Part shown: piece by piece, positions 1 through 64,000 of the stretch | Layout of the letters: each line of letters begins with the position of its first letter | Numbering within the stretch: position 1 is the first letter of the stretch | From: Ignavibacteriales bacterium | GTDB taxonomy: Bacteria > Bacteroidota > Ignavibacteria > Ignavibacteriales > Melioribacteraceae | Length of the DNA: 64,000 nucleotides | NCBI GenBank assembly: GCA_026390795.1 | Contig: JAPLFG010000003.1 | Coordinates: 124,001 to 188,000 of the forward strand | Direction of reading: 5' to 3' | Program-made: the position numbers and the translations under genes | Notes under the pieces: model-generated | Seen by the model: only the letters and a program-made list of their open reading frames with translations | Databases searched by the model: none | Told to the model about the DNA's origin: nothing

Positions 1-1108
1 TCATTATCGATTTTTTTTCACGTTCTACATCACAATATTTGTATGGATCGTCGAATAAACCGAGACGGAATTTAATTCTTAGTACTCTTCGTACACTTTC
101 ATCTAAAACTTTCTTTGAGACTTTACCTTCTTTGACTAAATCGGCAAGATTGGTGTAATAAGAATTTGATTCCATATCCATATCAAGACCGGCATTTATT
201 GCAAGTTCCCCGGCTTGTTTTAAATCTCGAGCAACTCCGTGTGGGATCAATTCTCCAATCGAATTCCAATCACTTACAACAAAGCCGTCAAATTTCCATT
301 CGTTCCGTAAAATTTTTGTAAGAAGAAATTTATTAGAGGATGAAGGGACACCTCCGATTTCATTGAACGAAGCCATCAATGTAGCAGCACCTGCTTCAAC
401 TGCCGCTTTAAATGGACGCAAATAAATTTCTCTGAAAGTTCTTTCTGAAAAATCAACGGTATTGTAATCGCGTCCGCCTTCTGCTCCTCCGTAACCGGCA
501 AAATGTTTAATGCATGCTGCGATAGTATTAGCATCCGAAAGATCTTTTCCCTGGTATCCTTTCACACGTGCAACAGCCATCATTGAACCAAGGTATGGAT
601 CCTCACCGCTTCCTTCCATAATTCTTCCCCACCGCGGATCGCGCGCGATATCAACCATCGGGTTGAATGTCCAATGAACTCCTGCCGATGATGCTTCAAT
701 TGCTTGCCAGCGAGCAGATTTCTCAACAAGCACAGGATTCCAACTGCTTGCTTCTGCAAGAGGAACTGGAAATGTTGTTCGAAATCCATGTATTACGTCA
801 AGACCGAAAATCAAAGGGATTTTTAAACGTGATTGTTCAACAGCAATCTTCTGCATTTTCTTCGTTGCTTCTGCACCGAAAATATTAAGAAATGAACCGA
901 CTTTGCCTTTAAGAATTAATGCATCGCTTCCTTCGGATGGTTTTTCGGTCTGTGTTCCGGTTGCCCAGCCACCACTATACTGAACAAGCTGACCAACTTT
1001 TTCATCAAGAGTCATTAACGTAAGAACCGAATCAATGCGCTGTTCGATCGTTTTTTTCTGTGCAAATGAAATTGTGCATATCAAAAAGAAAATGATAATA
1101 TTCTTCAT
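1..1108 (-). CDS. Glycoside hydrolase family 3 beta-glucosidase, C-terminus cut by window edge
   Basis: Exported beta-glucosidase that should release glucose from the non-reducing end of oligosaccharides. The 369 residues present start with a signal peptide (MKNIIIFFLICTISFAQ) and carry the GH3 N-terminal barrel: the DPRWGR/GEDPYLG stretch around residues 157-174, the KHFAGYG substrate-binding motif at 201-207, and the nucleophile Asp280 in VVSDWNS. The C-terminal alpha/beta sandwich with the acid/base residue lies beyond position 1, so the total length is unknown. The closest general match is BglX-type periplasmic beta-glucosidase. It is followed on the transcript side by nothing visible here; upstream lies a second, more distantly related GH3 gene 78 nt away, suggesting joint transcription. 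The two GH3 proteins belong to different subgroups, so they are not a recent duplication. Confidence 0.93.
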   Translation of the reverse strand, partial: MKNIIIFFLICTISFAQKKTIEQRIDSVLTLMTLDEKVGQLVQYSGGWATGTQTEKPSEGSDALILKGKVGSFLNIFGAEATKKMQKIAVEQSRLKIPLIFGLDVIHGFRTTFPVPLAEASSWNPVLVEKSARWQAIEASSAGVHWTFNPMVDIARDPRWGRIMEGSGEDPYLGSMMAVARVKGYQGKDLSDANTIAACIKHFAGYGGAEGGRDYNTVDFSERTFREIYLRPFKAAVEAGAATLMASFNEIGGVPSSSNKFLLTKILRNEWKFDGFVVSDWNSIGELIPHGVARDLKQAGELAINAGLDMDMESNSYYTNLADLVKEGKVSKKVLDESVRRVLRIKFRLGLFDDPYKYCDVEREKKSIM

Positions 1109-1186
1109 GTTAGTCCTCGGTGTTTTGCTAAAATATTTCTGAATTTATTTTGCCGTCTGATTTAATTTTTTTCAAAACGTTTATTA

Positions 1187-2998
1187 CTAATATGTTAATC
1201 CAAATCCATAAGCGAACAACGGATCGTAATTTGCATCACCAACATTTATTGGAATCTGTTTCATGTTTTTGGGCCATGAGTGAGGCAATTTTCCTACCGG
1301 TTTAAAATCACCAAAGAGAATATCTGCTAAACCCTGACCTTCTGTTCCCGGCAGCCATGCGGCTATAAACGCTTTACTTTTATTTAATGCCGATTCAATC
1401 AGCATCGGTCTTCCTGAAAGAAGAATTACAACTACCGGGACTCCCGATGCTTTTGCTTTTTCGATTGTATCAACATCTTCTTTAGCAAGACTTAAATCCT
1501 CACGGTCGCCTAACATTTCAGCATAAGGAGTTTCTCCAATAACTACAATACAAACATCAGCATATTCTGCACCGGAGCCATCAGTAGATGTTGTGACTTT
1601 TGTGCTGCTAGAGACTGTATTTTTAATTGCCTGCAAAATTGTTGTACCGCCGGATATAATATTTCCGCTCTTGCTTTGCCAAATGATAGTCCAGCCGCCG
1701 CATTGATTGCCAATATCGTCGGCGCTCTTTCCTGTTACGTGGATGTGTTTCAAATCTTTTGAGAGCGGGAGAATATTATTTTCGTTCTTTAGTAGTACAA
1801 GAGACTTTCGAACCGCATCACGTGCAACTTCTCTATGTTCCTTTGAACCAACTAACGCAGTAAGATTTTTATCCGTGAATGCGTTTTCAAAAAGCCCCAG
1901 TTCAAATTTTACTTTTAATATTCTTTTAACGGCGTCATCAATTCTGCTAATTGGTACTTTGTTTTCATTTACAAGTTCTTTCAAGAATGTAATGAATTCA
2001 ACGTAGTTGTTATTTTGTCCAGGAGCGTTGGGAATCATGATCATATCAAGACCGGCATTAATAGATTTTTCAATATCGTTCTTGTAATCTTTGCCGAGTT
2101 GATCGATGCCCTGCCAATCGGAGACCAAAAATCCATTAAAACCAAGTTCGCCTTTCAATACATCGGTTAGCAAATATTTTTGACCGTGCATTTTTTCACC
2201 GTTCCAGCTGCTGTATGAAACCATAATTGATTTAGCACCCGCTCTAATTGCTTCAACATAACCTTGCATATGAATTTTACGGAGAGTTGCTTCATCAACT
2301 TCTGTGTTGCCCTGATCTTTTCCATTTGTAGTTCCGCCATCACCGACAAAATGTTTAATGCAGGCAAGCACCGAATTTTTATCCGAAAGATTCTTTCCCT
2401 GCATTCCTTTAACATAAGCTGCGCCTAACGTTTTAACCAAATCCGGTTCCTCACCGTAACTTTCATAAGTTCTTCCCCATCTTTCATTTCGGGCCACAGC
2501 AACGCAAGGAGCAAAATCCCATTGCATTCCAGTTCCTTTAATTTCAGCGGCTGTAACGGCAGCAACCTGCTCGATAAGTTTTGGATTACGTGTAGCTCCT
2601 AATCCAACATTGTGCGGAAAGATAGTTGCGCCGTCAACATTGTTATGCCCATGCACCGCATCAATTCCCCAAATGATTGGAATTTTCAAACGATTTGTTA
2701 AAGCTATGTTTTGAAATTTATCGTAAAGATCTGCCCAGCCTTTTGCTGTAATATCTTCAGGCTCAGAATTACCTCCGCATAAAATAGATCCAAGAGAATA
2801 TTTAACAATGTCATTCACATTTTTTTTGATCGCGTCATAATCAACTTGTGTCATCTGACCGATCTTTTCATCGAGTGTCATTTGAGAAAGAAGTGTATTA
2901 GCTTTTTTTTCAATGGCTTTTTCCTTATCGGTTTGTGCGTTAGTCAAAATTACTCCCACAAAGAAAAAAATTACGAGGAAATGGATATTCTTTTTCAT
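1187..2998 (-). CDS. Glycoside hydrolase family 3 exo-beta-glucanase/beta-glucosidase
   Basis: A complete 603-residue GH3 enzyme with a signal peptide cleaved near residues 20-21 (ILTNAQ). Visible motifs are KHFVGDGG at 215-222, the nucleophile Asp294 in LVSDWQGID, the second-domain PYAEMLGD stretch whose Glu corresponds to the acid/base residue of barley exoglucanase ExoI, and the PGTEGQG motif near the C-terminus. The ending FGFGLTY is typical of the ExoI-like subgroup, which hydrolyses beta-1,3/1,4-glucans and cello-oligosaccharides from the non-reducing end. No T9SS sorting domain follows, so a periplasmic location is likely. It sits 59 nt downstream of a ROK glucokinase and upstream of another GH3 gene, which fits final trimming of glucan fragments to glucose. 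Substrate linkage is inferred from family only. Confidence 0.94.
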
Positions 2999-3057
2999 AT
3001 CTGTCCTTAAAAGATTAATTCAACAATATTGTAACGGAATTTTTCAATAAGATATTA

Positions 3058-4023
3058 TCAATTTGTTTTATTTAATTCATTCCAGATTAATGCACTGGCA
3101 CCAAGAATAGCGGCGTGAGCTCCAGGTAATAAAGAAGGCAGAAGTTTAACTTTGTTTTTGAAAATGTTCAGAATGAATTCTTCCATGTATCGCTTGGTTG
3201 GTACAAAAATTAAATCACCGGCGAGAGCCAGACCACCAAAAAGAATTATTGCCTCGGGACTTAGATACGCAACGGAATCCGCAAGTTTGAGACCAAGAAT
3301 TTTAGCAGTGTAGTCAAAAGCGGCAAGAGCAAGTTTATCTCCGCGGTTTGCCGCATCTGCAATATCTTTTGCCGTAAGTTGATTAAAACTCATATCCCTT
3401 AACTCACTCGGAATATTCGTGATGCAGATTAATTCAAAAATCGTCCTCCGGATACCAGAAGCAGATGCATAAGTTTCCAGACATCCTTTTCTTCCGCAAC
3501 CGCACTCCCGTCCATTAGGATCAACAATCGTGTGGCCAATCTCTCCTGCAAACCCGTCGGCTCCATAGACCAATTGACCGTTAACTACAATTCCGCTGCC
3601 TAACCCGGTGCCAAGAGTTATAACAATAAAATCTTTCATTCCTTTTGCTGCACCGAAAATCATCTCTCCAATTGCAGCCGCGTTTGCATCGTTTGTAATT
3701 GCAGAAGGTAGCGGAGAATATTTTTTTATTATATCTAAAACATTTACTACTCCCCAATTCAAATTTGGGGGAAGTTCAACAGTACCTTTATAATAATTTG
3801 CGTTTGGTGCACCGATTCCGATCCCAACTAATTCATAAGCATCAGAATATTTTTTAAAATCATCATCTATTTTCTTAAACAATCTGCTAAACAATTGATC
3901 TGCATTCTGATCCGCATGAGTTAAGATTGATGCTTCGTAAATACACTCACCCACTTCATCAACAAAACCAAATACAGTATTAGTGCCTCCGACATCAATT
4001 CCGATGGCAACTTTTTTCTTCAT
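3058..4023 (-). CDS. ROK-family glucokinase
   Basis: Cytoplasmic sugar kinase of 321 residues, the usual ROK length. Seen in the sequence: the phosphate-binding DVGGTNT at residues 10-16, catalytic Asp112 in TNDANAAA, the GTGLGSG loop at 138-144, EIGH at 161-164, and the zinc-binding cluster CGCGRKGC (174-181) that defines ROK kinases. Known members phosphorylate glucose or related hexoses with ATP. Its ATG lies 2 nt after the stop of the upstream sugar permease, so the two are very probably translated from one message: import of the hexose followed by phosphorylation. Because the neighbours are beta-glucan hydrolases, glucose is the likely substrate; fructokinase or N-acetylhexosamine kinase activity cannot be excluded from sequence. 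Confidence 0.9.
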   Translation of the reverse strand: MKKKVAIGIDVGGTNTVFGFVDEVGECIYEASILTHADQNADQLFSRLFKKIDDDFKKYSDAYELVGIGIGAPNANYYKGTVELPPNLNWGVVNVLDIIKKYSPLPSAITNDANAAAIGEMIFGAAKGMKDFIVITLGTGLGSGIVVNGQLVYGADGFAGEIGHTIVDPNGRECGCGRKGCLETYASASGIRRTIFELICITNIPSELRDMSFNQLTAKDIADAANRGDKLALAAFDYTAKILGLKLADSVAYLSPEAIILFGGLALAGDLIFVPTKRYMEEFILNIFKNKVKLLPSLLPGAHAAILGASALIWNELNKTN

Positions 4024-4025
4024 GG

Positions 4026-5345
4026 CTAAGCCTTTGCAATAATGTAAGACGGTTTATGTCCCTTGAGTCCGTAATAAGCAATGTACACATAACATAATAC
4101 AGGGATAAAAAACGCATGATGGATTCCGATATTATCCGCAAAGAAACCTTGAACAACCGGAAGAATAGCACCACCGACAATTGCTGTACAAAGAATTCCA
4201 GAAGCTTGGCCGGTATGTTTGCCAAGTCCATCAATTGCAAGTGTAAAGATTGTCGGGAACATTATGGAATTAAAAAGTCCAACTAAAAGAATGGCCCACA
4301 TTGCAACCTGACCAAAAGTCAGCATCGAAATAATCACTAGAATTCCGGCAACTAAAGCATTAAAAGCAAGAACTTTTCCGGGATTAATTTTTCTCTGAAC
4401 AGCAGAACCGATGAATCTACCAATCATAGCCCCACCCCAATAGAAGGATACAAACTTACCCGCATCGGATTCTTTTAACCCGGCAATGAAAGGTTGACCG
4501 ATATAGTTAACAAGAAAACTTCCGATAGAAACTTCGCCGCCGACGTAAACAAAAATTCCAATTGCACCAAGTACCAAATGTTTATAACCCCATGCACTTT
4601 TGTGCATATCATGGTAATTCACACCATCATCACCGCTTGCCAGAATATCGGACGCTTCAACTTTTGGTAACTTGATTACGGCAAAGATTGCAGCAATCAC
4701 AAACAATGCTGCTGCTAATCCAAGATAAGGAACTTGAACTGCACCGGACTCTGCTAATTTATAAGCAGTAATTTGATCGGCGTTCATTGTTTTAAAATCT
4801 TCAACTGTCTTCACTGCTAAAGAAAGAATTATCAATGAACCAAAGTATGGTGCGATTGTAGTTCCAAGCGAATTGAATGCTTGAGTAAGATTTAACCTAC
4901 TGGACGCAGTTTCGGGTTTACCAAGAATTGCAACGTAAGGATTAGCTGCAACCTGAAGTATTGTGATACCACCAGCTAGAACAAATAACGCACCTAAAAA
5001 CATAGCATAAGACTGCATACTTGCTGATGGATAAAACAATAAACAGCCAATACCAGCTGTTATTAAACCAATTACTATTCCGTTTTTATAACCAATTTTT
5101 TCTACAAGAATTCCTGCCGGCAGAGATACAATTGCATAAGCAGTAAAAAAACTGAATTGAATCAACATCACTTGTGTATAATTTAAAGTGAAGACAGCTT
5201 TTAGATGAGGGATCAAAATATCATTCAGACACGTAATAAATCCCCACATAAAAAATAACGATGTAAGAACTGTTAGCGCGAAGTTGTAATTTTGCCCACC
5301 ATTAACAGCTTTTGCATCAGACTTAGTTGGTATTGAGGAAGCCAT
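4026..5345 (-). CDS. MFS sugar permease, FHS (FucP/GluP) family
   Basis: Inner-membrane proton-sugar symporter of 439 residues with about twelve hydrophobic segments. The N-terminal part ([18 protein letters not shown]) and the following helix pair are characteristic of the FHS family, which includes L-fucose permease FucP and the glucose/galactose porter GluP. The start is supported by AAGGAG seven bases ahead of the ATG. It lies between the GH16 lichenase (28 nt upstream) and the ROK kinase (2 nt downstream), so glucose, or glucose plus galactose, is the most economical guess. A hydrophilic loop in the middle ([17 protein letters not shown]) separates the two six-helix halves as usual for MFS proteins. 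Confidence 0.88.
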
Positions 5346-5373
5346 CTAATTCTCCTTATTGGTTATATCAATA

Positions 5374-7209
5374 TTATTTCAGCAGCAACATTTTTTTTGT
5401 TAGAAAATAATTATCTGTCTGTAAAGAATAGAAGTAAACTCCGCTTGAAAATTTTTTACCGTTATTTTTAAAATTTGCATTGAAATCCACCTTGTAATTT
5501 CCGGATGCTTGTTCTTCATTTACAAGAACCGCAATTTCAGATCCAAGAGAATCAAATACTTTCAACGAGACAAAACTGGAATTTGGAAGACGATAGCTTA
5601 TTGATGTACCCGGATTGAAAGGGTTTGGATAATTCTGTTCGAGTTTGAATTCATTAGGAATATTTGCCCCAGTCTTGACATCAGATGCTTCGAGTGATTC
5701 AATTATTATTCCGTTGAGAAGCGGTCTTTCAATCTGCGCAGCAAAATGAATATCAATTAGATAGTCTTTCACTTCAACATCTTCAATAATTTTTTCTACT
5801 GCCGCTTTCGAACCTGCTTCTTTAAAAATATCCAATCCGTTGATAACAAGATTGCCTTGAATATAAATATCAAAAACTCTTTTACCTGGGGAGTTATAAT
5901 AATTTTCGGCTAACAGAAGTTTTATTTTATACTTACCATTTGGTATCCGCAGAATATACTTTGCTAATCCATTAATTTCGGTTTGATAAATCTGATCATC
6001 AAGAGTGTTGTTTATTTCATTTGCAAAAGGTCCGCCTTTCGTTCCTTCCATGAAACCATAATTGGAAGTATCGGTTATGAATTCGTTATCGGCGATAAAA
6101 TCTTTATAAACATTTCCGCCTACATTAATCTTCAGGGGTAAAGTAAATTTTTTTGTAATCAGGATTGGGCGAAGATGCAAGTCTGATATGTTAACGGGTA
6201 CAGCTAAGTCTCTAATACCAGATACAATTAAATTTGGGTGTGAATTCAAATCCAAACCGTTCACTTGAAGTTCAATTGTTCTTTTATCCGGCAAGAGAGC
6301 TGCGTTGTTAACTGTAAAGCCTGGAATAATATAATTTCCTATTGTCTCTGCACTTGTTTTTTCTATCTTTTCAGAAAAAAATATTTCTATTTTAGATTCG
6401 GAATCAGCTCTTACATTCAACATTGTGGGCTTTATATTATCAACATAACCGGGAGTTGATTTGTCAGTCAGACAGAGAATTAATTTTCCTTCAGCAAATA
6501 CAATATTATCAGGGATGAAACTGCTTTTATTTCCATTGAATCCATGATCCCCCTTTTCCCATCTTGTATCATCGAATGAATTGAATTCATCTTTCCAATC
6601 AAGAGTGAAATTGTTTCCTGTTCCATAATTACCAGTGCCTGGTGAATATTTGTAATAAGCCGCCCAATCATAAAAGCCGAATCCGGGAAGAAGAGCATCG
6701 TTCCAGACGCCAGCCCAGTTTGTATAGATCGGGCACCAGATATTCATCATCAGTTTTTGCGCCCTAGTTACGGTTTTGACATGGTCTCCCGTCTGCCTGT
6801 AGACTTCAGTTCCGTCTATAAACCATGCAATGTATTCCGGTGTCCATTCAAACGCGTAAGTGTGATAATCTAGTGCCGGATTAAAATTAACATATTGATG
6901 ACGCACATGATTTGCAGCTCCGGCAGTAATTGTATTGAATTGTACATCGTTGTTGTAGCGTCCCATTATTTCGATATCAACTTCGTTCCATTTTGATGAA
7001 GCCCAGTCATCTCCCGGCAATCCATCAAAATACGTAAACAGAGAGGTAAGCATTCCTTCTTTACCAGGAGCTTTGATGCTTGCTTCGAATCTTCCGTACA
7101 TAAAAGAATCTTTGGTTCTATACTCGGCACCTCGTAGAACTACCTGAGCAGAGGAAAATATTTGAAGGGAAAAAAAGAAGATTGCCGTTATAATAATTTT
7201 TGTTTTCAA
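5374..7209 (-). CDS. Secreted GH16 lichenase with circularly permuted catalytic domain, malectin-like domain and T9SS sorting domain
   Basis: Predicted endo-beta-1,3-1,4-glucanase of 611 residues. After a signal peptide (ending about residue 21) comes the GH16 core beginning at a strand that is normally in the middle of the fold (MYGRFEASIKAP, 37-48), then the catalytic motif NEVDIEIMG with Glu76, Asp78 and Glu80. The strands that normally open a GH16 domain (DWKDEF, then DNIVFAEGKLILCL) appear at its end, residues 204-248. This order matches the naturally permuted Fibrobacter succinogenes lichenase. Residues about 260-350 form an Ig-like linker, 356-505 a malectin-like carbohydrate-binding domain (LKINVGG, KYKIKLLLAE), and 515-611 a T9SS type A domain with NYPNPFNP. 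The protein should therefore be exported and attached at or released from the cell surface. Confidence 0.93.
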   Translation of the reverse strand: MKTKIIITAIFFFSLQIFSSAQVVLRGAEYRTKDSFMYGRFEASIKAPGKEGMLTSLFTYFDGLPGDDWASSKWNEVDIEIMGRYNNDVQFNTITAGAANHVRHQYVNFNPALDYHTYAFEWTPEYIAWFIDGTEVYRQTGDHVKTVTRAQKLMMNIWCPIYTNWAGVWNDALLPGFGFYDWAAYYKYSPGTGNYGTGNNFTLDWKDEFNSFDDTRWEKGDHGFNGNKSSFIPDNIVFAEGKLILCLTDKSTPGYVDNIKPTMLNVRADSESKIEIFFSEKIEKTSAETIGNYIIPGFTVNNAALLPDKRTIELQVNGLDLNSHPNLIVSGIRDLAVPVNISDLHLRPILITKKFTLPLKINVGGNVYKDFIADNEFITDTSNYGFMEGTKGGPFANEINNTLDDQIYQTEINGLAKYILRIPNGKYKIKLLLAENYYNSPGKRVFDIYIQGNLVINGLDIFKEAGSKAAVEKIIEDVEVKDYLIDIHFAAQIERPLLNGIIIESLEASDVKTGANIPNEFKLEQNYPNPFNPGTSISYRLPNSSFVSLKVFDSLGSEIAVLVNEEQASGNYKVDFNANFKNNGKKFSSGVYFYSLQTDNYFLTKKMLLLK

Positions 7210-7317
7210 TTAATGCTGTCCGTAGAAAAGATTTATCTTCTGCAAAGTTTTAGATCTTGCATTTCAATCCGATTATTGGAATTAAATGAATCCACAATAG
7301 AGTTTCTTTATAACACA

Positions 7318-7343
7318 CGGGGTGAGATAGTTTGCTCACCCCG
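7318..7343 (-). terminator. Hairpin between PorV-like gene and GH16 gene
   Basis: A perfect 9-bp stem (CGGGGTGAG with CTCACCCCG) and an 8-nt loop follow the stop of the PorV-like gene. On the minus strand no long T run follows, so this could be a weak terminator, a 3' end stabiliser or an attenuator ahead of the GH16 gene. A second small hairpin (CATATGG/CCATATG, loop of 5) lies just upstream at about 7355-7373. Confidence 0.5.
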
Positions 7344-7393
7344 CGGCTGAATCATATGGAGGCACCATATGAAATAGAACAATTTTCTGATTC

Positions 7394-8443
7394 TTAGAAA
7401 GTTATACTAAATGAAAATTTTTGAACATTTTTTAATCTTCCAAAATCTCCATAAGAGTAATCAACCTTCATCGCAACATTTCCTATAAACCGCTGTTGAA
7501 CTCCCGCTCCGAATGTATATGACTCTTCGGAATCTTTTAAGAAGAGAGATTTATAACCAGCTCTCAAAAAGAACATATCATTGAATGTGTACTCACCGCC
7601 TACATTAATGCTTTCATAATTATCACTTGGATGCATCGCATCAATCGCAACTAAGAATTTGTGCATTTGCGTGTTAATTGGTCTATAAGAAATTCCGACT
7701 CTAAAGTTTAAAGGTAGTTCCCATTCATCTGTTTGCAGGTATGCCGGGATTCGATCATTATTACCGGTTGAATTTTTGTCCGGATCATAAAGTACAAGAG
7801 CAGAATTTCCCTCCAATTTCATTTTTGTTCCGAAGTTAGATATAGACATAGCAAGCACTATCCCATCAAAAGGAGTGATGTATTGAACACCCATATCAAC
7901 AGCAAATGCGGTTGCTGTTGTTTTCCATATTTTTTGACTTATGAATTTAGGGTTGAAACCAATCGCAAAATTATCTGTCAAATTAATTGCATACGCAACA
8001 CTGAACATAACATCAGAAACACTGAACATTTCTCCAGTACCTTCCGGATCTGCAATGGTTCTGACTTTCATATCTTCAACATTAGATGATAGAAAACTGA
8101 TGCCAAGTGTTCCATAAGTTCCTACATTGTAAGAAGCAGCTACATAATTATAATTTATATCCGCAATCCAATTTGAATGGTCGAATACCACGGCGCCACC
8201 CGGTACTTTTGCGAGACCTGCAGGATTCCAATAAATTGCAGTAGGGTCATCAGAAACCGCTACATATGCACTCCCCATTCCGGAAGCTCTAGCACCTTGA
8301 TTAATTGAAAGGAATTGTGCGGCAGTGGTTCCTTTCTTGGAAACATCTGAAACGAAATTTTGTGCGGTAAGACTAGAAAAAATCACCAAACTTTGAACCG
8401 CCGTCAAAAATAGAAATACTAAATTTATTTTTATTCTTTTCAT
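7394..8443 (-). CDS. PorV/PorQ-family outer-membrane protein
   Basis: A 349-residue beta-barrel protein of the PorV/PorQ (UPF0164) family. After the signal peptide the family hallmark is visible: GARASGMGSAYVAVSDD followed by PTAIYWNPAGLA. PorV-like proteins act with the type IX secretion system as outer-membrane shuttles or anchors for sorting-domain cargo. The ATG chosen has GGAG six bases upstream; in-frame GTG and ATG codons 12-15 nt further up overlap the previous stop and are less likely. It lies just downstream of a giant secreted protein gene, and such pairs are common in this group, so the two products may interact at the cell surface. That partnership is inference. Confidence 0.85.
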   Translation of the reverse strand: MKRIKINLVFLFLTAVQSLVIFSSLTAQNFVSDVSKKGTTAAQFLSINQGARASGMGSAYVAVSDDPTAIYWNPAGLAKVPGGAVVFDHSNWIADINYNYVAASYNVGTYGTLGISFLSSNVEDMKVRTIADPEGTGEMFSVSDVMFSVAYAINLTDNFAIGFNPKFISQKIWKTTATAFAVDMGVQYITPFDGIVLAMSISNFGTKMKLEGNSALVLYDPDKNSTGNNDRIPAYLQTDEWELPLNFRVGISYRPINTQMHKFLVAIDAMHPSDNYESINVGGEYTFNDMFFLRAGYKSLFLKDSEESYTFGAGVQQRFIGNVAMKVDYSYGDFGRLKNVQKFSFSITF

Positions 8444-8457
8444 ATCTCGCTCCATCA

Positions 8458-11400
8458 CTATTTAATTACCGCAAATTTGCCGATGTATTGACCTAGTTCC
8501 AGTGCATCAACATGATAAATATAGAGTCCGTATGATAAATCCATTCCGTCTTCCGTTATAAGATTCCAAGATATTGTTCCGTCTTCCGAACCGCCTTCTT
8601 TTTGAAGTGTCTTTATTAATGCACCTGTAACAGTGTAAATTCTAATAGTACACATTGTTGGAAGATGAATGAAATCAATTCTTCTTTCACCGCGTCCGGT
8701 TTGAACTAGATTCCTCTTTTCCCAGGCATTGGCGCTGATATATGGATTAGGAACGACTGCAATTTTACTTAGAGAATTTTTTGCACTGTCTGCTTCAACT
8801 CTTGCACCTTTAGTAGAGAATTGAAAATAATCTCCGGTCGTAAAAGGCCTGGTCGTGACGAACTTGAAAATATCTCCCGGTTTGGGGGTAGCAAACTGTG
8901 GTGCCGATGGAATTCTGTATAATATTCTCCAAGTCAATTTGAATTGAGTTCCCACATACTCGATAATTACAATGTCATCGCCCAAACTGAATTGACCATC
9001 TGCATTATTGTCAAAGTACTCAGCTTGAATTTCTTCTCCTCTGGAAGCATTGCGGACTTTAAATGGAACAGGTTTTTTTGTAAAAGGAGTTGTAATTGTC
9101 TGACCCTCGGGCAGCCATTCAATTTCATAATCTGATGGCCAAGCGATATTTCTTGTCGGTGAACTTTTATCAGGAGCTACGATCATATCGACGTTACTGT
9201 AACCCTTCAACCATCCTTTTTCTTTTACAACACCAAGTGTATCGTTGCTTACAGAAAGTATTAGACCATCAAACGGTGCACTGTATTTTCCAGCGCCAAA
9301 ATTAGAAGAGTCAACATTTGCAAAAATAACTTCATTTGTTCCATTAAATGAGCGGTTAAGAGAATAACCGGTTGTTTTATATGTTGGTACATTTCCAGCG
9401 GCTGTAAAATTAAGTTTATAGGTTGCGCCTTCTTTTACTTCATTCGGATTAAGAACAATCAAATCCATCTTACCTGAACCAAGCCCTAAAGTAACTCTGG
9501 TTAAGTCACCGGAGACTTGAGGAGGTTGATAACCTGAAGCAGGCGCATTTGGTTTTACAACCGCACAATTTATATCTATAAATTTTATCTGGCCTGAAAA
9601 ATCTTGTGAGATAATTTTAGTTGTCTCACTGGGAATCAATCCTTTTGTACCATAAGCTGGATCCCCCTGGTCATAAGCAACTAATGCATAATAATATGTA
9701 CTTCCATTAGTAACGGTTGAATCAACAAAAGAATGTTGAAGACCAGTCTCATTCCCCCTCCAAAAATGAGCGCCGTTAATTCCAATAGGGTCAGGTCCTT
9801 TAATACCATCTTTCATATCAAACTGTGCGATAGGTTTCCAATACTTAGGTTCACCCTTGGAGTCAGTAATCAATTTAATATCATTAAACTCAGGCTCCTG
9901 ACTTCTATAAAGCAAGTAGCCTTCAAAATCTTTTCTTCGCAAAAATCGATCAAAAGACTTTTCGGCGTAATCATTCCAATAAAGAAATACTTTTTTATTC
10001 CCTGCAATTGCAGTTAAAGTAGGTTTCAAAGGCGGCTGAGAGAAATTATAATTCGCATTATAGATTGATTGAACTGTCTCTTTGTTAAATACCATATCAT
10101 CATAATCAACACCAAATACTAATGCTACAGAAAATCGTTCGCGCTTGTATATCTTTAATGGAAAAGGGCCTGAACCAAACAGAATTTGGATGTTAGAATT
10201 TGTTAATGATGTATCAAAACTATTGTAATTCATTTTTCTCCAGATCACTTCATCATTCTTTGGCCATATAGCGTTTGGTCCTTTGTTAGATAATCTTTCT
10301 ATTACCAAACTTGTCAAACCGATTTGATCAGATTCATCTTTATCCGTTCTATCAAAATTTGATTCGCCATCAGTTGGTTTACCATCCCCCTCACCATCAT
10401 CCGGTCCGTTGTATTGAGGATCATCTGGACCCACTCCGTCTTTTCCAAGATCATCATTTAAAGGTTCTCCCGGATCCCATTTACCATTGTGGTTAGAATC
10501 TGTGAATGGAACCCAGTTGTGGTTATCATCTATACCGTTATCACGACTCTCATCTACTAATCCATCTTCATCATTGTCAATTCCATCGGTAGCGTTACCG
10601 GGACTTTCTAAAAATGCATAACCGACGTATCCGGTTTTTCCCACAAAATCCGGAGATTTTCCATCATGATCGAATGCGTATGCAAGATCAAGTTTTGTAT
10701 TATAAGAAGCGTCGTCATCTCCGTTGTCATTTACACCTCCAACACCTGTATCACAATAAAATCCAAAGTAAGTTGTATCTAACGATACATCCGAGAGATT
10801 AACAATATCATAATGGAAAAAGATAATATCTTCGGCAAGTACATGTGACCACTGGAATCCGCGAACTTCGGTTCTCAATCCTAAACCGCCTCTGTTGTGG
10901 TCTGATGCAAGTGGAAAATATGAATATGGGACACGGTTAAATTCTTTGTCCTTCGAATCGTCCATCGTATAGAAAACTTCAAGATCAGCATTCATAACAC
11001 CACGACCAAAATATCCAAACCAATATCCATCCCAATTAGCATCCACATTTGGAAGTGAGCGTGGCCACTGTTCCGGCCAGGATAATGGTCTTGTACTCAT
11101 AGCAGGTTGTTCCGATCCTGATCTTGCATAACCTGGAATCGGCTCCATAACCCATAAGTCGCCGGTTACTGGATCAAAATCAACTTCTTCTCTATATGAT
11201 GTTTGTGCAGGATGAACAATTTGTTTATTACCGGGGGCGAGTATTGCAGAGGAAATTACTGGTGTACATCCGTCAAGATACATTTCTCCAGTTCCTTTCG
11301 GCCATTCACCTGAAGGTCTATCCGGCCATGTACCTACCTGCCCGTCGTTTGAGAAAAGAGTACGAACAAGGTTTCCATCCATCACACCTTTTTTTCTATA

Positions 11401-11514
11401 AGTTTTGTCTCCATATGGCTCTGCACGATATTTCAATATCTGTTCCTGGGTTTGAGCCAAGGAGATATCCGCCACAAGAAAGAATACGGACAACCATAAA
11501 ATATTTCTTTTCAT
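8458..11514 (-). CDS. Large secreted surface protein with acidic calcium-binding-like region and C-terminal T9SS-like domain
   Basis: About 1018 residues with a signal peptide (MKRNILWLSVFFLVADISLAQ). The ATG was chosen because GGAG stands six bases upstream; the in-frame ATG 12 nt earlier has no such site. The middle part contains an Asp/Asn-rich stretch with units such as NDEDGLVDE, DSNHNGKWDPGE and DDGEGDGKPTD, resembling thrombospondin type-3 or dockerin-like calcium loops. A fibronectin III-like segment follows (LYWNDYAEKSFDRF, TYYYALVAYD). The end (TGALIKTLQ ... GLYIYHVDALELGQYIGKFAVIK, written here only in parts) resembles a T9SS type A domain although the NYPNPFNP motif is replaced by VVPNPYIS. 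I do not recognise an enzymatic domain. Its position between the TonB receptor and the PorV-like gene suggests a surface or binding role in glycan capture. Confidence 0.82.
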   Translation of the reverse strand: MKRNILWLSVFFLVADISLAQTQEQILKYRAEPYGDKTYRKKGVMDGNLVRTLFSNDGQVGTWPDRPSGEWPKGTGEMYLDGCTPVISSAILAPGNKQIVHPAQTSYREEVDFDPVTGDLWVMEPIPGYARSGSEQPAMSTRPLSWPEQWPRSLPNVDANWDGYWFGYFGRGVMNADLEVFYTMDDSKDKEFNRVPYSYFPLASDHNRGGLGLRTEVRGFQWSHVLAEDIIFFHYDIVNLSDVSLDTTYFGFYCDTGVGGVNDNGDDDASYNTKLDLAYAFDHDGKSPDFVGKTGYVGYAFLESPGNATDGIDNDEDGLVDESRDNGIDDNHNWVPFTDSNHNGKWDPGEPLNDDLGKDGVGPDDPQYNGPDDGEGDGKPTDGESNFDRTDKDESDQIGLTSLVIERLSNKGPNAIWPKNDEVIWRKMNYNSFDTSLTNSNIQILFGSGPFPLKIYKRERFSVALVFGVDYDDMVFNKETVQSIYNANYNFSQPPLKPTLTAIAGNKKVFLYWNDYAEKSFDRFLRRKDFEGYLLYRSQEPEFNDIKLITDSKGEPKYWKPIAQFDMKDGIKGPDPIGINGAHFWRGNETGLQHSFVDSTVTNGSTYYYALVAYDQGDPAYGTKGLIPSETTKIISQDFSGQIKFIDINCAVVKPNAPASGYQPPQVSGDLTRVTLGLGSGKMDLIVLNPNEVKEGATYKLNFTAAGNVPTYKTTGYSLNRSFNGTNEVIFANVDSSNFGAGKYSAPFDGLILSVSNDTLGVVKEKGWLKGYSNVDMIVAPDKSSPTRNIAWPSDYEIEWLPEGQTITTPFTKKPVPFKVRNASRGEEIQAEYFDNNADGQFSLGDDIVIIEYVGTQFKLTWRILYRIPSAPQFATPKPGDIFKFVTTRPFTTGDYFQFSTKGARVEADSAKNSLSKIAVVPNPYISANAWEKRNLVQTGRGERRIDFIHLPTMCTIRIYTVTGALIKTLQKEGGSEDGTISWNLITEDGMDLSYGLYIYHVDALELGQYIGKFAVIK

Positions 11515-11553
11515 TCTAAACTCCATTTTCTAAAAATAGCTCAGTGCATAGGA

Positions 11554-14265
11554 TTAGAAATTAACATTGAAACCGATGTTGATTCTTCTTGGCGAAGAGT
11601 AGTCTCCCGGATTTTTTAAATACTGCTCAATAGTATTTCTTCCGATAATTGGTGCTGCAAATTTCGTATTGAGATCTACTCCTGCTCTACCAGTCGTACT
11701 TGATACTCCATATTCATTTTTGATATCGAACAGATTATAAACAAGTACAAATGCGCTTACATCAAAACCAAAAATCTTGAACTGTTTATTTGCTCTTAGG
11801 TCAACATTCATTGTATTCGGTTTTCTTCCATTATTTTCAAAACGTAATCCTTGAGAATATCTGGGATCTTCTGTATATGGCGCACCTGAACCATAACTGA
11901 ATATTATTCCTGCAGTCCAATCCGATGGATCTCCGATAGTTACAGTTGCATTAACTGTATGTGTCTGATCCCAATCCAGTGGAACCACTTTTTTGTTTGA
12001 TTCAACCGGAGGATTAGCTTGATTATTATAGAATTCAACCATCGGATCCGATGCATTTCCAGATGCTACCTGATATGTATAATCTATCTTGGCACTAAAG
12101 AAATCCGCAAATCTTTTATCTAGAGTTATGATTACTCCTTTAACATTGCCATAATCTCTATTAATGAATCGTGCATATGTAAATCCTTCGTATGTTGTAA
12201 GAATTTGCATACCAAGCAGATTTCGAATATCGCTGTAGTAAAGAGATACATCAACGGAGACTTCCGGAAAGATTACTTGTTGAAGCCCTAATTCATACTT
12301 CACAGTTTTCTGGGATTTCAATTCCGGATTTCCGACACTGGAAGAAAGAGATGAAGTTTGATCAATTAAATAAGCATAATTACTATATAAGTTTTCAAAA
12401 CTCGGAATCTGGAAAAAATGCCCGTATGAAAAATGAATTGCTCCTCTATCAGACATCGGGAATGAAACTCCGAGACGAGGACTTATCTGATATTCTGATT
12501 GTGCATCTCTCTTCACAAAGGCATTGGCAAAATTTTGATTATTCAACGGATTGCGTAAGTCAACCGGTAAGTCTGTGTTTGAACTGAAATAATCGAATCT
12601 GACGCCGGCATTAATAATCATTATATCATATTCCATTTTATCCTGAATGAATGCTGAGATTTCGAATGGGTATCTTGTGTAACTCTGATTATATTTTGTG
12701 TCAGGATTACTATAACCTAGGGTAAAAATTGCATTACCGGTAGAGTCAATTTGTCCTTCTGTCATATTCCGTATTGTTTTCCAACTATTAAAGATTGTAT
12801 GAAGTCTTGCTTCTGCACCAAACTTAACTTTATGCTCTTTAGTCAACTGCGATTCCAATGAAATCTGTCCAATGTAGCTTTGTGTATATCTATTGTATCT
12901 ATCACTCTCATTACCGCCTTGATTAAATGTATAACCCGTAATTGGTGTACCCTGATTGGGTTCAACGTAACGAGGATCGTATTCATCTTCATATAAATAG
13001 CCCCAGAACTTATGATTGTTCGATGAGAGCTTTAATGTTGCGTATGTACTTTGAGATGGTAACCATGAAATTTGGAAACTATGAATTGTATTTGTGCGAT
13101 AATTATTTTTTATTGCATCGGGAGTCCATTTGTAAGCATGGTTGTATCCCTTACTCCAGTTATCATCCCAAAAAATACTATAACTGAATTTCCATCTGTT
13201 AAAATTATAAGTCAATTTTCCGTTAAAAGATTTTTTTTCGTATGGATTCATTGGAACAAAAGCGCTATCGCCTGTACCATGATCAATCCATACAGTATTA
13301 TTCCCTGCTATTGGAAAAGTCGGTCTATCATCATAAACATTATAATATCTTTGTCCATACTCATAACCATCGTCATGATAATATCTGCCCGTAAGAAAGA
13401 ATGTCAAATTATTTAAGACTTGTGTCGGTCCACTCAAGGTTAATTGAAAATCTCTTGGACCATTTAGATTAGGTTTATTTACATTTTGAAAGATGTCTGT
13501 GTGAGTTGTAAAGTAGTTGCCCACATAAGCCGAAGCAGATCCTTCGTATTTTGAGGCACCATCCTTCGTAACAATATTGACAATGCCGGCCATAGCCTGA
13601 CCATACTCGGCATTAAATGTACCGCTTATAACTTCCATCTCTCGAATAGAGGAGTTTTCAACTTCTACCGACATACCGCCGTTGAAAACATCAGTTACTG
13701 TTACACCATCAACCAGATAAGAAACTTCACCGGAACGTCCTCCTCTAAAGTGACCGTTTACAACGCCGGCTTGGAGGTTTACAACTTGATTCAAATTTTC
13801 GACTGGCATCAATTTTATTTCTTCTGCTGAAACGATTGCTGTTGATGAAGTTAAATCTTTTGTGACCATTGGTTGTTTTGCCTGAATAACAATTTCACCA
13901 AGATTGATTGATGCGGGTGTTAGATCAACATCTAGACGAGTAGTCTGATCAATTCTTATTGAAATTTTTTGAATGGTAACTTTGTGATAACCTATCGATG
14001 AAACAACGACTGTGTAGACACCGGGCGAAATGTTGTTGATATAATAATATCCATCGAGGTCCGCCACTGCACCATAGTTTGTGCCGTTGATAAGAACCGT
14101 TGCACCAATTACCGGTTCTTTGGTCTCGGAATCAATCACTTTGCCTGCAAGCTTTCCAGTAGTACCCGCATTAATAAATGAAGAAGCAAATAACAACAGT
14201 ACAAAGCTCAGTTGTAATACACTTCCCGACAACTTGATTCTCTCCATTATATTAATCCTGCACAT
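11554..14265 (-). CDS. TonB-dependent receptor with CarboxypepD_reg-like N-terminal domain (SusC-like role)
   Basis: Outer-membrane active transporter of up to 903 residues. After a signal peptide it has a carboxypeptidase regulatory-like domain (GKVIDSETKEPVIGATVLI, about 40-115), a plug domain (VNLQAGVVNG, YLVDGVTV, AEYGQAMAGIVNIVTK), and a long beta-barrel ending in NIGFNVNF with a terminal aromatic residue. Such receptors import oligosaccharides powered by TonB-ExbBD. No SusD lipoprotein gene is nearby. Two ATGs 18 nt apart both have acceptable ribosome sites (AAGGG before the first, AGGA before the second), so the start could be at 14247. Neighbours are secreted glycan-binding proteins, so the ligand is probably a beta-glucan or mannan oligosaccharide. 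Confidence 0.9.
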   Translation of the reverse strand: MCRINIMERIKLSGSVLQLSFVLLLFASSFINAGTTGKLAGKVIDSETKEPVIGATVLINGTNYGAVADLDGYYYINNISPGVYTVVVSSIGYHKVTIQKISIRIDQTTRLDVDLTPASINLGEIVIQAKQPMVTKDLTSSTAIVSAEEIKLMPVENLNQVVNLQAGVVNGHFRGGRSGEVSYLVDGVTVTDVFNGGMSVEVENSSIREMEVISGTFNAEYGQAMAGIVNIVTKDGASKYEGSASAYVGNYFTTHTDIFQNVNKPNLNGPRDFQLTLSGPTQVLNNLTFFLTGRYYHDDGYEYGQRYYNVYDDRPTFPIAGNNTVWIDHGTGDSAFVPMNPYEKKSFNGKLTYNFNRWKFSYSIFWDDNWSKGYNHAYKWTPDAIKNNYRTNTIHSFQISWLPSQSTYATLKLSSNNHKFWGYLYEDEYDPRYVEPNQGTPITGYTFNQGGNESDRYNRYTQSYIGQISLESQLTKEHKVKFGAEARLHTIFNSWKTIRNMTEGQIDSTGNAIFTLGYSNPDTKYNQSYTRYPFEISAFIQDKMEYDIMIINAGVRFDYFSSNTDLPVDLRNPLNNQNFANAFVKRDAQSEYQISPRLGVSFPMSDRGAIHFSYGHFFQIPSFENLYSNYAYLIDQTSSLSSSVGNPELKSQKTVKYELGLQQVIFPEVSVDVSLYYSDIRNLLGMQILTTYEGFTYARFINRDYGNVKGVIITLDKRFADFFSAKIDYTYQVASGNASDPMVEFYNNQANPPVESNKKVVPLDWDQTHTVNATVTIGDPSDWTAGIIFSYGSGAPYTEDPRYSQGLRFENNGRKPNTMNVDLRANKQFKIFGFDVSAFVLVYNLFDIKNEYGVSSTTGRAGVDLNTKFAAPIIGRNTIEQYLKNPGDYSSPRRINIGFNVNF

Positions 14266-14302
14266 AATCTATCCCTTGAAAAATTTAAGTTATAGAACAA
14301 AT

Positions 14303-14327
14303 GGGGCACCATAGATTCTGGTGCCCC
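14303..14327 (-). terminator. Hairpin between CBM-protein gene and TonB receptor gene
   Basis: A perfect 9-bp stem (GGGGCACCA with TGGTGCCCC) and 7-nt loop lie 15 nt after the stop of the upstream gene. The bases after it on the minus strand are A/T-rich but not a clean T run. It may partly terminate transcription or stabilise the 3' end of the upstream message, allowing different levels of the binding protein and the receptor. Confidence 0.55.
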
Positions 14328-14341
14328 AAAATTGACTTTGA

Positions 14342-16999
14342 TTACTTAATCAACATCATCTTTTTAACACTTGTAAATGAGCTGCTTTCAATTCTGTAAA
14401 CATAAACTCCAGAAGCGAGACGTGATGCGTTGAAGTCAATTGAATATTTACCTGCATCCTGATATTTGTTTACCAGATCTGCAACCTGACGACCAAGAAT
14501 ATCGTAAATTTTTAAAGTTACGATACCAGCCTTTGCGATAGAGTATTTAATCTGTGTTGTTGGATTGAAAGGATTTGGGTAGTTCTGGTCCAATGAATAA
14601 CTAAATGGCAATTCTACTTCTATGTCTGTTGTAATTTGGTCCGAATTTCCTAGCCAAGTGTACATTAGTTTTGAAGGATTATTCCATCCGTTATCATTAT
14701 TAAAAGGTGACCAGCTTATTTGACCTTCGCGATTACCGGCTAAATCTGTACCATTTTTACCGTCATTATCACCTACAACAAAATCGAGCGGAATCTTGTA
14801 ACCCTCTTTAACATAGATTGAATCCAGAGTGCCTGCCGGTGATCTTCTTAATGCTGCTATATCGCTTATTTTAAGTCTTGCTTCAACAACATAACCTGAG
14901 GGGAATTTTTCCTGCCAATAATAGTTTACACCCGGTAATAACAGTGAATCTTTTCCGGTTTCATCGCTACGGGCTCTTACTTTATTAAATCTAAAATGGT
15001 AATCTGGTTTTGTTCCATGTTTATATGAGGTATGTTGTTTAGCTTCCTGATTATATAGACCAATTTCTATATCAACAGCATCCAGCGCCCAATTATAACC
15101 GGTAGACATATATTGATTATCATCGGCATAAACAATATCGTCATTAACATTAGCTGCGAAATAGAGGTATGTATTGTCCATCGCTAAATACATATCTGCA
15201 GAACAATCTGCATTATTCGTAACTGTAAATCCTGTCATTATATGTGCTGAACCATTCTCGGGGAATAATTTGAATGGCGTAACACCGGAGTTAGTCCATT
15301 CTTTCAAATCGCCGTCAGCAGTCCAATTCGGAACCGTTAGGATTGGTATTGTAGGAATGCCTTTGGCCATATTTTCCACAGAACTTGTGCTTGAAACCGC
15401 ACCGATGTTACCTGCTTTATCAACCGCATTAACTGCATAATAAACTGTGCTGCTTCTGTCGGTCTTTGGAGATCTCAAAAGATGCTCAATTACCTGTGTC
15501 CCTCTCGGTACATCAAATGCAACAACCTCAACTCCGGGCGCATTAATATTAGTGATGAAAGATTTGCTAGCATAAACATTATATTTTTCTGTCGTTTCAT
15601 CGGTTAAATCAGTCCATGTTACAAGATTTGAAAAAGTACCCGGGACAATTGCAACAGAAGGTGCAAGAGGAGCAACTATATCAAATATTTGGAAACCGGA
15701 TTGTTGCATCATTCCGAGCAACATCGTTCCAATTAGTTTTTCCCCTTTTACTCCTGCATCAGGTCCAACTCCAACCCCTAAGACTTCAATTCTGATTTTT
15801 GTCATCTTATCTGGATTGAAAGTTTGGTCTCCCTTAGCGCCGTTCGGATTTAAACCCCATCCACCTGTTGGTGGATACTGATCACCATCAGTACTATAAG
15901 TCATCTGTTTTAATGGTAAATCATATCTTGTCCAATCAGAAACTTGAGTTAAATCGATAGGAACTTTGGTAATCCATTGTTCTTCATCCGTTCCATTACT
16001 CTTTTCAAAAAGAAATATTCTCATAACAGCTCTTTTGGGAACAGTAGTAGTTACAGCTTTCAAATTTTTTATAAATAATGATAAGTAAGTTCTCTCAACA
16101 AATTTTTCCGGGGCTGTTACAGGAATATCGAATGCAACAAAGCCGCCCCAATCCTGTGATGCAAAACAGGTGTAATCAAATTTTAATGAACCGGCGGTGC
16201 CTTCAACTTTATCTGTTGCTTCATCTGATAAAGTTAATGCACCTTTACCGTCACCAGCCCAACCCATATCGTCGAGCCCAAATTGAGAAGCCATATTAGC
16301 AAACGATAGGATTGGTGGGGCATAAGCGTCGCCAGTAACTGCAAAATCATCAAAAAGAATAGAACCGGCTGCAGTTGGACTATTTGTTGGACCGCCAGGA
16401 ACGATGTAAACTACTGACATCTCCATGCCATTGATTTTATCAAGTTGTAATTCGCCATCACCACTCTGTTCCTGAGGTGACCATGATAAAGTCGGGTCTG
16501 TACCAAAATTCAAATCGACCGTAGCCTGCTTCCAGGTACCTGAAGCATCAGCCAAATCGATCGGTAGTTGACGAAGAAACCGGTCTTCTTTACCGTCCTG
16601 AATATCGCACAACTTAAATTCCATATAGGTTGCACCTGGTGTAGAAAGAACAATAGGTGTAAGAACTTTGTACCAGAATGTAAATTTTGTGGCAGTAGAT
16701 AGGTTATAAATTTGCGCCGTTGGTTTAACAACTACGCGCACACAGTATCCGCCCCATCCGTCACCGGCACCAACGTTGTAATCAACTTTTAATGATGCAG
16801 TGCCGTTTTTCTTATCAGCAGTGTAATCGGATAAATCCATTTTGGCTACTGCTGAACCTTGATTATTGTAAAAATGTGTAGGGTCTTGGTCCCACCAGCC
16901 GCTTGAAACCGAATTATCACATGGTTGAAAAACATACTTTTGAGCGTATGATGATCCAACGATGAGCAGAAATAAAACGAGTGTTAGAAGTTTTTTCAT
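14342..16999 (-). CDS. Secreted multi-domain carbohydrate-binding protein with T9SS sorting domain
   Basis: An 885-residue exported protein (signal peptide ending SSYAQ). The first half has two similar beta-sandwich modules, about residues 20-230 and 235-440, each with a YNVGAGDGWGGY- or YTCFASQDWGGF-like strand, resembling CBM11-type glucan-binding domains. A fibronectin III-like segment follows (NLVTWTDLTDETTEKYNVYAS), then a CBM9/DOMON-like region at about 555-775 (DGDLKEW, YLYFAANVNDD, DAVDIEIGL). The last 90 residues are a T9SS type A domain with NYPNPFNPTTQIKYSI. No catalytic motif was recognised. It probably serves as the surface glycan-binding protein for the TonB receptor encoded 76 nt downstream, a role taken by SusD/SusE proteins in Bacteroides. 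Domain names are by eye. Confidence 0.85.
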   Translation of the reverse strand: MKKLLTLVLFLLIVGSSYAQKYVFQPCDNSVSSGWWDQDPTHFYNNQGSAVAKMDLSDYTADKKNGTASLKVDYNVGAGDGWGGYCVRVVVKPTAQIYNLSTATKFTFWYKVLTPIVLSTPGATYMEFKLCDIQDGKEDRFLRQLPIDLADASGTWKQATVDLNFGTDPTLSWSPQEQSGDGELQLDKINGMEMSVVYIVPGGPTNSPTAAGSILFDDFAVTGDAYAPPILSFANMASQFGLDDMGWAGDGKGALTLSDEATDKVEGTAGSLKFDYTCFASQDWGGFVAFDIPVTAPEKFVERTYLSLFIKNLKAVTTTVPKRAVMRIFLFEKSNGTDEEQWITKVPIDLTQVSDWTRYDLPLKQMTYSTDGDQYPPTGGWGLNPNGAKGDQTFNPDKMTKIRIEVLGVGVGPDAGVKGEKLIGTMLLGMMQQSGFQIFDIVAPLAPSVAIVPGTFSNLVTWTDLTDETTEKYNVYASKSFITNINAPGVEVVAFDVPRGTQVIEHLLRSPKTDRSSTVYYAVNAVDKAGNIGAVSSTSSVENMAKGIPTIPILTVPNWTADGDLKEWTNSGVTPFKLFPENGSAHIMTGFTVTNNADCSADMYLAMDNTYLYFAANVNDDIVYADDNQYMSTGYNWALDAVDIEIGLYNQEAKQHTSYKHGTKPDYHFRFNKVRARSDETGKDSLLLPGVNYYWQEKFPSGYVVEARLKISDIAALRRSPAGTLDSIYVKEGYKIPLDFVVGDNDGKNGTDLAGNREGQISWSPFNNDNGWNNPSKLMYTWLGNSDQITTDIEVELPFSYSLDQNYPNPFNPTTQIKYSIAKAGIVTLKIYDILGRQVADLVNKYQDAGKYSIDFNASRLASGVYVYRIESSSFTSVKKMMLIK

Positions 17000-17067
17000 A
17001 GTACTTCTCCTTTTGTTAGGTGCCTCATTTATTTATTTAGAACTACTTATTGAGAGTGTTTATTATT

Positions 17068-18690
17068 TTATACAAAAAGATACCACAAACTCAGCGTCAA
17101 GATTATTATCAAACCTGATAGAACTATATTAACTCTTGCATGAGGAATAATTGCTACACCGCGAGTCACTTCCATAGCATTATATTTGTGACCAAAAAGA
17201 AAATTGATTTTTGAGGAATTTAATTCTTCACCTTGATTGAAGATATAACTGAGGGAGATTAAGAATAACGAGGTTGCTAAGAATAAAAATATTGTAAAGT
17301 GTAAGTAATTTATTTGCGCATAGGCGACTAAAAACGGATTACTGATCATCTCCGACTTATTCAAAAATTCAATTAAAAATCTGGAAACACCAAGAAATTC
17401 ACCCGCAATTAGTGAGATAAAAGCACTCTTAGCGTTGATTTTCTTTAGTGTCAATCCTAATATAAATACGGCTGTAATTGGTGCACTAATAAACGCTTGA
17501 GTGCTTTGTAAAAAAATGTAAATATGCGAATTGACAATCTTGACAAACGGAACGAGCAGAATTAATACACCTACAGTTGTAATGGTTGCCATTCTTCCTA
17601 CCAATACTAAAGTTCTGTCCGATGCCTCAGGATGTTTTGGCTTATAAAAATCAATTGTGTAGAGTGCAGCTATGCTATTAAAGGCCGCTGACAGAGAGGA
17701 CATAACTGCAGATAAAAAACCCGCTATGACCAGTCCCTTAATTCCAATAGGTAGAATATTACTTGCTAGGAGCTGTGGATAAGCTTCGTCTCCTTTTATA
17801 TCAGGATAGAGTGCAAAAGCAATTAAACCGGGCATAACTAGTATAAAGATTGGTAAAATCTTTAGAAATGAAGCTACAATTGTTCCGGTACGAGCATCAT
17901 TAATACTTTTTGCACCCAGAACTCGTTGCACTATGTATTGATCTGCACACCAATACCAGAAAGCAATTATTGGAGCACCAAAAATAATCCCGGTCCATGG
18001 GAAGTCGGGATCGCTCATTGGTTTGAACATTTGAAAATGTTCGCTTGGCAGTCTTTCGCGTAGTCCTGCAAGTCCACCAACTTCGTAAAAACTAAATATT
18101 GTTAATACAAATGCGCCCACGATCAAAACAATTCCTTGAAATACTTGAGTACGTACAACAGCAGAGAAACCGCCGACTAAAGAATAGATTCCTGTAAGAA
18201 GAACAATAATAACAGCAGAGGAAAAAAAGCTTAGTCCGAATATTTTGTTGAAAAGAATTCCGCTTGCAAATAGTGTTACTAATAACTTGGTTATAAAGTA
18301 AGTAAGGATTGAAAGTCCAGAGAAAAGTTTTCTGCTAGAAGCATCAAATCTTTTTTCTAAAAATTCTGGTGTAGTAAGAATACCTGCTCTTTTATAAATA
18401 GGTGCAATGAACCATCCAAGAAGTATTAAAAGAAAAATCGCAATCAGCTCAAATTGAGCTACTGCCAATCCTCGTGATGCACCCTGCCCTGCCAGTCCTA
18501 TTAAATGTTCACTTGAAATGTTAGTTGCAAAAAGTGATATACCAACTACAAACCAACTTAGATTTCTACCTGCTAAAAAATAGTCTGTTAAGTTTTTATC
18601 TCTATTGCGCAAGTATAGTCCAATCCCAAGAACGGCAACAAAGTAAATTAGAATTATTAGATTATCGTAAATGCTAATGGGGTTATTCAT
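17068..18690 (-). CDS. Sodium/solute symporter (SSS family), SglT-like
   Basis: Inner-membrane sodium-coupled transporter of 540 residues with about fourteen hydrophobic helices. The N-terminus (DYFLAGRNLSWFVVGISLFATNISSEHLIG) contains the SSS signature region, and FWYWCADQYIVQRVLGAK matches the sugar-transporting SglT branch. No Shine-Dalgarno is visible before the ATG; the upstream promoter-like box at 18705-18718 would give a very short or absent leader. It is separated from the GH26 gene by 127 nt that contain a 37-bp dyad. Within this locus glucose, mannose or short oligosaccharides are the likely cargo, giving a second entry route beside the FHS permease. Confidence 0.9.
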   Translation of the reverse strand: MNNPISIYDNLIILIYFVAVLGIGLYLRNRDKNLTDYFLAGRNLSWFVVGISLFATNISSEHLIGLAGQGASRGLAVAQFELIAIFLLILLGWFIAPIYKRAGILTTPEFLEKRFDASSRKLFSGLSILTYFITKLLVTLFASGILFNKIFGLSFFSSAVIIVLLTGIYSLVGGFSAVVRTQVFQGIVLIVGAFVLTIFSFYEVGGLAGLRERLPSEHFQMFKPMSDPDFPWTGIIFGAPIIAFWYWCADQYIVQRVLGAKSINDARTGTIVASFLKILPIFILVMPGLIAFALYPDIKGDEAYPQLLASNILPIGIKGLVIAGFLSAVMSSLSAAFNSIAALYTIDFYKPKHPEASDRTLVLVGRMATITTVGVLILLVPFVKIVNSHIYIFLQSTQAFISAPITAVFILGLTLKKINAKSAFISLIAGEFLGVSRFLIEFLNKSEMISNPFLVAYAQINYLHFTIFLFLATSLFLISLSYIFNQGEELNSSKINFLFGHKYNAMEVTRGVAIIPHARVNIVLSGLIIILTLSLWYLFV

Positions 18691-18704
18691 AAATATTCAT
18701 TAAA

Positions 18705-18718
18705 CAAAAATAGTACCG
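18705..18718 (-). promoter_or_regulatory. Promoter-like box ahead of the SSS gene, sigma-54-like
   Basis: On the minus strand the box reads CGGTACTATTTTTG. An almost identical box (11 of 13 bases after the first) stands ahead of the GH2 gene at 22575-22588. Spacing GG-N10-G resembles a sigma-54 -24/-12 element, but the conserved C after the last G is missing. It ends 15 nt before the start codon. Confidence 0.4.
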
Positions 18719-18778
18719 TTAATGAATTGAGAATTTCTTCTGAATTGTTATGATATTAGAGATGATTTGAATGATCAA

Positions 18779-18815
18779 TTATTAATTTGATAATCCGTGG
18801 TTATTAATCTAATAA
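18779..18815. promoter_or_regulatory. 37-bp dyad, candidate activator site (copy 1)
   Basis: An inverted repeat of two 16-nt arms around a 5-nt centre (CCGTG). The outer six bases are TTATTA and TAATAA; the left arm continues ATTTGATAAT and the right arm begins GTTATTAATC. A second element with the same length, arm pattern and centre size stands at 22658-22694. This copy is 88 nt upstream of the SSS start and 3 nt beyond the GH26 stop. Likely target of the nearby response regulator; inferred. Confidence 0.5.
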
Positions 18816-18817
18816 GT

Positions 18818-20119
18818 CTATTTAAGCAGCATTAACTTTTTACTTTTAGAATGGATTCCAGATGAAAGTGTATAGATATAAATTCCAGTTGACAGTTTAG
18901 ATGCATTAAAATTAACGGTGTAATTTCCTGGGTCTTGGTACTTGTTTACAAGTTGCATTACTTCCCTTCCGAGTAGATCATAAATTTTCAATGTTACATG
19001 ACTTGGCTCTGAAATAGAATATTGAACATTTGTACTTGGATTGAATGGATTGGGATAATTTTGTTTAAGGATAAATTCTGTTGGTAATTGATTATCTTCA
19101 TCAACATTAGTTGCTGATATAGTGGATAAGAAATACGGGTCAGCAATGTAATCTTGATAGGCTTTAAGTGCGGCATCTGATGAGTTGATTCGCCAATCAG
19201 TCCAAACCGTTCCTTCCGTTTTTGCAACATGAAACCATGTAACAGCTTTGATATGAGGAAAATTGAATCTTAGATTCAGATAGTATGCTTGTTTAATCCA
19301 CTCTGCTTTATCTGCCGTTCCGCTTCCTTCTACTGAAGCAAATTCTCCAATCATCAATGGTTTTTTATAACTATCAAACTTATTGTAGAGCGCCGTATAG
19401 ATATCCTTGAATTGTACCCAGTTCGACCATGTTTGTGATTTACCAAAATTATATCCATCAAAGCCAATCCAATCAACGTAATCATCGCCGGGATAATATT
19501 CTTCAGGCTCATTCCATGCGGCATTGGGTGCACTTCCATTATTAGGGCACCAAATCCAGGCAACATTTGTAACACCTTCGCTTTTAAATAGATCATGAAC
19601 ACGTTTGTATGCAGCAATAAATCTTTCAGGACCATCCGCTTTGCCTGGATCTCCGAAACCGTTTAATGTTCCGCTCCCGTTTTTGGCGCCACCGTAGGTA
19701 TACCAATCTCCGTTCATCTCGTGACCAAGACGAATGAAGAGTGGCTTTCCCCAATTTCTCACCTGATCGGCATAACCTCTTATATAACTATCGTAATTCC
19801 CTTCTATTATTCCATCAAGAGGATATGGAAAACCGCTCACTTGACACATCCATGTTATATGAGGTACTGCCCCGTTACTACTGATCTCATTACACTTCGT
19901 TATTGGGAAATCGGGTAATGAAGGATTTAAAGGCCATCCCATGAAAAACATTTCGATAGCAATATTTTTTTTCGCCAAAGTCTCAAATTGCTGCTGGCTA
20001 TTGTCCCCGGTAAATGCTGCATGATAACAACCAGTAGCCGGAATTGGAATTTGTGCAAATAGAAAAGTTGCCAATGAAAAATTAATTATGAAAAAATTTC
20101 TGATATGTGAAAGGGACAT
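18818..20119 (-). CDS. Secreted GH26 endo-beta-mannanase or lichenase with T9SS sorting domain
   Basis: A 433-residue exported hydrolase (signal peptide ending LFAQ). The GH26 barrel spans about residues 25-315, with the acid/base Glu134 in LGHEMNGDWY, the FDGYNFG strand at 220-226, and the nucleophile Glu259 in LMIGEFAS. The C-terminal 90 residues form a T9SS type A domain (NYPNPFNPSTNVQYSI). GH26 contains beta-1,4-mannanases and beta-1,3-1,4-glucanases. Because the locus has a GH16 lichenase and two glucan-type GH3 enzymes, lichenase activity is as likely as mannanase. It lies 47 nt downstream of the GH2 gene and is probably cotranscribed with it. Confidence 0.9.
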   Translation of the reverse strand: MSLSHIRNFFIINFSLATFLFAQIPIPATGCYHAAFTGDNSQQQFETLAKKNIAIEMFFMGWPLNPSLPDFPITKCNEISSNGAVPHITWMCQVSGFPYPLDGIIEGNYDSYIRGYADQVRNWGKPLFIRLGHEMNGDWYTYGGAKNGSGTLNGFGDPGKADGPERFIAAYKRVHDLFKSEGVTNVAWIWCPNNGSAPNAAWNEPEEYYPGDDYVDWIGFDGYNFGKSQTWSNWVQFKDIYTALYNKFDSYKKPLMIGEFASVEGSGTADKAEWIKQAYYLNLRFNFPHIKAVTWFHVAKTEGTVWTDWRINSSDAALKAYQDYIADPYFLSTISATNVDEDNQLPTEFILKQNYPNPFNPSTNVQYSISEPSHVTLKIYDLLGREVMQLVNKYQDPGNYTVNFNASKLSTGIYIYTLSSGIHSKSKKLMLLK

Positions 20120-20145
20120 TTTTTCTCTACCTGAATTAGAAAGAA

Positions 20146-20164
20146 TTCAACAATTGTTGTTGAA
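20146..20164. promoter_or_regulatory. Inverted repeat between GH2 and GH26 genes
   Basis: TTCAACA and TGTTGAA flank a 5-nt spacer, and the centre contains the perfect palindrome CAACAATTGTTG. It lies 27 nt upstream of the GH26 start. It is too A/T-rich for a good terminator and could be a repressor site. Function is unknown. Confidence 0.3.
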
Positions 20165-20166
20165 TA

Positions 20167-22536
20167 TCATTTAATAAAAACCATTTTCTTTGTAGAAACA
20201 AATTTACCGGCTTGTAATCTATAGAAATATACATTGCTGGATAATTGAGAATTAAGAATTGAGAATTGAGAATTATAATTCCCAGCCGATTGTTTAGCAT
20301 CAACAAGTGTAGCAACTTTTCTTCCGAGGAGATCGTAAACGATTAGCGTAACATAACTATCTGATGCCAACTGATAACTGATAACAGTACTGGGATTAAA
20401 TGGATTAGGGTAGTTCTGTTCCAAACAAAATTCAGTAGGTAGTCTTTCTGTTTGGTTTTCTTCAACACTTACAATCAAACCATCTTTAGTTGCATACGGA
20501 AGGTATGTACTTCTTAAATTTGCCGCAACCGGTTTTTCGGTTAAACGATCCATCGAGATCAAACCCATCGTTTGATAACCGTTCGACTTGTACTGGTACC
20601 AATCAAACGCACACCACCAGGTTGTTCCCATAAGAAATCCGCTTGGAATTGGATTGCCATTAATATCATAAGGAGCATGAAGTTTGAATGCATTGAAAGT
20701 CTGCGTCAATACATTTGACTGTTCCGCAGTTGATGATCCGTTTTCCGATGACCAGTAACCAAATTCAGTTGCAATTAATGGTTTATTCGGATTAGCAATC
20801 TTCGCATTATTCAAAAATGAATAAGTTGGACCAAAGTAACTTCCACCTCCACCTTGTGGGTAGAAGATACCATAATAGAGTGTCCATCCGGCAACATCTA
20901 GAGGCAGCATTGTGGGATCGCTTGGTCCCGGCCTGTCGGCAGCAGCCGATTGAGTAAGTAATCTTCCGTCATTATAAAATGTTTCGTGATCATAATTAAT
21001 TGCATTATTATAAACCAATCTTCCGGTTTCTTCCTTACATTCATTCGATGTACTCCACATTATTACAGATGGTCTGTTATAATCTTTGAAGACCATTTCT
21101 CTGAACATCTGCTGATGAATGTGGCGCAAATTGTTTTGAATACTGAAAGATTCCGGTGTATCGAATTGCCACACTGGTATCTCTTCCATTACTGCAAGGC
21201 CTACTCTGTCTGCAATCAGATAAGTATAAGGATGGTTAGGATAATGTGCAGTGCGAAGATAGATAGCGTTCAATCCTTTTATTGTATTAAGATCAGAAAA
21301 AATGATTTCCTTTGGAACACTTCTTCCATAAAGCGGATGCTCTTCATGGCGGGCAACTCCGGGTAGGAACATTACTTTGTCATTAAGCGTAAATTTACCT
21401 TGATTGGTTCCAACTGTTCTTATTCCAAATTGGGTGTAATATTCATCAATCACTGTCGTATCAGTAGAACTATTTGTAAGTGTAACCTTCATTACGTAAA
21501 GGTTTGGTGATTTCATTGACCATAACTTTGGATTTAGAAGCTGATGATAGAAACGTACAACTGTGGCACCATTCTCATTAAGTTTTGTAAGTGAACTGGC
21601 TATTCCATTCAAAGCAATTTCGTTCCCAATGATATCTTTGGCAAATTCAGATTTAATATTATTTTCATTTACAGTCGCTTCATAAACCTTGAAATTCACA
21701 TAAACATTTTTAGCAGTTCCTTTGTTATTAAGAATAACAGTAGTCACAATATTTCCATCAAGATCTTTCGGGACAATATTTGTCCTTAGAATTGAAATTG
21801 GATCAGCGATTTCAAGATAAACATCATGAATAATTCCGGAATAGTTGAACCAATCGCATTGTGTATATGGGACAATGTCATTACGTGTGTTCCACGCGAT
21901 ATTATCTACACGTACAGCAATCGTATTTGTCCCGCCATAATTGAGTACAGATGACACATCAAATGCAAATGGAGTATAACCGCCTTCATGATAACCAATA
22001 TATTGATCATTAATCCAGACATCGCAGATGTAATTCACCGAATAAAAAATCAGTTTTATAAATTTACCTGCATTTGCAGTATCAACATTAAATGTCTTTC
22101 TATACCAGATTCCGTCTGTATAAAATTCTGGAGGTTTCGGAAATATATTCATCTTGTTTTCTACACCCGGAAGTGTTTTTATTTCCCATGATGAATCGTC
22201 GTAATTTGAAAGTTGGCGGTTTGCGGCTTCAGTTACAATGTTAGCCAAACCGGCAGCATCACGCTTCGCCATAGAAATATTATCATTTGCAGCAAATCTT
22301 TGTTTCTTCCAGTCACCGGCAAGATTGATCATGGTCCTTGATTGTTTTTCGAAAGTCGGAACCGGAAATCCATTTTGAAACGGAATGAATAAATCATTTG
22401 TGCCATGAACACCGCCTTCCATATCCACTAAACTCAAAGTTGGTTCCAATGTGGCTGTTTGTGCCAATGTAATTCCACTACCGATTAAAATCAGTCGTAA
22501 GAGAATAACAATGATTGTAATTATTGATCGCCGCAT
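20167..22536 (-). CDS. Secreted GH2 beta-glycosidase with T9SS sorting domain
   Basis: A 789-residue GH2 enzyme in the beta-galactosidase/beta-glucuronidase/beta-mannosidase superfamily. After the signal peptide come a jelly-roll sugar-binding domain (GIWYRKTFNVD, YHEGGYTPFAFDVS), an Ig-like domain, and a TIM barrel with the acid/base Glu in IMWSTSNECKE and the nucleophile Glu in PLIATEFGYW. The C-terminus is a T9SS type A domain (NYPNPFNPSTVISYQL), interrupted by a short insert encoded by a tandem DNA repeat at 20241-20280. The ATG is preceded by AAAAGGA. A 37-bp dyad and a promoter-like box lie upstream, so it is probably the first gene of a regulated GH2-GH26 unit. The exact sugar cannot be assigned. 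Confidence 0.9.
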   Translation of the reverse strand: MRRSIITIIVILLRLILIGSGITLAQTATLEPTLSLVDMEGGVHGTNDLFIPFQNGFPVPTFEKQSRTMINLAGDWKKQRFAANDNISMAKRDAAGLANIVTEAANRQLSNYDDSSWEIKTLPGVENKMNIFPKPPEFYTDGIWYRKTFNVDTANAGKFIKLIFYSVNYICDVWINDQYIGYHEGGYTPFAFDVSSVLNYGGTNTIAVRVDNIAWNTRNDIVPYTQCDWFNYSGIIHDVYLEIADPISILRTNIVPKDLDGNIVTTVILNNKGTAKNVYVNFKVYEATVNENNIKSEFAKDIIGNEIALNGIASSLTKLNENGATVVRFYHQLLNPKLWSMKSPNLYVMKVTLTNSSTDTTVIDEYYTQFGIRTVGTNQGKFTLNDKVMFLPGVARHEEHPLYGRSVPKEIIFSDLNTIKGLNAIYLRTAHYPNHPYTYLIADRVGLAVMEEIPVWQFDTPESFSIQNNLRHIHQQMFREMVFKDYNRPSVIMWSTSNECKEETGRLVYNNAINYDHETFYNDGRLLTQSAAADRPGPSDPTMLPLDVAGWTLYYGIFYPQGGGGSYFGPTYSFLNNAKIANPNKPLIATEFGYWSSENGSSTAEQSNVLTQTFNAFKLHAPYDINGNPIPSGFLMGTTWWCAFDWYQYKSNGYQTMGLISMDRLTEKPVAANLRSTYLPYATKDGLIVSVEENQTERLPTEFCLEQNYPNPFNPSTVISYQLASDSYVTLIVYDLLGRKVATLVDAKQSAGNYNSQFSILNSQLSSNVYFYRLQAGKFVSTKKMVFIK
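20241..20280 (-). repeat. Intragenic 10-bp tandem repeat in the GH2 sorting domain
   Basis: About four degenerate copies of a 10-bp unit of the form GAATTGAGAA (plus strand). On the coding strand it gives the insert FSILNSQLSS within the otherwise conserved sorting domain, where related proteins here have FNASKLSSG. Arrays of this kind are known to spread in Bacteroidota and some other genomes. Confidence 0.7.
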
Positions 22537-22574
22537 AAAATCCTTTTGGGGATAAAGATGACAAACTTATTTTT

Positions 22575-22588
22575 CAAAAAGGGTACCA
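22575..22588 (-). promoter_or_regulatory. Promoter-like box ahead of the GH2 gene, sigma-54-like
   Basis: Minus strand TGGTACCCTTTTTG, nearly the same as the box ahead of the SSS gene. TGGTAC resembles a -24 TGGCAC and TTGAA a -12 TTGCA. It would place transcription start about 27 nt before the GH2 ATG, leaving room for the AAAAGGA ribosome site. Confidence 0.45.
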
Positions 22589-22657
22589 GGAAATAAATTG
22601 AAATTTGTGCGAAATTGGAAAGTATAAGAATAATATGAAGTTCTATATTAAAATTAC

Positions 22658-22694
22658 TTATTAGATTGATAATGGTCCGTTATGATTTTAATAA
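22658..22694. promoter_or_regulatory. 37-bp dyad, candidate activator site (copy 2)
   Basis: Same architecture as the dyad at 18779-18815: arms TTATTAGATTGATAAT and GTTATGATTTTAATAA around the centre GGTCC. It lies 121 nt upstream of the GH2 start and 70 nt from its promoter-like box, against 61 nt in copy 1, a difference close to one helical turn. It is 53 nt downstream of the response-regulator gene. Confidence 0.5.
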
Positions 22695-22747
22695 CGTACC
22701 CAGATATGCTCTATCTATAAAAAAGTTTAGTGATATAATTTTTACGG

Positions 22748-24205
22748 TTATTTCAATTTAAGCTCTTTACACATTCTATAATAGTTGGGCGGAGCGAGTC
22801 CAAGTTTTTTGGCTGCATCGGCATCAGACTCCGATTGTAATCGAATATACTTGAAATATTTTTCTCTGAAAATCTTCTCCATATGTTTCAGCGGCTGAAG
22901 TCCTTCAGGCAGATTGAAATTCATTCCGTCATTAGTAAAGTGATTTTCATTGAGAGATGTACGTTTACCCAATGCAGTTTGAATTAATTGAGTAGTTACA
23001 ATTTTTTCATCATAGAAGAGTAAACGCTGAATCAGGTTCTTTAATTCGCGCACATTTCCTTGCCATTCAAAATTTATAAGAAGTTTCATTGCTTCTTCTG
23101 ATATGACTGGCATCTCTTTACCCATATCAACAGAATACTCATTCATGAAATAGTCTACCAAATAATGGATATCTTCTTTCCTTTCACGTAATGACGGTAC
23201 ATGAATAGGCACAACATTCAACCTATAGAATAGATCCTCTCGGAATTTTTTATCGCGAACTTCATCTTCAAGATTTCTATTTGTTGCAGAAATCACTCGG
23301 ACATCAACTTTTATTTTTTCAGTACGCCCAATTTTCTCAACCTCTCCTTCCTGTAGAACCCGCAAGAGTTTTACCTGAGCGGATAGCGGCAATTCGGAAA
23401 TTTCATCAAGAAAAATCGTACCGTGATTAGCCATCTCAAAAAGTCCGGGTTTACTTTTTTCCGCACCTGTAAATGCTCCTTTCTCGTAACCGAACAATTC
23501 GCTTTCAATTAACTGATCGGGAATACCTCCACAATTGATTGGAACAAAATTTTCATATTTACGAGGACTAAGGTAATGTATATTGTAAGCTACCAATTCT
23601 TTTCCGGTTCCTGAAGATCCGGTAATTAAAATTGGAGCATTACTATTTGAATATTTTGCAATCTGTCCGTTTAATTCCTTTATAGAGGAAGAAACACCGA
23701 TTATTTTCTTGCTTGAAAGTATATCTTCAACATTTTTATGAAGTTTTTGATTTGATTTCTGTTTTTCCTTGATAAGCTTTTTTCTCTCATAAGCATTGAT
23801 AATGCTCATTATAAAATCTGTGGGCTGATAAATATATTGTTCAATATCTCCGGGATATTTCGTACAGTACCAGAATGCACCCGCTTCAATTAGATTATTT
23901 GCAAATTCATAATCAGTAATATTAGTGGTCATCTTTGTTATAACAATAATTTGAAGGGCTGAATCACAATCCTTTATTTTTTTTATAAGATGAGCTCCGC
24001 GCAATCCTCCTGCTATTTGAAAATCCATAATTACTACATCATAAAAATTTTTTTTTAATTCAAGCAGTTCAATAGCAGAACGACCATCAGAGACTACATC
24101 CATTATTTTAATTCTATTCTCAAAGGGTTTGATTGTATTTTCAACTCTTCGTACATCAAAGTCTTCATCCTCAATCAACAGAACTTTTATTTGATTATCA
24201 GGCAT
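22748..24205 (-). CDS. Sigma-54-interacting response regulator (NtrC type)
   Basis: Cytoplasmic transcription activator of 485 residues. The receiver domain has the acidic patch EDEDFD at 12-17, phospho-acceptor Asp61 (VVIMDF), Thr90 and Lys116. The AAA+ domain has Walker A GSSGTGKE (196-203), the sigma-54 contact loop GAFTGA (243-248) and Walker B GTIFLDE (262-268). The C-terminus (ESDADAAKKLGLAPPNYYRM) is a Fis-type helix-turn-helix. The start is set at the ATG that follows GGAGAAG at good spacing; a TTG 15 nt upstream overlaps that ribosome site and is unlikely. It lies 21 nt after the histidine kinase stop, so the pair is a two-component system, with the adjacent glycan genes as the probable regulon. 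Confidence 0.92.
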   Translation of the reverse strand: MPDNQIKVLLIEDEDFDVRRVENTIKPFENRIKIMDVVSDGRSAIELLELKKNFYDVVIMDFQIAGGLRGAHLIKKIKDCDSALQIIVITKMTTNITDYEFANNLIEAGAFWYCTKYPGDIEQYIYQPTDFIMSIINAYERKKLIKEKQKSNQKLHKNVEDILSSKKIIGVSSSIKELNGQIAKYSNSNAPILITGSSGTGKELVAYNIHYLSPRKYENFVPINCGGIPDQLIESELFGYEKGAFTGAEKSKPGLFEMANHGTIFLDEISELPLSAQVKLLRVLQEGEVEKIGRTEKIKVDVRVISATNRNLEDEVRDKKFREDLFYRLNVVPIHVPSLRERKEDIHYLVDYFMNEYSVDMGKEMPVISEEAMKLLINFEWQGNVRELKNLIQRLLFYDEKIVTTQLIQTALGKRTSLNENHFTNDGMNFNLPEGLQPLKHMEKIFREKYFKYIRLQSESDADAAKKLGLAPPNYYRMCKELKLK

Positions 24206-24226
24206 TATTTTCTTCTCCAATAAAAC

Positions 24227-25702
24227 TTAGTGTGGAATTCCAATTGTGAATTTGCATCCAAAGTTTTCAAGGTTTTCAACGTCAATACTCCAGCCGCATC
24301 TTTGTTTAGAAATTTCATAGGCAATATAACAACCATATCCGGATGATTGTCCTGTTGTTTTTGTTGAAACGTTTTCAAGAAATAATTTTTTGATGCCAAA
24401 TTCATCCTGCTCCATAAGCTCCGGAAGAATTCCTGGACCGTTATCGGAAATTAGAAGAGCTGAAGAGTTGGTTTGCGGATCATACTTTGTTTCTACATGA
24501 ATAATCAACTCAACGTCGCCTCCATGATCAATGCTATTTTGAAGTAGTGGTTCGATTACCTCCCAAACAACAAATTCATTTATACCGAGCGGTGGAATTC
24601 TTTTATCCAGATTCAGGTTAATTTCAAATGCACCCGATTTTCTAGCTGTCCTGTTAAAAATATTTTCTACAATGAAATGGATTACTTCATTCAGGTCTGT
24701 TCTGAATGACGAATTTCGAATTGTTTGAACCGGTGGATCGTACCATTTCATATCATAAATTACTCGAGAAATAAAATTGGAGTAACGGGAAACTCGATAC
24801 TGAATTTCGTTAATATTTTCAGGCGAGAGCATTCTGAGATCATCTTTAATAAAACCCATTACCTTTTCGGCTTTATGGTGTGTATGATAGATACGTTTTG
24901 TGAACATAGCTTCTTTCTCATGTTCAATCACCTGTTTAATTCTATTTTCATGTTCTTCCAATAATAATTTTTGAGTTTCGTCTCGCTCTTTTACAGTATA
25001 AGTTGAGATATAATACATGGTTAATAAGCCGAGAAGAAAAAGCGCCGAATAAATTAAAGATGTCTCTTCATAGTTAGAAACAATTTCGCGCTGTATGAAG
25101 GAAACATCGGCAGTATTACGCATATAAAGTGCGCCAATAAATTCGCCGCTGGGAACAAAGGGAACAAATATGTGATAAGTTTGCTTATCACTTAATATAT
25201 TAATTATTTGTTCACTCTTGATGAGTTCAGTTTTAACGCTGTCATATAGCTTAATAGCCTGTCTGTGGCGATTTGTCGCATCAGGTAAATCGATCTTCTG
25301 ATTGAAGATAAACGAAAATAGAACGCGCCCGTCGTCAATCGCACGAACTTTTTTACCATCATTTACAAGCAGACAAATCTCTTCAACATTTTGCTGAAGG
25401 ACTTGCTGATTTAGGATAATGTCAAAGAATTGAATAATCCTGCGTTTATCTGTTTCATCTACAGGTGTGTTTAACTTCGAGGTTTCCAATAAAAGTTCGA
25501 GTGTTGTAGTACTCAGATTTGCAAATCTCTCTGCGGAATGTTTTTGAAACCACTCCTGTGTGTTCTCAACAAAGTTATGAAGTGATGCTTTATGCACATA
25601 GGCGAGAACAAGCTGAAAAATTATCAGTCCTATAAAAAGCACGGTTAAGTGCCTAAACTCAAAGTGATATTTTTTAAGATTTTCAAATAATTGGTTTTTC
25701 AT
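24227..25702 (-). CDS. Membrane sensor histidine kinase, partner of the NtrC-type regulator
   Basis: A 491-residue kinase. One membrane helix at about 20-38 and another at about 216-234 bracket a periplasmic sensor of roughly 175 residues containing a Cache-like segment (EEICLLVNDGKKVRAIDDG, YHIFVPFVPSGEFIGALYMR in parts). A coiled coil follows, then a phosphotransfer helix and a HATPase domain with N box LLQNSIDHGG, G1 ISDNGPGI and G2 GQSSGYGCYIA. The expected HE/D-x-x-T/N phospho-acceptor box is not obvious; the region reads IYHTHHKAEK, which makes the acceptor histidine uncertain. It begins 7 nt after the stop of a membrane-anchored binding protein, suggesting that the binding protein delivers the signal. 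Confidence 0.88.
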   Translation of the reverse strand: MKNQLFENLKKYHFEFRHLTVLFIGLIIFQLVLAYVHKASLHNFVENTQEWFQKHSAERFANLSTTTLELLLETSKLNTPVDETDKRRIIQFFDIILNQQVLQQNVEEICLLVNDGKKVRAIDDGRVLFSFIFNQKIDLPDATNRHRQAIKLYDSVKTELIKSEQIINILSDKQTYHIFVPFVPSGEFIGALYMRNTADVSFIQREIVSNYEETSLIYSALFLLGLLTMYYISTYTVKERDETQKLLLEEHENRIKQVIEHEKEAMFTKRIYHTHHKAEKVMGFIKDDLRMLSPENINEIQYRVSRYSNFISRVIYDMKWYDPPVQTIRNSSFRTDLNEVIHFIVENIFNRTARKSGAFEINLNLDKRIPPLGINEFVVWEVIEPLLQNSIDHGGDVELIIHVETKYDPQTNSSALLISDNGPGILPELMEQDEFGIKKLFLENVSTKTTGQSSGYGCYIAYEISKQRCGWSIDVENLENFGCKFTIGIPH

Positions 25703-25709
25703 TTAACTA

Positions 25710-27038
25710 TTATTTTATGAATACATCACCGGAGTTAATAATTCGCTGGGCTTTACCAAGCGCTTCCTTCACACCAATTTTGTTTTGGATTGCTAAATTT
25801 AAGTATGATGCAATTATATCGGAACATTTCGTATACTTCTCAGAAAATGGTCTGTGAACGCCGCTCTTTAGAATTTTATTGTAAAATTTCAATTCCGAAT
25901 GAGTTTCTAGAAATACAGTATCCGAATACATGGTTTTTCGAATTGGCAAGTATCCGCCAACTTCGTAGAATATTTTCTGCTCTTCATTACTTAACAGAAA
26001 TTTTACAAACTCTATCACTTCGTTTTTCTTTGTCGAATATTTAGACATCATCAAATTCCAGCCACCGATAATACTTGCCGGTCTACCTTCCTTAAAATGA
26101 GGCATCGGCGCTTTTTCATAGATATTCGAAACATCCTGATTCTTCACATTTTTTCTGTACCATTCATAAAATCCCGGCCACCCTCTTAGAAAAACATCCT
26201 GATTATTCACGAAATGAAAATAGCTCTCTGTTTCACGAAAGTCTGTAATTTCTTTTGGCGAAAGTTTATAAGTTTTTTCAAGGTCAACCAAAAGTTGAAG
26301 TGCGTTTTCAGCTGCCTTCGTATTCAAGCTAACAGTGTCGTTGACGAACAATTTTTCATTCTGGGATTCCAGCATCTCAACAAAACTGCACATTAATCCT
26401 TCATAATCATCTGCCGGATAGACATAAATAGGATGTCCATAAGATTTTAACTTTTGACCAATTGTAATGAATCTATCCCATGTTATAAAATTATCAAGTT
26501 CGTTCCTAACTGCATTATAATCCGGAAGTTTTTTGAGAAGCAAGCTGTTGTAATACAAAATTCCAATATCGAAATATAAAGGCATTGCCACAAGTTCATT
26601 TTCATAATAACATGTTTTCATTGCCTGATCGACTATCAGTTTCCGCTGTGATTCCGGAAAATATTTGCTTAACGGTTCAGTCCATTTTGCAAAACGCGGC
26701 ACCCAGATTTGATCAACCGAAAAGAGATCCAAGCGATCGCTGCCGCTTCTAAGATAACGGATAAGAAGTTCTTTCCTTTCATTTGTACTGAATTTCTCGA
26801 ATGGTAGATCAATAGGTATAACCTCAATTTTCCCTTTATTCAATTCGTTAAAGTGAGCTATTATCAGTTTATGACTTTGAGAAATATTATCAACGAAATA
26901 TATTTTCTTGACTTCTCCATTACTTACCTTGAAATAATCGCTGTACAAAAACATAACTACCAATACAGTAATTACAAGAAAAGTAATTGCTGCAATTGAA
27001 ATATAAAATCTTTTAATATTGGTCTTAATTTTCAACAT
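25710..27038 (-). CDS. Membrane-anchored extracellular solute-binding protein (ABC family 1 type), probable sensor partner
   Basis: A 442-residue protein with the fold pattern of sugar-type binding proteins: DLFSVDQIWVPRFAKW, AMPLYFDIGILYYNSLLL, a central ITWDRF segment, and IIGGWNLMMSKYSTKK, EVIEFVKFLL. The N-terminus has one hydrophobic segment (about 12-31) with no lipobox cysteine and no clear signal-peptidase site, so it looks like a signal anchor facing the periplasm. No ABC permease or ATPase is encoded beside it. Instead it is packed between a parvulin gene (10 nt) and the histidine kinase (7 nt), which suggests a ligand receptor that talks to the kinase rather than a transporter part. 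The sugar is unknown. Confidence 0.82.
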   Translation of the reverse strand: MLKIKTNIKRFYISIAAITFLVITVLVVMFLYSDYFKVSNGEVKKIYFVDNISQSHKLIIAHFNELNKGKIEVIPIDLPFEKFSTNERKELLIRYLRSGSDRLDLFSVDQIWVPRFAKWTEPLSKYFPESQRKLIVDQAMKTCYYENELVAMPLYFDIGILYYNSLLLKKLPDYNAVRNELDNFITWDRFITIGQKLKSYGHPIYVYPADDYEGLMCSFVEMLESQNEKLFVNDTVSLNTKAAENALQLLVDLEKTYKLSPKEITDFRETESYFHFVNNQDVFLRGWPGFYEWYRKNVKNQDVSNIYEKAPMPHFKEGRPASIIGGWNLMMSKYSTKKNEVIEFVKFLLSNEEQKIFYEVGGYLPIRKTMYSDTVFLETHSELKFYNKILKSGVHRPFSEKYTKCSDIIASYLNLAIQNKIGVKEALGKAQRIINSGDVFIK

Positions 27039-27048
27039 AAGATTTGAA

Positions 27049-28887
27049 TTATAGAATATTCTTTTTTTTCAATTGCTCAAATTTTTTGAACCAGCTTGAG
27101 AAGTTTGGTGTGAATGGTACAGCCAGAAGTTGACCACCAAAACCAAATCTCCGCAGAACAATCATATTAATGGAAGAGACTTTTATCGAGTTCAATGCTG
27201 CGTCGTTAATCTTTACTCCGTATGATGCCGCAAGCTTTGCTGTAGTTTCATCGAGGTTCTGATACATCTTCTCGGTTTTCAAAATATTTTTTACGTCTTC
27301 TTTGGCTTCCTCGAATGTTGCTACTTTCTCTTTTTTGCCTTCTCTTTTTTCTAATAATTTGATGAGCGAGTATCCCTCTGGAGATTTAATTGGTCCATAT
27401 ATTTCTCCAATTTTCATCCGGGAAACTGCTTTTCCTATTTCACCTTTTTCGGATTCCTTAAAAAATCCCGATATGCCTTCCTGAGCTTTTAAAGAATCGT
27501 TCGATGCATATTTTTTTGCCAGGAATTTGAAGTCTATCCCCATATCTAATTCGTTTAGTACTGTTTCGATAGTGCTCAGATCATTTGTGTTAATCTCAGC
27601 AATATTAAATTCGTCCGGTTGCAGAATTACCTGATTTGCTTTCACAAAAAAATTGTAAGCTTCATCATCGGTTACTGATATATCTTTATAAACCTTTTTC
27701 ATCATCTCATGAGCCAGGTAATATTCTCTCCACATTTTCAATTCAGAAGCGACTTCAGGTAATTTATCGTATCCGCGTTTTTTTGCTTCCCGCGCGAGCA
27801 TTTCGTTTTGAATATAAGAACTGATGTAAGAATTCAAGCGGTTTTTAATTTGAGCTGAATCAATCGAGTAAAATTCAAAATCTTGAAACGCCAGATAATC
27901 AAACATCTTAGATAATGTGATAGGATCTTTCGGAAATTTGATAATTATTTCATTCAATTCTTTCGAATCAAATGAATTTTTGATTTGAGGAATATCTATT
28001 TCGCCGATTTTATACTTGCCTCCCTTATCCTTAACAATTCTCATTTTATTTTCATTTAGATAGCTCATAATTACATTATACAGTTTTTCTACTTTTGGAC
28101 GATCTGCATTAATTACAATTCCCTTAAAAAATTGCTTGTGAAATGCCTGGTAGATTTTATCTTCACTTCGCGATTTGATTACTTTTTCAATTTTTGATTT
28201 GTCGCTTTCATCCAGTTCCATTTTTGTCGTGATGGAATATATTTTACAGATGTACCAACCTTCTCGGAGTTCTATAGGAGAAGTGATTTGCCCGACATCA
28301 ATCTTATAAATTGCATTTTCCATTTTTTCATTCATTGTACCGAAAGTAACTTCAGCGGCTTCTTTCTGCTCTAACTTTTCCGGTCGTGTTGTAAGAATTG
28401 AATCGAATGATGCACCCAATCCAATTTCAGAATAGATTTTTTCAATTTCTTTCTTATCCTGAGAAAAGATGAATTTGGTTCGAACACTTCTCCTCATCCG
28501 GATTCGTCCTTTTATAATTGCCGAATCGGGTAAAGTTATTTTATCAAGAACTTCTTTTTTATATAAAGCATCTCTGAGATAGACATTCGTCAAATTTTCC
28601 ATTGTTGCACGGAAATTTTGTAATCGATCTATTCCTTCTATAGTAGCGGCTTGTGCTAATAATTTTTCCGCAATTAGTGTGTGTAAGAAATTCTTTTTGA
28701 AAGATGTTGAATCAAAAGCATTATCTGTTCGAACATGCGGTACAAACTCATATCGTTTTTTGTATTCTTTTTTAGTAATGGTAACGTCACCTGCTTTAGC
28801 CACAATCTCACTTGAAGATTGTGAAAAGAGATTGGACATTCCCACAAAGGATATTAAGAGAAAAGTTAGAATCTGTATAGAACGCAT
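27049..28887 (-). CDS. Parvulin-type peptidyl-prolyl isomerase with two PpiC-like domains
   Basis: Periplasmic folding factor of 612 residues with a signal peptide (FVGMSNLFSQ). An N-terminal SurA-like chaperone region includes KSEIV- and ITKKEYKKRYE-like strands. Two rotamase-like segments are visible, one at about 135-225 (VRTKFIFSQ, EVTFGTMNE, PIELREGWYICKI) and one at about 425-535 (FNIAEINTND, GISGFFKESEKGEIGKAV, GPIKSPEGYSLIKL). The first is more divergent and may be structural. It is the first gene of the four-gene unit leading to the response regulator. Folding of outer-membrane or T9SS cargo is a reasonable general role; a specific link to the sensor is only suggested by gene order. 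Confidence 0.87.
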   Translation of the reverse strand: MRSIQILTFLLISFVGMSNLFSQSSSEIVAKAGDVTITKKEYKKRYEFVPHVRTDNAFDSTSFKKNFLHTLIAEKLLAQAATIEGIDRLQNFRATMENLTNVYLRDALYKKEVLDKITLPDSAIIKGRIRMRRSVRTKFIFSQDKKEIEKIYSEIGLGASFDSILTTRPEKLEQKEAAEVTFGTMNEKMENAIYKIDVGQITSPIELREGWYICKIYSITTKMELDESDKSKIEKVIKSRSEDKIYQAFHKQFFKGIVINADRPKVEKLYNVIMSYLNENKMRIVKDKGGKYKIGEIDIPQIKNSFDSKELNEIIIKFPKDPITLSKMFDYLAFQDFEFYSIDSAQIKNRLNSYISSYIQNEMLAREAKKRGYDKLPEVASELKMWREYYLAHEMMKKVYKDISVTDDEAYNFFVKANQVILQPDEFNIAEINTNDLSTIETVLNELDMGIDFKFLAKKYASNDSLKAQEGISGFFKESEKGEIGKAVSRMKIGEIYGPIKSPEGYSLIKLLEKREGKKEKVATFEEAKEDVKNILKTEKMYQNLDETTAKLAASYGVKINDAALNSIKVSSINMIVLRRFGFGGQLLAVPFTPNFSSWFKKFEQLKKKNIL

Positions 28888-29095
28888 AATTTTATTTTCA
28901 CACGTTTATTAATAACTAAGAACAAAATAACGAAAAAATAAATTTAACAACTGTTGCTAAAAATTTATCAATATCTCGGACTAACTTTTTTACTTGCACT
29001 ATTATACCACATTTTTCCAACCACTTGTAGAATCGAATAAAATTTATGTAATTTTCTCGTGCAATTCTTCTTTCTATTTTTTTTATGAGGTTTCC

Positions 29096-29938
29096 ATGAA
29101 TAGTAGGATATTATCTTCAAGTATAATTTTTCTGACATTTTTTTCCACAAGTTGTAAATCGCAATCCTCCGAACCTTCTAATGAAAAAGATTCTACTGAA
29201 ATTCCTGGATGGAACTTAGTTTGGTCTGATGAATTTAATTATACAGGTTTACCCGATCCAAAGAAATGGGGCTATGATGTCGCAGCTCCCGGCTGGGTTA
29301 ACAATGAAGCTCAAGCGTATTTCGCAAATAGATCTGAAAATTCCAGAGTTGAAAATGGTAAACTTATTATTGAAGCAAGGTTGGATAACTATAACAATAG
29401 CCTTTACTCTTCTGCTCGAATTGTAACAAAAAATCGTGGTGATTGGACATACGGGCGATTTGAAATTCGCGCTAAACTTCCTGCAGGAAAAGGAACATGG
29501 CCTGCAATCTGGATGCTACCAACTGTATGGAACCTTGGCAACGGCAGTTGGCCGGATAACGGTGAGATTGATATTATGGAACACGTAGGGTATGACCAAG
29601 GCGTTATTCACGGATCAACTCACTGTAACAAATATGTCTGGACAAACGGAAATCAAAAAACTGGGACAATGAAAGTTGATGATTGTTCGACGGCATTCCA
29701 TAATTATATATTAGAATGGTCTGCAAATGAAATTAAAACTTATGTTGACGGCACACTTTATTTTGTTGTTAACAATGAAAATAAAGGATGGCAATACTGG
29801 CCTTTCTTCAAAGATTTTCATTTGATATTAAATCTTGCAATTGGCGGTACTTGGGGTGGTACACAAGGAATTGACAATAATATTTTTCCACAAAGAATGG
29901 AAGTGGAATACGTTAGAGTTTATAAAAAAACGGAATAG
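29096..29938 (+). CDS. GH16 laminarinase-like lipoprotein (endo-beta-1,3-glucanase)
   Basis: A 280-residue lipoprotein with lipobox cysteine at residue 20 (FFSTSC). The GH16 domain is in the ordinary order: WSDEF at 43-47, ENGKLIIEAR near 86-95, YGRFEIRAKLPAGKGTWPA, then the catalytic motif GEIDIMEHVG with Glu157, Asp159 and Glu162, and FHLILNLAIGG near the end. The MEHVG form is typical of beta-1,3-glucanases, so laminarin-type chains are expected substrates. The ATG was chosen because GAGG lies five bases upstream and it gives a proper lipoprotein signal; an upstream in-frame ATG lacks both. It is the only plus-strand gene in the first half of the window and is divergent from the parvulin operon. 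Confidence 0.92.
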   Translation: MNSRILSSSIIFLTFFSTSCKSQSSEPSNEKDSTEIPGWNLVWSDEFNYTGLPDPKKWGYDVAAPGWVNNEAQAYFANRSENSRVENGKLIIEARLDNYNNSLYSSARIVTKNRGDWTYGRFEIRAKLPAGKGTWPAIWMLPTVWNLGNGSWPDNGEIDIMEHVGYDQGVIHGSTHCNKYVWTNGNQKTGTMKVDDCSTAFHNYILEWSANEIKTYVDGTLYFVVNNENKGWQYWPFFKDFHLILNLAIGGTWGGTQGIDNNIFPQRMEVEYVRVYKKTE

Positions 29939-29940
29939 AG

Positions 29941-30341
29941 CTCCAACTCAAGACTTTATCTGTAATTTGAGTAGTACTAATATTTGCATGTCCAATGAGA
30001 TCTCTTATTACAATAATTAGAGTTTCATCATTCGACAAATTGCTTACATAGCTGTGCATTAGTTTATGAAAGTGAACTCTTTCTTCAAGATCTGCTTTTA
30101 TAAATCATTCCTTAAATATTCATGAAACAAAATATTTATTGTCAAGGAATCCATTAGATTTTGTGAAGACAAACTCATGGATTGATGGTTCTTCTCTTTG
30201 ACAATTTGAAAGTGACTCGGATACTTCAACGTAAAAAGTGATTATTCTACTCTTCACAATTTTTAATCTAACGAGATAGCTCTTTGAGAATATATTAGAA
30301 TTATAAAATAAGTACAGTAAGTGACCGGCAAATGATATCAC
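29941..30341 (-). pseudogene. Decayed tyrosine recombinase (phage-type integrase), catalytic domain remnant
   Basis: Reading the minus strand in one frame gives recognisable C-terminal integrase sequence: SIHEFVFTKSNG, then two in-frame TGA stops (30120-30122 and 30105-30107), then FHKLMHSYVSNL and RDLIGHANISTTQI. The second block corresponds to the H-x-L-R-H and LGH-x-x-x-x-T-x-x-Y motifs of tyrosine recombinases. The catalytic Arg of HxLR is Met here and the nucleophilic Tyr position is lost, so the gene is dead. The upstream part of the frame (RLKIVKSRIITFYVEV) weakly matches the preceding strands. The remnant abuts the end of the plus-strand GH16 gene and lies next to a tRNA-like fragment. 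Confidence 0.75.
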
Positions 30342-30405
30342 AAAGATGACAGATATGAGGAGATATCAGACGAGATATTAAGAATGCAGCTTAAAAATGG
30401 TGCCA

Positions 30406-30430
30406 GTCAGTGGTCGAACACGAAGTTCTT
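30406..30430 (-). other. tRNA-Gln-like 3' fragment, candidate attachment-site remnant
   Basis: The plus-strand segment beginning GTCAGTGGTCGAAC matches the T-arm and 3' acceptor part of the tRNA-Gln gene at 51062-51134 in 21 positions, with three mismatches and one inserted base, in the same orientation. The T stem is broken by substitutions, so it is not functional. No convincing match to the rest of the tRNA lies upstream. The surrounding 30342-30546 interval holds nothing else that I recognise. Confidence 0.45.
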
Positions 30431-30546
30431 TAAATTATTTAACAAACAATTTTCCTCGTGATCTTTGAGGGGGATATCTTACCATTGAAATGTGCTCTAC
30501 GATAATTTGCTCAATTAGAACAACAATTAATCATTCAATCTTGCTC

Positions 30547-31563
30547 TCACATTTTTTTAAAATATTTTATCAATTCATTGATAGAAGAAAACTGATGTGA
30601 TTCCGAATTTATTTCAAGATTCCAGAAAAGTCTGTCGTTAACTTTTTCTATTTGAATTTCTGCAGCTATCTTTTGGTCTCCTTCTGTAGAGATACCAATT
30701 CTTTCAAGGGCACGTTCAGTCCAGATAACTTCAAGTTGATCCCCCTTAACATTAATTCTTGTATCAGTTGCTCGGTCAATCTTAAAGATTCCTCTTTGAG
30801 GATAAAATTTGACTTCTTTTTTATTGAATGCTTTCTCGAAATGACCGTTAATGACGAGGTCTTCGGGGGCATCAACTTCAATTCTTTGGTCTTTCGTGAT
30901 TAACCAAATAACATCAGCCGTCTGTAAAGCAAGATCAAGATCGTGAGAAGAAAAAATTATCGCTTTGTTAAATTGTCTTGTCATGGATTTGATCAGATCC
31001 AATATTTCAATTCTTGTTGGTATATCAAGATAAGCGGTTGGTTCATCCAATAAAATCAAGGGTGTGTCCTGTGCTAAAGCTCTTGCAATCATAACTTTCT
31101 GTTTGAACCCATCACTTAGTTCTGTAAATAATTTGCTCTTGTATGGTGTCAAGCCGGTTATATCCAGTATATGATTGATTATTTTAAAATCGTTCTCGGT
31201 TAACATACCGAGCCAATTGTTATGTGGATAACGACCCATGCTAACTAAAGAAAATACAGAAATCCCATCTGCACTTAAGTTCTCTGTTAAAACAATACTA
31301 AGAACTTTAGCGAGTTGAGGTCTTTCGAATGATTTAATTGATTTGTTCTCAATATATATGTCGCCTAAAATCGGTTTTTGTACACCCGTTAAAGTTCTTA
31401 ACAATGTTGATTTCCCGCATCCGTTCGATCCGAGTAGACAGATCAATTCCCCTCTTTCAACAGATAAATTTAATCCATCTAAAAGAATGTAATCATTAGA
31501 TTTTTTTACTTTATATCCAACAGCTAAATTTTTAGTAAATAATATTGGATTCGGTTCTGGCAT
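30547..31563 (-). CDS. btuD: ABC transporter ATPase, BtuD/FecE type, with C-terminal extension
   Basis: Cytoplasmic ATPase of 338 residues paired with the BtuC-like permease whose stop it follows by one base (the ATG used; another ATG 15 nt upstream overlaps the permease). Walker A GSNGCGKS is at 45-52, Walker B is LILLDEPTA, and the H-loop is IFSSHD. The signature motif reads LSDGF rather than LSGGQ. About 85 residues after the normal end (from EVKFYPQRG on) form an extra domain I do not recognise. With the riboswitch upstream and a BtuF-like protein first in the operon, it should energise cobamide uptake. Iron-siderophore transport is the alternative for this subfamily, but the riboswitch argues against it. 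Confidence 0.85.
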   Translation of the reverse strand: MPEPNPILFTKNLAVGYKVKKSNDYILLDGLNLSVERGELICLLGSNGCGKSTLLRTLTGVQKPILGDIYIENKSIKSFERPQLAKVLSIVLTENLSADGISVFSLVSMGRYPHNNWLGMLTENDFKIINHILDITGLTPYKSKLFTELSDGFKQKVMIARALAQDTPLILLDEPTAYLDIPTRIEILDLIKSMTRQFNKAIIFSSHDLDLALQTADVIWLITKDQRIEVDAPEDLVINGHFEKAFNKKEVKFYPQRGIFKIDRATDTRINVKGDQLEVIWTERALERIGISTEGDQKIAAEIQIEKVNDRLFWNLEINSESHQFSSINELIKYFKKM

Positions 31564-31564
31564 T

Positions 31565-32617
31565 TTAATCCATTGCAATTGTGTGTTTAATTTTTCGCTG
31601 TTGAAGAATAATCCACATCACGACCGGTGCACCAACAAGAGAAGTTACAATGTTGATCGGAATAGTTTGATCATTCCAAATCAATTGCGAAATTATATCA
31701 CAAAAAAGCGCAAGACTGCTGCCAACCAACGCTACAGCGGGAATAAGAATTTTATGATCATATTCATTCATCATTTTTCTTGTCATATGAGGGACTGCTA
31801 TTCCGATAAAAGCGATGGGACCGCAAAATGCCGTAATAACTCCGCCAAGAATTCCAACAATTACTATTATCAATAATCTTATTACTTTTAAATTCATCCC
31901 CATGCTAACAGCATAATTTTCACCAAGTAAAAAAAGATTCAGCGATTTTGATAAAAGAAAAGCTATAGTTAAACCGAATAGAATGGTAGGGATTAATATT
32001 AATAGATCACTCCAAATTACATTCCCAAAATTTCCCATTCCCCATATTACAAATCCTTGCAGAGCTTCCGGCGAACTAAAATATTTTAGAATGCTCTCAA
32101 AAGCACCAATTATGTATCCGAGCATTAAACCGAAAATTAGCAAAGTTATATTGCTGCTTATTTTTTTTGAAATAAATGTAATTAACACCAAAATAACCGA
32201 TGCACCAATTCCGGCGGCAACAGTAGTACTAAGTTTGTTAAAAATATTACTCAAGAAAAAAAGATTTAAGCCCAAGAAATTAGCAGTTAAAATCACCAAC
32301 GCAACTCCAAGACTTGCGCCGGAACTAATTCCGAGAACAAATGGATCCGCCAGCGGGTTTCTAAAAAATGTTTGCATCAATAATCCGCTTACCGACAAAG
32401 CGCTTCCTGCTAAAACGGCAGTGATTGCTTTGGGAATTCTAAATGCTGTTATAATTGTTGCCCACGTTGAATTCCTTGAAGAGGAACCGGTTATAATATT
32501 AAATGCGTCCATAATTGGAATTCTTACCGAACCTAATAGAATATCGAAGAAGAAAAAAATCCCCAGCAATAACAAGAAAAATGTGAACGTGATTTTATTT
32601 CTACTCAGCAGGGTCAT
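31565..32617 (-). CDS. btuC: FecCD/BtuC-family permease for cobamide uptake
   Basis: Inner-membrane permease of 350 residues with about ten hydrophobic helices. The family motifs RIPKAITAVLAGSALSVSGL, NPLADPFVLGISSGA and GPIAFIGIAVPHMTR are all present. Its ATG overlaps the stop of the binding-protein gene (TAATG), and the ATPase gene follows directly, so the three are one operon. FecCD permeases import vitamin B12 or siderophores; the cobalamin riboswitch ahead of the operon identifies this one as a cobamide importer. Confidence 0.9.
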   Translation of the reverse strand: MTLLSRNKITFTFFLLLLGIFFFFDILLGSVRIPIMDAFNIITGSSSRNSTWATIITAFRIPKAITAVLAGSALSVSGLLMQTFFRNPLADPFVLGISSGASLGVALVILTANFLGLNLFFLSNIFNKLSTTVAAGIGASVILVLITFISKKISSNITLLIFGLMLGYIIGAFESILKYFSSPEALQGFVIWGMGNFGNVIWSDLLILIPTILFGLTIAFLLSKSLNLFLLGENYAVSMGMNLKVIRLLIIVIVGILGGVITAFCGPIAFIGIAVPHMTRKMMNEYDHKILIPAVALVGSSLALFCDIISQLIWNDQTIPINIVTSLVGAPVVMWIILQQRKIKHTIAMD

Positions 32618-33813
32618 TAATTATCCAAGAGTTTTTTATAATATTTTAATTTATACTCGGGTAAAAGTTCCGGATGAAATATTTTGATTAGATCACTCAA
32701 GACAAGATCACAATTTAAAATGCCTGTTTCCCAATATTCATAAAAACCAAATTTATTTAATGATGCATTATTGTTGTAAATATTTTTATTCCTATAAGAT
32801 TTGAACATTGAATTGCGCGAATCATTTTTTAATGCGTCACTTAACTTTGTCCAAAAAAGAACATTCACCCAAAAATCGGCATCGTGAGCTTCTTCAAATA
32901 CTTGTTCATAATTCAGTCTTAAACTACCGGATGATTTATTGTCCTTCCACAGATATTCAGCTCCGGCATCATTTAGAAGTTTGGACATATAACTATTTCC
33001 CCCGGGTTCGTACCAAACGCCGCCAAAAATTGCTTCCGTAAATACCGTCGGTCTAAAAGATATATTTTTTGTTAATTCCGTTAATTTGTTATAGTGATCC
33101 GCGATGCCGTTAAATACTTCATTCGCTTCTTTTTCTTTATCGAAAAATGCTGCGACAAATTTTATCCACTCAGCCCTGGCGAGAGGAGAATTCTCCAGAT
33201 GAAATGTTGCTGATGCAATATGGATTCCATTCTGAATTAATTTCGGATTGCCGTCAATAAAAGGATTGCCGATTCCGTATGTGAATACCAAATCCGGTTT
33301 AAGATTGAAAACTTTTTCAATATTCAGTTCGTATGAATCACCCACTTCGGTTATTTTTCCGCGATCAATCAAATCTCTAGCATGGGATGAATAAATATAT
33401 TTTGAATTATCAACGGCAACGATGTTATCTATTGAATTTATTTTATCCAGAAATCCGACATAGATTGATGTCAAAACAATTGCCGAATTGATAGGTGTCC
33501 TTATCACTTGTGCGTTTTCATAACCTTTAGGTATTGAAACTTTTTTCGGAACAAGAAGATATTGGAAAGATTCTTTACGGGAGGATTCATGCGTAAACAC
33601 AGTTATGACTTTTGCACTGTCCAGATATTCGATATCAAAGCTTTTGGAGTATTCAATCTTCAGTTGATTTTTGTAAATGCTTCTTGAATTGGACTTTGTC
33701 TTTGTGGCATCGTCGGAATTTTTTTTATCTGTACATGAAGCGCAAAAACAAAGAACGCACAAAAGAATTACAGGTCTAATTAGTTTGAATGGAATCATTT
33801 TCTTTGGACTCAC
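32617..33813 (-). CDS. btuF: BtuF-like cobamide-binding lipoprotein
   Basis: Periplasmic-face binding protein of the FecB/BtuF family. The N-terminus is a lipoprotein signal (LLCVLCFCASC, then TDKK). Recognisable segments are PINSAIVLTSIYVGFLDKI, VFNLKPDLVFTYGIG and AEWIKFVAAFF. The first possible start is GTG at 33813; an ATG at 33798 five codons later is just as plausible, and neither has a clear ribosome site. It is the first gene after the cobalamin riboswitch and is followed by permease and ATPase genes. At 398 residues it is somewhat longer than E. coli BtuF. Confidence 0.85.
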   Translation of the reverse strand: MSPKKMIPFKLIRPVILLCVLCFCASCTDKKNSDDATKTKSNSRSIYKNQLKIEYSKSFDIEYLDSAKVITVFTHESSRKESFQYLLVPKKVSIPKGYENAQVIRTPINSAIVLTSIYVGFLDKINSIDNIVAVDNSKYIYSSHARDLIDRGKITEVGDSYELNIEKVFNLKPDLVFTYGIGNPFIDGNPKLIQNGIHIASATFHLENSPLARAEWIKFVAAFFDKEKEANEVFNGIADHYNKLTELTKNISFRPTVFTEAIFGGVWYEPGGNSYMSKLLNDAGAEYLWKDNKSSGSLRLNYEQVFEEAHDADFWVNVLFWTKLSDALKNDSRNSMFKSYRNKNIYNNNASLNKFGFYEYWETGILNCDLVLSDLIKIFHPELLPEYKLKYYKKLLDN

Positions 33814-33921
33814 TTTTTAAAATAATGCGAACAAACTGAGTAAAGAATTAAGAAGGATTTAAGTTAGAAATTCAGGCACATAAACCATCCTTAGCTTTTT
33901 ACCCGAAAGCATTGAATTAAT

Positions 33922-34098
33922 AAATAATGGCAGGTCTTCTGACTCGCTTCCTTTTACCAGTCTTCACATTCCATACGGAACATTGACCAAGGTTGGTAAA
34001 CATTATTATTGAAGCTAACAGCAGCGGGTACTGTTAAGGATTTTCACCTTATTCCCTTTTAACTCAATTACAAGAAATGTAATTGACGGCCATTATTT
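33922..34098 (-). promoter_or_regulatory. Cobalamin riboswitch
   Basis: Adenosyl- or other cobalamin-sensing leader of the btuFCD operon. On the minus strand the order is: closing stem AAATAATGGC, the core GGGAATAAGGTGAAAATCC, then CAGTACCCGCTGCTGTTA, and finally the B12 box GAGTCAGAAGACCTGCC, with GCCATTATTT closing the P1 helix. This matches the class consensus closely. About 108 nt of A/T-rich expression platform separate it from the first start codon. The expected effect of bound cobalamin is to switch off the operon. Confidence 0.93.
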
Positions 34099-34204
34099 GT
34101 GTTTGTAATATAAATCTATATCAGTTTTCGCACAAGTCTTTTTCATGAATCGAAAAAATTAAATGATTGATTGCGGGATCAGTCAAGAAGAGAGAAATCA
34201 AACC

Positions 34205-35230
34205 TCACTTCAGAGTTGCTGAATAATCATCAATTGCGAGATAGTATTTTTGCTTTTCTGAATTTGAAAGAAAACTTACTTCAACAGCATTTTTCGTTAG
34301 AAGTAATAAATCCTCGAGTGAATAATTTAATTTATTATAAAGAAGAAATAATTCGTCGGTAATATCTGCACCGAACATCGGCGGATCATCCGAGTTCAGT
34401 GTAACTTTTGCCCCGCTCCGAAAGAGCGCATCGAACGGATGATCTTTCAATGAAGGAACTACTTTTGTCTGGAGATTGCTAGTGATACACATTTCTAGCG
34501 GAACCTGGTTCTCAATAATATAGTCTATTAACTTTGGATCTTCTTCAGCACGTACACCGTGACCAATCCTCTCCGCCTTTAGATCCAGTAGAGCAGACCA
34601 TATAGATTCTGGTCCAGCTGCTTCTCCTGCGTGAACAGTTGTTCTAAATCCTCTATTTTTCGCTTCCAGGAATACATCCTTAAAAAGGATTGGGGGAAAT
34701 GCTTTTTCATTTCCTCCCAATCCAATCCCAACTATTCCCTTTCCTAGGAATGGAGTAATTTGATTCAATCTTTGTAAGGAAGTTTCTGCACCGTGATCAC
34801 GAACAATATCCGCGATTAAGTTGCATTTAATTGGAAAATCTTTCTCCGCTCTTTTTATTCCAGAGATAGTAGCTTCTGCTATAGCTTCGAGTTTTAATCC
34901 GCTTGATGCAAAATCCCAGGGCGAGAAAAATACTTCAGCATAAATTACATTCTGATGAGAAAGGTTTTTTATTGTTTGATATGTCGATTCTTCAAAATCT
35001 TCCGCAGTCTTGAAATATTTGTTTTTCCAAAACCATGTTTCGATAAAATGCGCAAAATCTTTGAAGACAAATTTATTGCGTAGATCTTGAAGATTTTTAA
35101 TCTCCTTGTCGCCGCCGTATTTTTGTATTAATCCAAAGAGAAATTCAAAAGTGAACGCACCTTCAAGATGAAGATGAATTTCCACTTTCGGCATTTTCCG
35201 AATCACTTCGGGAATTATTTGACCACCCAT
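34205..35230 (-). CDS. add: Adenosine deaminase
   Basis: Cytoplasmic zinc enzyme of 341 residues that converts adenosine (or deoxyadenosine) to inosine. The metal and active-site motifs are all visible: HLHLEGA with His19 and His21, VHAGEAAGP, RIGHGVRAEEDP and NSDDPPMFG. Its start follows the nucleoside transporter stop by 4 nt, so imported nucleoside would be deaminated directly, and it could also clear adenosine from the adjacent adenosylhomocysteinase. Adenine deaminase activity of the related branch cannot be ruled out. It is the last gene of the run that starts near 50.5 kb; the cobalamin riboswitch lies about 100 nt beyond its stop. Confidence 0.92.
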   Translation of the reverse strand: MGGQIIPEVIRKMPKVEIHLHLEGAFTFEFLFGLIQKYGGDKEIKNLQDLRNKFVFKDFAHFIETWFWKNKYFKTAEDFEESTYQTIKNLSHQNVIYAEVFFSPWDFASSGLKLEAIAEATISGIKRAEKDFPIKCNLIADIVRDHGAETSLQRLNQITPFLGKGIVGIGLGGNEKAFPPILFKDVFLEAKNRGFRTTVHAGEAAGPESIWSALLDLKAERIGHGVRAEEDPKLIDYIIENQVPLEMCITSNLQTKVVPSLKDHPFDALFRSGAKVTLNSDDPPMFGADITDELFLLYNKLNYSLEDLLLLTKNAVEVSFLSNSEKQKYYLAIDDYSATLK

Positions 35231-35234
35231 AGAA

Positions 35235-36545
35235 CTAATGCCCTAATAATATTGTATTGTTAGAAAAGAAAAGTCCGGCAAAGCAAGCCGTTAATAGACA
35301 CGCAAGAGTTGCGCCGAACAATGCACGCAATCCTAATGATGTCATCTCTTTCATTCTTTCCGGTGCTAACGCGATATAACCACCAACATAGATTGCAACA
35401 GAAGCGATATGAGCAAAACCTGTAAGAGCATAAGTAACCATAACTGCAGAACGAGGCGACAACGGGGCAGAAGATGCAAGATTTAGTGCAAGATCCTGAA
35501 ATGCCGTCACTTCAGTTAAGATTAATCGTTCACCAATAATTTTTGCTGCTTGAACAGCATCGCCAAACGGAATACCAATCAAAAGTGTGAAGGGATAAAA
35601 CAGATAACCGAGAAGTCCCTTTAATGTCCAATCTATGTTGATGGAAAATAAATTATTTGCTTGTGTTCCAAATAAAACAAAAATTTTATCTGTTAATGCC
35701 ATTAAACCAAGAACCGCAAGCAGTAGAGTTCCGATTCCAACAATCAACTTCACACCGGAATTTGCATTTGTAATAATTGCCTCAAATAAACTATTCTCTT
35801 TTTTGTAATTTAATTTTACATTTTGTCCAATCGTCTCGGGTATTTCAGTTTCAGGACAAAGAAGTTTGGACATTATAATCGCTGCCGGAATGTTCATTAT
35901 AGAAGCTGATACAAGATGTCCTGCAATAGTTGGAAAAGATCCTTTTAAAGTCATAATATATACGGCAAGCATACTTGATGCGATTGTTGACATACCGGCA
36001 GTGAGTATTGTATTTAATTCAGAACGGGTCATTTTGCTTATGTATGGTTTAATAATAAGTCCGGCTTCAACACCGACAAATACTGAAGATGAGGCACAAA
36101 GAGATTCCGCACCGCTGATTCGCATTAGCTTTGAAAAAATCCTAGAGAATATTTTCACAATTCCGCCCATGATACCGGTATAGTAAAGAATACCAACTAA
36201 GGCCGCGAAAAAAATAATTGCCGGTAATCCTTGAAACGCAAAGATAAAACCAAGCGATGTGTCCCCGTTTGGTGCGGTTGTTCCGGGTCCCAAAGCAAGT
36301 CTTCCAAAGACAAACCGCGTTCCATAAGTGGCGCTGTCAAGGACGCTATTGACAACATCATTGACGACAAGAAATACTTGTGCGCCTACCGGAAGAACAA
36401 AAATAAAAACCGCAAAACACATTTCTATTGCGAGCCCCCAAATAATCACGCGCCAGTTAACAACTTTTCTATTCGTAGAAATTGACCATGCGATTATCAT
36501 AAGAACAGGTATTGCTAATACACTTATTACTCGCGAAAAATCCAT
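35235..36545 (-). CDS. nupC: Concentrative nucleoside transporter (CNT/NupC family)
   Basis: Inner-membrane nucleoside-cation symporter of 436 residues with about ten helices. Typical segments are QGLPAIIFFAALVGILYYTG, GAESLCASSSVFVGVEA, the GERLILTEVTAFQDLA motif corresponding to the substrate-binding ESLxLNE region, and SPRSAVMVTYALTGFAHIAS. Genes for adenosylhomocysteinase (18 nt upstream) and adenosine deaminase (4 nt downstream) point to purine nucleosides as cargo. Given the operon's cobamide theme, unusual alpha-ribosides are conceivable but not supported directly. Confidence 0.92.
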   Translation of the reverse strand: MDFSRVISVLAIPVLMIIAWSISTNRKVVNWRVIIWGLAIEMCFAVFIFVLPVGAQVFLVVNDVVNSVLDSATYGTRFVFGRLALGPGTTAPNGDTSLGFIFAFQGLPAIIFFAALVGILYYTGIMGGIVKIFSRIFSKLMRISGAESLCASSSVFVGVEAGLIIKPYISKMTRSELNTILTAGMSTIASSMLAVYIMTLKGSFPTIAGHLVSASIMNIPAAIIMSKLLCPETEIPETIGQNVKLNYKKENSLFEAIITNANSGVKLIVGIGTLLLAVLGLMALTDKIFVLFGTQANNLFSINIDWTLKGLLGYLFYPFTLLIGIPFGDAVQAAKIIGERLILTEVTAFQDLALNLASSAPLSPRSAVMVTYALTGFAHIASVAIYVGGYIALAPERMKEMTSLGLRALFGATLACLLTACFAGLFFSNNTILLGH

Positions 36546-36563
36546 AACGAAACCTCTTATTGA

Positions 36564-37769
36564 TTATTTGTCTATGGTGATTCCTTCTGCTTTCAATTTT
36601 TCTTCAGTAACCATACGGTCAATTTCATCCGGGACCTTATATAATTTCGGTTCAAGTTTACCTGATGAAAGAAAATAATTTAAACAACCAAGTTGAACGG
36701 AGAATGACATATCCATAATATCTGCCGGATGTCCCAATCCTCCTGCGATATTAATAATTCCTCCTCTTGCGAGAACGTAAACTTTCTTCCCGTTATCAAG
36801 AGCATATTCTTCAACTTCATCTCGTACAACAGAGTGTGATACCGCAGATTTTTTTAACGCCGGAATATCTATTTCAAAATCGAAATGGCCAGCGTTGGAT
36901 AGGAATGCACCATTTTTCATTTTCAAAATATGTTCCATCCGGATGATACTGCTGAATCCGGTTGTAGTTACAAAAAAATCTCCAAGAGGAGCCGCATCAG
37001 CCATCATCATAACACGGTGACCATCCATTCTTGCCTCAAGTGCTTTCCAAGGATCAATCTCAGTCACGATTACTTCAGCACCCATTCCATCGGCACGTTC
37101 AGCAACTCCTTTACCAACCCATCCATATCCCGCAACCACAACTATTTTTCCCGCAACATTCATGTTGGTCAAATGTGTGATTGCTGTCCAGGTTGATTGA
37201 CCGGTACCGAAACGATTATCAAAAAGGTGTTTGGATTTTGCATCGTTTATAGCAATTGCCGGATATTTTAGTTTGCCTGCTTTTTCTAATTCTTTAAGTC
37301 GGTTTACACCTGTTGTTGTTTCTTCACAGATACCTCTGATATTTTCAGCATATTCCGGATGCTCATGCAAATACTCGCAAATGTCGCCACCGTCATCAAC
37401 CGTTACATCCATTTTATTTTTCAAGATCGATTCGAGAAATGACCAATATTCCTCAGAAGTAGCTGCGTGTTTTGCATAGACATGAATACCATTTTTTGCA
37501 AGAGCCGCTGCCACTTCATCCTTTGCCGAAAGCGAGTTGCTGCTTGTTACCCAAACTTCGGCACCAAGCTTTTTAATTATTAACGCGAGATAGGCAGTCT
37601 TTGCTTCCAAGTGAATGCAGAGTGCAATTTTTTTATTTTTAAATACCCCGGTTGTTTTTAACTTCTCATATAGACCATCCAGTACAGGCATAAAGTTGGA
37701 AACCCAATCAATTTGCATTTGTCCTTTTGGAGCTAAGTTAATATCTCTGACAATAAAATCGTTTTCCAT
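36564..37769 (-). CDS. ahcY: S-adenosylhomocysteinase, short form
   Basis: NAD-dependent cytoplasmic enzyme of 401 residues splitting S-adenosylhomocysteine into adenosine and homocysteine. Seen: VTSSNSLSAKDEVAAAL, the DDGGDI motif, catalytic-region EETTTGVNRL and NDAKSKHLFDNRFGTGQS, the NAD-binding GYGWVGKG, and SNAGHFDFEID. It lacks the roughly 40-residue insert of eukaryotic and many bacterial forms and stops at GITIDK, before the usual C-terminal tail that carries the Lys-Tyr pair contacting the neighbour's NAD. Similar short enzymes occur in archaea and Thermotoga, and some prefer S-inosylhomocysteine. Adjacent CNT and adenosine deaminase genes fit disposal of the adenosine product. Confidence 0.92.
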   Translation of the reverse strand: MENDFIVRDINLAPKGQMQIDWVSNFMPVLDGLYEKLKTTGVFKNKKIALCIHLEAKTAYLALIIKKLGAEVWVTSSNSLSAKDEVAAALAKNGIHVYAKHAATSEEYWSFLESILKNKMDVTVDDGGDICEYLHEHPEYAENIRGICEETTTGVNRLKELEKAGKLKYPAIAINDAKSKHLFDNRFGTGQSTWTAITHLTNMNVAGKIVVVAGYGWVGKGVAERADGMGAEVIVTEIDPWKALEARMDGHRVMMMADAAPLGDFFVTTTGFSSIIRMEHILKMKNGAFLSNAGHFDFEIDIPALKKSAVSHSVVRDEVEEYALDNGKKVYVLARGGIINIAGGLGHPADIMDMSFSVQLGCLNYFLSSGKLEPKLYKVPDEIDRMVTEEKLKAEGITIDK

Positions 37770-37802
37770 AACATATTTCCTAAGTTCAAGAAAAAGTAAA
37801 TT

Positions 37803-40016
37803 TTAATTTAAGCTGGTAATAGATCCGCCAATACCAATTGAAAATCTGATTTCTCTTCCCGGTACAGGTGATCCTTTAGTAAATTGCAATTCCTTATCTC
37901 CAAGATTGTTTGCTTCCAACCTTAAATTAACATTGACTCCGAAAAGATTTGGGGTGACACCAATATTGGCGTTGATCAAACTATAACTGTCCATTTCAAT
38001 TTTGTTAGCCGCATCGTGAAACCGTTTTCCTACAAAATCGTAGAAAATATTTAATGAAGCGATTCCATAATTCAGATTGAGCAAGAGATCAAATTTATCT
38101 TTCGGTCGATAGATTAAATATTTTCCGGAAGTTGAAAGATTTTTACTATCATCCTTAGCGCTCATATTTGTATACGATGCTTGAATTTTTATAAGATTTT
38201 CAAATCCCCGCCATGTAACTTTCGATTCCAGACCGGTAATGCTGGCGTTTGCAACATTTGTCGGAGTCCATTTAGCGGTTGTAGAAGCCCACAAAATTAA
38301 ATCCTCAAGTTTACTTGCAAAATAAGTTGCTTCAATACTCCAGCTACCTGCAGAAACAAATTGTGCAATAAATCCAAAATCGTATGTAATACCTTTCTCC
38401 GGTTTTAAGTTTGGATTACCAACAGTCCAGGAATCTTCCGGCCAGTAAAGATCATTATAAGTTGGTGCTCTGAATACTCTGCCAATATTTCCTCTGATTG
38501 ATCCACGCCATTCTTCATTATGACTTAACGTAATTCCGACTTTAGGAGATAACTGAGATCCGATGCCGGCTTCCGGATAATTATCCAGACGTACAGCGGG
38601 TACAATTATTAAATTCCAGGCTTGATCTAAACTATATTTCCAATCGTTTTGAAAATAAAAGCTATGTACATTACGAAGATGATTTCCAATGAACGGTACC
38701 TCATTCTCTGCAACTAATCTTTTGCTTTGAAGATCATCTTGCCTAAATTCATAACCGTAAGAAAGCAAACCGAATTCGTTCAGATCTGTAAATACTTGAA
38801 TTAACGCACCGAGTGCGTTGCTGTTGTAAATGCTTTCCTCTTGCCCTCCCCAGGCTTCCGGATTTATATAACGGTATTCATTTCTCATCATGTAGGTATT
38901 TAGAGTAAATGCAACCGGACCAAAAGTTAATCCTTCGTAAGTGATACTCGAATGATTGTTTACAATTTTACTTCTTGCTGTTAAATTCGGGTAATCAGTT
39001 GTACCTGGTGAACCGTTATCAGATTCCCGATATTTATGAAATGCCGATAAACGGGAATGATCAAAGAATGTGTAACCGGTTTTCAAAAAAATGTTATCTG
39101 ATTTTGTATCCGCATTAACAAGATTTGTTTTAATCCCTTTCAGATTTGTGTATTCAAAATTACCATCGGATTGAGTTCTATTATAAGAAGCAAAGTAATC
39201 GAAATTTCCAATTCCTTGACCAACCGAGGCATTATAAACACGGGTGTTGTATGTACCGAATGTGCCATTTGCGTTGTAGCTGAGAAGATTTTTTTTCGCC
39301 ATTGATTTTGTAATGATATTAATTACACCACCTACGGCATCACTTCCATAAAGTGCTGCATGACCGCCTTTAACAACTTCAATTCTATCAATTAAATCGA
39401 TCGGGATCGTACTCATATCTACGGAAGCTTGCTGAGCATTGTTCAAACGTTGACCGTCTACAAGAACTAAAACTTGAGAATCGGTTGAACCCCGCAACGA
39501 GATTGATTGAAGTGAACCTAAAGCTCCGTAAGATTTAATCAGCGATCCTCCGATAGATGAAAGAGCTTCTCCTACATTTTTAGCATTCGACTCGGCAAGT
39601 TTCGCAGTTGTTAACACTTCTGTTGCAACGGAAATAGAAGTTACAAGCGCCTCGTTACGTGTAGCTGTCACTACAACTTCGGAAAAAGTCATTTCATCAT
39701 TCTTCAGTAAAAAATCGATTTTAAGATTCGCATTATCACCAACTGTTATTTCGCGTTCTTGTTTGACATAATTCAACATACTGCATACCAAAGTAAATTT
39801 ACCGGTTGGAACTTGTGCTATTGAGTAGATACCGTATTCATTTGCGGAACTGCCGATATGTGTTCCTTTCAAATAAACATTTGCTCCTAGCAATTCTTCG
39901 CCGGTCTTCTCATCTTTAACGGTCCCGGAAATTGAATTTTTATTCTGCGCAAGTGACTGATTACAAACAAGAATGGATAAAAATAATATTACAATTTTTA
40001 TTACTGAGGCTTTCAT
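37803..40016 (-). CDS. TonB-dependent receptor, BtuB-like, with CarboxypepD_reg-like domain
   Basis: Outer-membrane transporter of 737 residues. Signal peptide, then a carboxypeptidase regulatory-like domain (GTVKDEKTGEELLGANVYL, about 30-105), a plug (NVGEALSSIGG, VLVLVDGQRLNN, YGSDAVGGVINIITK), and a 22-strand-type barrel with FRAPTYNDLYWPEDSW and a final RFSIGIGG strand. The plug wording and barrel region are strongly similar to the next receptor (40125-42005), so they are tandem duplicates. The BtuB-like plug and neighbours suggest cobamides or their fragments as ligand. The 108-nt gap before it contains a 10-bp stem hairpin. Confidence 0.88.
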   Translation of the reverse strand: MKASVIKIVILFLSILVCNQSLAQNKNSISGTVKDEKTGEELLGANVYLKGTHIGSSANEYGIYSIAQVPTGKFTLVCSMLNYVKQEREITVGDNANLKIDFLLKNDEMTFSEVVVTATRNEALVTSISVATEVLTTAKLAESNAKNVGEALSSIGGSLIKSYGALGSLQSISLRGSTDSQVLVLVDGQRLNNAQQASVDMSTIPIDLIDRIEVVKGGHAALYGSDAVGGVINIITKSMAKKNLLSYNANGTFGTYNTRVYNASVGQGIGNFDYFASYNRTQSDGNFEYTNLKGIKTNLVNADTKSDNIFLKTGYTFFDHSRLSAFHKYRESDNGSPGTTDYPNLTARSKIVNNHSSITYEGLTFGPVAFTLNTYMMRNEYRYINPEAWGGQEESIYNSNALGALIQVFTDLNEFGLLSYGYEFRQDDLQSKRLVAENEVPFIGNHLRNVHSFYFQNDWKYSLDQAWNLIIVPAVRLDNYPEAGIGSQLSPKVGITLSHNEEWRGSIRGNIGRVFRAPTYNDLYWPEDSWTVGNPNLKPEKGITYDFGFIAQFVSAGSWSIEATYFASKLEDLILWASTTAKWTPTNVANASITGLESKVTWRGFENLIKIQASYTNMSAKDDSKNLSTSGKYLIYRPKDKFDLLLNLNYGIASLNIFYDFVGKRFHDAANKIEMDSYSLINANIGVTPNLFGVNVNLRLEANNLGDKELQFTKGSPVPGREIRFSIGIGGSITSLN

Positions 40017-40061
40017 TTTTTCCTCATCTTTTTTTTCATTTTGAAACGTAAATTACAACTC

Positions 40062-40095
40062 AGCAATGCACAGAATATTTCATCCGTGCATTGCT
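40062..40095 (-). terminator. Hairpin between the two TonB receptor genes
   Basis: Perfect 10-bp stem AGCAATGCAC/GTGCATTGCT with a 14-nt loop, 30 nt after the stop of the upstream receptor gene. No T run follows on the minus strand, so it may only reduce read-through or protect the upstream message. Confidence 0.5.
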
Positions 40096-40124
40096 TGCTG
40101 TTTATTTCAATCAATAAGAATGAA

Positions 40125-42005
40125 TTAAAGTAGACTTAATCCAATAGTCATTCTTACTTCTCTGCCCGGCAATGGATAACCATCGTTCAAACGGTAATCT
40201 TTATTAAATATATTGTTAAAGTCTAACCTTGCCGTCCACTTCATATCAAATAATTTCGGATTAACAGATAAATTCAGATTCCATCTACTAACATCGGGTA
40301 AAGATGCCGTGTTAGCCGCGTCTACAAAACGTTTGCTTAGGAACTGATAATTGATATTAAATTCAAAGATATCAATAGCAAGTGCAGTGTTTAGATCTAC
40401 TTTATGGTATGGACGGTAGAAAAGTAATTTTCCGTCGTTTGCTTTACCGCTTTTATCGCGTGCATCCATATAGGTATGGTTAACTTCAACTTTAAATTTG
40501 CTGTCAAAGAATTTCACGCCTATATAAGACTCAAGACCACTTGTAAGTGATTTATCAACATTTGAAGGAGTCCATTTACCATCAGATAATCTTGGAGCCC
40601 AGATAATTTGATTTGTAATGTCGCTATTGAAATAATTCATTCTTATCTGTGTATTGATGAATGGTAGAGTAATACCGTAACCCAATTCAATTGTTGTTCC
40701 GTCTTCCGGTTTTACATTTGGATTTCCGACAGTATAAGCATCTTCCGGCCACCACAAATCATTAAAAGTTGGGGCTCTGTATGATTTACTCCAGTGTGCG
40801 GCAATATTTAAACCGTACTCGTCTGTACTAGCTAACATGAAACTAACTTTTGGGCTAATTACTTTATCAAAATCCGAAGGGGCATCATAACGAAGTGCAG
40901 GTATAATAGAAATATTTTTGAAATAAAATTCTACATTTTTAAAACCGACATTTGCAGAAAGATGCGCACCGTGGGTATTACGATTTTTGTCGCCAATCGA
41001 TGTACTATTTGCGTTATCATGACGGTAAGAATAACCGTAAGTGAGATTAATTAAATCACTCAAAGGATTATTTTGAGTTAATTCCAATCCATACGCATTT
41101 ACTTTTGAATCACTATGTGTTGGTCCGCCGTATGTATCGGGATCGTCATACTTGATTCTGGAATATTGATAATAACTGTTTGCATTTAGATCAGCTTTTC
41201 CGAAAATCTCTTTTGTATTGTAATTAAGATTAAAATAAGAATTATCAGTCGAGGAAACCGCTCTCGGAGTTGTACTTGCGAAATTTTTCAATCCCTTTAC
41301 ACTACCCGGTACCCCTGTTTCAGATTGACCAAGTTGACCGGTAAAAAGAAGATTTGAATTGTCTTCAAGTTTGTAACCGAGTTTTAAAAGTCCGTCGTCT
41401 CCCTTGGAATAATTATTTTGTCTCGTTTTTTCTAAACCATAGAAATCAGTGTACTTGAAATCACCATCACTCTGTCTACGTTTGTACGATAAATAATAAT
41501 TAAAATTATTCAGCGAATTAGAAGTATAAACATTATAGAACTGTGAATTAAATGAGCCAAAAGTGGCCCTTAATCCAAGGTCCATATGAGATTCTTCTTT
41601 AGCTTTCTTGGTAATGAAATTGACTACACCGCCAATAGCATCGGAACCATAACGCGCTGAATTTCCTCCTCTCAAAACTTCAACTGTCTCAATAGCATCG
41701 ATCGGGATAGTAGTAACATCATATCCGCCGCTTTGAGCGTTGTTCATTCTTTGTCCGTCAATTAAAATTAGAATCTTGTTAGAAGTTGCATCTCTAATAT
41801 TAATTTGCCCGGAACGGATATAGACGCCGGGAATAGTTTTAAGTGCTTCGCCCATATCTTCTGCATTTGTTTCTTTAGATAATGATTGCGCAGAGACGAC
41901 TTCTTTGTTTGTCTTACTTTCTTCTTTTGTTTCTTGCGGAAATATTAATCCACAAAAAACAAAAGCCATTATTAAGAAAGTTAGAAATAGTTTCTTACTT
42001 TTCAT
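40125..42005 (-). CDS. TonB-dependent receptor, BtuB-like
   Basis: Outer-membrane transporter of 626 residues with signal peptide but without the N-terminal regulatory-like domain of its tandem paralogue. Plug motifs: EDMGEALKTIPGVYI, ILILIDGQRMNN, RYGSDAIGGVVNFITKK. Barrel motifs shared with the paralogue: YRAPTFNDLWWPEDAYTVG, LPGREVRMTIGL at the C-terminus. The ATG follows AGGAGG at seven bases; a further upstream ATG overlaps that site and is rejected. It begins 22 nt after the exported phosphoesterase gene, implying that the esterase product or its partner ligand is what the receptor takes up. Confidence 0.88.
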   Translation of the reverse strand: MKSKKLFLTFLIMAFVFCGLIFPQETKEESKTNKEVVSAQSLSKETNAEDMGEALKTIPGVYIRSGQINIRDATSNKILILIDGQRMNNAQSGGYDVTTIPIDAIETVEVLRGGNSARYGSDAIGGVVNFITKKAKEESHMDLGLRATFGSFNSQFYNVYTSNSLNNFNYYLSYKRRQSDGDFKYTDFYGLEKTRQNNYSKGDDGLLKLGYKLEDNSNLLFTGQLGQSETGVPGSVKGLKNFASTTPRAVSSTDNSYFNLNYNTKEIFGKADLNANSYYQYSRIKYDDPDTYGGPTHSDSKVNAYGLELTQNNPLSDLINLTYGYSYRHDNANSTSIGDKNRNTHGAHLSANVGFKNVEFYFKNISIIPALRYDAPSDFDKVISPKVSFMLASTDEYGLNIAAHWSKSYRAPTFNDLWWPEDAYTVGNPNVKPEDGTTIELGYGITLPFINTQIRMNYFNSDITNQIIWAPRLSDGKWTPSNVDKSLTSGLESYIGVKFFDSKFKVEVNHTYMDARDKSGKANDGKLLFYRPYHKVDLNTALAIDIFEFNINYQFLSKRFVDAANTASLPDVSRWNLNLSVNPKLFDMKWTARLDFNNIFNKDYRLNDGYPLPGREVRMTIGLSLL

Positions 42006-42027
42006 GGTACAACCTCCTGTCATTGGT

Positions 42028-43695
42028 TTAGTGGTGTTGTTGTTTAGTTTTTATATTAATAGCTGAATCCTTAGTGTCTTTCCAGCTTGTCGGACCGTTT
42101 AAAAGATCAATTTTAGATTTTTGTCTAAATTGATTCCACTTTGTTGCTTCAATAGGATCTACCCATTTTGTCTTTATAAAATCTCCGTATGGTGGTATAT
42201 CTATAAAAATTGGGTTTGTAATAGAATACATAGGCCATTGCCCGAATGCTTCGGCTACTATCCAACCGTCCTTGTCTAAAATAATTGTCGTACTATCACG
42301 GAATGTGTACAAAGAATCTGTAGTAAATTTCTTAATAATTTTTCCGTTAAAAATGATTCTTAAACCTTCTTCCGATTTCAACAGATTCTGATTTGCTAGT
42401 ACGTCAATGTTGAGCTTGATTTTCCCATCACTGCTAATTTTGATAACCTCACCTGGGTATTTTCCGTTTACTTTAAATAAAAGAAGCGGTCCAAAATTGG
42501 AAGTAAGAAATAAATTTCCATTTTTAATTGCGGATTTAATATTTGCTTCGGATAGTTTTCCACAGTAAGCATATGTTCTTGGATTACCAGTCGTAATCGT
42601 CCAATAATGTTCTCCTTTGGGATAAGAAGTCACACCGGTTACATCATGGCAATCTGAACCCGCAATTCCAGAAATTTTATTTCCTTCATTTAAGTATGAG
42701 AACCACGCATGCACTGCCATTGTGTTGATATTCGTATGTGCAGTATCCCAGTCGTTATATGTATATGAATGAGGCGGTTCACCGTTCCAGACCTCAATTG
42801 CATCTAAGTTTTTTATTTTGCCCCAAGATTTGTATCTGCCAGCCCAATCCCATGCTTGAAATGGATGATTAACCGCGATCAATCCATTTTGCTGATGAGT
42901 TAGGTCAATCATATTCTGAACATCTTTGCTATCGTCAAAAATTGCTCGCGCCCAAATATTTGGATTAGAAATATTTTGTGCGTTCATCTTATCAATAAAA
43001 GTCTGGTTGAGATGCCCATAACCGTTTTCAATTGAGGTAACAGAAGCTTCTGTCGAGATTTCACAACCTGATATTGGAATAAATTCTTTCGTTTTATTTG
43101 CTAGCCATTCTTTTGTCCCTGTATCGGAATTATGATCAGTAAGCATTCCCCATGATAACCCGACACTCTTCATTGCCTGTGCAATTTCCGATGGATCCTG
43201 GTGCCCATCGCTATAAATACTATGATGATGAGTATCCCCTGCGAACCATCCGAGTTTGCTTAAGTCGTATAATTTTTTTAGAGAAGCATTATATTCGATT
43301 CCGTTAAACTCTTTTTCTTTAATTACGAATTTCTCCTTTACTAAATTCCATTCAGGACCTTTAGTAATGATAAGTAGAATTGTATCGGCTGGAACCTTTA
43401 TGGAATAATATCCGTCTGCAGAAGAATATTTCATTTGAATTAAATTGTCGGTTCTTCCTTCGATTTTTTTATCTCCGAACTGCATAACTATATTTGTCAA
43501 AGGATAACGCCATGCCTGTACCTGTGCAATTAACGGTTTGCCATTTTTATCTGTAATCCTACCATAAATAATTTGTTGAGAGGTTTTAGGAATTAGTATT
43601 TCTTTTTTTTGAGGGAATAAATCAGAAGCTGAAATAATGGTAAAAATAATTGTAAACAATAAAACAATGCTAAGTCTGGTCTTTATCGCGATCAT
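42028..43695 (-). CDS. Exported PHP-domain metallophosphoesterase (CehA/McbA type)
   Basis: A 555-residue exported protein with a signal peptide (IFTIISASDLF). A carboxypeptidase regulatory-like or transthyretin-like module (YGRITDKNGKPLIAQVQAW, SSADGYYSIKV) occupies about 40-125. The PHP metal-binding domain follows: WFAGDTHHHSIYSDGH, GMLTDHNSD, a HP motif in IAVNHPFQAW, and GIAGSDCHD. PHP proteins hydrolyse phosphomonoesters or phosphodiesters with two or three metal ions. Its place between an ADP-ribosylglycohydrolase homologue and two BtuB-like receptors suggests an extracytoplasmic role in stripping phosphate from a cobamide-derived or nucleotide substrate. The substrate is not known. 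Confidence 0.85.
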   Translation of the reverse strand: MIAIKTRLSIVLLFTIIFTIISASDLFPQKKEILIPKTSQQIIYGRITDKNGKPLIAQVQAWRYPLTNIVMQFGDKKIEGRTDNLIQMKYSSADGYYSIKVPADTILLIITKGPEWNLVKEKFVIKEKEFNGIEYNASLKKLYDLSKLGWFAGDTHHHSIYSDGHQDPSEIAQAMKSVGLSWGMLTDHNSDTGTKEWLANKTKEFIPISGCEISTEASVTSIENGYGHLNQTFIDKMNAQNISNPNIWARAIFDDSKDVQNMIDLTHQQNGLIAVNHPFQAWDWAGRYKSWGKIKNLDAIEVWNGEPPHSYTYNDWDTAHTNINTMAVHAWFSYLNEGNKISGIAGSDCHDVTGVTSYPKGEHYWTITTGNPRTYAYCGKLSEANIKSAIKNGNLFLTSNFGPLLLFKVNGKYPGEVIKISSDGKIKLNIDVLANQNLLKSEEGLRIIFNGKIIKKFTTDSLYTFRDSTTIILDKDGWIVAEAFGQWPMYSITNPIFIDIPPYGDFIKTKWVDPIEATKWNQFRQKSKIDLLNGPTSWKDTKDSAINIKTKQQHH

Positions 43696-43728
43696 ACAAT
43701 CTCTCTCCTTGTTTACAGTTTTATTTGA

Positions 43729-44763
43729 TTAAGCTAATTGCTCTTTTTCACTTACGATTATTTCTGTCAACCTTTCCGAGTATTTTTCGAAATCGATATT
43801 ATTTACTCTGCTTAGTTGATCTTTAATTTCATTTGGAAATAGATCCGACCCGGAAAATGCGCCAGCTACTCCTCCTGCAATTGCGCCTACAGTATCGCAG
43901 TCGCCGCCCATGTTAGCGGAAGCGTATGCCGTCTTCAACGGATTACCGCTATAATAAACAACCAATGCCAGCGCAGTTGGAACGGATTCAGACATTGCGA
44001 CACCGGCACCTACGTAATCATATAAATCCTGCCAGATCTCAATTTCAGATTTCCCGGAACGGACAATTTTAAGTGCTAATTCAGTTCTCTTAATAATGGA
44101 AGCCCCATACCATTGTCTTCCTAATTTCATTCCTTGCTCTGCACCATACATAGCTGCATCTATTAATCCATTAATATCTTTCCCAGCCATTCCCGCAGCG
44201 ACTGCACATGCAATTGCCGAAGCTCCGGCAATTGCGATATTTGTATTGTGAGTAGGAATGCAGATTTCGGCAACATCACTTATTACAGCATCATAATTTC
44301 CTGGGTGCACAATTCCTACCGGCGCTATTTTCATTGCGGCGCCGTTAGTATCTCCCATTAGACCGGTTTCTTCAACTGGTACACCACTATCAATCATCTT
44401 TAATGCTTTTAAAGAACTTGGTCCGAGTATCAATGTTTCAAATGCGTTTAAACTTTTAGCCCAATCAAGTAATTTTTTTGCAACACCATGCCTGGAAAAT
44501 TTTTTCTCTTCAATGAACAGATCTGCAAGAAGCAATGTCTGTTGCGTATCATCGGTTACTTGTCCAGCCAACATTCCATCATGAATTACGTGACCCTTTG
44601 GAGCCGGTAGTAATTCATTAACTCCTTCTGGAAAATATTTATGGATCATCTCCGGATTCCACAAAGAAGTGGGCATACCGAATGCGTCGCCGTAGGCAAC
44701 ACCAAGCAATGAGCCGAGTGTTTTTTTGTATATAACTTCTTTATCTAACAAAAACTCTTTCAT
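43729..44763 (-). CDS. ADP-ribosylglycohydrolase-family protein
   Basis: Cytoplasmic dimetal (magnesium) hydrolase of 344 residues, no signal peptide. Motifs: GVAYGDAFGMP at 21-31, the metal ligands TDDTQ at 70-74, and GGDCDT at 286-291 followed by GAIAGGVAGA. Known members remove ADP-ribose from arginine or other groups by cleaving an alpha-N- or O-glycosidic bond to ribose. The start is the ATG whose A is shared with the EcfT stop (TAATG) and which follows AGGAGC; an upstream in-frame ATG would overlap ecfT by 34 nt. Encoded in an operon with an ECF importer and a CblS-like kinase, it may act on an alpha-linked riboside rather than on protein. Confidence 0.88.
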   Translation of the reverse strand: MKEFLLDKEVIYKKTLGSLLGVAYGDAFGMPTSLWNPEMIHKYFPEGVNELLPAPKGHVIHDGMLAGQVTDDTQQTLLLADLFIEEKKFSRHGVAKKLLDWAKSLNAFETLILGPSSLKALKMIDSGVPVEETGLMGDTNGAAMKIAPVGIVHPGNYDAVISDVAEICIPTHNTNIAIAGASAIACAVAAGMAGKDINGLIDAAMYGAEQGMKLGRQWYGASIIKRTELALKIVRSGKSEIEIWQDLYDYVGAGVAMSESVPTALALVVYYSGNPLKTAYASANMGGDCDTVGAIAGGVAGAFSGSDLFPNEIKDQLSRVNNIDFEKYSERLTEIIVSEKEQLA

Positions 44764-45572
44764 TATAAAGCTCCTATATTTAGTGATCTTGCCCAAAGAG
44801 CGGCAAAAATTAGTAAAATCAATCCGATGCAGATAAGATAGTCTTGCCCGTTCATTCTTATTTCATGAAGATCTGTAGTGGTTTTCATTGCACCAAATCC
44901 TCTGTTTAACATTGCGATTGCCAGGTTATCCGACATACGCAACGAATCAACTATCATTGGAATAAGAACGGGTATGTATGATTTAATACTTTTTACAATT
45001 CCACCTTTGCCAATTTCTGCGCCTCTAGCTCTCTGGGCTTCTTGTATCATTTCAGATTTTTTCTGCATTGTAGGAATAAATCTAATTCCAGTTGCAATCA
45101 CGAAAGCTAATTGATGCGGTACTTTTATCTTTTTGAGGAGTTGCAGAATATCTTCAATTGAAGTGCTGAAAGTGAATATTGTAGAAGCGAGAATCATCAC
45201 AAAAATTCTTAATACGAGAGTCAGTCCATACAATAATCCGCCGATTGAGAAAGGTACAGAGCCGCCGGGTAAAAGTGTAAAAAGAATTTTCCTATTCTGA
45301 TCGGAATGAAAATTTGCCGATGGATAAGTAAACCCTGTGATAACTAACATGATTACGAAAATTGGGATGAGTGGTTTCAAGATTTGTTTAACTCTTGAAA
45401 GAGGTGTCTTCATTACATAAAGAATGTACCAAGATAATAGAACCAATAAAAAATTTATAATAGGTGAATAGAAACTGAAGGAAATTAAAGTGAGAGCTAA
45501 GAAACCTAATGATTTCGTTCGCACATCTAATTTATGGATGTAACTTCCCGATGGATAATATTCAATTAACAT
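44763..45572 (-). CDS. ecfT: ECF transporter transmembrane component EcfT
   Basis: Inner-membrane scaffold of 269 residues, about five helices, linking the S component to the ATPases of an energy-coupling factor vitamin importer. The N-terminal YYPSGSYIHKLDVRTKS is typical, and the two coupling-helix Ala-Arg-Gly-type motifs are visible as ARGAEIGKG and NRGFGA. It overlaps the end of the ATPase gene by 11 nt. With the ATPase and the S component in the same operon the transporter looks complete and dedicated (group I) rather than shared. Confidence 0.9.
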   Translation of the reverse strand: MLIEYYPSGSYIHKLDVRTKSLGFLALTLISFSFYSPIINFLLVLLSWYILYVMKTPLSRVKQILKPLIPIFVIMLVITGFTYPSANFHSDQNRKILFTLLPGGSVPFSIGGLLYGLTLVLRIFVMILASTIFTFSTSIEDILQLLKKIKVPHQLAFVIATGIRFIPTMQKKSEMIQEAQRARGAEIGKGGIVKSIKSYIPVLIPMIVDSLRMSDNLAIAMLNRGFGAMKTTTDLHEIRMNGQDYLICIGLILLIFAALWARSLNIGAL

Positions 45573-47319
45573 TTACCTTTCCGTTAATACTTGCTGACAA
45601 TTCGTTTTGTAATTCGTTAACTGTTACAGGAAAACCATTTAAACCAAATTGACGAAGTTTACTGCCGATTAATACACTATCGGGCGGCGTAATTGAAACA
45701 GAATTAAGAATTTCTTCTTGATAAAAAACTTCTTTCGGTGTTCCGTCAAGAACAATTTTCCCTGCAGAAAAAACAATTACACGGTCTGCGTATTCTGCAG
45801 CCAACCGCATATTGTGTGTTATCGCCAAAATTGTATGACCTCTATGATGAAGCTTTTCGAGCATCTCCATCATTCTTTTTGTACCGTCCCAATCCTGACC
45901 GGTAGTCGGTTCATCAATTACCAAAATTCCGGGCTCCATGGCAAGGATTGTGGCAACTGCCAATTTTTGTCTTTCACCTTTACCAAGAGTAAACGGATGG
46001 CGATCTTTAAATTTTTCTAATCCAACAAATTCCAAAGCCGCATGAATTCTTTTGTTCCTTTCGTCTTCAGTCAAAAATAAATTTTTCAGACCGTAATCAA
46101 TTTCTTCCCAAATATTCGCCGCAAATATTTGATGATCTGGATTTTGAAAAACATATCCGACTTCTTTACTCAACTCTGCAGTCGAGATCGCCTTGATATC
46201 TCTACCGTTAATCAAGATTTGTCCGCTATCTGGTCTTAGCAAGCCGTTAAGGTGTTTAGAAAAAGTTGTTTTTCCCGCACCGTTCTTGCCAATCAGCGCA
46301 ACAAACTCTCCCTTATTTATCTTTACGTTTATTTTGTGCAATGACAACTGCCCTTTCTTATATGAGAAGGAGATGTCACGTGCCTCAATCACTGAATTAA
46401 CAGTAATATCCTTTTTAACTTTTTGAATATTTTTATTTTGATCGAAGTTGAAATTGTATTTCTCAAAAAAATGTTCAACAAATTGTTTGTTATTTGTAAC
46501 TATAGAATTATTCGAGAACGTTTTATCATTGTTAAGTTTATAGAAGATTTCGGCAGCTTCGGGTGAATGAATTCCAAATTTTCCGGTTAATTCGAAATTG
46601 CAAAAGAGATTTTCCGGTTTGCCTTCCCAAACAATTGATCCGTTATCTAGAACTAAAATTCTATCTGTGTATTGAAGCATTTCTTCAGAATCATGTCCGG
46701 AAATGAGTATTGTAACGTGTTGGTCATTTCGAAGGTCTGATAACAGTTTATATATTTCAACTTTTCCCGCCGGATCTAGTTCAGAAGTCGGTTCATCAAG
46801 AATTAGTATTTCCGGCTCCATTGCAAGAACTCCCGCAATTGTTAATCGCTGTTTCTCTCCGCCAGAAAGTTCTGTTGTTAATCTGTTTTCGTACCCTTGT
46901 AGTCCAACAGCTTTCAATGATTTTCCAACGAGCTCTAAAATTTTTTCTTTTCCATAAGCAAGATTTGACGGACCGAATGCGACATCTTTTTCAACTGTGA
47001 TTCCGAATATTTGTGTTTCCGGGTCCTGCATTACTAACCCTATAAATCTCGCTAGTGTTTGCACACGGTATCTTGCCGTATTCATCGTATTTGAAATTAC
47101 TTCTCCATCAAAAACCCCATCAAAGAAATGAGGGATCAATCCATTTAAAAGCATCAATGTAGTAGTTTTACCAGCGCCGGTTCTTCCCATCAGACCGACA
47201 AACTCGCCTTTAGAAACTTTAAAATTCAGTTTACTTAGTGTATCTGAAATACCATCTTCATATCGATATCTTTCTATATCAACAAGAATAGAACCTCTAT
47301 CAAGCGATGCTTTCATCAT
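45562..47319 (-). CDS. Fused ECF transporter ATPases EcfA-EcfA'
   Basis: A 585-residue protein with two complete ABC ATPase halves in one chain. First half: Walker A GRTGAGKT (45-52), signature LSGGEKQR, Walker B ILILDEPTSELDP. Second half (from about residue 310): Walker A GKNGAGKT, signature LGKGERQK, Walker B ILVIDEPTTGQD. The LSGGE and altered LGKGE signatures differ, so the two sites may not be equal. It overlaps the kinase gene by 4 nt and ecfT by 11 nt. It would power import through EcfT and the CblT-like S component. Confidence 0.92.
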   Translation of the reverse strand: MMKASLDRGSILVDIERYRYEDGISDTLSKLNFKVSKGEFVGLMGRTGAGKTTTLMLLNGLIPHFFDGVFDGEVISNTMNTARYRVQTLARFIGLVMQDPETQIFGITVEKDVAFGPSNLAYGKEKILELVGKSLKAVGLQGYENRLTTELSGGEKQRLTIAGVLAMEPEILILDEPTSELDPAGKVEIYKLLSDLRNDQHVTILISGHDSEEMLQYTDRILVLDNGSIVWEGKPENLFCNFELTGKFGIHSPEAAEIFYKLNNDKTFSNNSIVTNNKQFVEHFFEKYNFNFDQNKNIQKVKKDITVNSVIEARDISFSYKKGQLSLHKINVKINKGEFVALIGKNGAGKTTFSKHLNGLLRPDSGQILINGRDIKAISTAELSKEVGYVFQNPDHQIFAANIWEEIDYGLKNLFLTEDERNKRIHAALEFVGLEKFKDRHPFTLGKGERQKLAVATILAMEPGILVIDEPTTGQDWDGTKRMMEMLEKLHHRGHTILAITHNMRLAAEYADRVIVFSAGKIVLDGTPKEVFYQEEILNSVSITPPDSVLIGSKLRQFGLNGFPVTVNELQNELSASINGKVNVN

Positions 47320-48137
47320 ATTCGGTTCCTTAATTCTCCAATTGTAAACATTGGCTTCTCAATTTTCTCTCTTAAAACATCAATCATATTTTTAGGCAAT
47401 GAAACCAAGCAGCAAGTTGAAGGTCCCCCGGATTTAGAAACATCAACATTCAGATTCTGATTGTAATTAGGAAAAAGATTCGCACTCTTAGCCAGCTCTG
47501 CAAATTCATGTGAGATTCCTTTTGACCCGACGGGGAGTATATCATGTATAAAATCTAACTTACCAAGTTCATTAATAGTACGCGGGTCAGCTATTTCAGA
47601 ATCAGAAAAGACTACTTTAAATTCCGGTGCGGATTTTGGAATACCAATGCAGACAACAGAATCTCCCGCAATACTGTTGCCGGGTCTAAAATCTTTCTTC
47701 TGAATCAATCCAATGATTACAACACCCATTCCTGTTTGAATTGTTGCAACGTTATCCTCCGTACTACCTGTGATAATAATATTACTGTTCATCCCGGCGT
47801 CAATTGCTTCATCTTTCACGCCGCGGATTATTTCTTTTCCCGTTGGTTCCATTTCAACTGAAAGTACATCTACAACTAAAATCGGAACGGCACCCGAAGC
47901 TAGAATTTCCATAATCGGAACACGGGCACCTAAACGACCTAAGTCATAACCGGAAGAATAAACAGTATCAAGTTTTTTTGGTCCGATGCCGCCGTCAGAA
48001 TCACAAGCTACAATCATCCAGAAATCATCTGTAAATTCAGTAATTACTAAATCCCGCACCTGGCGTACTTCAAATCCATCTCCTGCTTTTTTCCCCTTCA
48101 ATTGAATGTATTTATTCAAAATTATTTCTTCGATCAT
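47316..48137 (-). CDS. cblS: PurM/AIR-synthase superfamily kinase, alpha-ribazole kinase (CblS)-like
   Basis: Cytoplasmic protein of 273 residues with the AIRS fold pattern: VACDSDGGIG at 43-52, EMEPTGKEII at 95-104 and TGSTEDN at 123-129, then a C-terminal half ending in CCLVSLPKNM. It is shorter than PurM or ThiL. From memory of the family, the CDSxGGIG, EMEPTG and TGSTE motifs are those of CblS, the Firmicutes kinase that phosphorylates alpha-ribazole for cobamide assembly. The neighbouring S component resembles CblT, the cognate transporter, which strengthens the call. Other small-molecule kinases of the superfamily remain possible. Start and stop both touch neighbouring genes, so the genes are translationally coupled. 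Confidence 0.62.
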   Translation of the reverse strand: MIEEIILNKYIQLKGKKAGDGFEVRQVRDLVITEFTDDFWMIVACDSDGGIGPKKLDTVYSSGYDLGRLGARVPIMEILASGAVPILVVDVLSVEMEPTGKEIIRGVKDEAIDAGMNSNIIITGSTEDNVATIQTGMGVVIIGLIQKKDFRPGNSIAGDSVVCIGIPKSAPEFKVVFSDSEIADPRTINELGKLDFIHDILPVGSKGISHEFAELAKSANLFPNYNQNLNVDVSKSGGPSTCCLVSLPKNMIDVLREKIEKPMFTIGELRNRI

Positions 48138-48138
48138 C

Positions 48139-48672
48139 TTACGCCACCATCTTGCTTTTATTGATTATCATATAAGCCGTTACAGCTATAAATACATTAA
48201 TGATTGCACCGATTGTTAACGGTAGTATTAGAGCAGCCGTCAATCCAATTCCGCCAATTGGAATTACAAGTAACGAAGAAACGGGTCCGTTAAGAATTAC
48301 ACCAATGAAAGCGCCGAACCATATATGAATCTTTTTTGAAACTACAGCAAAAATTGATACCCATGCAGCCATTTGTACAGCAATAAATAAATGCATCGGA
48401 AAACCTAGTGGAAAACCTGTAGTTAGCGCTGTAAGTAAATGTCCAAGTGCGGCAACTATTGCCCCTTCTCTCCACCCGAAAGCTATGGCGGAGAAAAATG
48501 CGAATGCCGCATCAAGGGCAACCGTTCCGGTTGGACTTGGAACTTTTACCATCGCACCGACTGCACTCATTGCAATAAAGATTGCCATCCTTGCAATACG
48601 TTTCGAAGACCAAAATGATTTCTTCTCATTAATACTTATTTCTTCTTCAGGAATTGGGGTTAATATTGTCAT
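48139..48672 (-). CDS. cblT: ECF transporter S component, CblT-like (alpha-ribazole/cobamide precursor)
   Basis: Small integral membrane protein of 177 residues with five or six helices, the substrate-binding part of an ECF importer. The region KVPSPTGTVALDAAFAFF and the block GHLLTALTTGFPLGF followed by HLFIAVQM fit the CblT group predicted and shown in Listeria-type bacteria to import alpha-ribazole. It lies 1 nt from both the GntR gene and the kinase gene. Without a substrate assay the ligand could also be cobinamide, a benzimidazole or another riboside. Confidence 0.68.
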   Translation of the reverse strand: MTILTPIPEEEISINEKKSFWSSKRIARMAIFIAMSAVGAMVKVPSPTGTVALDAAFAFFSAIAFGWREGAIVAALGHLLTALTTGFPLGFPMHLFIAVQMAAWVSIFAVVSKKIHIWFGAFIGVILNGPVSSLLVIPIGGIGLTAALILPLTIGAIINVFIAVTAYMIINKSKMVA

Positions 48673-48673
48673 T

Positions 48674-49441
48674 TTACCCTTTTGCTACGTTATTAAGTTC
48701 AATCCGAACTTCTTCACCGTGTTTGAAATAAAATTCACATCGATCGCCGGGCATGAATGATCTGGCGACTTCAATTATCTCGTCGTTTTTCGTAAAAGTT
48801 TTTCTAGTTAAAAGAAATATTGGGGTTCCTTTCTTAATTTTCAGTAACTCGGCTTCATATTGATCAGCTTTTACACACGCCAATTTTTCTGTGAAATAAT
48901 CAAATGTTACTTTATAATGTTCATTTAGTATATCAAATAAAGAATTTTGAGATAAATCAAATTTCAGAAGTTTCGGACAAAAAAATTGCGGTATATAAGA
49001 TGTTTGCAATGCAACAGGAATATCATTCAACAAACGGAGCCGTTGAATTCTATATAATTTTGTACTCTTTTTTAACTTTATATACTCTAACGATTCTTTG
49101 CTTTCTATTATCTCTTCCGCAAATACCACACGTGTGATTAGATTAGCATTATTGGTTTTAAACTCCGCCGAAAAACTGAAAGCTTCGGTAAGACCCGTTA
49201 AGATTTTCTTATCAGAGACGAATGTTCCTTTACCTTGAATTCGGTACAAAATTCCTTCCGCCACCAAATCGGCAATTGCCTGCTTTGAAGTATTCCTGCT
49301 TATTCCCAACAATGACGATAATTCATTTTCGGATGGAATCCGTTCTCCAGATTTATATTGCCCGATATCAATTTCTTCTTTTAAGATTTCTTTTAGTTGA
49401 TAATAAAGCGGCATAACACTATTTCTATTTAATTCCATCAA
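48674..49441 (-). CDS. GntR-family regulator with UTRA ligand-binding domain (HutC subfamily)
   Basis: DNA-binding regulator of 255 residues. The winged helix-turn-helix is at about 8-75 (LKEEIDIGQYKSGERIPSEN, SRNTSKQAIADLV, RIQGKGTFV), and the UTRA effector domain fills about 90-240 (YRIQRLRLLNDIPVALQTSY, IFLLTRKTF). HutC-type proteins are usually repressors released by a small molecule related to the genes they control. It sits inside the operon, 11 nt after the binding-protein gene and 1 nt before the S-component gene, so self-regulation is likely. A GTTGTACCAAC palindrome at the operon promoter is a candidate operator. Confidence 0.92.
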   Translation of the reverse strand: MMELNRNSVMPLYYQLKEILKEEIDIGQYKSGERIPSENELSSLLGISRNTSKQAIADLVAEGILYRIQGKGTFVSDKKILTGLTEAFSFSAEFKTNNANLITRVVFAEEIIESKESLEYIKLKKSTKLYRIQRLRLLNDIPVALQTSYIPQFFCPKLLKFDLSQNSLFDILNEHYKVTFDYFTEKLACVKADQYEAELLKIKKGTPIFLLTRKTFTKNDEIIEVARSFMPGDRCEFYFKHGEEVRIELNNVAKG

Positions 49442-49452
49442 TGTTCCTTTAA

Positions 49453-50478
49453 TTATTTCATTTGTGCTTTTCTAACATATGCGACATGTTCTTCATTGAT
49501 TACAAATGGAAGGAAAAAGAACAATTTTGAAAAAGTTGTTTCCATGTTTTCAGGCACCTTATCAATCTTCAATAATTCCACGTCTCCTTCCGCATGGATT
49601 GTCTTGCCAAACAATTCTGCAGCAATCGGTATTTGAGGTCCGGCCTGTTTGGTCTTTGCCGAATTTATATAGCGGACCTTTCCAGATTTTACTGCATTAA
49701 CATTTTGTGCTTCTACTCTTGCAGAAATCTCGAAAGGTGTAGTGGTACCGTAACCAACTTTTTCTCCCTCGAAATATGGTCCGCCTGCTTTATCCCAAAT
49801 CGGAATAAGAATAACATCCGGATTTGCTTTAACAACTTCTTCCCATTTTACAGATGGCGCGATGCCGGCTCTATCAGAAAATATTGGTTCGCCTCCTACC
49901 ATTCTTATCAGTTCTGTGATATAAGAATCTTTTCCGGGCGCACACTTGTAATAATAATTTATTTCATAATAAACACTTACTTTTGGATAGTTTTTATACT
50001 TATTAGCGACAATCTGAAGATTTGATTTTATATCATTAACTAAATTTGAAGCAGACAATTCTTTATCAATCGATTTTCCAAATTCCAAAATCTTCGAATA
50101 GACTTCTTCTAAACTTGATTCATCCATGTGAATCACCTTATAACCATCTTTAAGAAATCTATCTCTTATCTTTGCTTGAACACCTGTACATGTAAGTATA
50201 ATATCCGGATTAAGATCCTTTACTTTTTGGAAATCAACATCCATAAATCCTGCAACGATTTGAAGTTTTCCCTCTTTTACTAAGCGCGGAATTGAATCCG
50301 GGAAAATGCAATATCTGGTGACACCCACTAAATTATCTGTCGCTCCAATGGCTGCAGTTATATTCGTCCAGTTTGGGGCAAGTGAAACAATTTTTAATTG
50401 CTTTTGCGCAGTTATTCCGGTACAAATAAAAAACAGGAAGTAAATCAGAATGATTTTTAGCCTTGCCAATTTCTTCAT
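49453..50478 (-). CDS. BtuF/FecB-type periplasmic binding protein
   Basis: A 341-residue exported protein with an ordinary signal peptide (FFICTGITAQ), no lipobox. Family segments: KIVSLAPNWTNITAAIGATDNLVGVT, VKDLNPDIILTCTG, ELIRMVGGEPIFSDRAG and EEVVKANPDVILIPIWDKAGGP. The BtuF-like N-terminus suggests a corrinoid or corrinoid fragment. No permease-ATPase pair follows it here; it could feed the riboswitch-controlled BtuCD encoded 17 kb away, or capture ligand for the ECF importer. It is the first gene of the long operon and has a strong ribosome site (GAGGAGG) and a recognisable promoter. Confidence 0.85.
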   Translation of the reverse strand: MKKLARLKIILIYFLFFICTGITAQKQLKIVSLAPNWTNITAAIGATDNLVGVTRYCIFPDSIPRLVKEGKLQIVAGFMDVDFQKVKDLNPDIILTCTGVQAKIRDRFLKDGYKVIHMDESSLEEVYSKILEFGKSIDKELSASNLVNDIKSNLQIVANKYKNYPKVSVYYEINYYYKCAPGKDSYITELIRMVGGEPIFSDRAGIAPSVKWEEVVKANPDVILIPIWDKAGGPYFEGEKVGYGTTTPFEISARVEAQNVNAVKSGKVRYINSAKTKQAGPQIPIAAELFGKTIHAEGDVELLKIDKVPENMETTFSKLFFFLPFVINEEHVAYVRKAQMK

Positions 50479-50535
50479 GGAACCTCCTCATCTTGCTATC
50501 AATTAGATTTCTAAAAAAGCCGAACTTGTTGGGTT

Positions 50536-50572
50536 GTTGGTACAACTTATACTATTTATTTCATTTTGTCAA
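50536..50572 (-). promoter_or_regulatory. Promoter and candidate GntR operator of the salvage operon
   Basis: On the minus strand a TTGACA -35 (50567-50572) is followed after 15 nt by TATAAG (50546-50551). Directly adjoining, the palindrome GTTGTACCAAC (50536-50546) covers the expected transcription start. A HutC-type repressor bound there would block initiation. The spacer is shorter than the ideal 17, so the -10 assignment may shift by two bases. Confidence 0.5.
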
Positions 50573-51061
50573 TTATTTTATTTCATGGAAAATTTAAAAG
50601 ACAAAAGGCGTACGACTTGATTCATCATTAATTTGATCTGATACTTAATCCGAATCGTATTCTTCAATTAAATATTAGTGCGTAAAAATTTTTGAGATTG
50701 TCGGGCTTCAATGGATGAATTTCACAAAAGAAAATAAGAAGAGTGAATGAAATGAATAAAAATGTTCGGAATTGATTTCATCTGGAATAAATGAAATTTG
50801 TTTTTATAGGATGAAACAAAATTGATGTGTGGAAATCACTCTTTTCTTTACATTGAATCTGGAAGATAAAATTATTTCTTCAGGTTGTATGGTAGAGGAA
50901 TAAATTTACTGTAAATTAAAAAGCATGCGTTTTGAAAAATCTATAATAGTTGTGGCAATCACCAGTTAAGTTTCAAAATTGAAATTGTTAAAACAGATTT
51001 CGGCTTAAAACCGGAGTAAACCAAAAAAGCTTGATTATATTTAATAATAAAGCTTTTAGAG
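50573..51061. other. Non-coding interval without recognised feature
   Basis: About 490 nt between the salvage-operon promoter and the tRNA-Gln gene. No ORF with homology, no riboswitch and no strong hairpin were seen on either strand. If the 20.6-kb segment is an integrated island, one junction should lie at its right end, next to the tRNA 3' end. Confidence 0.5.
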
Positions 51062-51134
51062 CTGCCCCGTCAGGGGTCGAACCTGAAGTCTTCTGATCCA
51101 GAGTCAGACGTGTTGCCAATTACACTACGGGGCA
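51062..51134 (-). tRNA. tRNA-Gln (anticodon CTG)
   Basis: A 73-nt cloverleaf can be drawn without mismatches: acceptor TGCCCCG/CGGGGCA, D stem GTGT/ACAC with GG in the loop, anticodon stem TCTGA/TCAGA with loop CTCTGGA (anticodon at 51099-51101, complement), T stem TCAGG/CCTGA with loop TTCGACC, discriminator G. The U1-A72 pair is typical of glutamine tRNAs. CCA is not encoded. The anticodon reads CAG codons. Confidence 0.97.
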
Positions 51135-51250
51135 ATAAAAATTCTAGGCAAAAATAATTAACATTACTGCAGAAACCAAACGATCTTCATACGATTAATA
51201 TCTTTTTCAATAATGTATTGACTCTTTTGTAAAATAAATATTTCATAAAA

Positions 51251-51284
51251 AAAGGTGTTCCTTTTTTTAATTAGAAACACCTTT
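51251..51284 (-). terminator. Rho-independent terminator of the repeat lipoprotein gene
   Basis: On the minus strand AAAGGTGTT pairs with AACACCTTT around a 16-nt loop and is followed by more T residues (TTTTTTTA counting the end of the stem). It begins 34 nt after the stop at 51319. Confidence 0.8.
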
Positions 51285-51318
51285 ATAAAGAATACATACC
51301 TATTTAACTATTAATTCA

Positions 51319-54207
51319 TCATTTAACTTTCTGTATTTTTATTGGTGAATTAGATTTAGGGACTATTGATGCTTGTGGTCTTTTCATATTTAGCAAGAAC
51401 GGTACATCATTTATATCCCAGACTTTATCATCGTCAACATCTACTATTTTTATTCTTCCGTTGTTTGAATATGGACCTGAAGCCTGGTCATACGGATAAT
51501 ACCACATAAAGAGTCCAGTAGACGGATAGTTCAACGAAGAAGCATTACTTGCATCTGCAGCTATTGGTGCCCAAGTTACACCATTGTCGAGACTAATATA
51601 GATGTTAACTGTTTGAACTGCGTAACTAGTCCAGGTAATTCCCATCCTATATTTCAGTGCATCTTCTTTGTAAAAATCTTCACCGCTATTCGGATATTTT
51701 ACTTGTATCTTTTTACTTTTATGAATCGAGAAATAGCCGTCTGTAACATCAGAATACGTGGTACCGCCTTTGTCTGCGGAACTTATTCTAATTTTACAAT
51801 TATCAGAACTATCCGGTACAACAGGACTATCCAATCGACCTGGAGCCCATACATAACTACCGTCATCTGCCGTACTATCAGCACCAGGGACAACATACCA
51901 ACTTCCGCCGCCATTTGTACTCCATTCAATTTTTACTTTTTCAGTATTGTCGGCATTCCACTTAATTTCAAACGGATGATATTTTTGATGATCTGTGATA
52001 GGTATATTCGGGTCATTGCCCAACCACTGCTCACCTCCATTTGGACTTATTACAGTAACTTTTGGAGTAAACGATATAATAGTAAAACCAGGGCTATTGT
52101 TGCTCGGCATTCCATTCGATCCTTCATCGGCATTATACACCACGACAAAATATTTATCTGATGGTAATGAGAAGTATGCTTCATAAGATCCTAGTCCCGC
52201 ACCCACTTTTGCTAGTTCGTAAAAAGCTGGATTATTAGCATCTGCTATTCCATTAGTCGTTGTATATTTGATCCCAACATTTTGAATACCACCAGCATCC
52301 CATGTAATCCTAACTGGTTCGCTTGATCTATAAATTGCAGATTGCGGGCCGGTAACCGTTATAAATTTTCTTGGTGAAATTATAAATACAGCATCACTAA
52401 TATCAGAGATGCTGTGATCAGTAGCATCGCTTACGCGTATTTGGCACGAAGTTGAATTCAATGCTTCACCAACATTCCATTCATAGGCGCTACCTGCGTA
52501 ATTATCAACTATGACACCCCAGCTAGCTCCTTTATCGGTAGACAATTCTATTTTTACATTAGCAATTCCGGAAGAATTCCATGTAATATTCTGTGAGGTG
52601 CCTGCTTCCCAATCTTCTCCACCGTTAGGAGTAAGTACTTTGATCGATTTAATAACCTGATTAGAGATCGTAAAATTATTATCTGAAACATCTACTGGGC
52701 TGCCATATGTAGCATCAGTAATTTTAATTCTACATTGTGATGAATTCATATTCGGAATATTATTCCAGAAATATGAACCTGTACTTGGAACTGAATTGGC
52801 AACTGTAATCCAGTCTGCAAGTCCATTGGACGAAAATTCAATCTTCACAAATGGAACGTTCTCAGATTTCCATGTAATCTCCTGGTTTGAACCGCTCTGC
52901 CAGTACTCTCCGCCATTTGGAGTTGTAACCGTTATAAGCGGTGTTGGAGTGATCGCAAAATAATTATCGCTCTCATCAAAAAACGTGGCATCCTGTGCAT
53001 CTGTGATTTTTATTTTACATTTATCGGAAGTAATGTTTGGAACAGGGAACCAATCGAAAGTGCCTTTATTTATAACATTTGTTTCAGAAACCGGATTCCA
53101 TGTTAGACCGCTGTTTGATGTATATTCTATTTTCACAGATTGAATACCATCAGCAATCCATGAAAGAGCTTGGGTTGAACCAGCTATTAATCTTTCTCCG
53201 CCATTTGGAGATAATACTTTTACTGATCTGGTTCCTAAAGTAGAAATTGTAAATACACTATCGGTTACAGCAAATGGTTGACCATCTTTTGCATCGGAAA
53301 TTTTTATTCTGCAATTCTGAGAATTAATTGGTTGAGAATTTATTTGAGTAGGTATCGACCAAGAATAAAATCCAATTGAAGCCGTTGAATCAATAAAATT
53401 CCAGTTTGCACCATTGTTTGTTGTAAACTCAATTTTAACTTTCTCAATATTTTCCGAATGCCAATCAATTTCTTTTACAGTTCCGGCATATAATCTTTCC
53501 CCTCCTTTCGGGGAGGTCACTTGTAAAATCGGTTCCGGTAAAATCGTAAATGGATCTGGGCTTAAAGAATATACAGTTTGATCTTTCGCATCTGTAATTC
53601 TAATTTTTGCAAGAGTAGAAGGTGTATTCGGGATGTGTGCCCAATAATAGACTCCGGTATTTTTCTTATCAACACCAATCAAGTTCCATAACTGACCGTT
53701 ATTTGTAGTGTACTCAATTTTAACTGAATCCACATTTATACTGTACCATTTTATTTGCTGGGCACTACCGGCTTCCCAAGCTTCTTTTCCTATAGGATAG
53801 TCAATTTTCAAAATTTTGTTGGAATTTTTCACAATCGAAAAAGGATTCGCACTCTGTGCACTTATAACTCCATCAACAGTAGCAACTCTAACTCTGCATT
53901 GATTTGAAATATTATTAGGAATTGGGAACCAAGTATAAACACCTGTATTTGCTAAACTATCAACAACTAAACTCCAAGTTGTACCGTTATCGATTGAATA
54001 TTGAATTCGCACCAAAGCAGTTGACGTACCGCTCCATTTAATCTGGTATGAAGTTCCAACAGATAATATATCCCCGCCATTTGGATTTGTTATACTAAGT
54101 GTTAAATCCTCCGGAGATGTAGGGTTGGATGTTGATGAACCATCTTTTAATTTACACGAGGAAAAAATAATTAGGAAAACAAATGATAAATATATTATTC
54201 TTTGCAT
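51319..54207 (-). CDS. Surface lipoprotein with nine Ig-like repeats
   Basis: A 962-residue lipoprotein (lipobox cysteine at residue 18, IIFSSC). The rest consists of nine repeats of about 90-115 residues, each opening with a version of TPNGGE, then a strand like ITWKS, VKIEFSTNNG with a Trp, a GxYxW strand and a CRIKITDA strand, ending near FTI. Repeats 7-9 are the most divergent and longest. The unit resembles the Kre9/Knh-type or Ser-Thr-rich Ig-like domain found in many secreted bacterial proteins. No enzymatic domain or T9SS domain is seen. It is monocistronic with its own terminator and is divergent from the beta-propeller gene. An adhesion or structural role is a guess. Confidence 0.88.
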   Translation of the reverse strand: MQRIIYLSFVFLIIFSSCKLKDGSSTSNPTSPEDLTLSITNPNGGDILSVGTSYQIKWSGTSTALVRIQYSIDNGTTWSLVVDSLANTGVYTWFPIPNNISNQCRVRVATVDGVISAQSANPFSIVKNSNKILKIDYPIGKEAWEAGSAQQIKWYSINVDSVKIEYTTNNGQLWNLIGVDKKNTGVYYWAHIPNTPSTLAKIRITDAKDQTVYSLSPDPFTILPEPILQVTSPKGGERLYAGTVKEIDWHSENIEKVKIEFTTNNGANWNFIDSTASIGFYSWSIPTQINSQPINSQNCRIKISDAKDGQPFAVTDSVFTISTLGTRSVKVLSPNGGERLIAGSTQALSWIADGIQSVKIEYTSNSGLTWNPVSETNVINKGTFDWFPVPNITSDKCKIKITDAQDATFFDESDNYFAITPTPLITVTTPNGGEYWQSGSNQEITWKSENVPFVKIEFSSNGLADWITVANSVPSTGSYFWNNIPNMNSSQCRIKITDATYGSPVDVSDNNFTISNQVIKSIKVLTPNGGEDWEAGTSQNITWNSSGIANVKIELSTDKGASWGVIVDNYAGSAYEWNVGEALNSTSCQIRVSDATDHSISDISDAVFIISPRKFITVTGPQSAIYRSSEPVRITWDAGGIQNVGIKYTTTNGIADANNPAFYELAKVGAGLGSYEAYFSLPSDKYFVVVYNADEGSNGMPSNNSPGFTIISFTPKVTVISPNGGEQWLGNDPNIPITDHQKYHPFEIKWNADNTEKVKIEWSTNGGGSWYVVPGADSTADDGSYVWAPGRLDSPVVPDSSDNCKIRISSADKGGTTYSDVTDGYFSIHKSKKIQVKYPNSGEDFYKEDALKYRMGITWTSYAVQTVNIYISLDNGVTWAPIAADASNASSLNYPSTGLFMWYYPYDQASGPYSNNGRIKIVDVDDDKVWDINDVPFLLNMKRPQASIVPKSNSPIKIQKVK

Positions 54208-54349
54208 TGCTTCCTCTATGTTATTTTCGGTTTGGACATTCTGACCTAAGCAAATTTAATAAAATTCGCTATTTTTAGTAAGAAATTTCTTTCAGAAAGT
54301 ATGCCTAACTTAATTTGCCATTTTACGTTAGATATTGATTGAGGATAGT

Positions 54350-55207
54350 ATGAAACTAAAACATTACCTGTTAATTTTACTTTTTACTGCTATTAAGCTC
54401 GTTTCGGCACAAAATCTGGTATCATTTGGCCAAATTGGCGCTTTTAATGCCGCTAGCTCATTTTCTATAAATCCGGCTGGATTTATTTACGTATCCGACC
54501 CGGGTAAGAATGAAATTATAAAACTCGATACTCTTGGAAAAATAATAAAATCAATTGGAGGATACGGTTGGGGAGAATCTTCATTCGATGACCCCATTGA
54601 TGTTTATGCCAATACATTAAATGTTTACGTCTCCGATAAAAATAACAACCGTATTCAAATGTTCGACAAAGACTTAAATTTTCTTTCTCAATTCTCAACT
54701 CAAAATTCGAATGATGACAGGAATGCATTCCGATATCCAACCGGATCTGCTGTATCAACTCAAGGAGATTTATTTATTTTTGATTCCGACAATAACAGAA
54801 TATTAAAATATAATATGAAAGGAGAATTCCAACTTACCATAGGAGGGTTTGATGCCGGTGCCTATTCTCTTTCATCTCCCAAACAGTTTGCAGTTACAAG
54901 AAATAAAATATTAGTTGTTGATGCAAATTGGTTAGTGGTATTCGATCAGTTTGGCAACGGTATAAAAAAAATTAATTTAGAAATCATTCCGGAAAATATT
55001 AACGCTTCATTTCAGAATATTACGGTAAATGATAAATCGCACATAATTTTGTTTTACGAATCAAATCTTGAGACAGGAAATTTTAACCCGATCACATTTA
55101 AACCGAATATAGATGAGGAGATAGTTGATACACTTGTATTCAACAACAAGCTCTACCTTCTTACAAAGAACTCGATCTTTATTTTTAATATTATTCTAAA
55201 AGATTGA
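54350..55207 (+). CDS. Exported NHL/six-bladed beta-propeller protein
   Basis: A 285-residue exported protein (signal peptide ending KLVSAQ). Several blade-like repeats are visible: GFIYVSDPGKNEIIKLDTLG, NVYVSDKNNNRIQMFDKD, DLFIFDSDNNRILKYNMKG and ILVVDANWLVVFDQFG. This is the NHL-repeat pattern, usually a binding scaffold. The start follows GAGG at about five bases; a TTG 15 nt upstream is less likely. It is the first of four plus-strand genes with gaps of 7-9 nt, so they form a small operon of envelope proteins. The function is unknown. Confidence 0.85.
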   Translation: MKLKHYLLILLFTAIKLVSAQNLVSFGQIGAFNAASSFSINPAGFIYVSDPGKNEIIKLDTLGKIIKSIGGYGWGESSFDDPIDVYANTLNVYVSDKNNNRIQMFDKDLNFLSQFSTQNSNDDRNAFRYPTGSAVSTQGDLFIFDSDNNRILKYNMKGEFQLTIGGFDAGAYSLSSPKQFAVTRNKILVVDANWLVVFDQFGNGIKKINLEIIPENINASFQNITVNDKSHIILFYESNLETGNFNPITFKPNIDEEIVDTLVFNNKLYLLTKNSIFIFNIILKD

Positions 55208-55216
55208 TCTGCTGCT

Positions 55217-55669
55217 ATGCGTTTTCAATATAGACTTGCCTTGTTTTTAGTCCTCTTAATTTGGTTCGCAGGAATATTTGTAGAATGGTTAATTACCCTC
55301 GACAACCATTTTTTATTTGCCCTTCCCTTTCTTCAAAAAACTTACTCGCTAGTCTGTCATCAGGAGAAAGCGAAGTTGATGATATTTAATCATGCTGAGA
55401 CATTAACTTGCGCACGTTGCACCGGAATTTATCTCGGATTATTGCTTGTCTCAATGATTTTTTTATTTAAAGATTATAAAAGAAATTTTCCAATTAAGTT
55501 TTTACTCTACGCATCAATACCAATGATTGCTGATGTTATATTGTACTCGATAAATATCTATCATTACTCAAAACCAGTAGCATTTGTTAGCGGTTTACTT
55601 TTAGGTTCGGTCGGATTTTTATATCTTTACAAAGGATTGAATAATTTAATTATAGAATTGAAAAATTGA
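55217..55669 (+). CDS. DUF2085-family membrane protein
   Basis: A 150-residue protein with about four membrane helices. The conserved DUF2085 pattern is visible: SLVCHQEKAK near residue 47, then TCARCTGIYLGLLL near 70. The CHQ and CxRCxG cysteines could bind a metal or cofactor. No function is established for the family. It follows the propeller gene by 9 nt and precedes another membrane protein gene by 7 nt. Confidence 0.83.
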   Translation: MRFQYRLALFLVLLIWFAGIFVEWLITLDNHFLFALPFLQKTYSLVCHQEKAKLMIFNHAETLTCARCTGIYLGLLLVSMIFLFKDYKRNFPIKFLLYASIPMIADVILYSINIYHYSKPVAFVSGLLLGSVGFLYLYKGLNNLIIELKN

Positions 55670-55676
55670 GAGCTCA

Positions 55677-56186
55677 GTGAAAAAATATCTTTCTGCATTA
55701 GTTTGTGGTTTTGGGGCAGGAGTCTTATTAATTGTTCCCTTCTTAAGAAGTTTTTCGTGCTGCTTTATAATTCCTTTGGCAGCGTTTGTTTCACTAATGC
55801 TTGATCAGCGCGCAACCAACAGCAGAGAAAAAATCGGTTCTAAAAGAGCAATCATGTTTGGAATTGTAACGGGTCTTTATGCGGCATTGTTTGGAAGTTT
55901 CTTTGAAGTTTTTATTACTCTTATTACAAAAAATAATGACATAATAGCAACCTTTCCGGAATTGCAAAGGATGATAAATAGTTTCGCGGTCAGTCCGGAA
56001 ATTAAGACAGAAGTGTTAAAGCTTTTTCAGAATGTACGGGAAGAAATTTTGACTAAGGGATTTTCCGTGCTTTATACTTTTTCAGTTCTGATTAACAATT
56101 TTATTGTCAATACAATTTTTGGAGCAGTTGGAGGTCTGGTTGGTGCACAAATAATAAATAACAAATTAAATAATACCACAAGCTAA
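55677..56186 (+). CDS. Small hypothetical membrane protein
   Basis: A 169-residue protein starting at GTG. Four hydrophobic segments are visible, two at the N-terminus around a FSCCFIIPLAAF stretch, one at 60-80 and one near the C-terminus (GAVGGLVGAQII). The Gly-rich arrangement resembles DUF4199-like membrane proteins, but I would not assign it. It is cotranscribed with the DUF2085 gene. Confidence 0.72.
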   Translation: MKKYLSALVCGFGAGVLLIVPFLRSFSCCFIIPLAAFVSLMLDQRATNSREKIGSKRAIMFGIVTGLYAALFGSFFEVFITLITKNNDIIATFPELQRMINSFAVSPEIKTEVLKLFQNVREEILTKGFSVLYTFSVLINNFIVNTIFGAVGGLVGAQIINNKLNNTTS

Positions 56187-56193
56187 CCTAAAA

Positions 56194-56508
56194 ATGATAA
56201 CTGCACTAATTTTCAGTTTGCATCTAATTTTCATGACTGTAATCTTCACAAAAAAATGGCAAGACGAATCGCTTTCTTCTGCTTTCATTAATCTCGCTTT
56301 GATAATTGTTCTGTTTGCTGTTGGCTGGTCGATATCGACATCGGTAGTAAAATTATTTATTGACAGTAAAGGTTTTGGACTTCAATTCGATGCAGACGCA
56401 ATTTCTCTTTCTCTTCTTTCAATTGGAGAATACTTTTTTTACAGATTTTATTATAAAGAAGAACCGCACATTCAAAATAATCTTACAGAAGACGATAAGG
56501 AAAAATAA
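56194..56508 (+). CDS. Small hypothetical membrane protein
   Basis: A 104-residue protein with two or three hydrophobic segments (LIFSLHLIFMTVIF, FINLALIIVLFAVGWSI, AISLSLLSIGEYFFY) and a charged C-terminal tail. It is the last gene of the plus-strand operon, and its end overlaps the convergent tonB gene by 26 nt. No family was recognised. Confidence 0.65.
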   Translation: MITALIFSLHLIFMTVIFTKKWQDESLSSAFINLALIIVLFAVGWSISTSVVKLFIDSKGFGLQFDADAISLSLLSIGEYFFYRFYYKEEPHIQNNLTEDDKEK

Positions 56509-57172
56509 TAACTACTGTTTGTTCAACCTGTTTTGCATTTGACGGCAAAGGTTCGAACCGCCATTGTTTTAATGAATTGATGGCGACAAATTCTAAGCGT
56601 GCATCTGCTTTTATTAGAGGAACAATTCTACTTACGGTACCATCCGGCAAGATTGTAAAGCGTAATTTAACGTCAATTTCTTTTGCAACGCCCTCAGGGT
56701 ATTCAGGTAAATTGTAACTATAGATTCTTCTCACACCTTTGCCGCCAAAATCCAGTTCAAATCCGAATCCGCCGTCACCTTCGCCGCCAATCTCACTTCC
56801 AGTTTTTTTATTGTCTCCTTTAACAAGAGGTTTTATTTCAGATGTAGCAATTTCTGAATTTTCTTTTTTCTTATCGTTTTTAACAACTACATTGTTCTCG
56901 TCTGTCTGGTTCGCTTTTGGAAGATCAACTTTTTTTAATTTATCTTTTTTATCAACACTTTTTTCCGGCGTGGTTTTATTCTCATCTATAGTCTTTGTAG
57001 TCCCTATTGAACTCGGGTTGCCTAATCCGCTGCCTGAGCCAAAACCGACTAATAAATAATCCTCGGCAGGAGAATCGGTAGACATCTTAATAAACAAAAA
57101 AATAATTGCAAGTAAAATGTGAAAGGATATGGAAATCACATACGATATGTTTCGAGGTTCTTTTATCAACAT
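56483..57172 (-). CDS. tonB: TonB-family energy transducer
   Basis: A 229-residue protein anchored by one N-terminal helix (ISISFHILLAIIFLFIKM). A Lys/Glu-rich periplasmic spacer is followed by a Gly-rich stretch (GGEGDGGFGFELDFGGKG) and the TonB C-terminal domain (LPEYPEGVAKEIDVKLRF, DGTVSRIVPL, AINSLKQWRFEPL). It transmits proton-motive energy from ExbB-ExbD to outer-membrane receptors. Its ATG shares a base with the exbD stop. Several TonB-dependent receptors in this window are possible clients, but this operon also encodes its own outer-membrane barrel and TPR protein. Confidence 0.92.
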   Translation of the reverse strand: MLIKEPRNISYVISISFHILLAIIFLFIKMSTDSPAEDYLLVGFGSGSGLGNPSSIGTTKTIDENKTTPEKSVDKKDKLKKVDLPKANQTDENNVVVKNDKKKENSEIATSEIKPLVKGDNKKTGSEIGGEGDGGFGFELDFGGKGVRRIYSYNLPEYPEGVAKEIDVKLRFTILPDGTVSRIVPLIKADARLEFVAINSLKQWRFEPLPSNAKQVEQTVVIIFPYRLL

Positions 57173-57576
57173 TAGAAACTAATCTTTTCCGTTTGAATTG
57201 TGAATTTATCTACACCGATTCCTTTGGCAGCATCAATTACTTTGATTATTATATCAATCCTTACCGATTTATCAGCCCGTATAGTCAAATTTTCATTTAA
57301 ATTACTCGACCTGGCAGTAGACAATTTCGCACTTAGGGAGGATAAACTTACTTCATCAGCGCCTACATAAATTTTATTTTGGTCAGTTATCGTAACTGAA
57401 AAATTTGTCGGCTGTGCTTGTTCATTATTTTTAGCTCCCGGTAACTTTACTTTAACTCCTGTCTGCATTACAAATTGAGACGATAAGAGGAAAAAGATCA
57501 GAAGCAGCATAACAATATCTGTAAGAGACGAAAAATTGAACATGCTAATAACTTTGTGTGAAGATTCAATTTTCAT
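57172..57576 (-). CDS. exbD: ExbD/TolR-family proton-channel component
   Basis: A 134-residue protein with one membrane helix (LTDIVMLLLIFFLLSSQFVM) carrying the conserved proton-path Asp, and a periplasmic domain ending in TIQTEKISF. Nine nt separate it from exbB and one base is shared with tonB, so the three are translated together. Confidence 0.93.
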   Translation of the reverse strand: MKIESSHKVISMFNFSSLTDIVMLLLIFFLLSSQFVMQTGVKVKLPGAKNNEQAQPTNFSVTITDQNKIYVGADEVSLSSLSAKLSTARSSNLNENLTIRADKSVRIDIIIKVIDAAKGIGVDKFTIQTEKISF

Positions 57577-57584
57577 TTTTGCTC

Positions 57585-58232
57585 CTATAACTCCGCTTCT
57601 TCATCTTCGGTAAAATCTTTTTCAGTTTCATCCAGCACATCCAGTACATCTGTTGCAACCCTTTCCATATCCAATACAATTTTATTAATTATGCTTACAA
57701 AATAGTTATAGAGTGCAAGCGCTGGAATTCCAACAAACAAACCGAAAGCGGTGGTAAGCAGTGCCTCCCATATACCCGAAGCGAGATCCGCAGGACTTGC
57801 ACTTCCTTGAAGTTCTTGAATTTTCATAAATGCGGCAATCATTCCGGTTACAGTACCAAGAAAACCTAACATTGGAGCGGCTCCGGCAACAGTTGCAAGT
57901 GTTGAAAGCCCTTTTTCAAGTTTACTAATTTCTTGTTTACCGGCGACTTCAATTGCTTCTAAAACTCTTCTTCGCCCAAATTTAATTTTCTTTAAACCAC
58001 GCCGGATTATATTTGCGATTGGAGATTTCTCTTCCATGCAATACCCCATTGCGCTGGCAACATCTTTTTTCTTCAGTATTCCCCGGATCTTAATTGAAAA
58101 AGCTGGAACATTTATTTTTGATTTACGAATTACAATAAATTTTTCTATCGCAATAGCCAACCCGATTATAGAGCATGCTAGAATTGGCCACATTACTAAT
58201 CCGCCTTTGAGGAACATGTCAATTAATTTCAT
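57585..58232 (-). CDS. exbB: ExbB/TolQ-family (MotA-like) proton-channel protein
   Basis: A 215-residue inner-membrane protein with three helices. Characteristic text: GLVMWPILACSIIGLAIAIE at the N-terminus, LSTLATVAGAAPMLGFLGTV and GMIAAF in the middle, and WEALLTTAFGLFVGIPALAL. It forms the proton channel with ExbD. The HU-SPOR gene ends... upstream by 18 nt, placing it in the same transcript. Confidence 0.94.
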   Translation of the reverse strand: MKLIDMFLKGGLVMWPILACSIIGLAIAIEKFIVIRKSKINVPAFSIKIRGILKKKDVASAMGYCMEEKSPIANIIRRGLKKIKFGRRRVLEAIEVAGKQEISKLEKGLSTLATVAGAAPMLGFLGTVTGMIAAFMKIQELQGSASPADLASGIWEALLTTAFGLFVGIPALALYNYFVSIINKIVLDMERVATDVLDVLDETEKDFTEDEEAEL

Positions 58233-58250
58233 AATTACCTTTAGGGATAT

Positions 58251-60824
58251 TTAAAAATTATTTTTTTTCAGAATTTCTTCAGCTTCTTTTTGAGTTTTGT
58301 AAGGTCCTAGTCGAATCCTATACCACATCCCGCCTTTCTGAGGTAAGTTCGCTTCAACTATAATTGCATTTGCACCAAGTTTTCGCAGCCGGCTTAATTC
58401 TTCTTCAGCCCTAGCACGGTTAGGCCATGATGATATTTGTAAATTATAGTTTTTGCCGTCGTAATAGACTCTATCACTCACGCGTGTCTCTGACGTAACA
58501 TTTTTACCGCGGTCTTTATTTATGACATTGGCTGCCGATTGTTTTTCGGAAGGCGTAACTTTTGCTTTCTGCGCAGACTGCAGTTTAGCTGTTTCGTTTT
58601 TAATTGTCTCTAAGATTTGTTTATCGGTTGCATCCTTGATCGGTACAGGAGGAAAGGCTGTTCTTGGAAAATCATTTATCTCATATGGATTTGCAGAAGT
58701 ATCTTTGTTCGTTTGTCCAATTTGTTCTGGAGTAAAAATGATTGCCGAATCATTCGCAGCGGTATTATCTTTTGCTTGTTGTGTTAGATTCGATTTATTT
58801 TGTGATTCTTTATTACTGTTTCCTTTTAGTATAATAAATACCACTATTGAACCGACAATAATAAATGAACCAAAAATTATTAGTGCCATTTTCCTAAAAT
58901 AATTGTCTTTGTACTTTTCGCCCGGTTCGTTATCTGAAGTAGGATGTGTTTTATAATTGTTTTCACCATTCTCATCAATTAGTGTAATTGCCATTCTCTT
59001 TTCTTTGCCGCTCGAACGATCTTCTACAAATTCGTATTTAGCAGGAGGTCCGGAAAATTCAAGAACAACTTTTTTAAGGTTATTTCGATCAATAGTGCTT
59101 TTTTTGTCACTATTAGTGAATCTGTTTTTTGGTCTCTCATCAATATTAAATTCTCTCTCGAGAGTTTTTTCCAATTGATCAAATAAACCTTTGGTTGTTT
59201 CACTGTCATTTAAATAATCATCGGTAAGTTCAAGACCGCCGCCGGTTTCTCCAATTTCGTCAATCATCTCATATTTTAATTCTTCTCCAACAACTTTCGG
59301 AATTCCAAATTCTTCCCGAAGTTCATCACCCCAGTTCCATTCAACTTTCTGGTTATCATTATCAGAAAGAGTTTCATCATCAATTTCCTCTGTCTCCTCA
59401 CCGTCATTCCATTTACTGACATGTTCAATTAACTGACTATTTTGTTTATCTGATTCATCAGATGGAATTTCAACATTCACTTTCTCTGTTTCTATTACTT
59501 CACTTTTAATTTCATGTTCATTTTCATTGCCGGAATTTTCTTCTGTTTCTTGAGAGGAAATCACTTCATCGTTAATTTGGTGAAGTTCTTCAAAAATCGA
59601 TTTTTTACCTTCTTCTATTTCACCAGCAGGGGTTTCAGCATTCTCTAAACTGCTCTCTATTTTCTCATTTGAAATTTCATGTCCGGTTTCTTCTAATAAA
59701 TCCGCGTTAAATTCTTCAGAGGAAATCACTTCGTCCTTTATCTTATGAAGTTCCTCAAAAGCAGAAATATTTTGCTCATGCAATTCATCATCATAATTAT
59801 CAATTTTATTTTTATCTTCTTTTAGTTTTTCATCAGCTAGAATTCTGTCGATTGTTTCTTTTATCGGAACTATGTTCTCATCTTTAACATACTCATCACC
59901 ACCGCTAATATTCGTTTCAGACATTGTAGAAGTTGCCCCATCCATCAATTCAGCAATTGTAATTTGCTGATTATGACTGTCTTCGTATTTCATTTTTTCT
60001 AATTCAGAAAAATCTTCATCCGAAGAAATAATTTCTTCCTCAATTCTAATTTCTTTTCCAATAGTAATAGTCTCCCCGGTTTTTCCCGAATCTGACTCAC
60101 TTATATCTTCCTTTCGATCGGTTTTATTTTTTGAATCTCCAGTTCCATCCTGTGAATCATTATTTACAATAAATTGATTAAACTCTTCCGGCGGTTCAGA
60201 TTTATCTATTCCAGGCAAAAGGGTCTCATAATTTTCTAATGTGTTTTCATGAGATTTATCTGGAACATCTTCTTTCTTGAATTTTAGATCTGAAGTTAGT
60301 TCGGAAAGCTGATTCTTTGTTTCTTCGCCAATTTCATCTTCATATTTACTTGGGGCTTTATAGTAATCATCCCAAATGTTAAAATTTGGAATTTGATCAG
60401 ACTCGGTTAAAAGTTCTTTAACTCTTTCTTCAATCGATTTTTTCAACATTGCGTAAGATGTTTCTGTATCAGGCTGTTCATCAATTGACAATGGCAATAA
60501 AGGTTTCCCGACTCCTATGCTAAAAATATCCGAATCGAATTCAACTGTATTTTTCGTTTTTGGTTTTACATCAATAGTAAGATAGAGCTGACGGGCATCT
60601 TTTAAAAAATCTTCTGAGAGCGGAGAAAATATTAACGGACGATTTACATTCTTAAAGGATACCGTTTTTAACTGGAAGAATCCGATACGCGGAACCTTGA
60701 TAGTAATATCTTCGAGAAGTATCTCGGAAATTTTATCTATAAAGATCTCAAACGCCAAATTTTTTTGAGATGCAGATACTCCGAGAACGTCGGCAACTTT
60801 CTTTTGTAATTGGGCTATCTTCAT
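58251..60824 (-). CDS. HU-like/SPOR fusion membrane protein
   Basis: An 857-residue protein linking a DNA-binding-type domain to a peptidoglycan-binding domain. Residues 1-110 resemble the HU/CCDC81-type histone-like domain (QKKVADVLGVSASQKNLAFE, KVPRIGFFQLK). A very acidic, probably disordered region of about 500 residues follows, containing a roughly 58-residue duplication that starts FEELHKIKDEVISS and FEELHQINDEVISS. One membrane helix lies at about 650-672 (IFGSFIIVGSIVVFIIL), and the C-terminal 70 residues are a SPOR domain (YNLQISSWPNRARAEEEL, WYRIRLGPYKTQKEAEE). SPOR domains bind denuded septal glycan. The acidic linker would lie in the cytoplasm. It is encoded between the outer-membrane barrel and exbB. 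Confidence 0.85.
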   Translation of the reverse strand: MKIAQLQKKVADVLGVSASQKNLAFEIFIDKISEILLEDITIKVPRIGFFQLKTVSFKNVNRPLIFSPLSEDFLKDARQLYLTIDVKPKTKNTVEFDSDIFSIGVGKPLLPLSIDEQPDTETSYAMLKKSIEERVKELLTESDQIPNFNIWDDYYKAPSKYEDEIGEETKNQLSELTSDLKFKKEDVPDKSHENTLENYETLLPGIDKSEPPEEFNQFIVNNDSQDGTGDSKNKTDRKEDISESDSGKTGETITIGKEIRIEEEIISSDEDFSELEKMKYEDSHNQQITIAELMDGATSTMSETNISGGDEYVKDENIVPIKETIDRILADEKLKEDKNKIDNYDDELHEQNISAFEELHKIKDEVISSEEFNADLLEETGHEISNEKIESSLENAETPAGEIEEGKKSIFEELHQINDEVISSQETEENSGNENEHEIKSEVIETEKVNVEIPSDESDKQNSQLIEHVSKWNDGEETEEIDDETLSDNDNQKVEWNWGDELREEFGIPKVVGEELKYEMIDEIGETGGGLELTDDYLNDSETTKGLFDQLEKTLEREFNIDERPKNRFTNSDKKSTIDRNNLKKVVLEFSGPPAKYEFVEDRSSGKEKRMAITLIDENGENNYKTHPTSDNEPGEKYKDNYFRKMALIIFGSFIIVGSIVVFIILKGNSNKESQNKSNLTQQAKDNTAANDSAIIFTPEQIGQTNKDTSANPYEINDFPRTAFPPVPIKDATDKQILETIKNETAKLQSAQKAKVTPSEKQSAANVINKDRGKNVTSETRVSDRVYYDGKNYNLQISSWPNRARAEEELSRLRKLGANAIIVEANLPQKGGMWYRIRLGPYKTQKEAEEILKKNNF

Positions 60825-60845
60825 TTTAGTATTTATATATTTTGT

Positions 60846-62435
60846 CTACCAACGGTACTCAACTCCAAATAGAACATCAAATGGTTTTTCCTGATATTGC
60901 TTCCATACAAAGTTAGTTCGATTCAATATGTTTTGAAAGTCTGCTGTTAATTTTAATCCGGTGAATATTTCATAATTCAGAGTAAGTGAAATGTCGTTGT
61001 AATTATCAAGTTTATTAGAATTAGTAATATCTGTATAAACGTTAAACGCCATGGCATAACGAATTTTAAAACCCAGACCAAAATAAAAATTATATCCGTA
61101 AGTAACAGATGTTGATAGTTCAGGTTCGTAAGGAATTATGTTATCAAACTGATCGGAAGCATTCTTGTATAGAAGGTTACCAAATATATATCCGTATTGT
61201 TCCGGATATACTTTTAAATTTATTCCAGCTGAAATAATTTTAGCATCTGGTAAAACGCTTAAATCAAATTTCCCGGCATTTACCGCATCATCATAATAGA
61301 AATAGTTACTTACTTTAGAATACACACCTTTAAATGAAAGCGAGAATGATTTTTCGTATTCATATTTAATTAGAACATTAAAGTCGGTTGTGTATTTTGA
61401 AAAGATATTATCAATTAAACCGGGATTGAAATAAATATTCCGCTTAAGGAAATCACTTACGTTAAAATATTCCACGTGAGGATTAAAACCCGCGTTGAGT
61501 GTAAGACCTTTATCCAATTTATATTCAAGTGAGCCGAATGGAGCAAAAAATGAATTTGACGAGTTAGCCGCATAATTAATTCCAAGAATAAAATTTAGTG
61601 TGTTATCTGGGAATACTTTTATGTAACCTTCCGTTGAGTAAAAATTATAACTATCAATACCACTAAGGTTGTTTGTAAGTTTTTGCATTGAGAAAGAGCC
61701 GTTTATCCCCGCAACAAAGTTATTCTGCTTGAATTCGAACAAACCTTTGGATGAGAAGTTTGTTTCTTTAAGTTTATTTTCGTTAAGAGATAATATATTA
61801 CCGTTGAGTTCAAAACCAAAATTAACCCAGCGGTTATATGAACTCGCTAAAGAGAAAATTGCCGAACCCTTATTGGTTTCCCTCAAAAGTGTAGGAGTCT
61901 GTGAAGCAAATAATTTGTAAGAATCGCGGATGTAATCAGCGGCAATTTTTAATTTAGCTCCGGGAAGAAAATCTGATTTTGTACTTAAGAAAACATCATT
62001 GCGCATCGCCACACCAGAATTGTTATAACCGGCATTAGGAATATATTCCTTTATGTTGGAACCCCAAAGTCTGGCGTTGACAAGATAATTCTCGTATGAT
62101 TGATTTAGAACTAAGTCACCGACGGGTAAAGAGTAGTTTCCAATCTGAACTTTCAATGTACCGTTTACAAAGTCGTTGAATTTTTTAATCTCCGGTCTAA
62201 CCGGAACAGGGTCAGATGAAATTAGTAATGGGAGTTCTTCTGGTGCGATTTGCGGAGTAAAAAAATCCCTTGATAATGTTGAAATAAAATCCGGTTTCTT
62301 TTTGACTGCAATAGGAACATTAACGTTTTGTTTTCCGGTAATTACAAAATCCGGGAGTTCAATGTTTTGCTGTTCAGTCTGCGCGAACAGCAGGCTGGAT
62401 AATAAGACAAAAATTGTTATTGTTATTTTTTTCAT
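60846..62435 (-). CDS. Outer-membrane beta-barrel protein
   Basis: A 529-residue exported protein (signal peptide ending LLFAQ). Right after it comes a TonB-box-like ELPDFVITGKQ, a short linker, and then many alternating amphipathic strands ending in DVLFGVEYRW with a terminal aromatic. There is no typical plug domain, so it is not an ordinary TonB-dependent receptor. Its ATG overlaps the TPR gene stop (ATGA), and the HU-SPOR gene follows by 21 nt. It could be a client or partner of the ExbBD-TonB set encoded downstream; the ligand is unknown. Confidence 0.8.
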   Translation of the reverse strand: MKKITITIFVLLSSLLFAQTEQQNIELPDFVITGKQNVNVPIAVKKKPDFISTLSRDFFTPQIAPEELPLLISSDPVPVRPEIKKFNDFVNGTLKVQIGNYSLPVGDLVLNQSYENYLVNARLWGSNIKEYIPNAGYNNSGVAMRNDVFLSTKSDFLPGAKLKIAADYIRDSYKLFASQTPTLLRETNKGSAIFSLASSYNRWVNFGFELNGNILSLNENKLKETNFSSKGLFEFKQNNFVAGINGSFSMQKLTNNLSGIDSYNFYSTEGYIKVFPDNTLNFILGINYAANSSNSFFAPFGSLEYKLDKGLTLNAGFNPHVEYFNVSDFLKRNIYFNPGLIDNIFSKYTTDFNVLIKYEYEKSFSLSFKGVYSKVSNYFYYDDAVNAGKFDLSVLPDAKIISAGINLKVYPEQYGYIFGNLLYKNASDQFDNIIPYEPELSTSVTYGYNFYFGLGFKIRYAMAFNVYTDITNSNKLDNYNDISLTLNYEIFTGLKLTADFQNILNRTNFVWKQYQEKPFDVLFGVEYRW

Positions 62436-64000
62436 AGCTGATTCATTTTTCTTTTTGCTTCAGTTGCCAACTCACCGGTTGGATGTTTGCTTAAAACTGC
62501 TCTGTACATTTCCCGAGCTTGTTTCTTGTCTTTCAGCTTAACGTAACAATCACCTAACATCAACAATGATTTCGAATACCACTCATCATAAGCGCCATAA
62601 ACAGAACGCACCCGAACTAATGCGCTTATGGCATCTTCAATTTTATTCTGGTTGAACAGCGATACGCCGTAATAATATTGCGCTTGCGCACCGATGTCGT
62701 CCGTTCTTTTATCACCGACTTCTTTTAACAATGCTTGAGCTTCTTCGTAATTATTCTGTTTCAATTTCAGAATGCCTAATTCAACTTTTGCTTTAGCGGA
62801 AAAAATTGATCCCTCGTAATAATTGATTATCTGATCATAAATAGATGCCGCTTCGGCAATTTTGTTATCTTTTACTTCATTAACTCCTTGTAGAAATAAA
62901 AGCTCGGGTACCCGGTTTGAGGTTGGTACCGCATCGGAACTTTCTTTTAACACACTTACGGCAGCAGAGAATTGATTCTTGGAGGAATAAATATTTGCGA
63001 GTTCGATAGCCGATGAAATTCCGATATCGGATTTTGGTGAACGTGCTTTAGCAAACGTAAAATTATTTATTGCCTCGGTTTCATTTTTCATATTAGCGGC
63101 ACTTTTCCCAATCCAGTAATATGCATTCGCTATCAATGTGCTGCTGGGATACTTATCAATAAATTCTTTATAAATTTTCATAGCTTCATCATATTTCTGA
63201 ATGCTGTAGTATAGATCGCCCTTTTTAAAAAATAATTGGTCGTTGTATTTTGAACTCGGGTTTGCCGCAATGAATTGATCGATAAAATTAATTGCTTGTT
63301 CCGGTTTCCCTTCGGCAACGTACGCATACTGGATTCCGCTAACCGCATCAAATATATATTGTGTATTTGGATATTCAGTTAATACTTTGGAATAAAACAC
63401 AATCGAAGAATCATACTGCCCGAGATTGAAATACGAATCTCCAATTGAATAATAAGCTACCGGTTTTAAGTTAGACCGAGAAGACGATTCGATCAATTTC
63501 ATATAACTTTTAATTGCTTCATCGAATTTATTTTGCTGAAAATTAATCCAGCCAATTACATATTGCGATTCATCACGATACTTTGAGCGTGGAAATTTTT
63601 CTTGAAGGTTTTGGAACACTTCAATTGCCTCGCTCGCTTTTCCCGCTTTGAATAACGATTGACCGTATTGGTAATAAGCCAAATCGTTATTGAGATCAAC
63701 TTTTTCCTTAGAAAAGATTTCCCGGTAAATACCGCTTGCCTTGTCAAAATTTTTATTCCCAAAATAGCTGTCCGCAAGACGGAGTTTCACTTCGTTTATA
63801 TTTTTATCGGATTTATATTTTGCTAAAAATTCATTGAAATAATAGATCGAATTAGGAAAATCTTTCAAATTGAAATACGAATACCCTTTACCGAGAACAG
63901 ACTGCCTAATTAAATCTTCGGAAGATGATTTAATTGAGTTATAATTTTTTAGTGAAGCAGCATACTGTCCTTTGGAAAAATATGATTCTGCTAAATAAAA
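62432..64000 (-). CDS. TPR-repeat protein, N-terminus cut by window edge
   Basis: At least 523 residues, open to the right edge without a start. The chain is a series of about 34-residue TPR units, for example YFSKGQYAASLKNYNSI, YYSIGDSYFNLGQYDSSIVF, YYWIGKSAANMKNETEAI and LGDCYVKLKDKKQAREMY. Similar periplasmic TPR proteins (YbgF/CpoB- and BamD-like) act in envelope assembly and are often encoded with Tol or TonB systems, as here. The real N-terminus, where a signal peptide would be expected, is outside the window; an internal TTG near 63868 is not the start because the frame and the TPR pattern continue upstream. Confidence 0.9.
   Translation of the reverse strand, partial: FYLAESYFSKGQYAASLKNYNSIKSSSEDLIRQSVLGKGYSYFNLKDFPNSIYYFNEFLAKYKSDKNINEVKLRLADSYFGNKNFDKASGIYREIFSKEKVDLNNDLAYYQYGQSLFKAGKASEAIEVFQNLQEKFPRSKYRDESQYVIGWINFQQNKFDEAIKSYMKLIESSSRSNLKPVAYYSIGDSYFNLGQYDSSIVFYSKVLTEYPNTQYIFDAVSGIQYAYVAEGKPEQAINFIDQFIAANPSSKYNDQLFFKKGDLYYSIQKYDEAMKIYKEFIDKYPSSTLIANAYYWIGKSAANMKNETEAINNFTFAKARSPKSDIGISSAIELANIYSSKNQFSAAVSVLKESSDAVPTSNRVPELLFLQGVNEVKDNKIAEAASIYDQIINYYEGSIFSAKAKVELGILKLKQNNYEEAQALLKEVGDKRTDDIGAQAQYYYGVSLFNQNKIEDAISALVRVRSVYGAYDEWYSKSLLMLGDCYVKLKDKKQAREMYRAVLSKHPTGELATEAKRKMNQL

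Follow-up and report, generated by a model that had tools for sequence, protein, structure and literature searches.

A circularly permuted GH16 domain in a malectin/T9SS protein of an Ignavibacteriales bacterium, and the lineage to which it belongs

Enzyme domains can readily be engineered into circular permutants, but to our knowledge few natural circular permutations have been sampled well. The locus analysed here raises the question of whether one of its genes encodes such a natural case and, if so, how widely the rearranged form is distributed and how often it arose. The window, that is, the whole stretch of 64,000 nucleotides that was analysed, contains an open reading frame at 5374-7209(-) whose product had been described, in an earlier sequence-only reading, as a GH16 lichenase with permuted strand order. 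Taken as a whole, the reading reached here, a secreted permuted endo-beta-1,3-1,4-glucanase that most likely goes back to one old permutation, appears highly probable to us. The reading frame comprises 611 open codons for 611 amino acids and begins with TTG; its closest relative (L004) also has a TTG start at the equivalent place. The gene and its parts are as follows.

5374..7209 (-): whole gene, 611 aa, with putative signal peptide, permuted GH16, Ig-like stretch, malectin and T9SS sorting tail
7144..7209 (-): signal-peptide-like N-terminal segment, residues ~1-22 (sequence; helix 2-20 in the model)
6640..7137 (-): core of the GH16 domain, here in first place, residues ~25-190, start ~RGAEYRT (Pfam 27-158; VIA-align)
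6970..6987 (-): catalytic NEVDIE, residues 75-80 (column mapping to the F. succinogenes enzyme)
6610..6645 (-): junction linker SPGTGNYGTGNN, residues 189-200, from the old C-terminus to the old N-terminus (alignment)
6442..6609 (-): GH16 segment that opens ordinary enzymes and here closes the domain, residues 201-256 (FTLDWKDEF...GKLILCLT)
6160..6426 (-): tentative Ig-like beta domain, residues ~262-350 (strands in the model)
5686..6153 (-): malectin domain, putative carbohydrate-binding module, residues 353-508 (Pfam 5.9e-23; fold match)
5377..5631 (-): T9SS type A sorting domain, residues 527-611 (PF18962, 29.4 bits over a cut-off of 27; TIGR04183, 33.1 over 23)

The GH16 family profile (PF00722) matches residues 27-158 with 92.4 bits against a cut-off of 22, covering profile positions 31-157 of 175, and the E-x-D-x-E motif of the family is present as EVDIE at residues 76-80; the NCBIfam BglS model reaches 132.4 bits against a cut-off of 300. 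The malectin-like domain and T9SS tail that the sequence-only reading had recognised are both borne out. Malectin (PF11721) matches residues 360-493 with 82.1 bits against a cut-off of 23, and residues 353-507 of the predicted structure adopt a malectin fold, with Z 23.7 to a domain of Bacteroides uniformis beta-glucuronidase 2 (6d50) and Z 17.9 to human malectin (9ikp). The C-terminal sorting domain of type A T9SS cargo is recognised by Pfam (Por_Secre_tail, residues 527-607, over cut-off) as well as by NCBIfam. These additions had been regarded as setting the protein apart from the Fibrobacter enzyme. They are indeed extra relative to that enzyme, but they are not peculiar to the window protein: GH16, malectin and the T9SS tail occur together in 33 of 33 aligned proteins (window plus 32 relatives), a set whose members were picked for full length. 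A Big_5 match was obtained in two of these 33 proteins, the window's not among them. Shorter relatives of about 350 residues also exist (L036, L039, L041, L042, L044), and Pfam detected no malectin domain in the scanned permuted relatives L036, L041, L046 and L047. In L207, from a genome sampled as Pseudomonadota (G1931), the permuted GH16 is followed by a linker and a C-terminal segment that, judged by eye, is CBM2-like. The permuted domain thus seems, from sequence, to have been combined with other binding modules as well.

The GH16 jelly-roll of the window protein, residues ~25-256, is in circularly permuted order. The strands DWKDEF and GKLILCL (residues ~204-247) come after the core, and NEVDIE begins at residue 75, both as the sequence-only reading had stated. 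Residues 201-256 (FTLDWKDEFNSFDDTRWEKGDHGFNGN...NIVFAEGKLILCLT) represent the strands that open ordinary GH16 domains, and the start of the GH16 profile is missing from the match because its counterpart sits in this segment after the core. In phmmer searches against PDB sequences, entries of the F. succinogenes lichenase ranked top (E 8.5e-51) in a single unbroken alignment of residues 26-254; the collinear matches 3axd, 3h0o, 2r49, 1mve and 1zm1 fall between E 8.5e-51 and 1.7e-49, and the window GH16 shares 42% identity with the F. succinogenes enzyme. In the same kind of search, ordinary-order Bacillus-type enzymes match the unrotated window domain over ~15-187 only. Rotating the domain back to the ordinary arrangement splits the F. 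succinogenes match into two pieces; the match to 1gbg extends from 15-187 to 9-222 and improves from E 8.4e-24 to 1.6e-27, and that to 3i4i improves from E 6.3e-29 to 6.3e-34. Of 36 ordinary-order GH16 domains, 35 gave a higher local alignment score after rotation, and in a control with random cuts none of 20 exceeded the true cut in any of the 36.

The predicted structure agrees with these searches. An AlphaFold2 model of the window protein, based on a 33-row alignment (mean pLDDT 90.3, pTM 0.76), aligns sequentially to 3h0o in VIA-align over 230 residues (Z 34.4, rmsd 1.7, model residues 22-258), so that the likeness to the F. succinogenes lichenase proposed from sequence extends to the fold. 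The engineered permutants 1cpn and 1cpm align over 204-208 residues with Z 31.0 and 30.7, respectively, whereas ordinary-order 1gbg reaches Z 18.6 over only 160 residues (model 20-188). Foldseek likewise ranks the F. succinogenes entries first and 1cpm and 1cpn next. The domain now starts in the loop immediately preceding the GAE strand and ends with the ~55 residues that open ordinary domains, which a short Gly-rich linker ties to the old C-terminus. According to the model, the overall fold and the active-site cleft would be unchanged by the permutation.

Could the protein instead combine an ordinary-order GH16 with an unrelated second domain that carries a DW..F motif by chance? The extent of the Pfam match, which covers only the GH16 core (residues 27-158), would fit such a composition. 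However, the first ~30 profile positions are absent N-terminally and have their equivalent behind the core, residues 22-258 of the model can be superposed in sequential order on both natural and engineered permutants, and the rotation tests contradict an ordinary order. Structure prediction had been proposed beforehand as a check, and no normal-order GH16 with an unrelated domain appeared in the model. The predicted structure and the rotation tests together rule this composition out, and we grant it scarcely any probability. An artefact of assembly or gene calling is less credible still: we found no point in its support, and the identical order is shown by 43 of the 54 related loci, which come from separate records, and by further genomes. 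We therefore retain the permuted order, which is hidden in these enzymes because the ordinary-order Pfam GH16 profile sees the core only.

The 54 related loci were obtained by scanning genome contigs. The segment that opens ordinary domains follows the core in 43 of them (permuted) and precedes it in nine; the other two are a frameshifted fragment (L045) and a locus without a recognised segment (L056). Wider sampling of phyla relied on profile searches with an alignment of 25 rows (A2), with thresholds that vary by sample and with the seed genome included in each; the phyla are named after the records of their seed loci. Of 395 genomes from the window's phylum, 40 match at 1e-20, and in 35 of these the match is permuted and spans almost all of the model. 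The phylum of the Fibrobacter genome yields matches in 116 of 167 genomes at 1e-15, 111 of these at 7.2e-58 or better, and among the matches listed (to ~1e-61) every row extends to model position 217 or beyond. In the phylum of the Marinimicrobia genome, 39 of 120 genomes match at 1e-25, and 47 of 48 matches are permuted. The phylum of the KSB1 genome contributes 30 matching genomes of 82 at 1e-25, 25 of them permuted and three with the ordinary order only; of its other matches, one is split at contig ends and one is frameshifted. Permuted genes are rarer among Spirochaetota (10 of 247 genomes match at 1e-25, three permuted), Myxococcota (15 of 282 at 1e-15, one permuted) and Pseudomonadota (2 of 224 at 1e-30, one permuted), although one Myxococcota genome (that of L047) carries two further permuted copies. 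The permuted form was not found in the samples of Bacillota (8 of 224 genomes match at 1e-30) and Actinomycetota (1 of 222 at 1e-30). It is thus common in the samples of Fibrobacterota, Ignavibacteria, Marinimicrobia and KSB1 and sporadic elsewhere, and the sporadic occurrences look like transfers.

Several loci in this collection have features of their own. Two or more permuted GH16 genes lie close together in L032, L034, L037, L038, L040, L043 and L140, and these are probably tandem paralogues. In a KSB1 genome (L045/L110), a permuted-type GH16 core is split by a frameshift and the tail segment was not found in this locus, which represents either a decayed gene or a sequencing error. One contig (L095, G280) carries both a permuted ORF, from ~588, and an ordinary-order lichenase-type ORF, from ~8949, about 8 kb apart; its permuted GH16 has extra N-terminal sequence. 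Both orders also occur side by side in Myxococcota: the ordinary-order L155, L156 and L157 share genome G405 with the permuted L109, and the ordinary-order L209 shares genome G396, that of L047, with two permuted copies. The first segment of these four ordinary-order proteins resembles that of the permuted lineage.

Phylogenetic analyses started from a set of 97 rows, assembled after removal of cores shorter than 120 residues or below 40 bits, of rows in which the segment was not recognised and of near-copies (70% identity). In a quick tree of all 97 rows, the permuted rows fall on one side of a branch with a support of 0. For a careful tree of 53 rows, 44 of the 97 were dropped, among them the ordinary-order L055, L154, L157, L159, L165 and L166, which are near permuted rows or on long branches. 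In this tree the permuted branch has a support of 90/83, and 92% of 200 bootstrap trees require a single change of order. Adding the pseudomonadotal L207 (54 rows) gave 91/70 and again a single change in 92% of bootstrap trees; restoring the six ordinary-order rows and adding L207 and L209 (61 rows) lowered these values to 76/36 and 81%. The best tree of each of the four sets contains a single change of order. The permuted rows form two clades. Clade A (support 98-100/99) comprises Fibrobacterota, Spirochaetota, Myxococcota, one row of the window's phylum and L207, and clade B (95-98/85-89), to which the window belongs, comprises Ignavibacteria, KSB1, Marinimicrobia, Calditrichota and Cytophaga relatives. 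A phylogeny had been suggested earlier as a means of distinguishing transfer from common descent. A recent transfer of the window gene from Fibrobacter is unsupported by the trees, because the two genes belong to separate permuted clades.

In AU tests of groups that were named after inspection of the trees, joining either permuted clade with the ordinary-order L088, L089, L090 and L095 of the window's phylum was rejected (p 0.003 and 0.015), and joining either clade with the ordinary-order L155 and L156 of Polyangiaceae was not (p 0.34 and 0.31). Within a few residues, clades A and B share their cut site, in the loop that immediately precedes the (G)AE strand, and a junction of the form Y-T-P-G-x-G...F-T-x-W-x-D is present in many rows of each clade. 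Junctions are shorter or different in the Myxococcota rows and some others, and L046 and L095 have additional sequence ahead of the core. Duplication intermediates, with the segment on both sides of the core, such as a permutation by duplication and later trimming could leave behind, were not found among 221 core matches from 202 sources, a set that repeats some genes, the window's included (161 core-then-segment, 50 segment-then-core, 10 core only), or in seven further loci and L209.

We conclude with moderate confidence that the permutation arose once, which we consider likely. A single origin is favoured because of the common cut site, the similar junctions and the trees, whose support varies with sampling. 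Independent permutations in the Fibrobacter clade and the window's clade would be compatible with the depth of the two clades, with the weakness of the uniting branch (76/36) once the long ordinary-order rows are restored, and with the survival of the grouping of a permuted clade with Polyangiaceae in the AU test. The cut site is also permissive, because the break falls about where the Bacillus enzyme was permuted in the laboratory (1cpm). Yet a match of cut sites to within a few residues combined with similar junctions, one change in all four best trees and the agreement of 81-92% of bootstrap trees speak for shared descent, and two origins seem rather improbable to us. A bolder scenario keeps a single deep permutation before the split of clades A and B and has it undone later, at least once, in Myxococcota genes such as L155, L156 and L209. 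These genes would then have regained the usual order and represent a reversed circular permutation, but we regard this as very unlikely.

The surroundings of the gene bear on its function. The features next to it, and a second GH16 gene farther away, are listed here.

1187..2998 (-): GH3 (beta-glucosidase-type), in the same operon-like run (Pfam)
3058..4023 (-): ROK-family sugar kinase
4026..5345 (-): glucose/galactose MFS transporter, GluP-type (TIGR01272, 398 bits over 202.55)
7394..8458 (-): PorV/PorQ family outer-membrane protein (NF033709, 227.1 bits over 90)
8458..11526 (-): orf1022, a protein of 1022 aa conserved beside permuted GH16 (no family over cut-off)
11554..14265 (-): TonB-dependent receptor
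28994..29938 (+): ordinary-order GH16, laminarinase-like, 21.8 kb from the permuted GH16

In tblastn searches of the 43 permuted related loci, some of which are broken off at contig ends, neighbours similar to the PorV-family protein were found in 34, to orf1022 in 32, to GH3 in 23 and to the TonB-dependent receptor in 20. Counts of GH26, GH2 and CBM9 neighbours were excluded, because many of these matches fall on the shared T9SS tail and not on the enzymes. The sequence-only reading had placed a laminarinase-like GH16 of ordinary order within a few kilobases; the gene is present, but at the much larger distance given above. A relative of it lies within ~6 kb of the permuted gene in eight of the 43 loci (L017, L019, L033, L034, L036, L037, L039, L043; tblastn). 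The PorV-family protein, orf1022 and the TonB receptor (7394-14265(-)) stand in the same order beside permuted GH16 in many loci of Ignavibacteria. The SusD family was not found among the Pfam and NCBIfam matches of these three proteins, and the predicted model of orf1022 has a pLDDT of 68.3. Possibly they form a different set for glycan uptake or display.

The neighbours GH3, ROK kinase, GluP-type transporter, PorV-like protein and TonB receptor fit a route for mixed-linkage glucan that runs from cleavage outside the cell over uptake and GH3 to glucose and its kinase. On this route, the enzyme would be exported by Sec and then, via its C-terminal sorting domain, by a putative T9SS, and the malectin module may bind the glucan. 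Of T9SS machinery, the PorV/PorQ-family protein is the one candidate component found in the window. We take E76 to be the catalytic nucleophile, D78 the assisting residue and E80 the acid/base. With these roles, the enzyme would cleave, with retention, the beta-1,4 bond adjoining a beta-1,3 bond. The oligosaccharides would be taken up and degraded by GH3 to glucose, which the GluP transporter and the ROK kinase could then handle.

According to column mapping, E76, D78 and E80 of the window protein correspond to E56, D58 and E60 of the F. succinogenes enzyme, and all 61 permuted domains of the 97-row set carry these three acids, 11 of the domains belonging to clade A and 50 to clade B, with the window and F. 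succinogenes counted in. The window protein also keeps E11, F40, Y42, W54, Q70, N72, W105, N139, W141, W148 and K200 (F. succinogenes numbering), and V18 and N44 are replaced by Phe and Asp. At W203, a position named in mutant structures of the F. succinogenes enzyme, the window protein has His; Trp stands there in 10 of 11 clade A rows, and His in 46 of the 50 rows of clade B. Met replaces R137 in the window protein and in 49 of the 50 clade B sequences, all 50 of which show a gap at the position of E85. GH16_21 licheninases feature a short domain, a Phe platform at -1, Tyr-94, Trp-103 and Trp-192 in 1GBG numbering (PMC6827312, section 24); judged by eye, F58, Y60, W74 and W165 of the window protein appear to stand at the matching motifs (FTY; W before NEVDIE; NWAG). 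The substrate is probably mixed-linkage beta-glucan and the activity of lichenase type. However, the replacement of W203 by His in the window and in most of clade B means that sugar contacts differ, and the changes typical of clade B, together with the laminarinase-like relatives near some permuted genes, might point to another preferred glucan, such as laminarin or an algal or fungal beta-1,3-glucan, bound by the same permuted fold. The nearest solved enzymes are lichenases, though, and F40, Y42, W54, Q70, N72, N139, W141 and W148 are all retained. We therefore deem a preference for another glucan unlikely, albeit less so than a double origin of the permutation, and keep to mixed-linkage glucan as the probable substrate.

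That such a permutation exists in nature is not new. The F. succinogenes lichenase is described as a natural permutant, and its 2003 structure paper is cited in passages of PMC4606783, PMC2395249 and PMC2213659. PMC2395249 counts "some bacterial beta-glucanases" among natural permutants, the others being unnamed in these passages, and a word search of the main text of the GH16 subfamily roadmap (PMC6827312) returned neither "permut" nor "Fibrobacter". Permuted GH16 outside Fibrobacter was not found in the open-access literature among the matches listed. The kind of permutation is thus already known, and the new part is the domain build, the clade and, provisionally, the spread; the novelty of the spread is provisional because the literature search covered open-access papers. 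The window protein is a malectin/T9SS member of a large permuted GH16 lineage that includes the Fibrobacter enzyme, and what was a single known example turns into a lineage that has numerous members across several phyla. Because the lineage is this large and some of its genomes also hold ordinary-order relatives, the event can be located on a tree. The nearest unpermuted relatives are open to assay, and the effect of the permutation on stability and specificity becomes measurable.

Among known systems, the closest is the F. succinogenes 1,3-1,4-beta-D-glucanase (1mve, 1zm1, 2r49, 3h0o, 3hr9, 3axd). The window protein shares its permuted order with sequential superposition, its cut site with a similar junction, its fold and its E-x-D-x-E motif, including the equivalents of E56, D58 and E60. 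Unlike it, the window protein belongs to clade B, has His and Met in place of W203 and R137, lacks the E85 region and carries added Ig-like, malectin and T9SS domains, and its gene adjoins genes for GH3, ROK, GluP, PorV-like and TonB proteins. The engineered permutants of the Bacillus lichenase, 1cpm and 1cpn, almost match the window protein in cut site and order (Z 31) but are laboratory-made and consist of a single domain; according to a passage in PMC8513176, engineered Bacillus permutants were cut at residue 59. The Bacillus-type licheninases 1gbg, 2ayh, 3o5s and 3i4i share the fold and the active-site motif and differ in their ordinary strand order; the structural match of 1gbg extends over 160 residues only. 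We presume that 2ayh, 3o5s and 3i4i are GH16_21 licheninases, the subfamily to which 1GBG is assigned in a section of PMC6827312. Outside GH16, human malectin (9ikp) and the C-terminal domain of B. uniformis beta-glucuronidase 2 have a fold like that of residues 353-508, the putative binding module that accompanies the permuted enzyme in the window protein.
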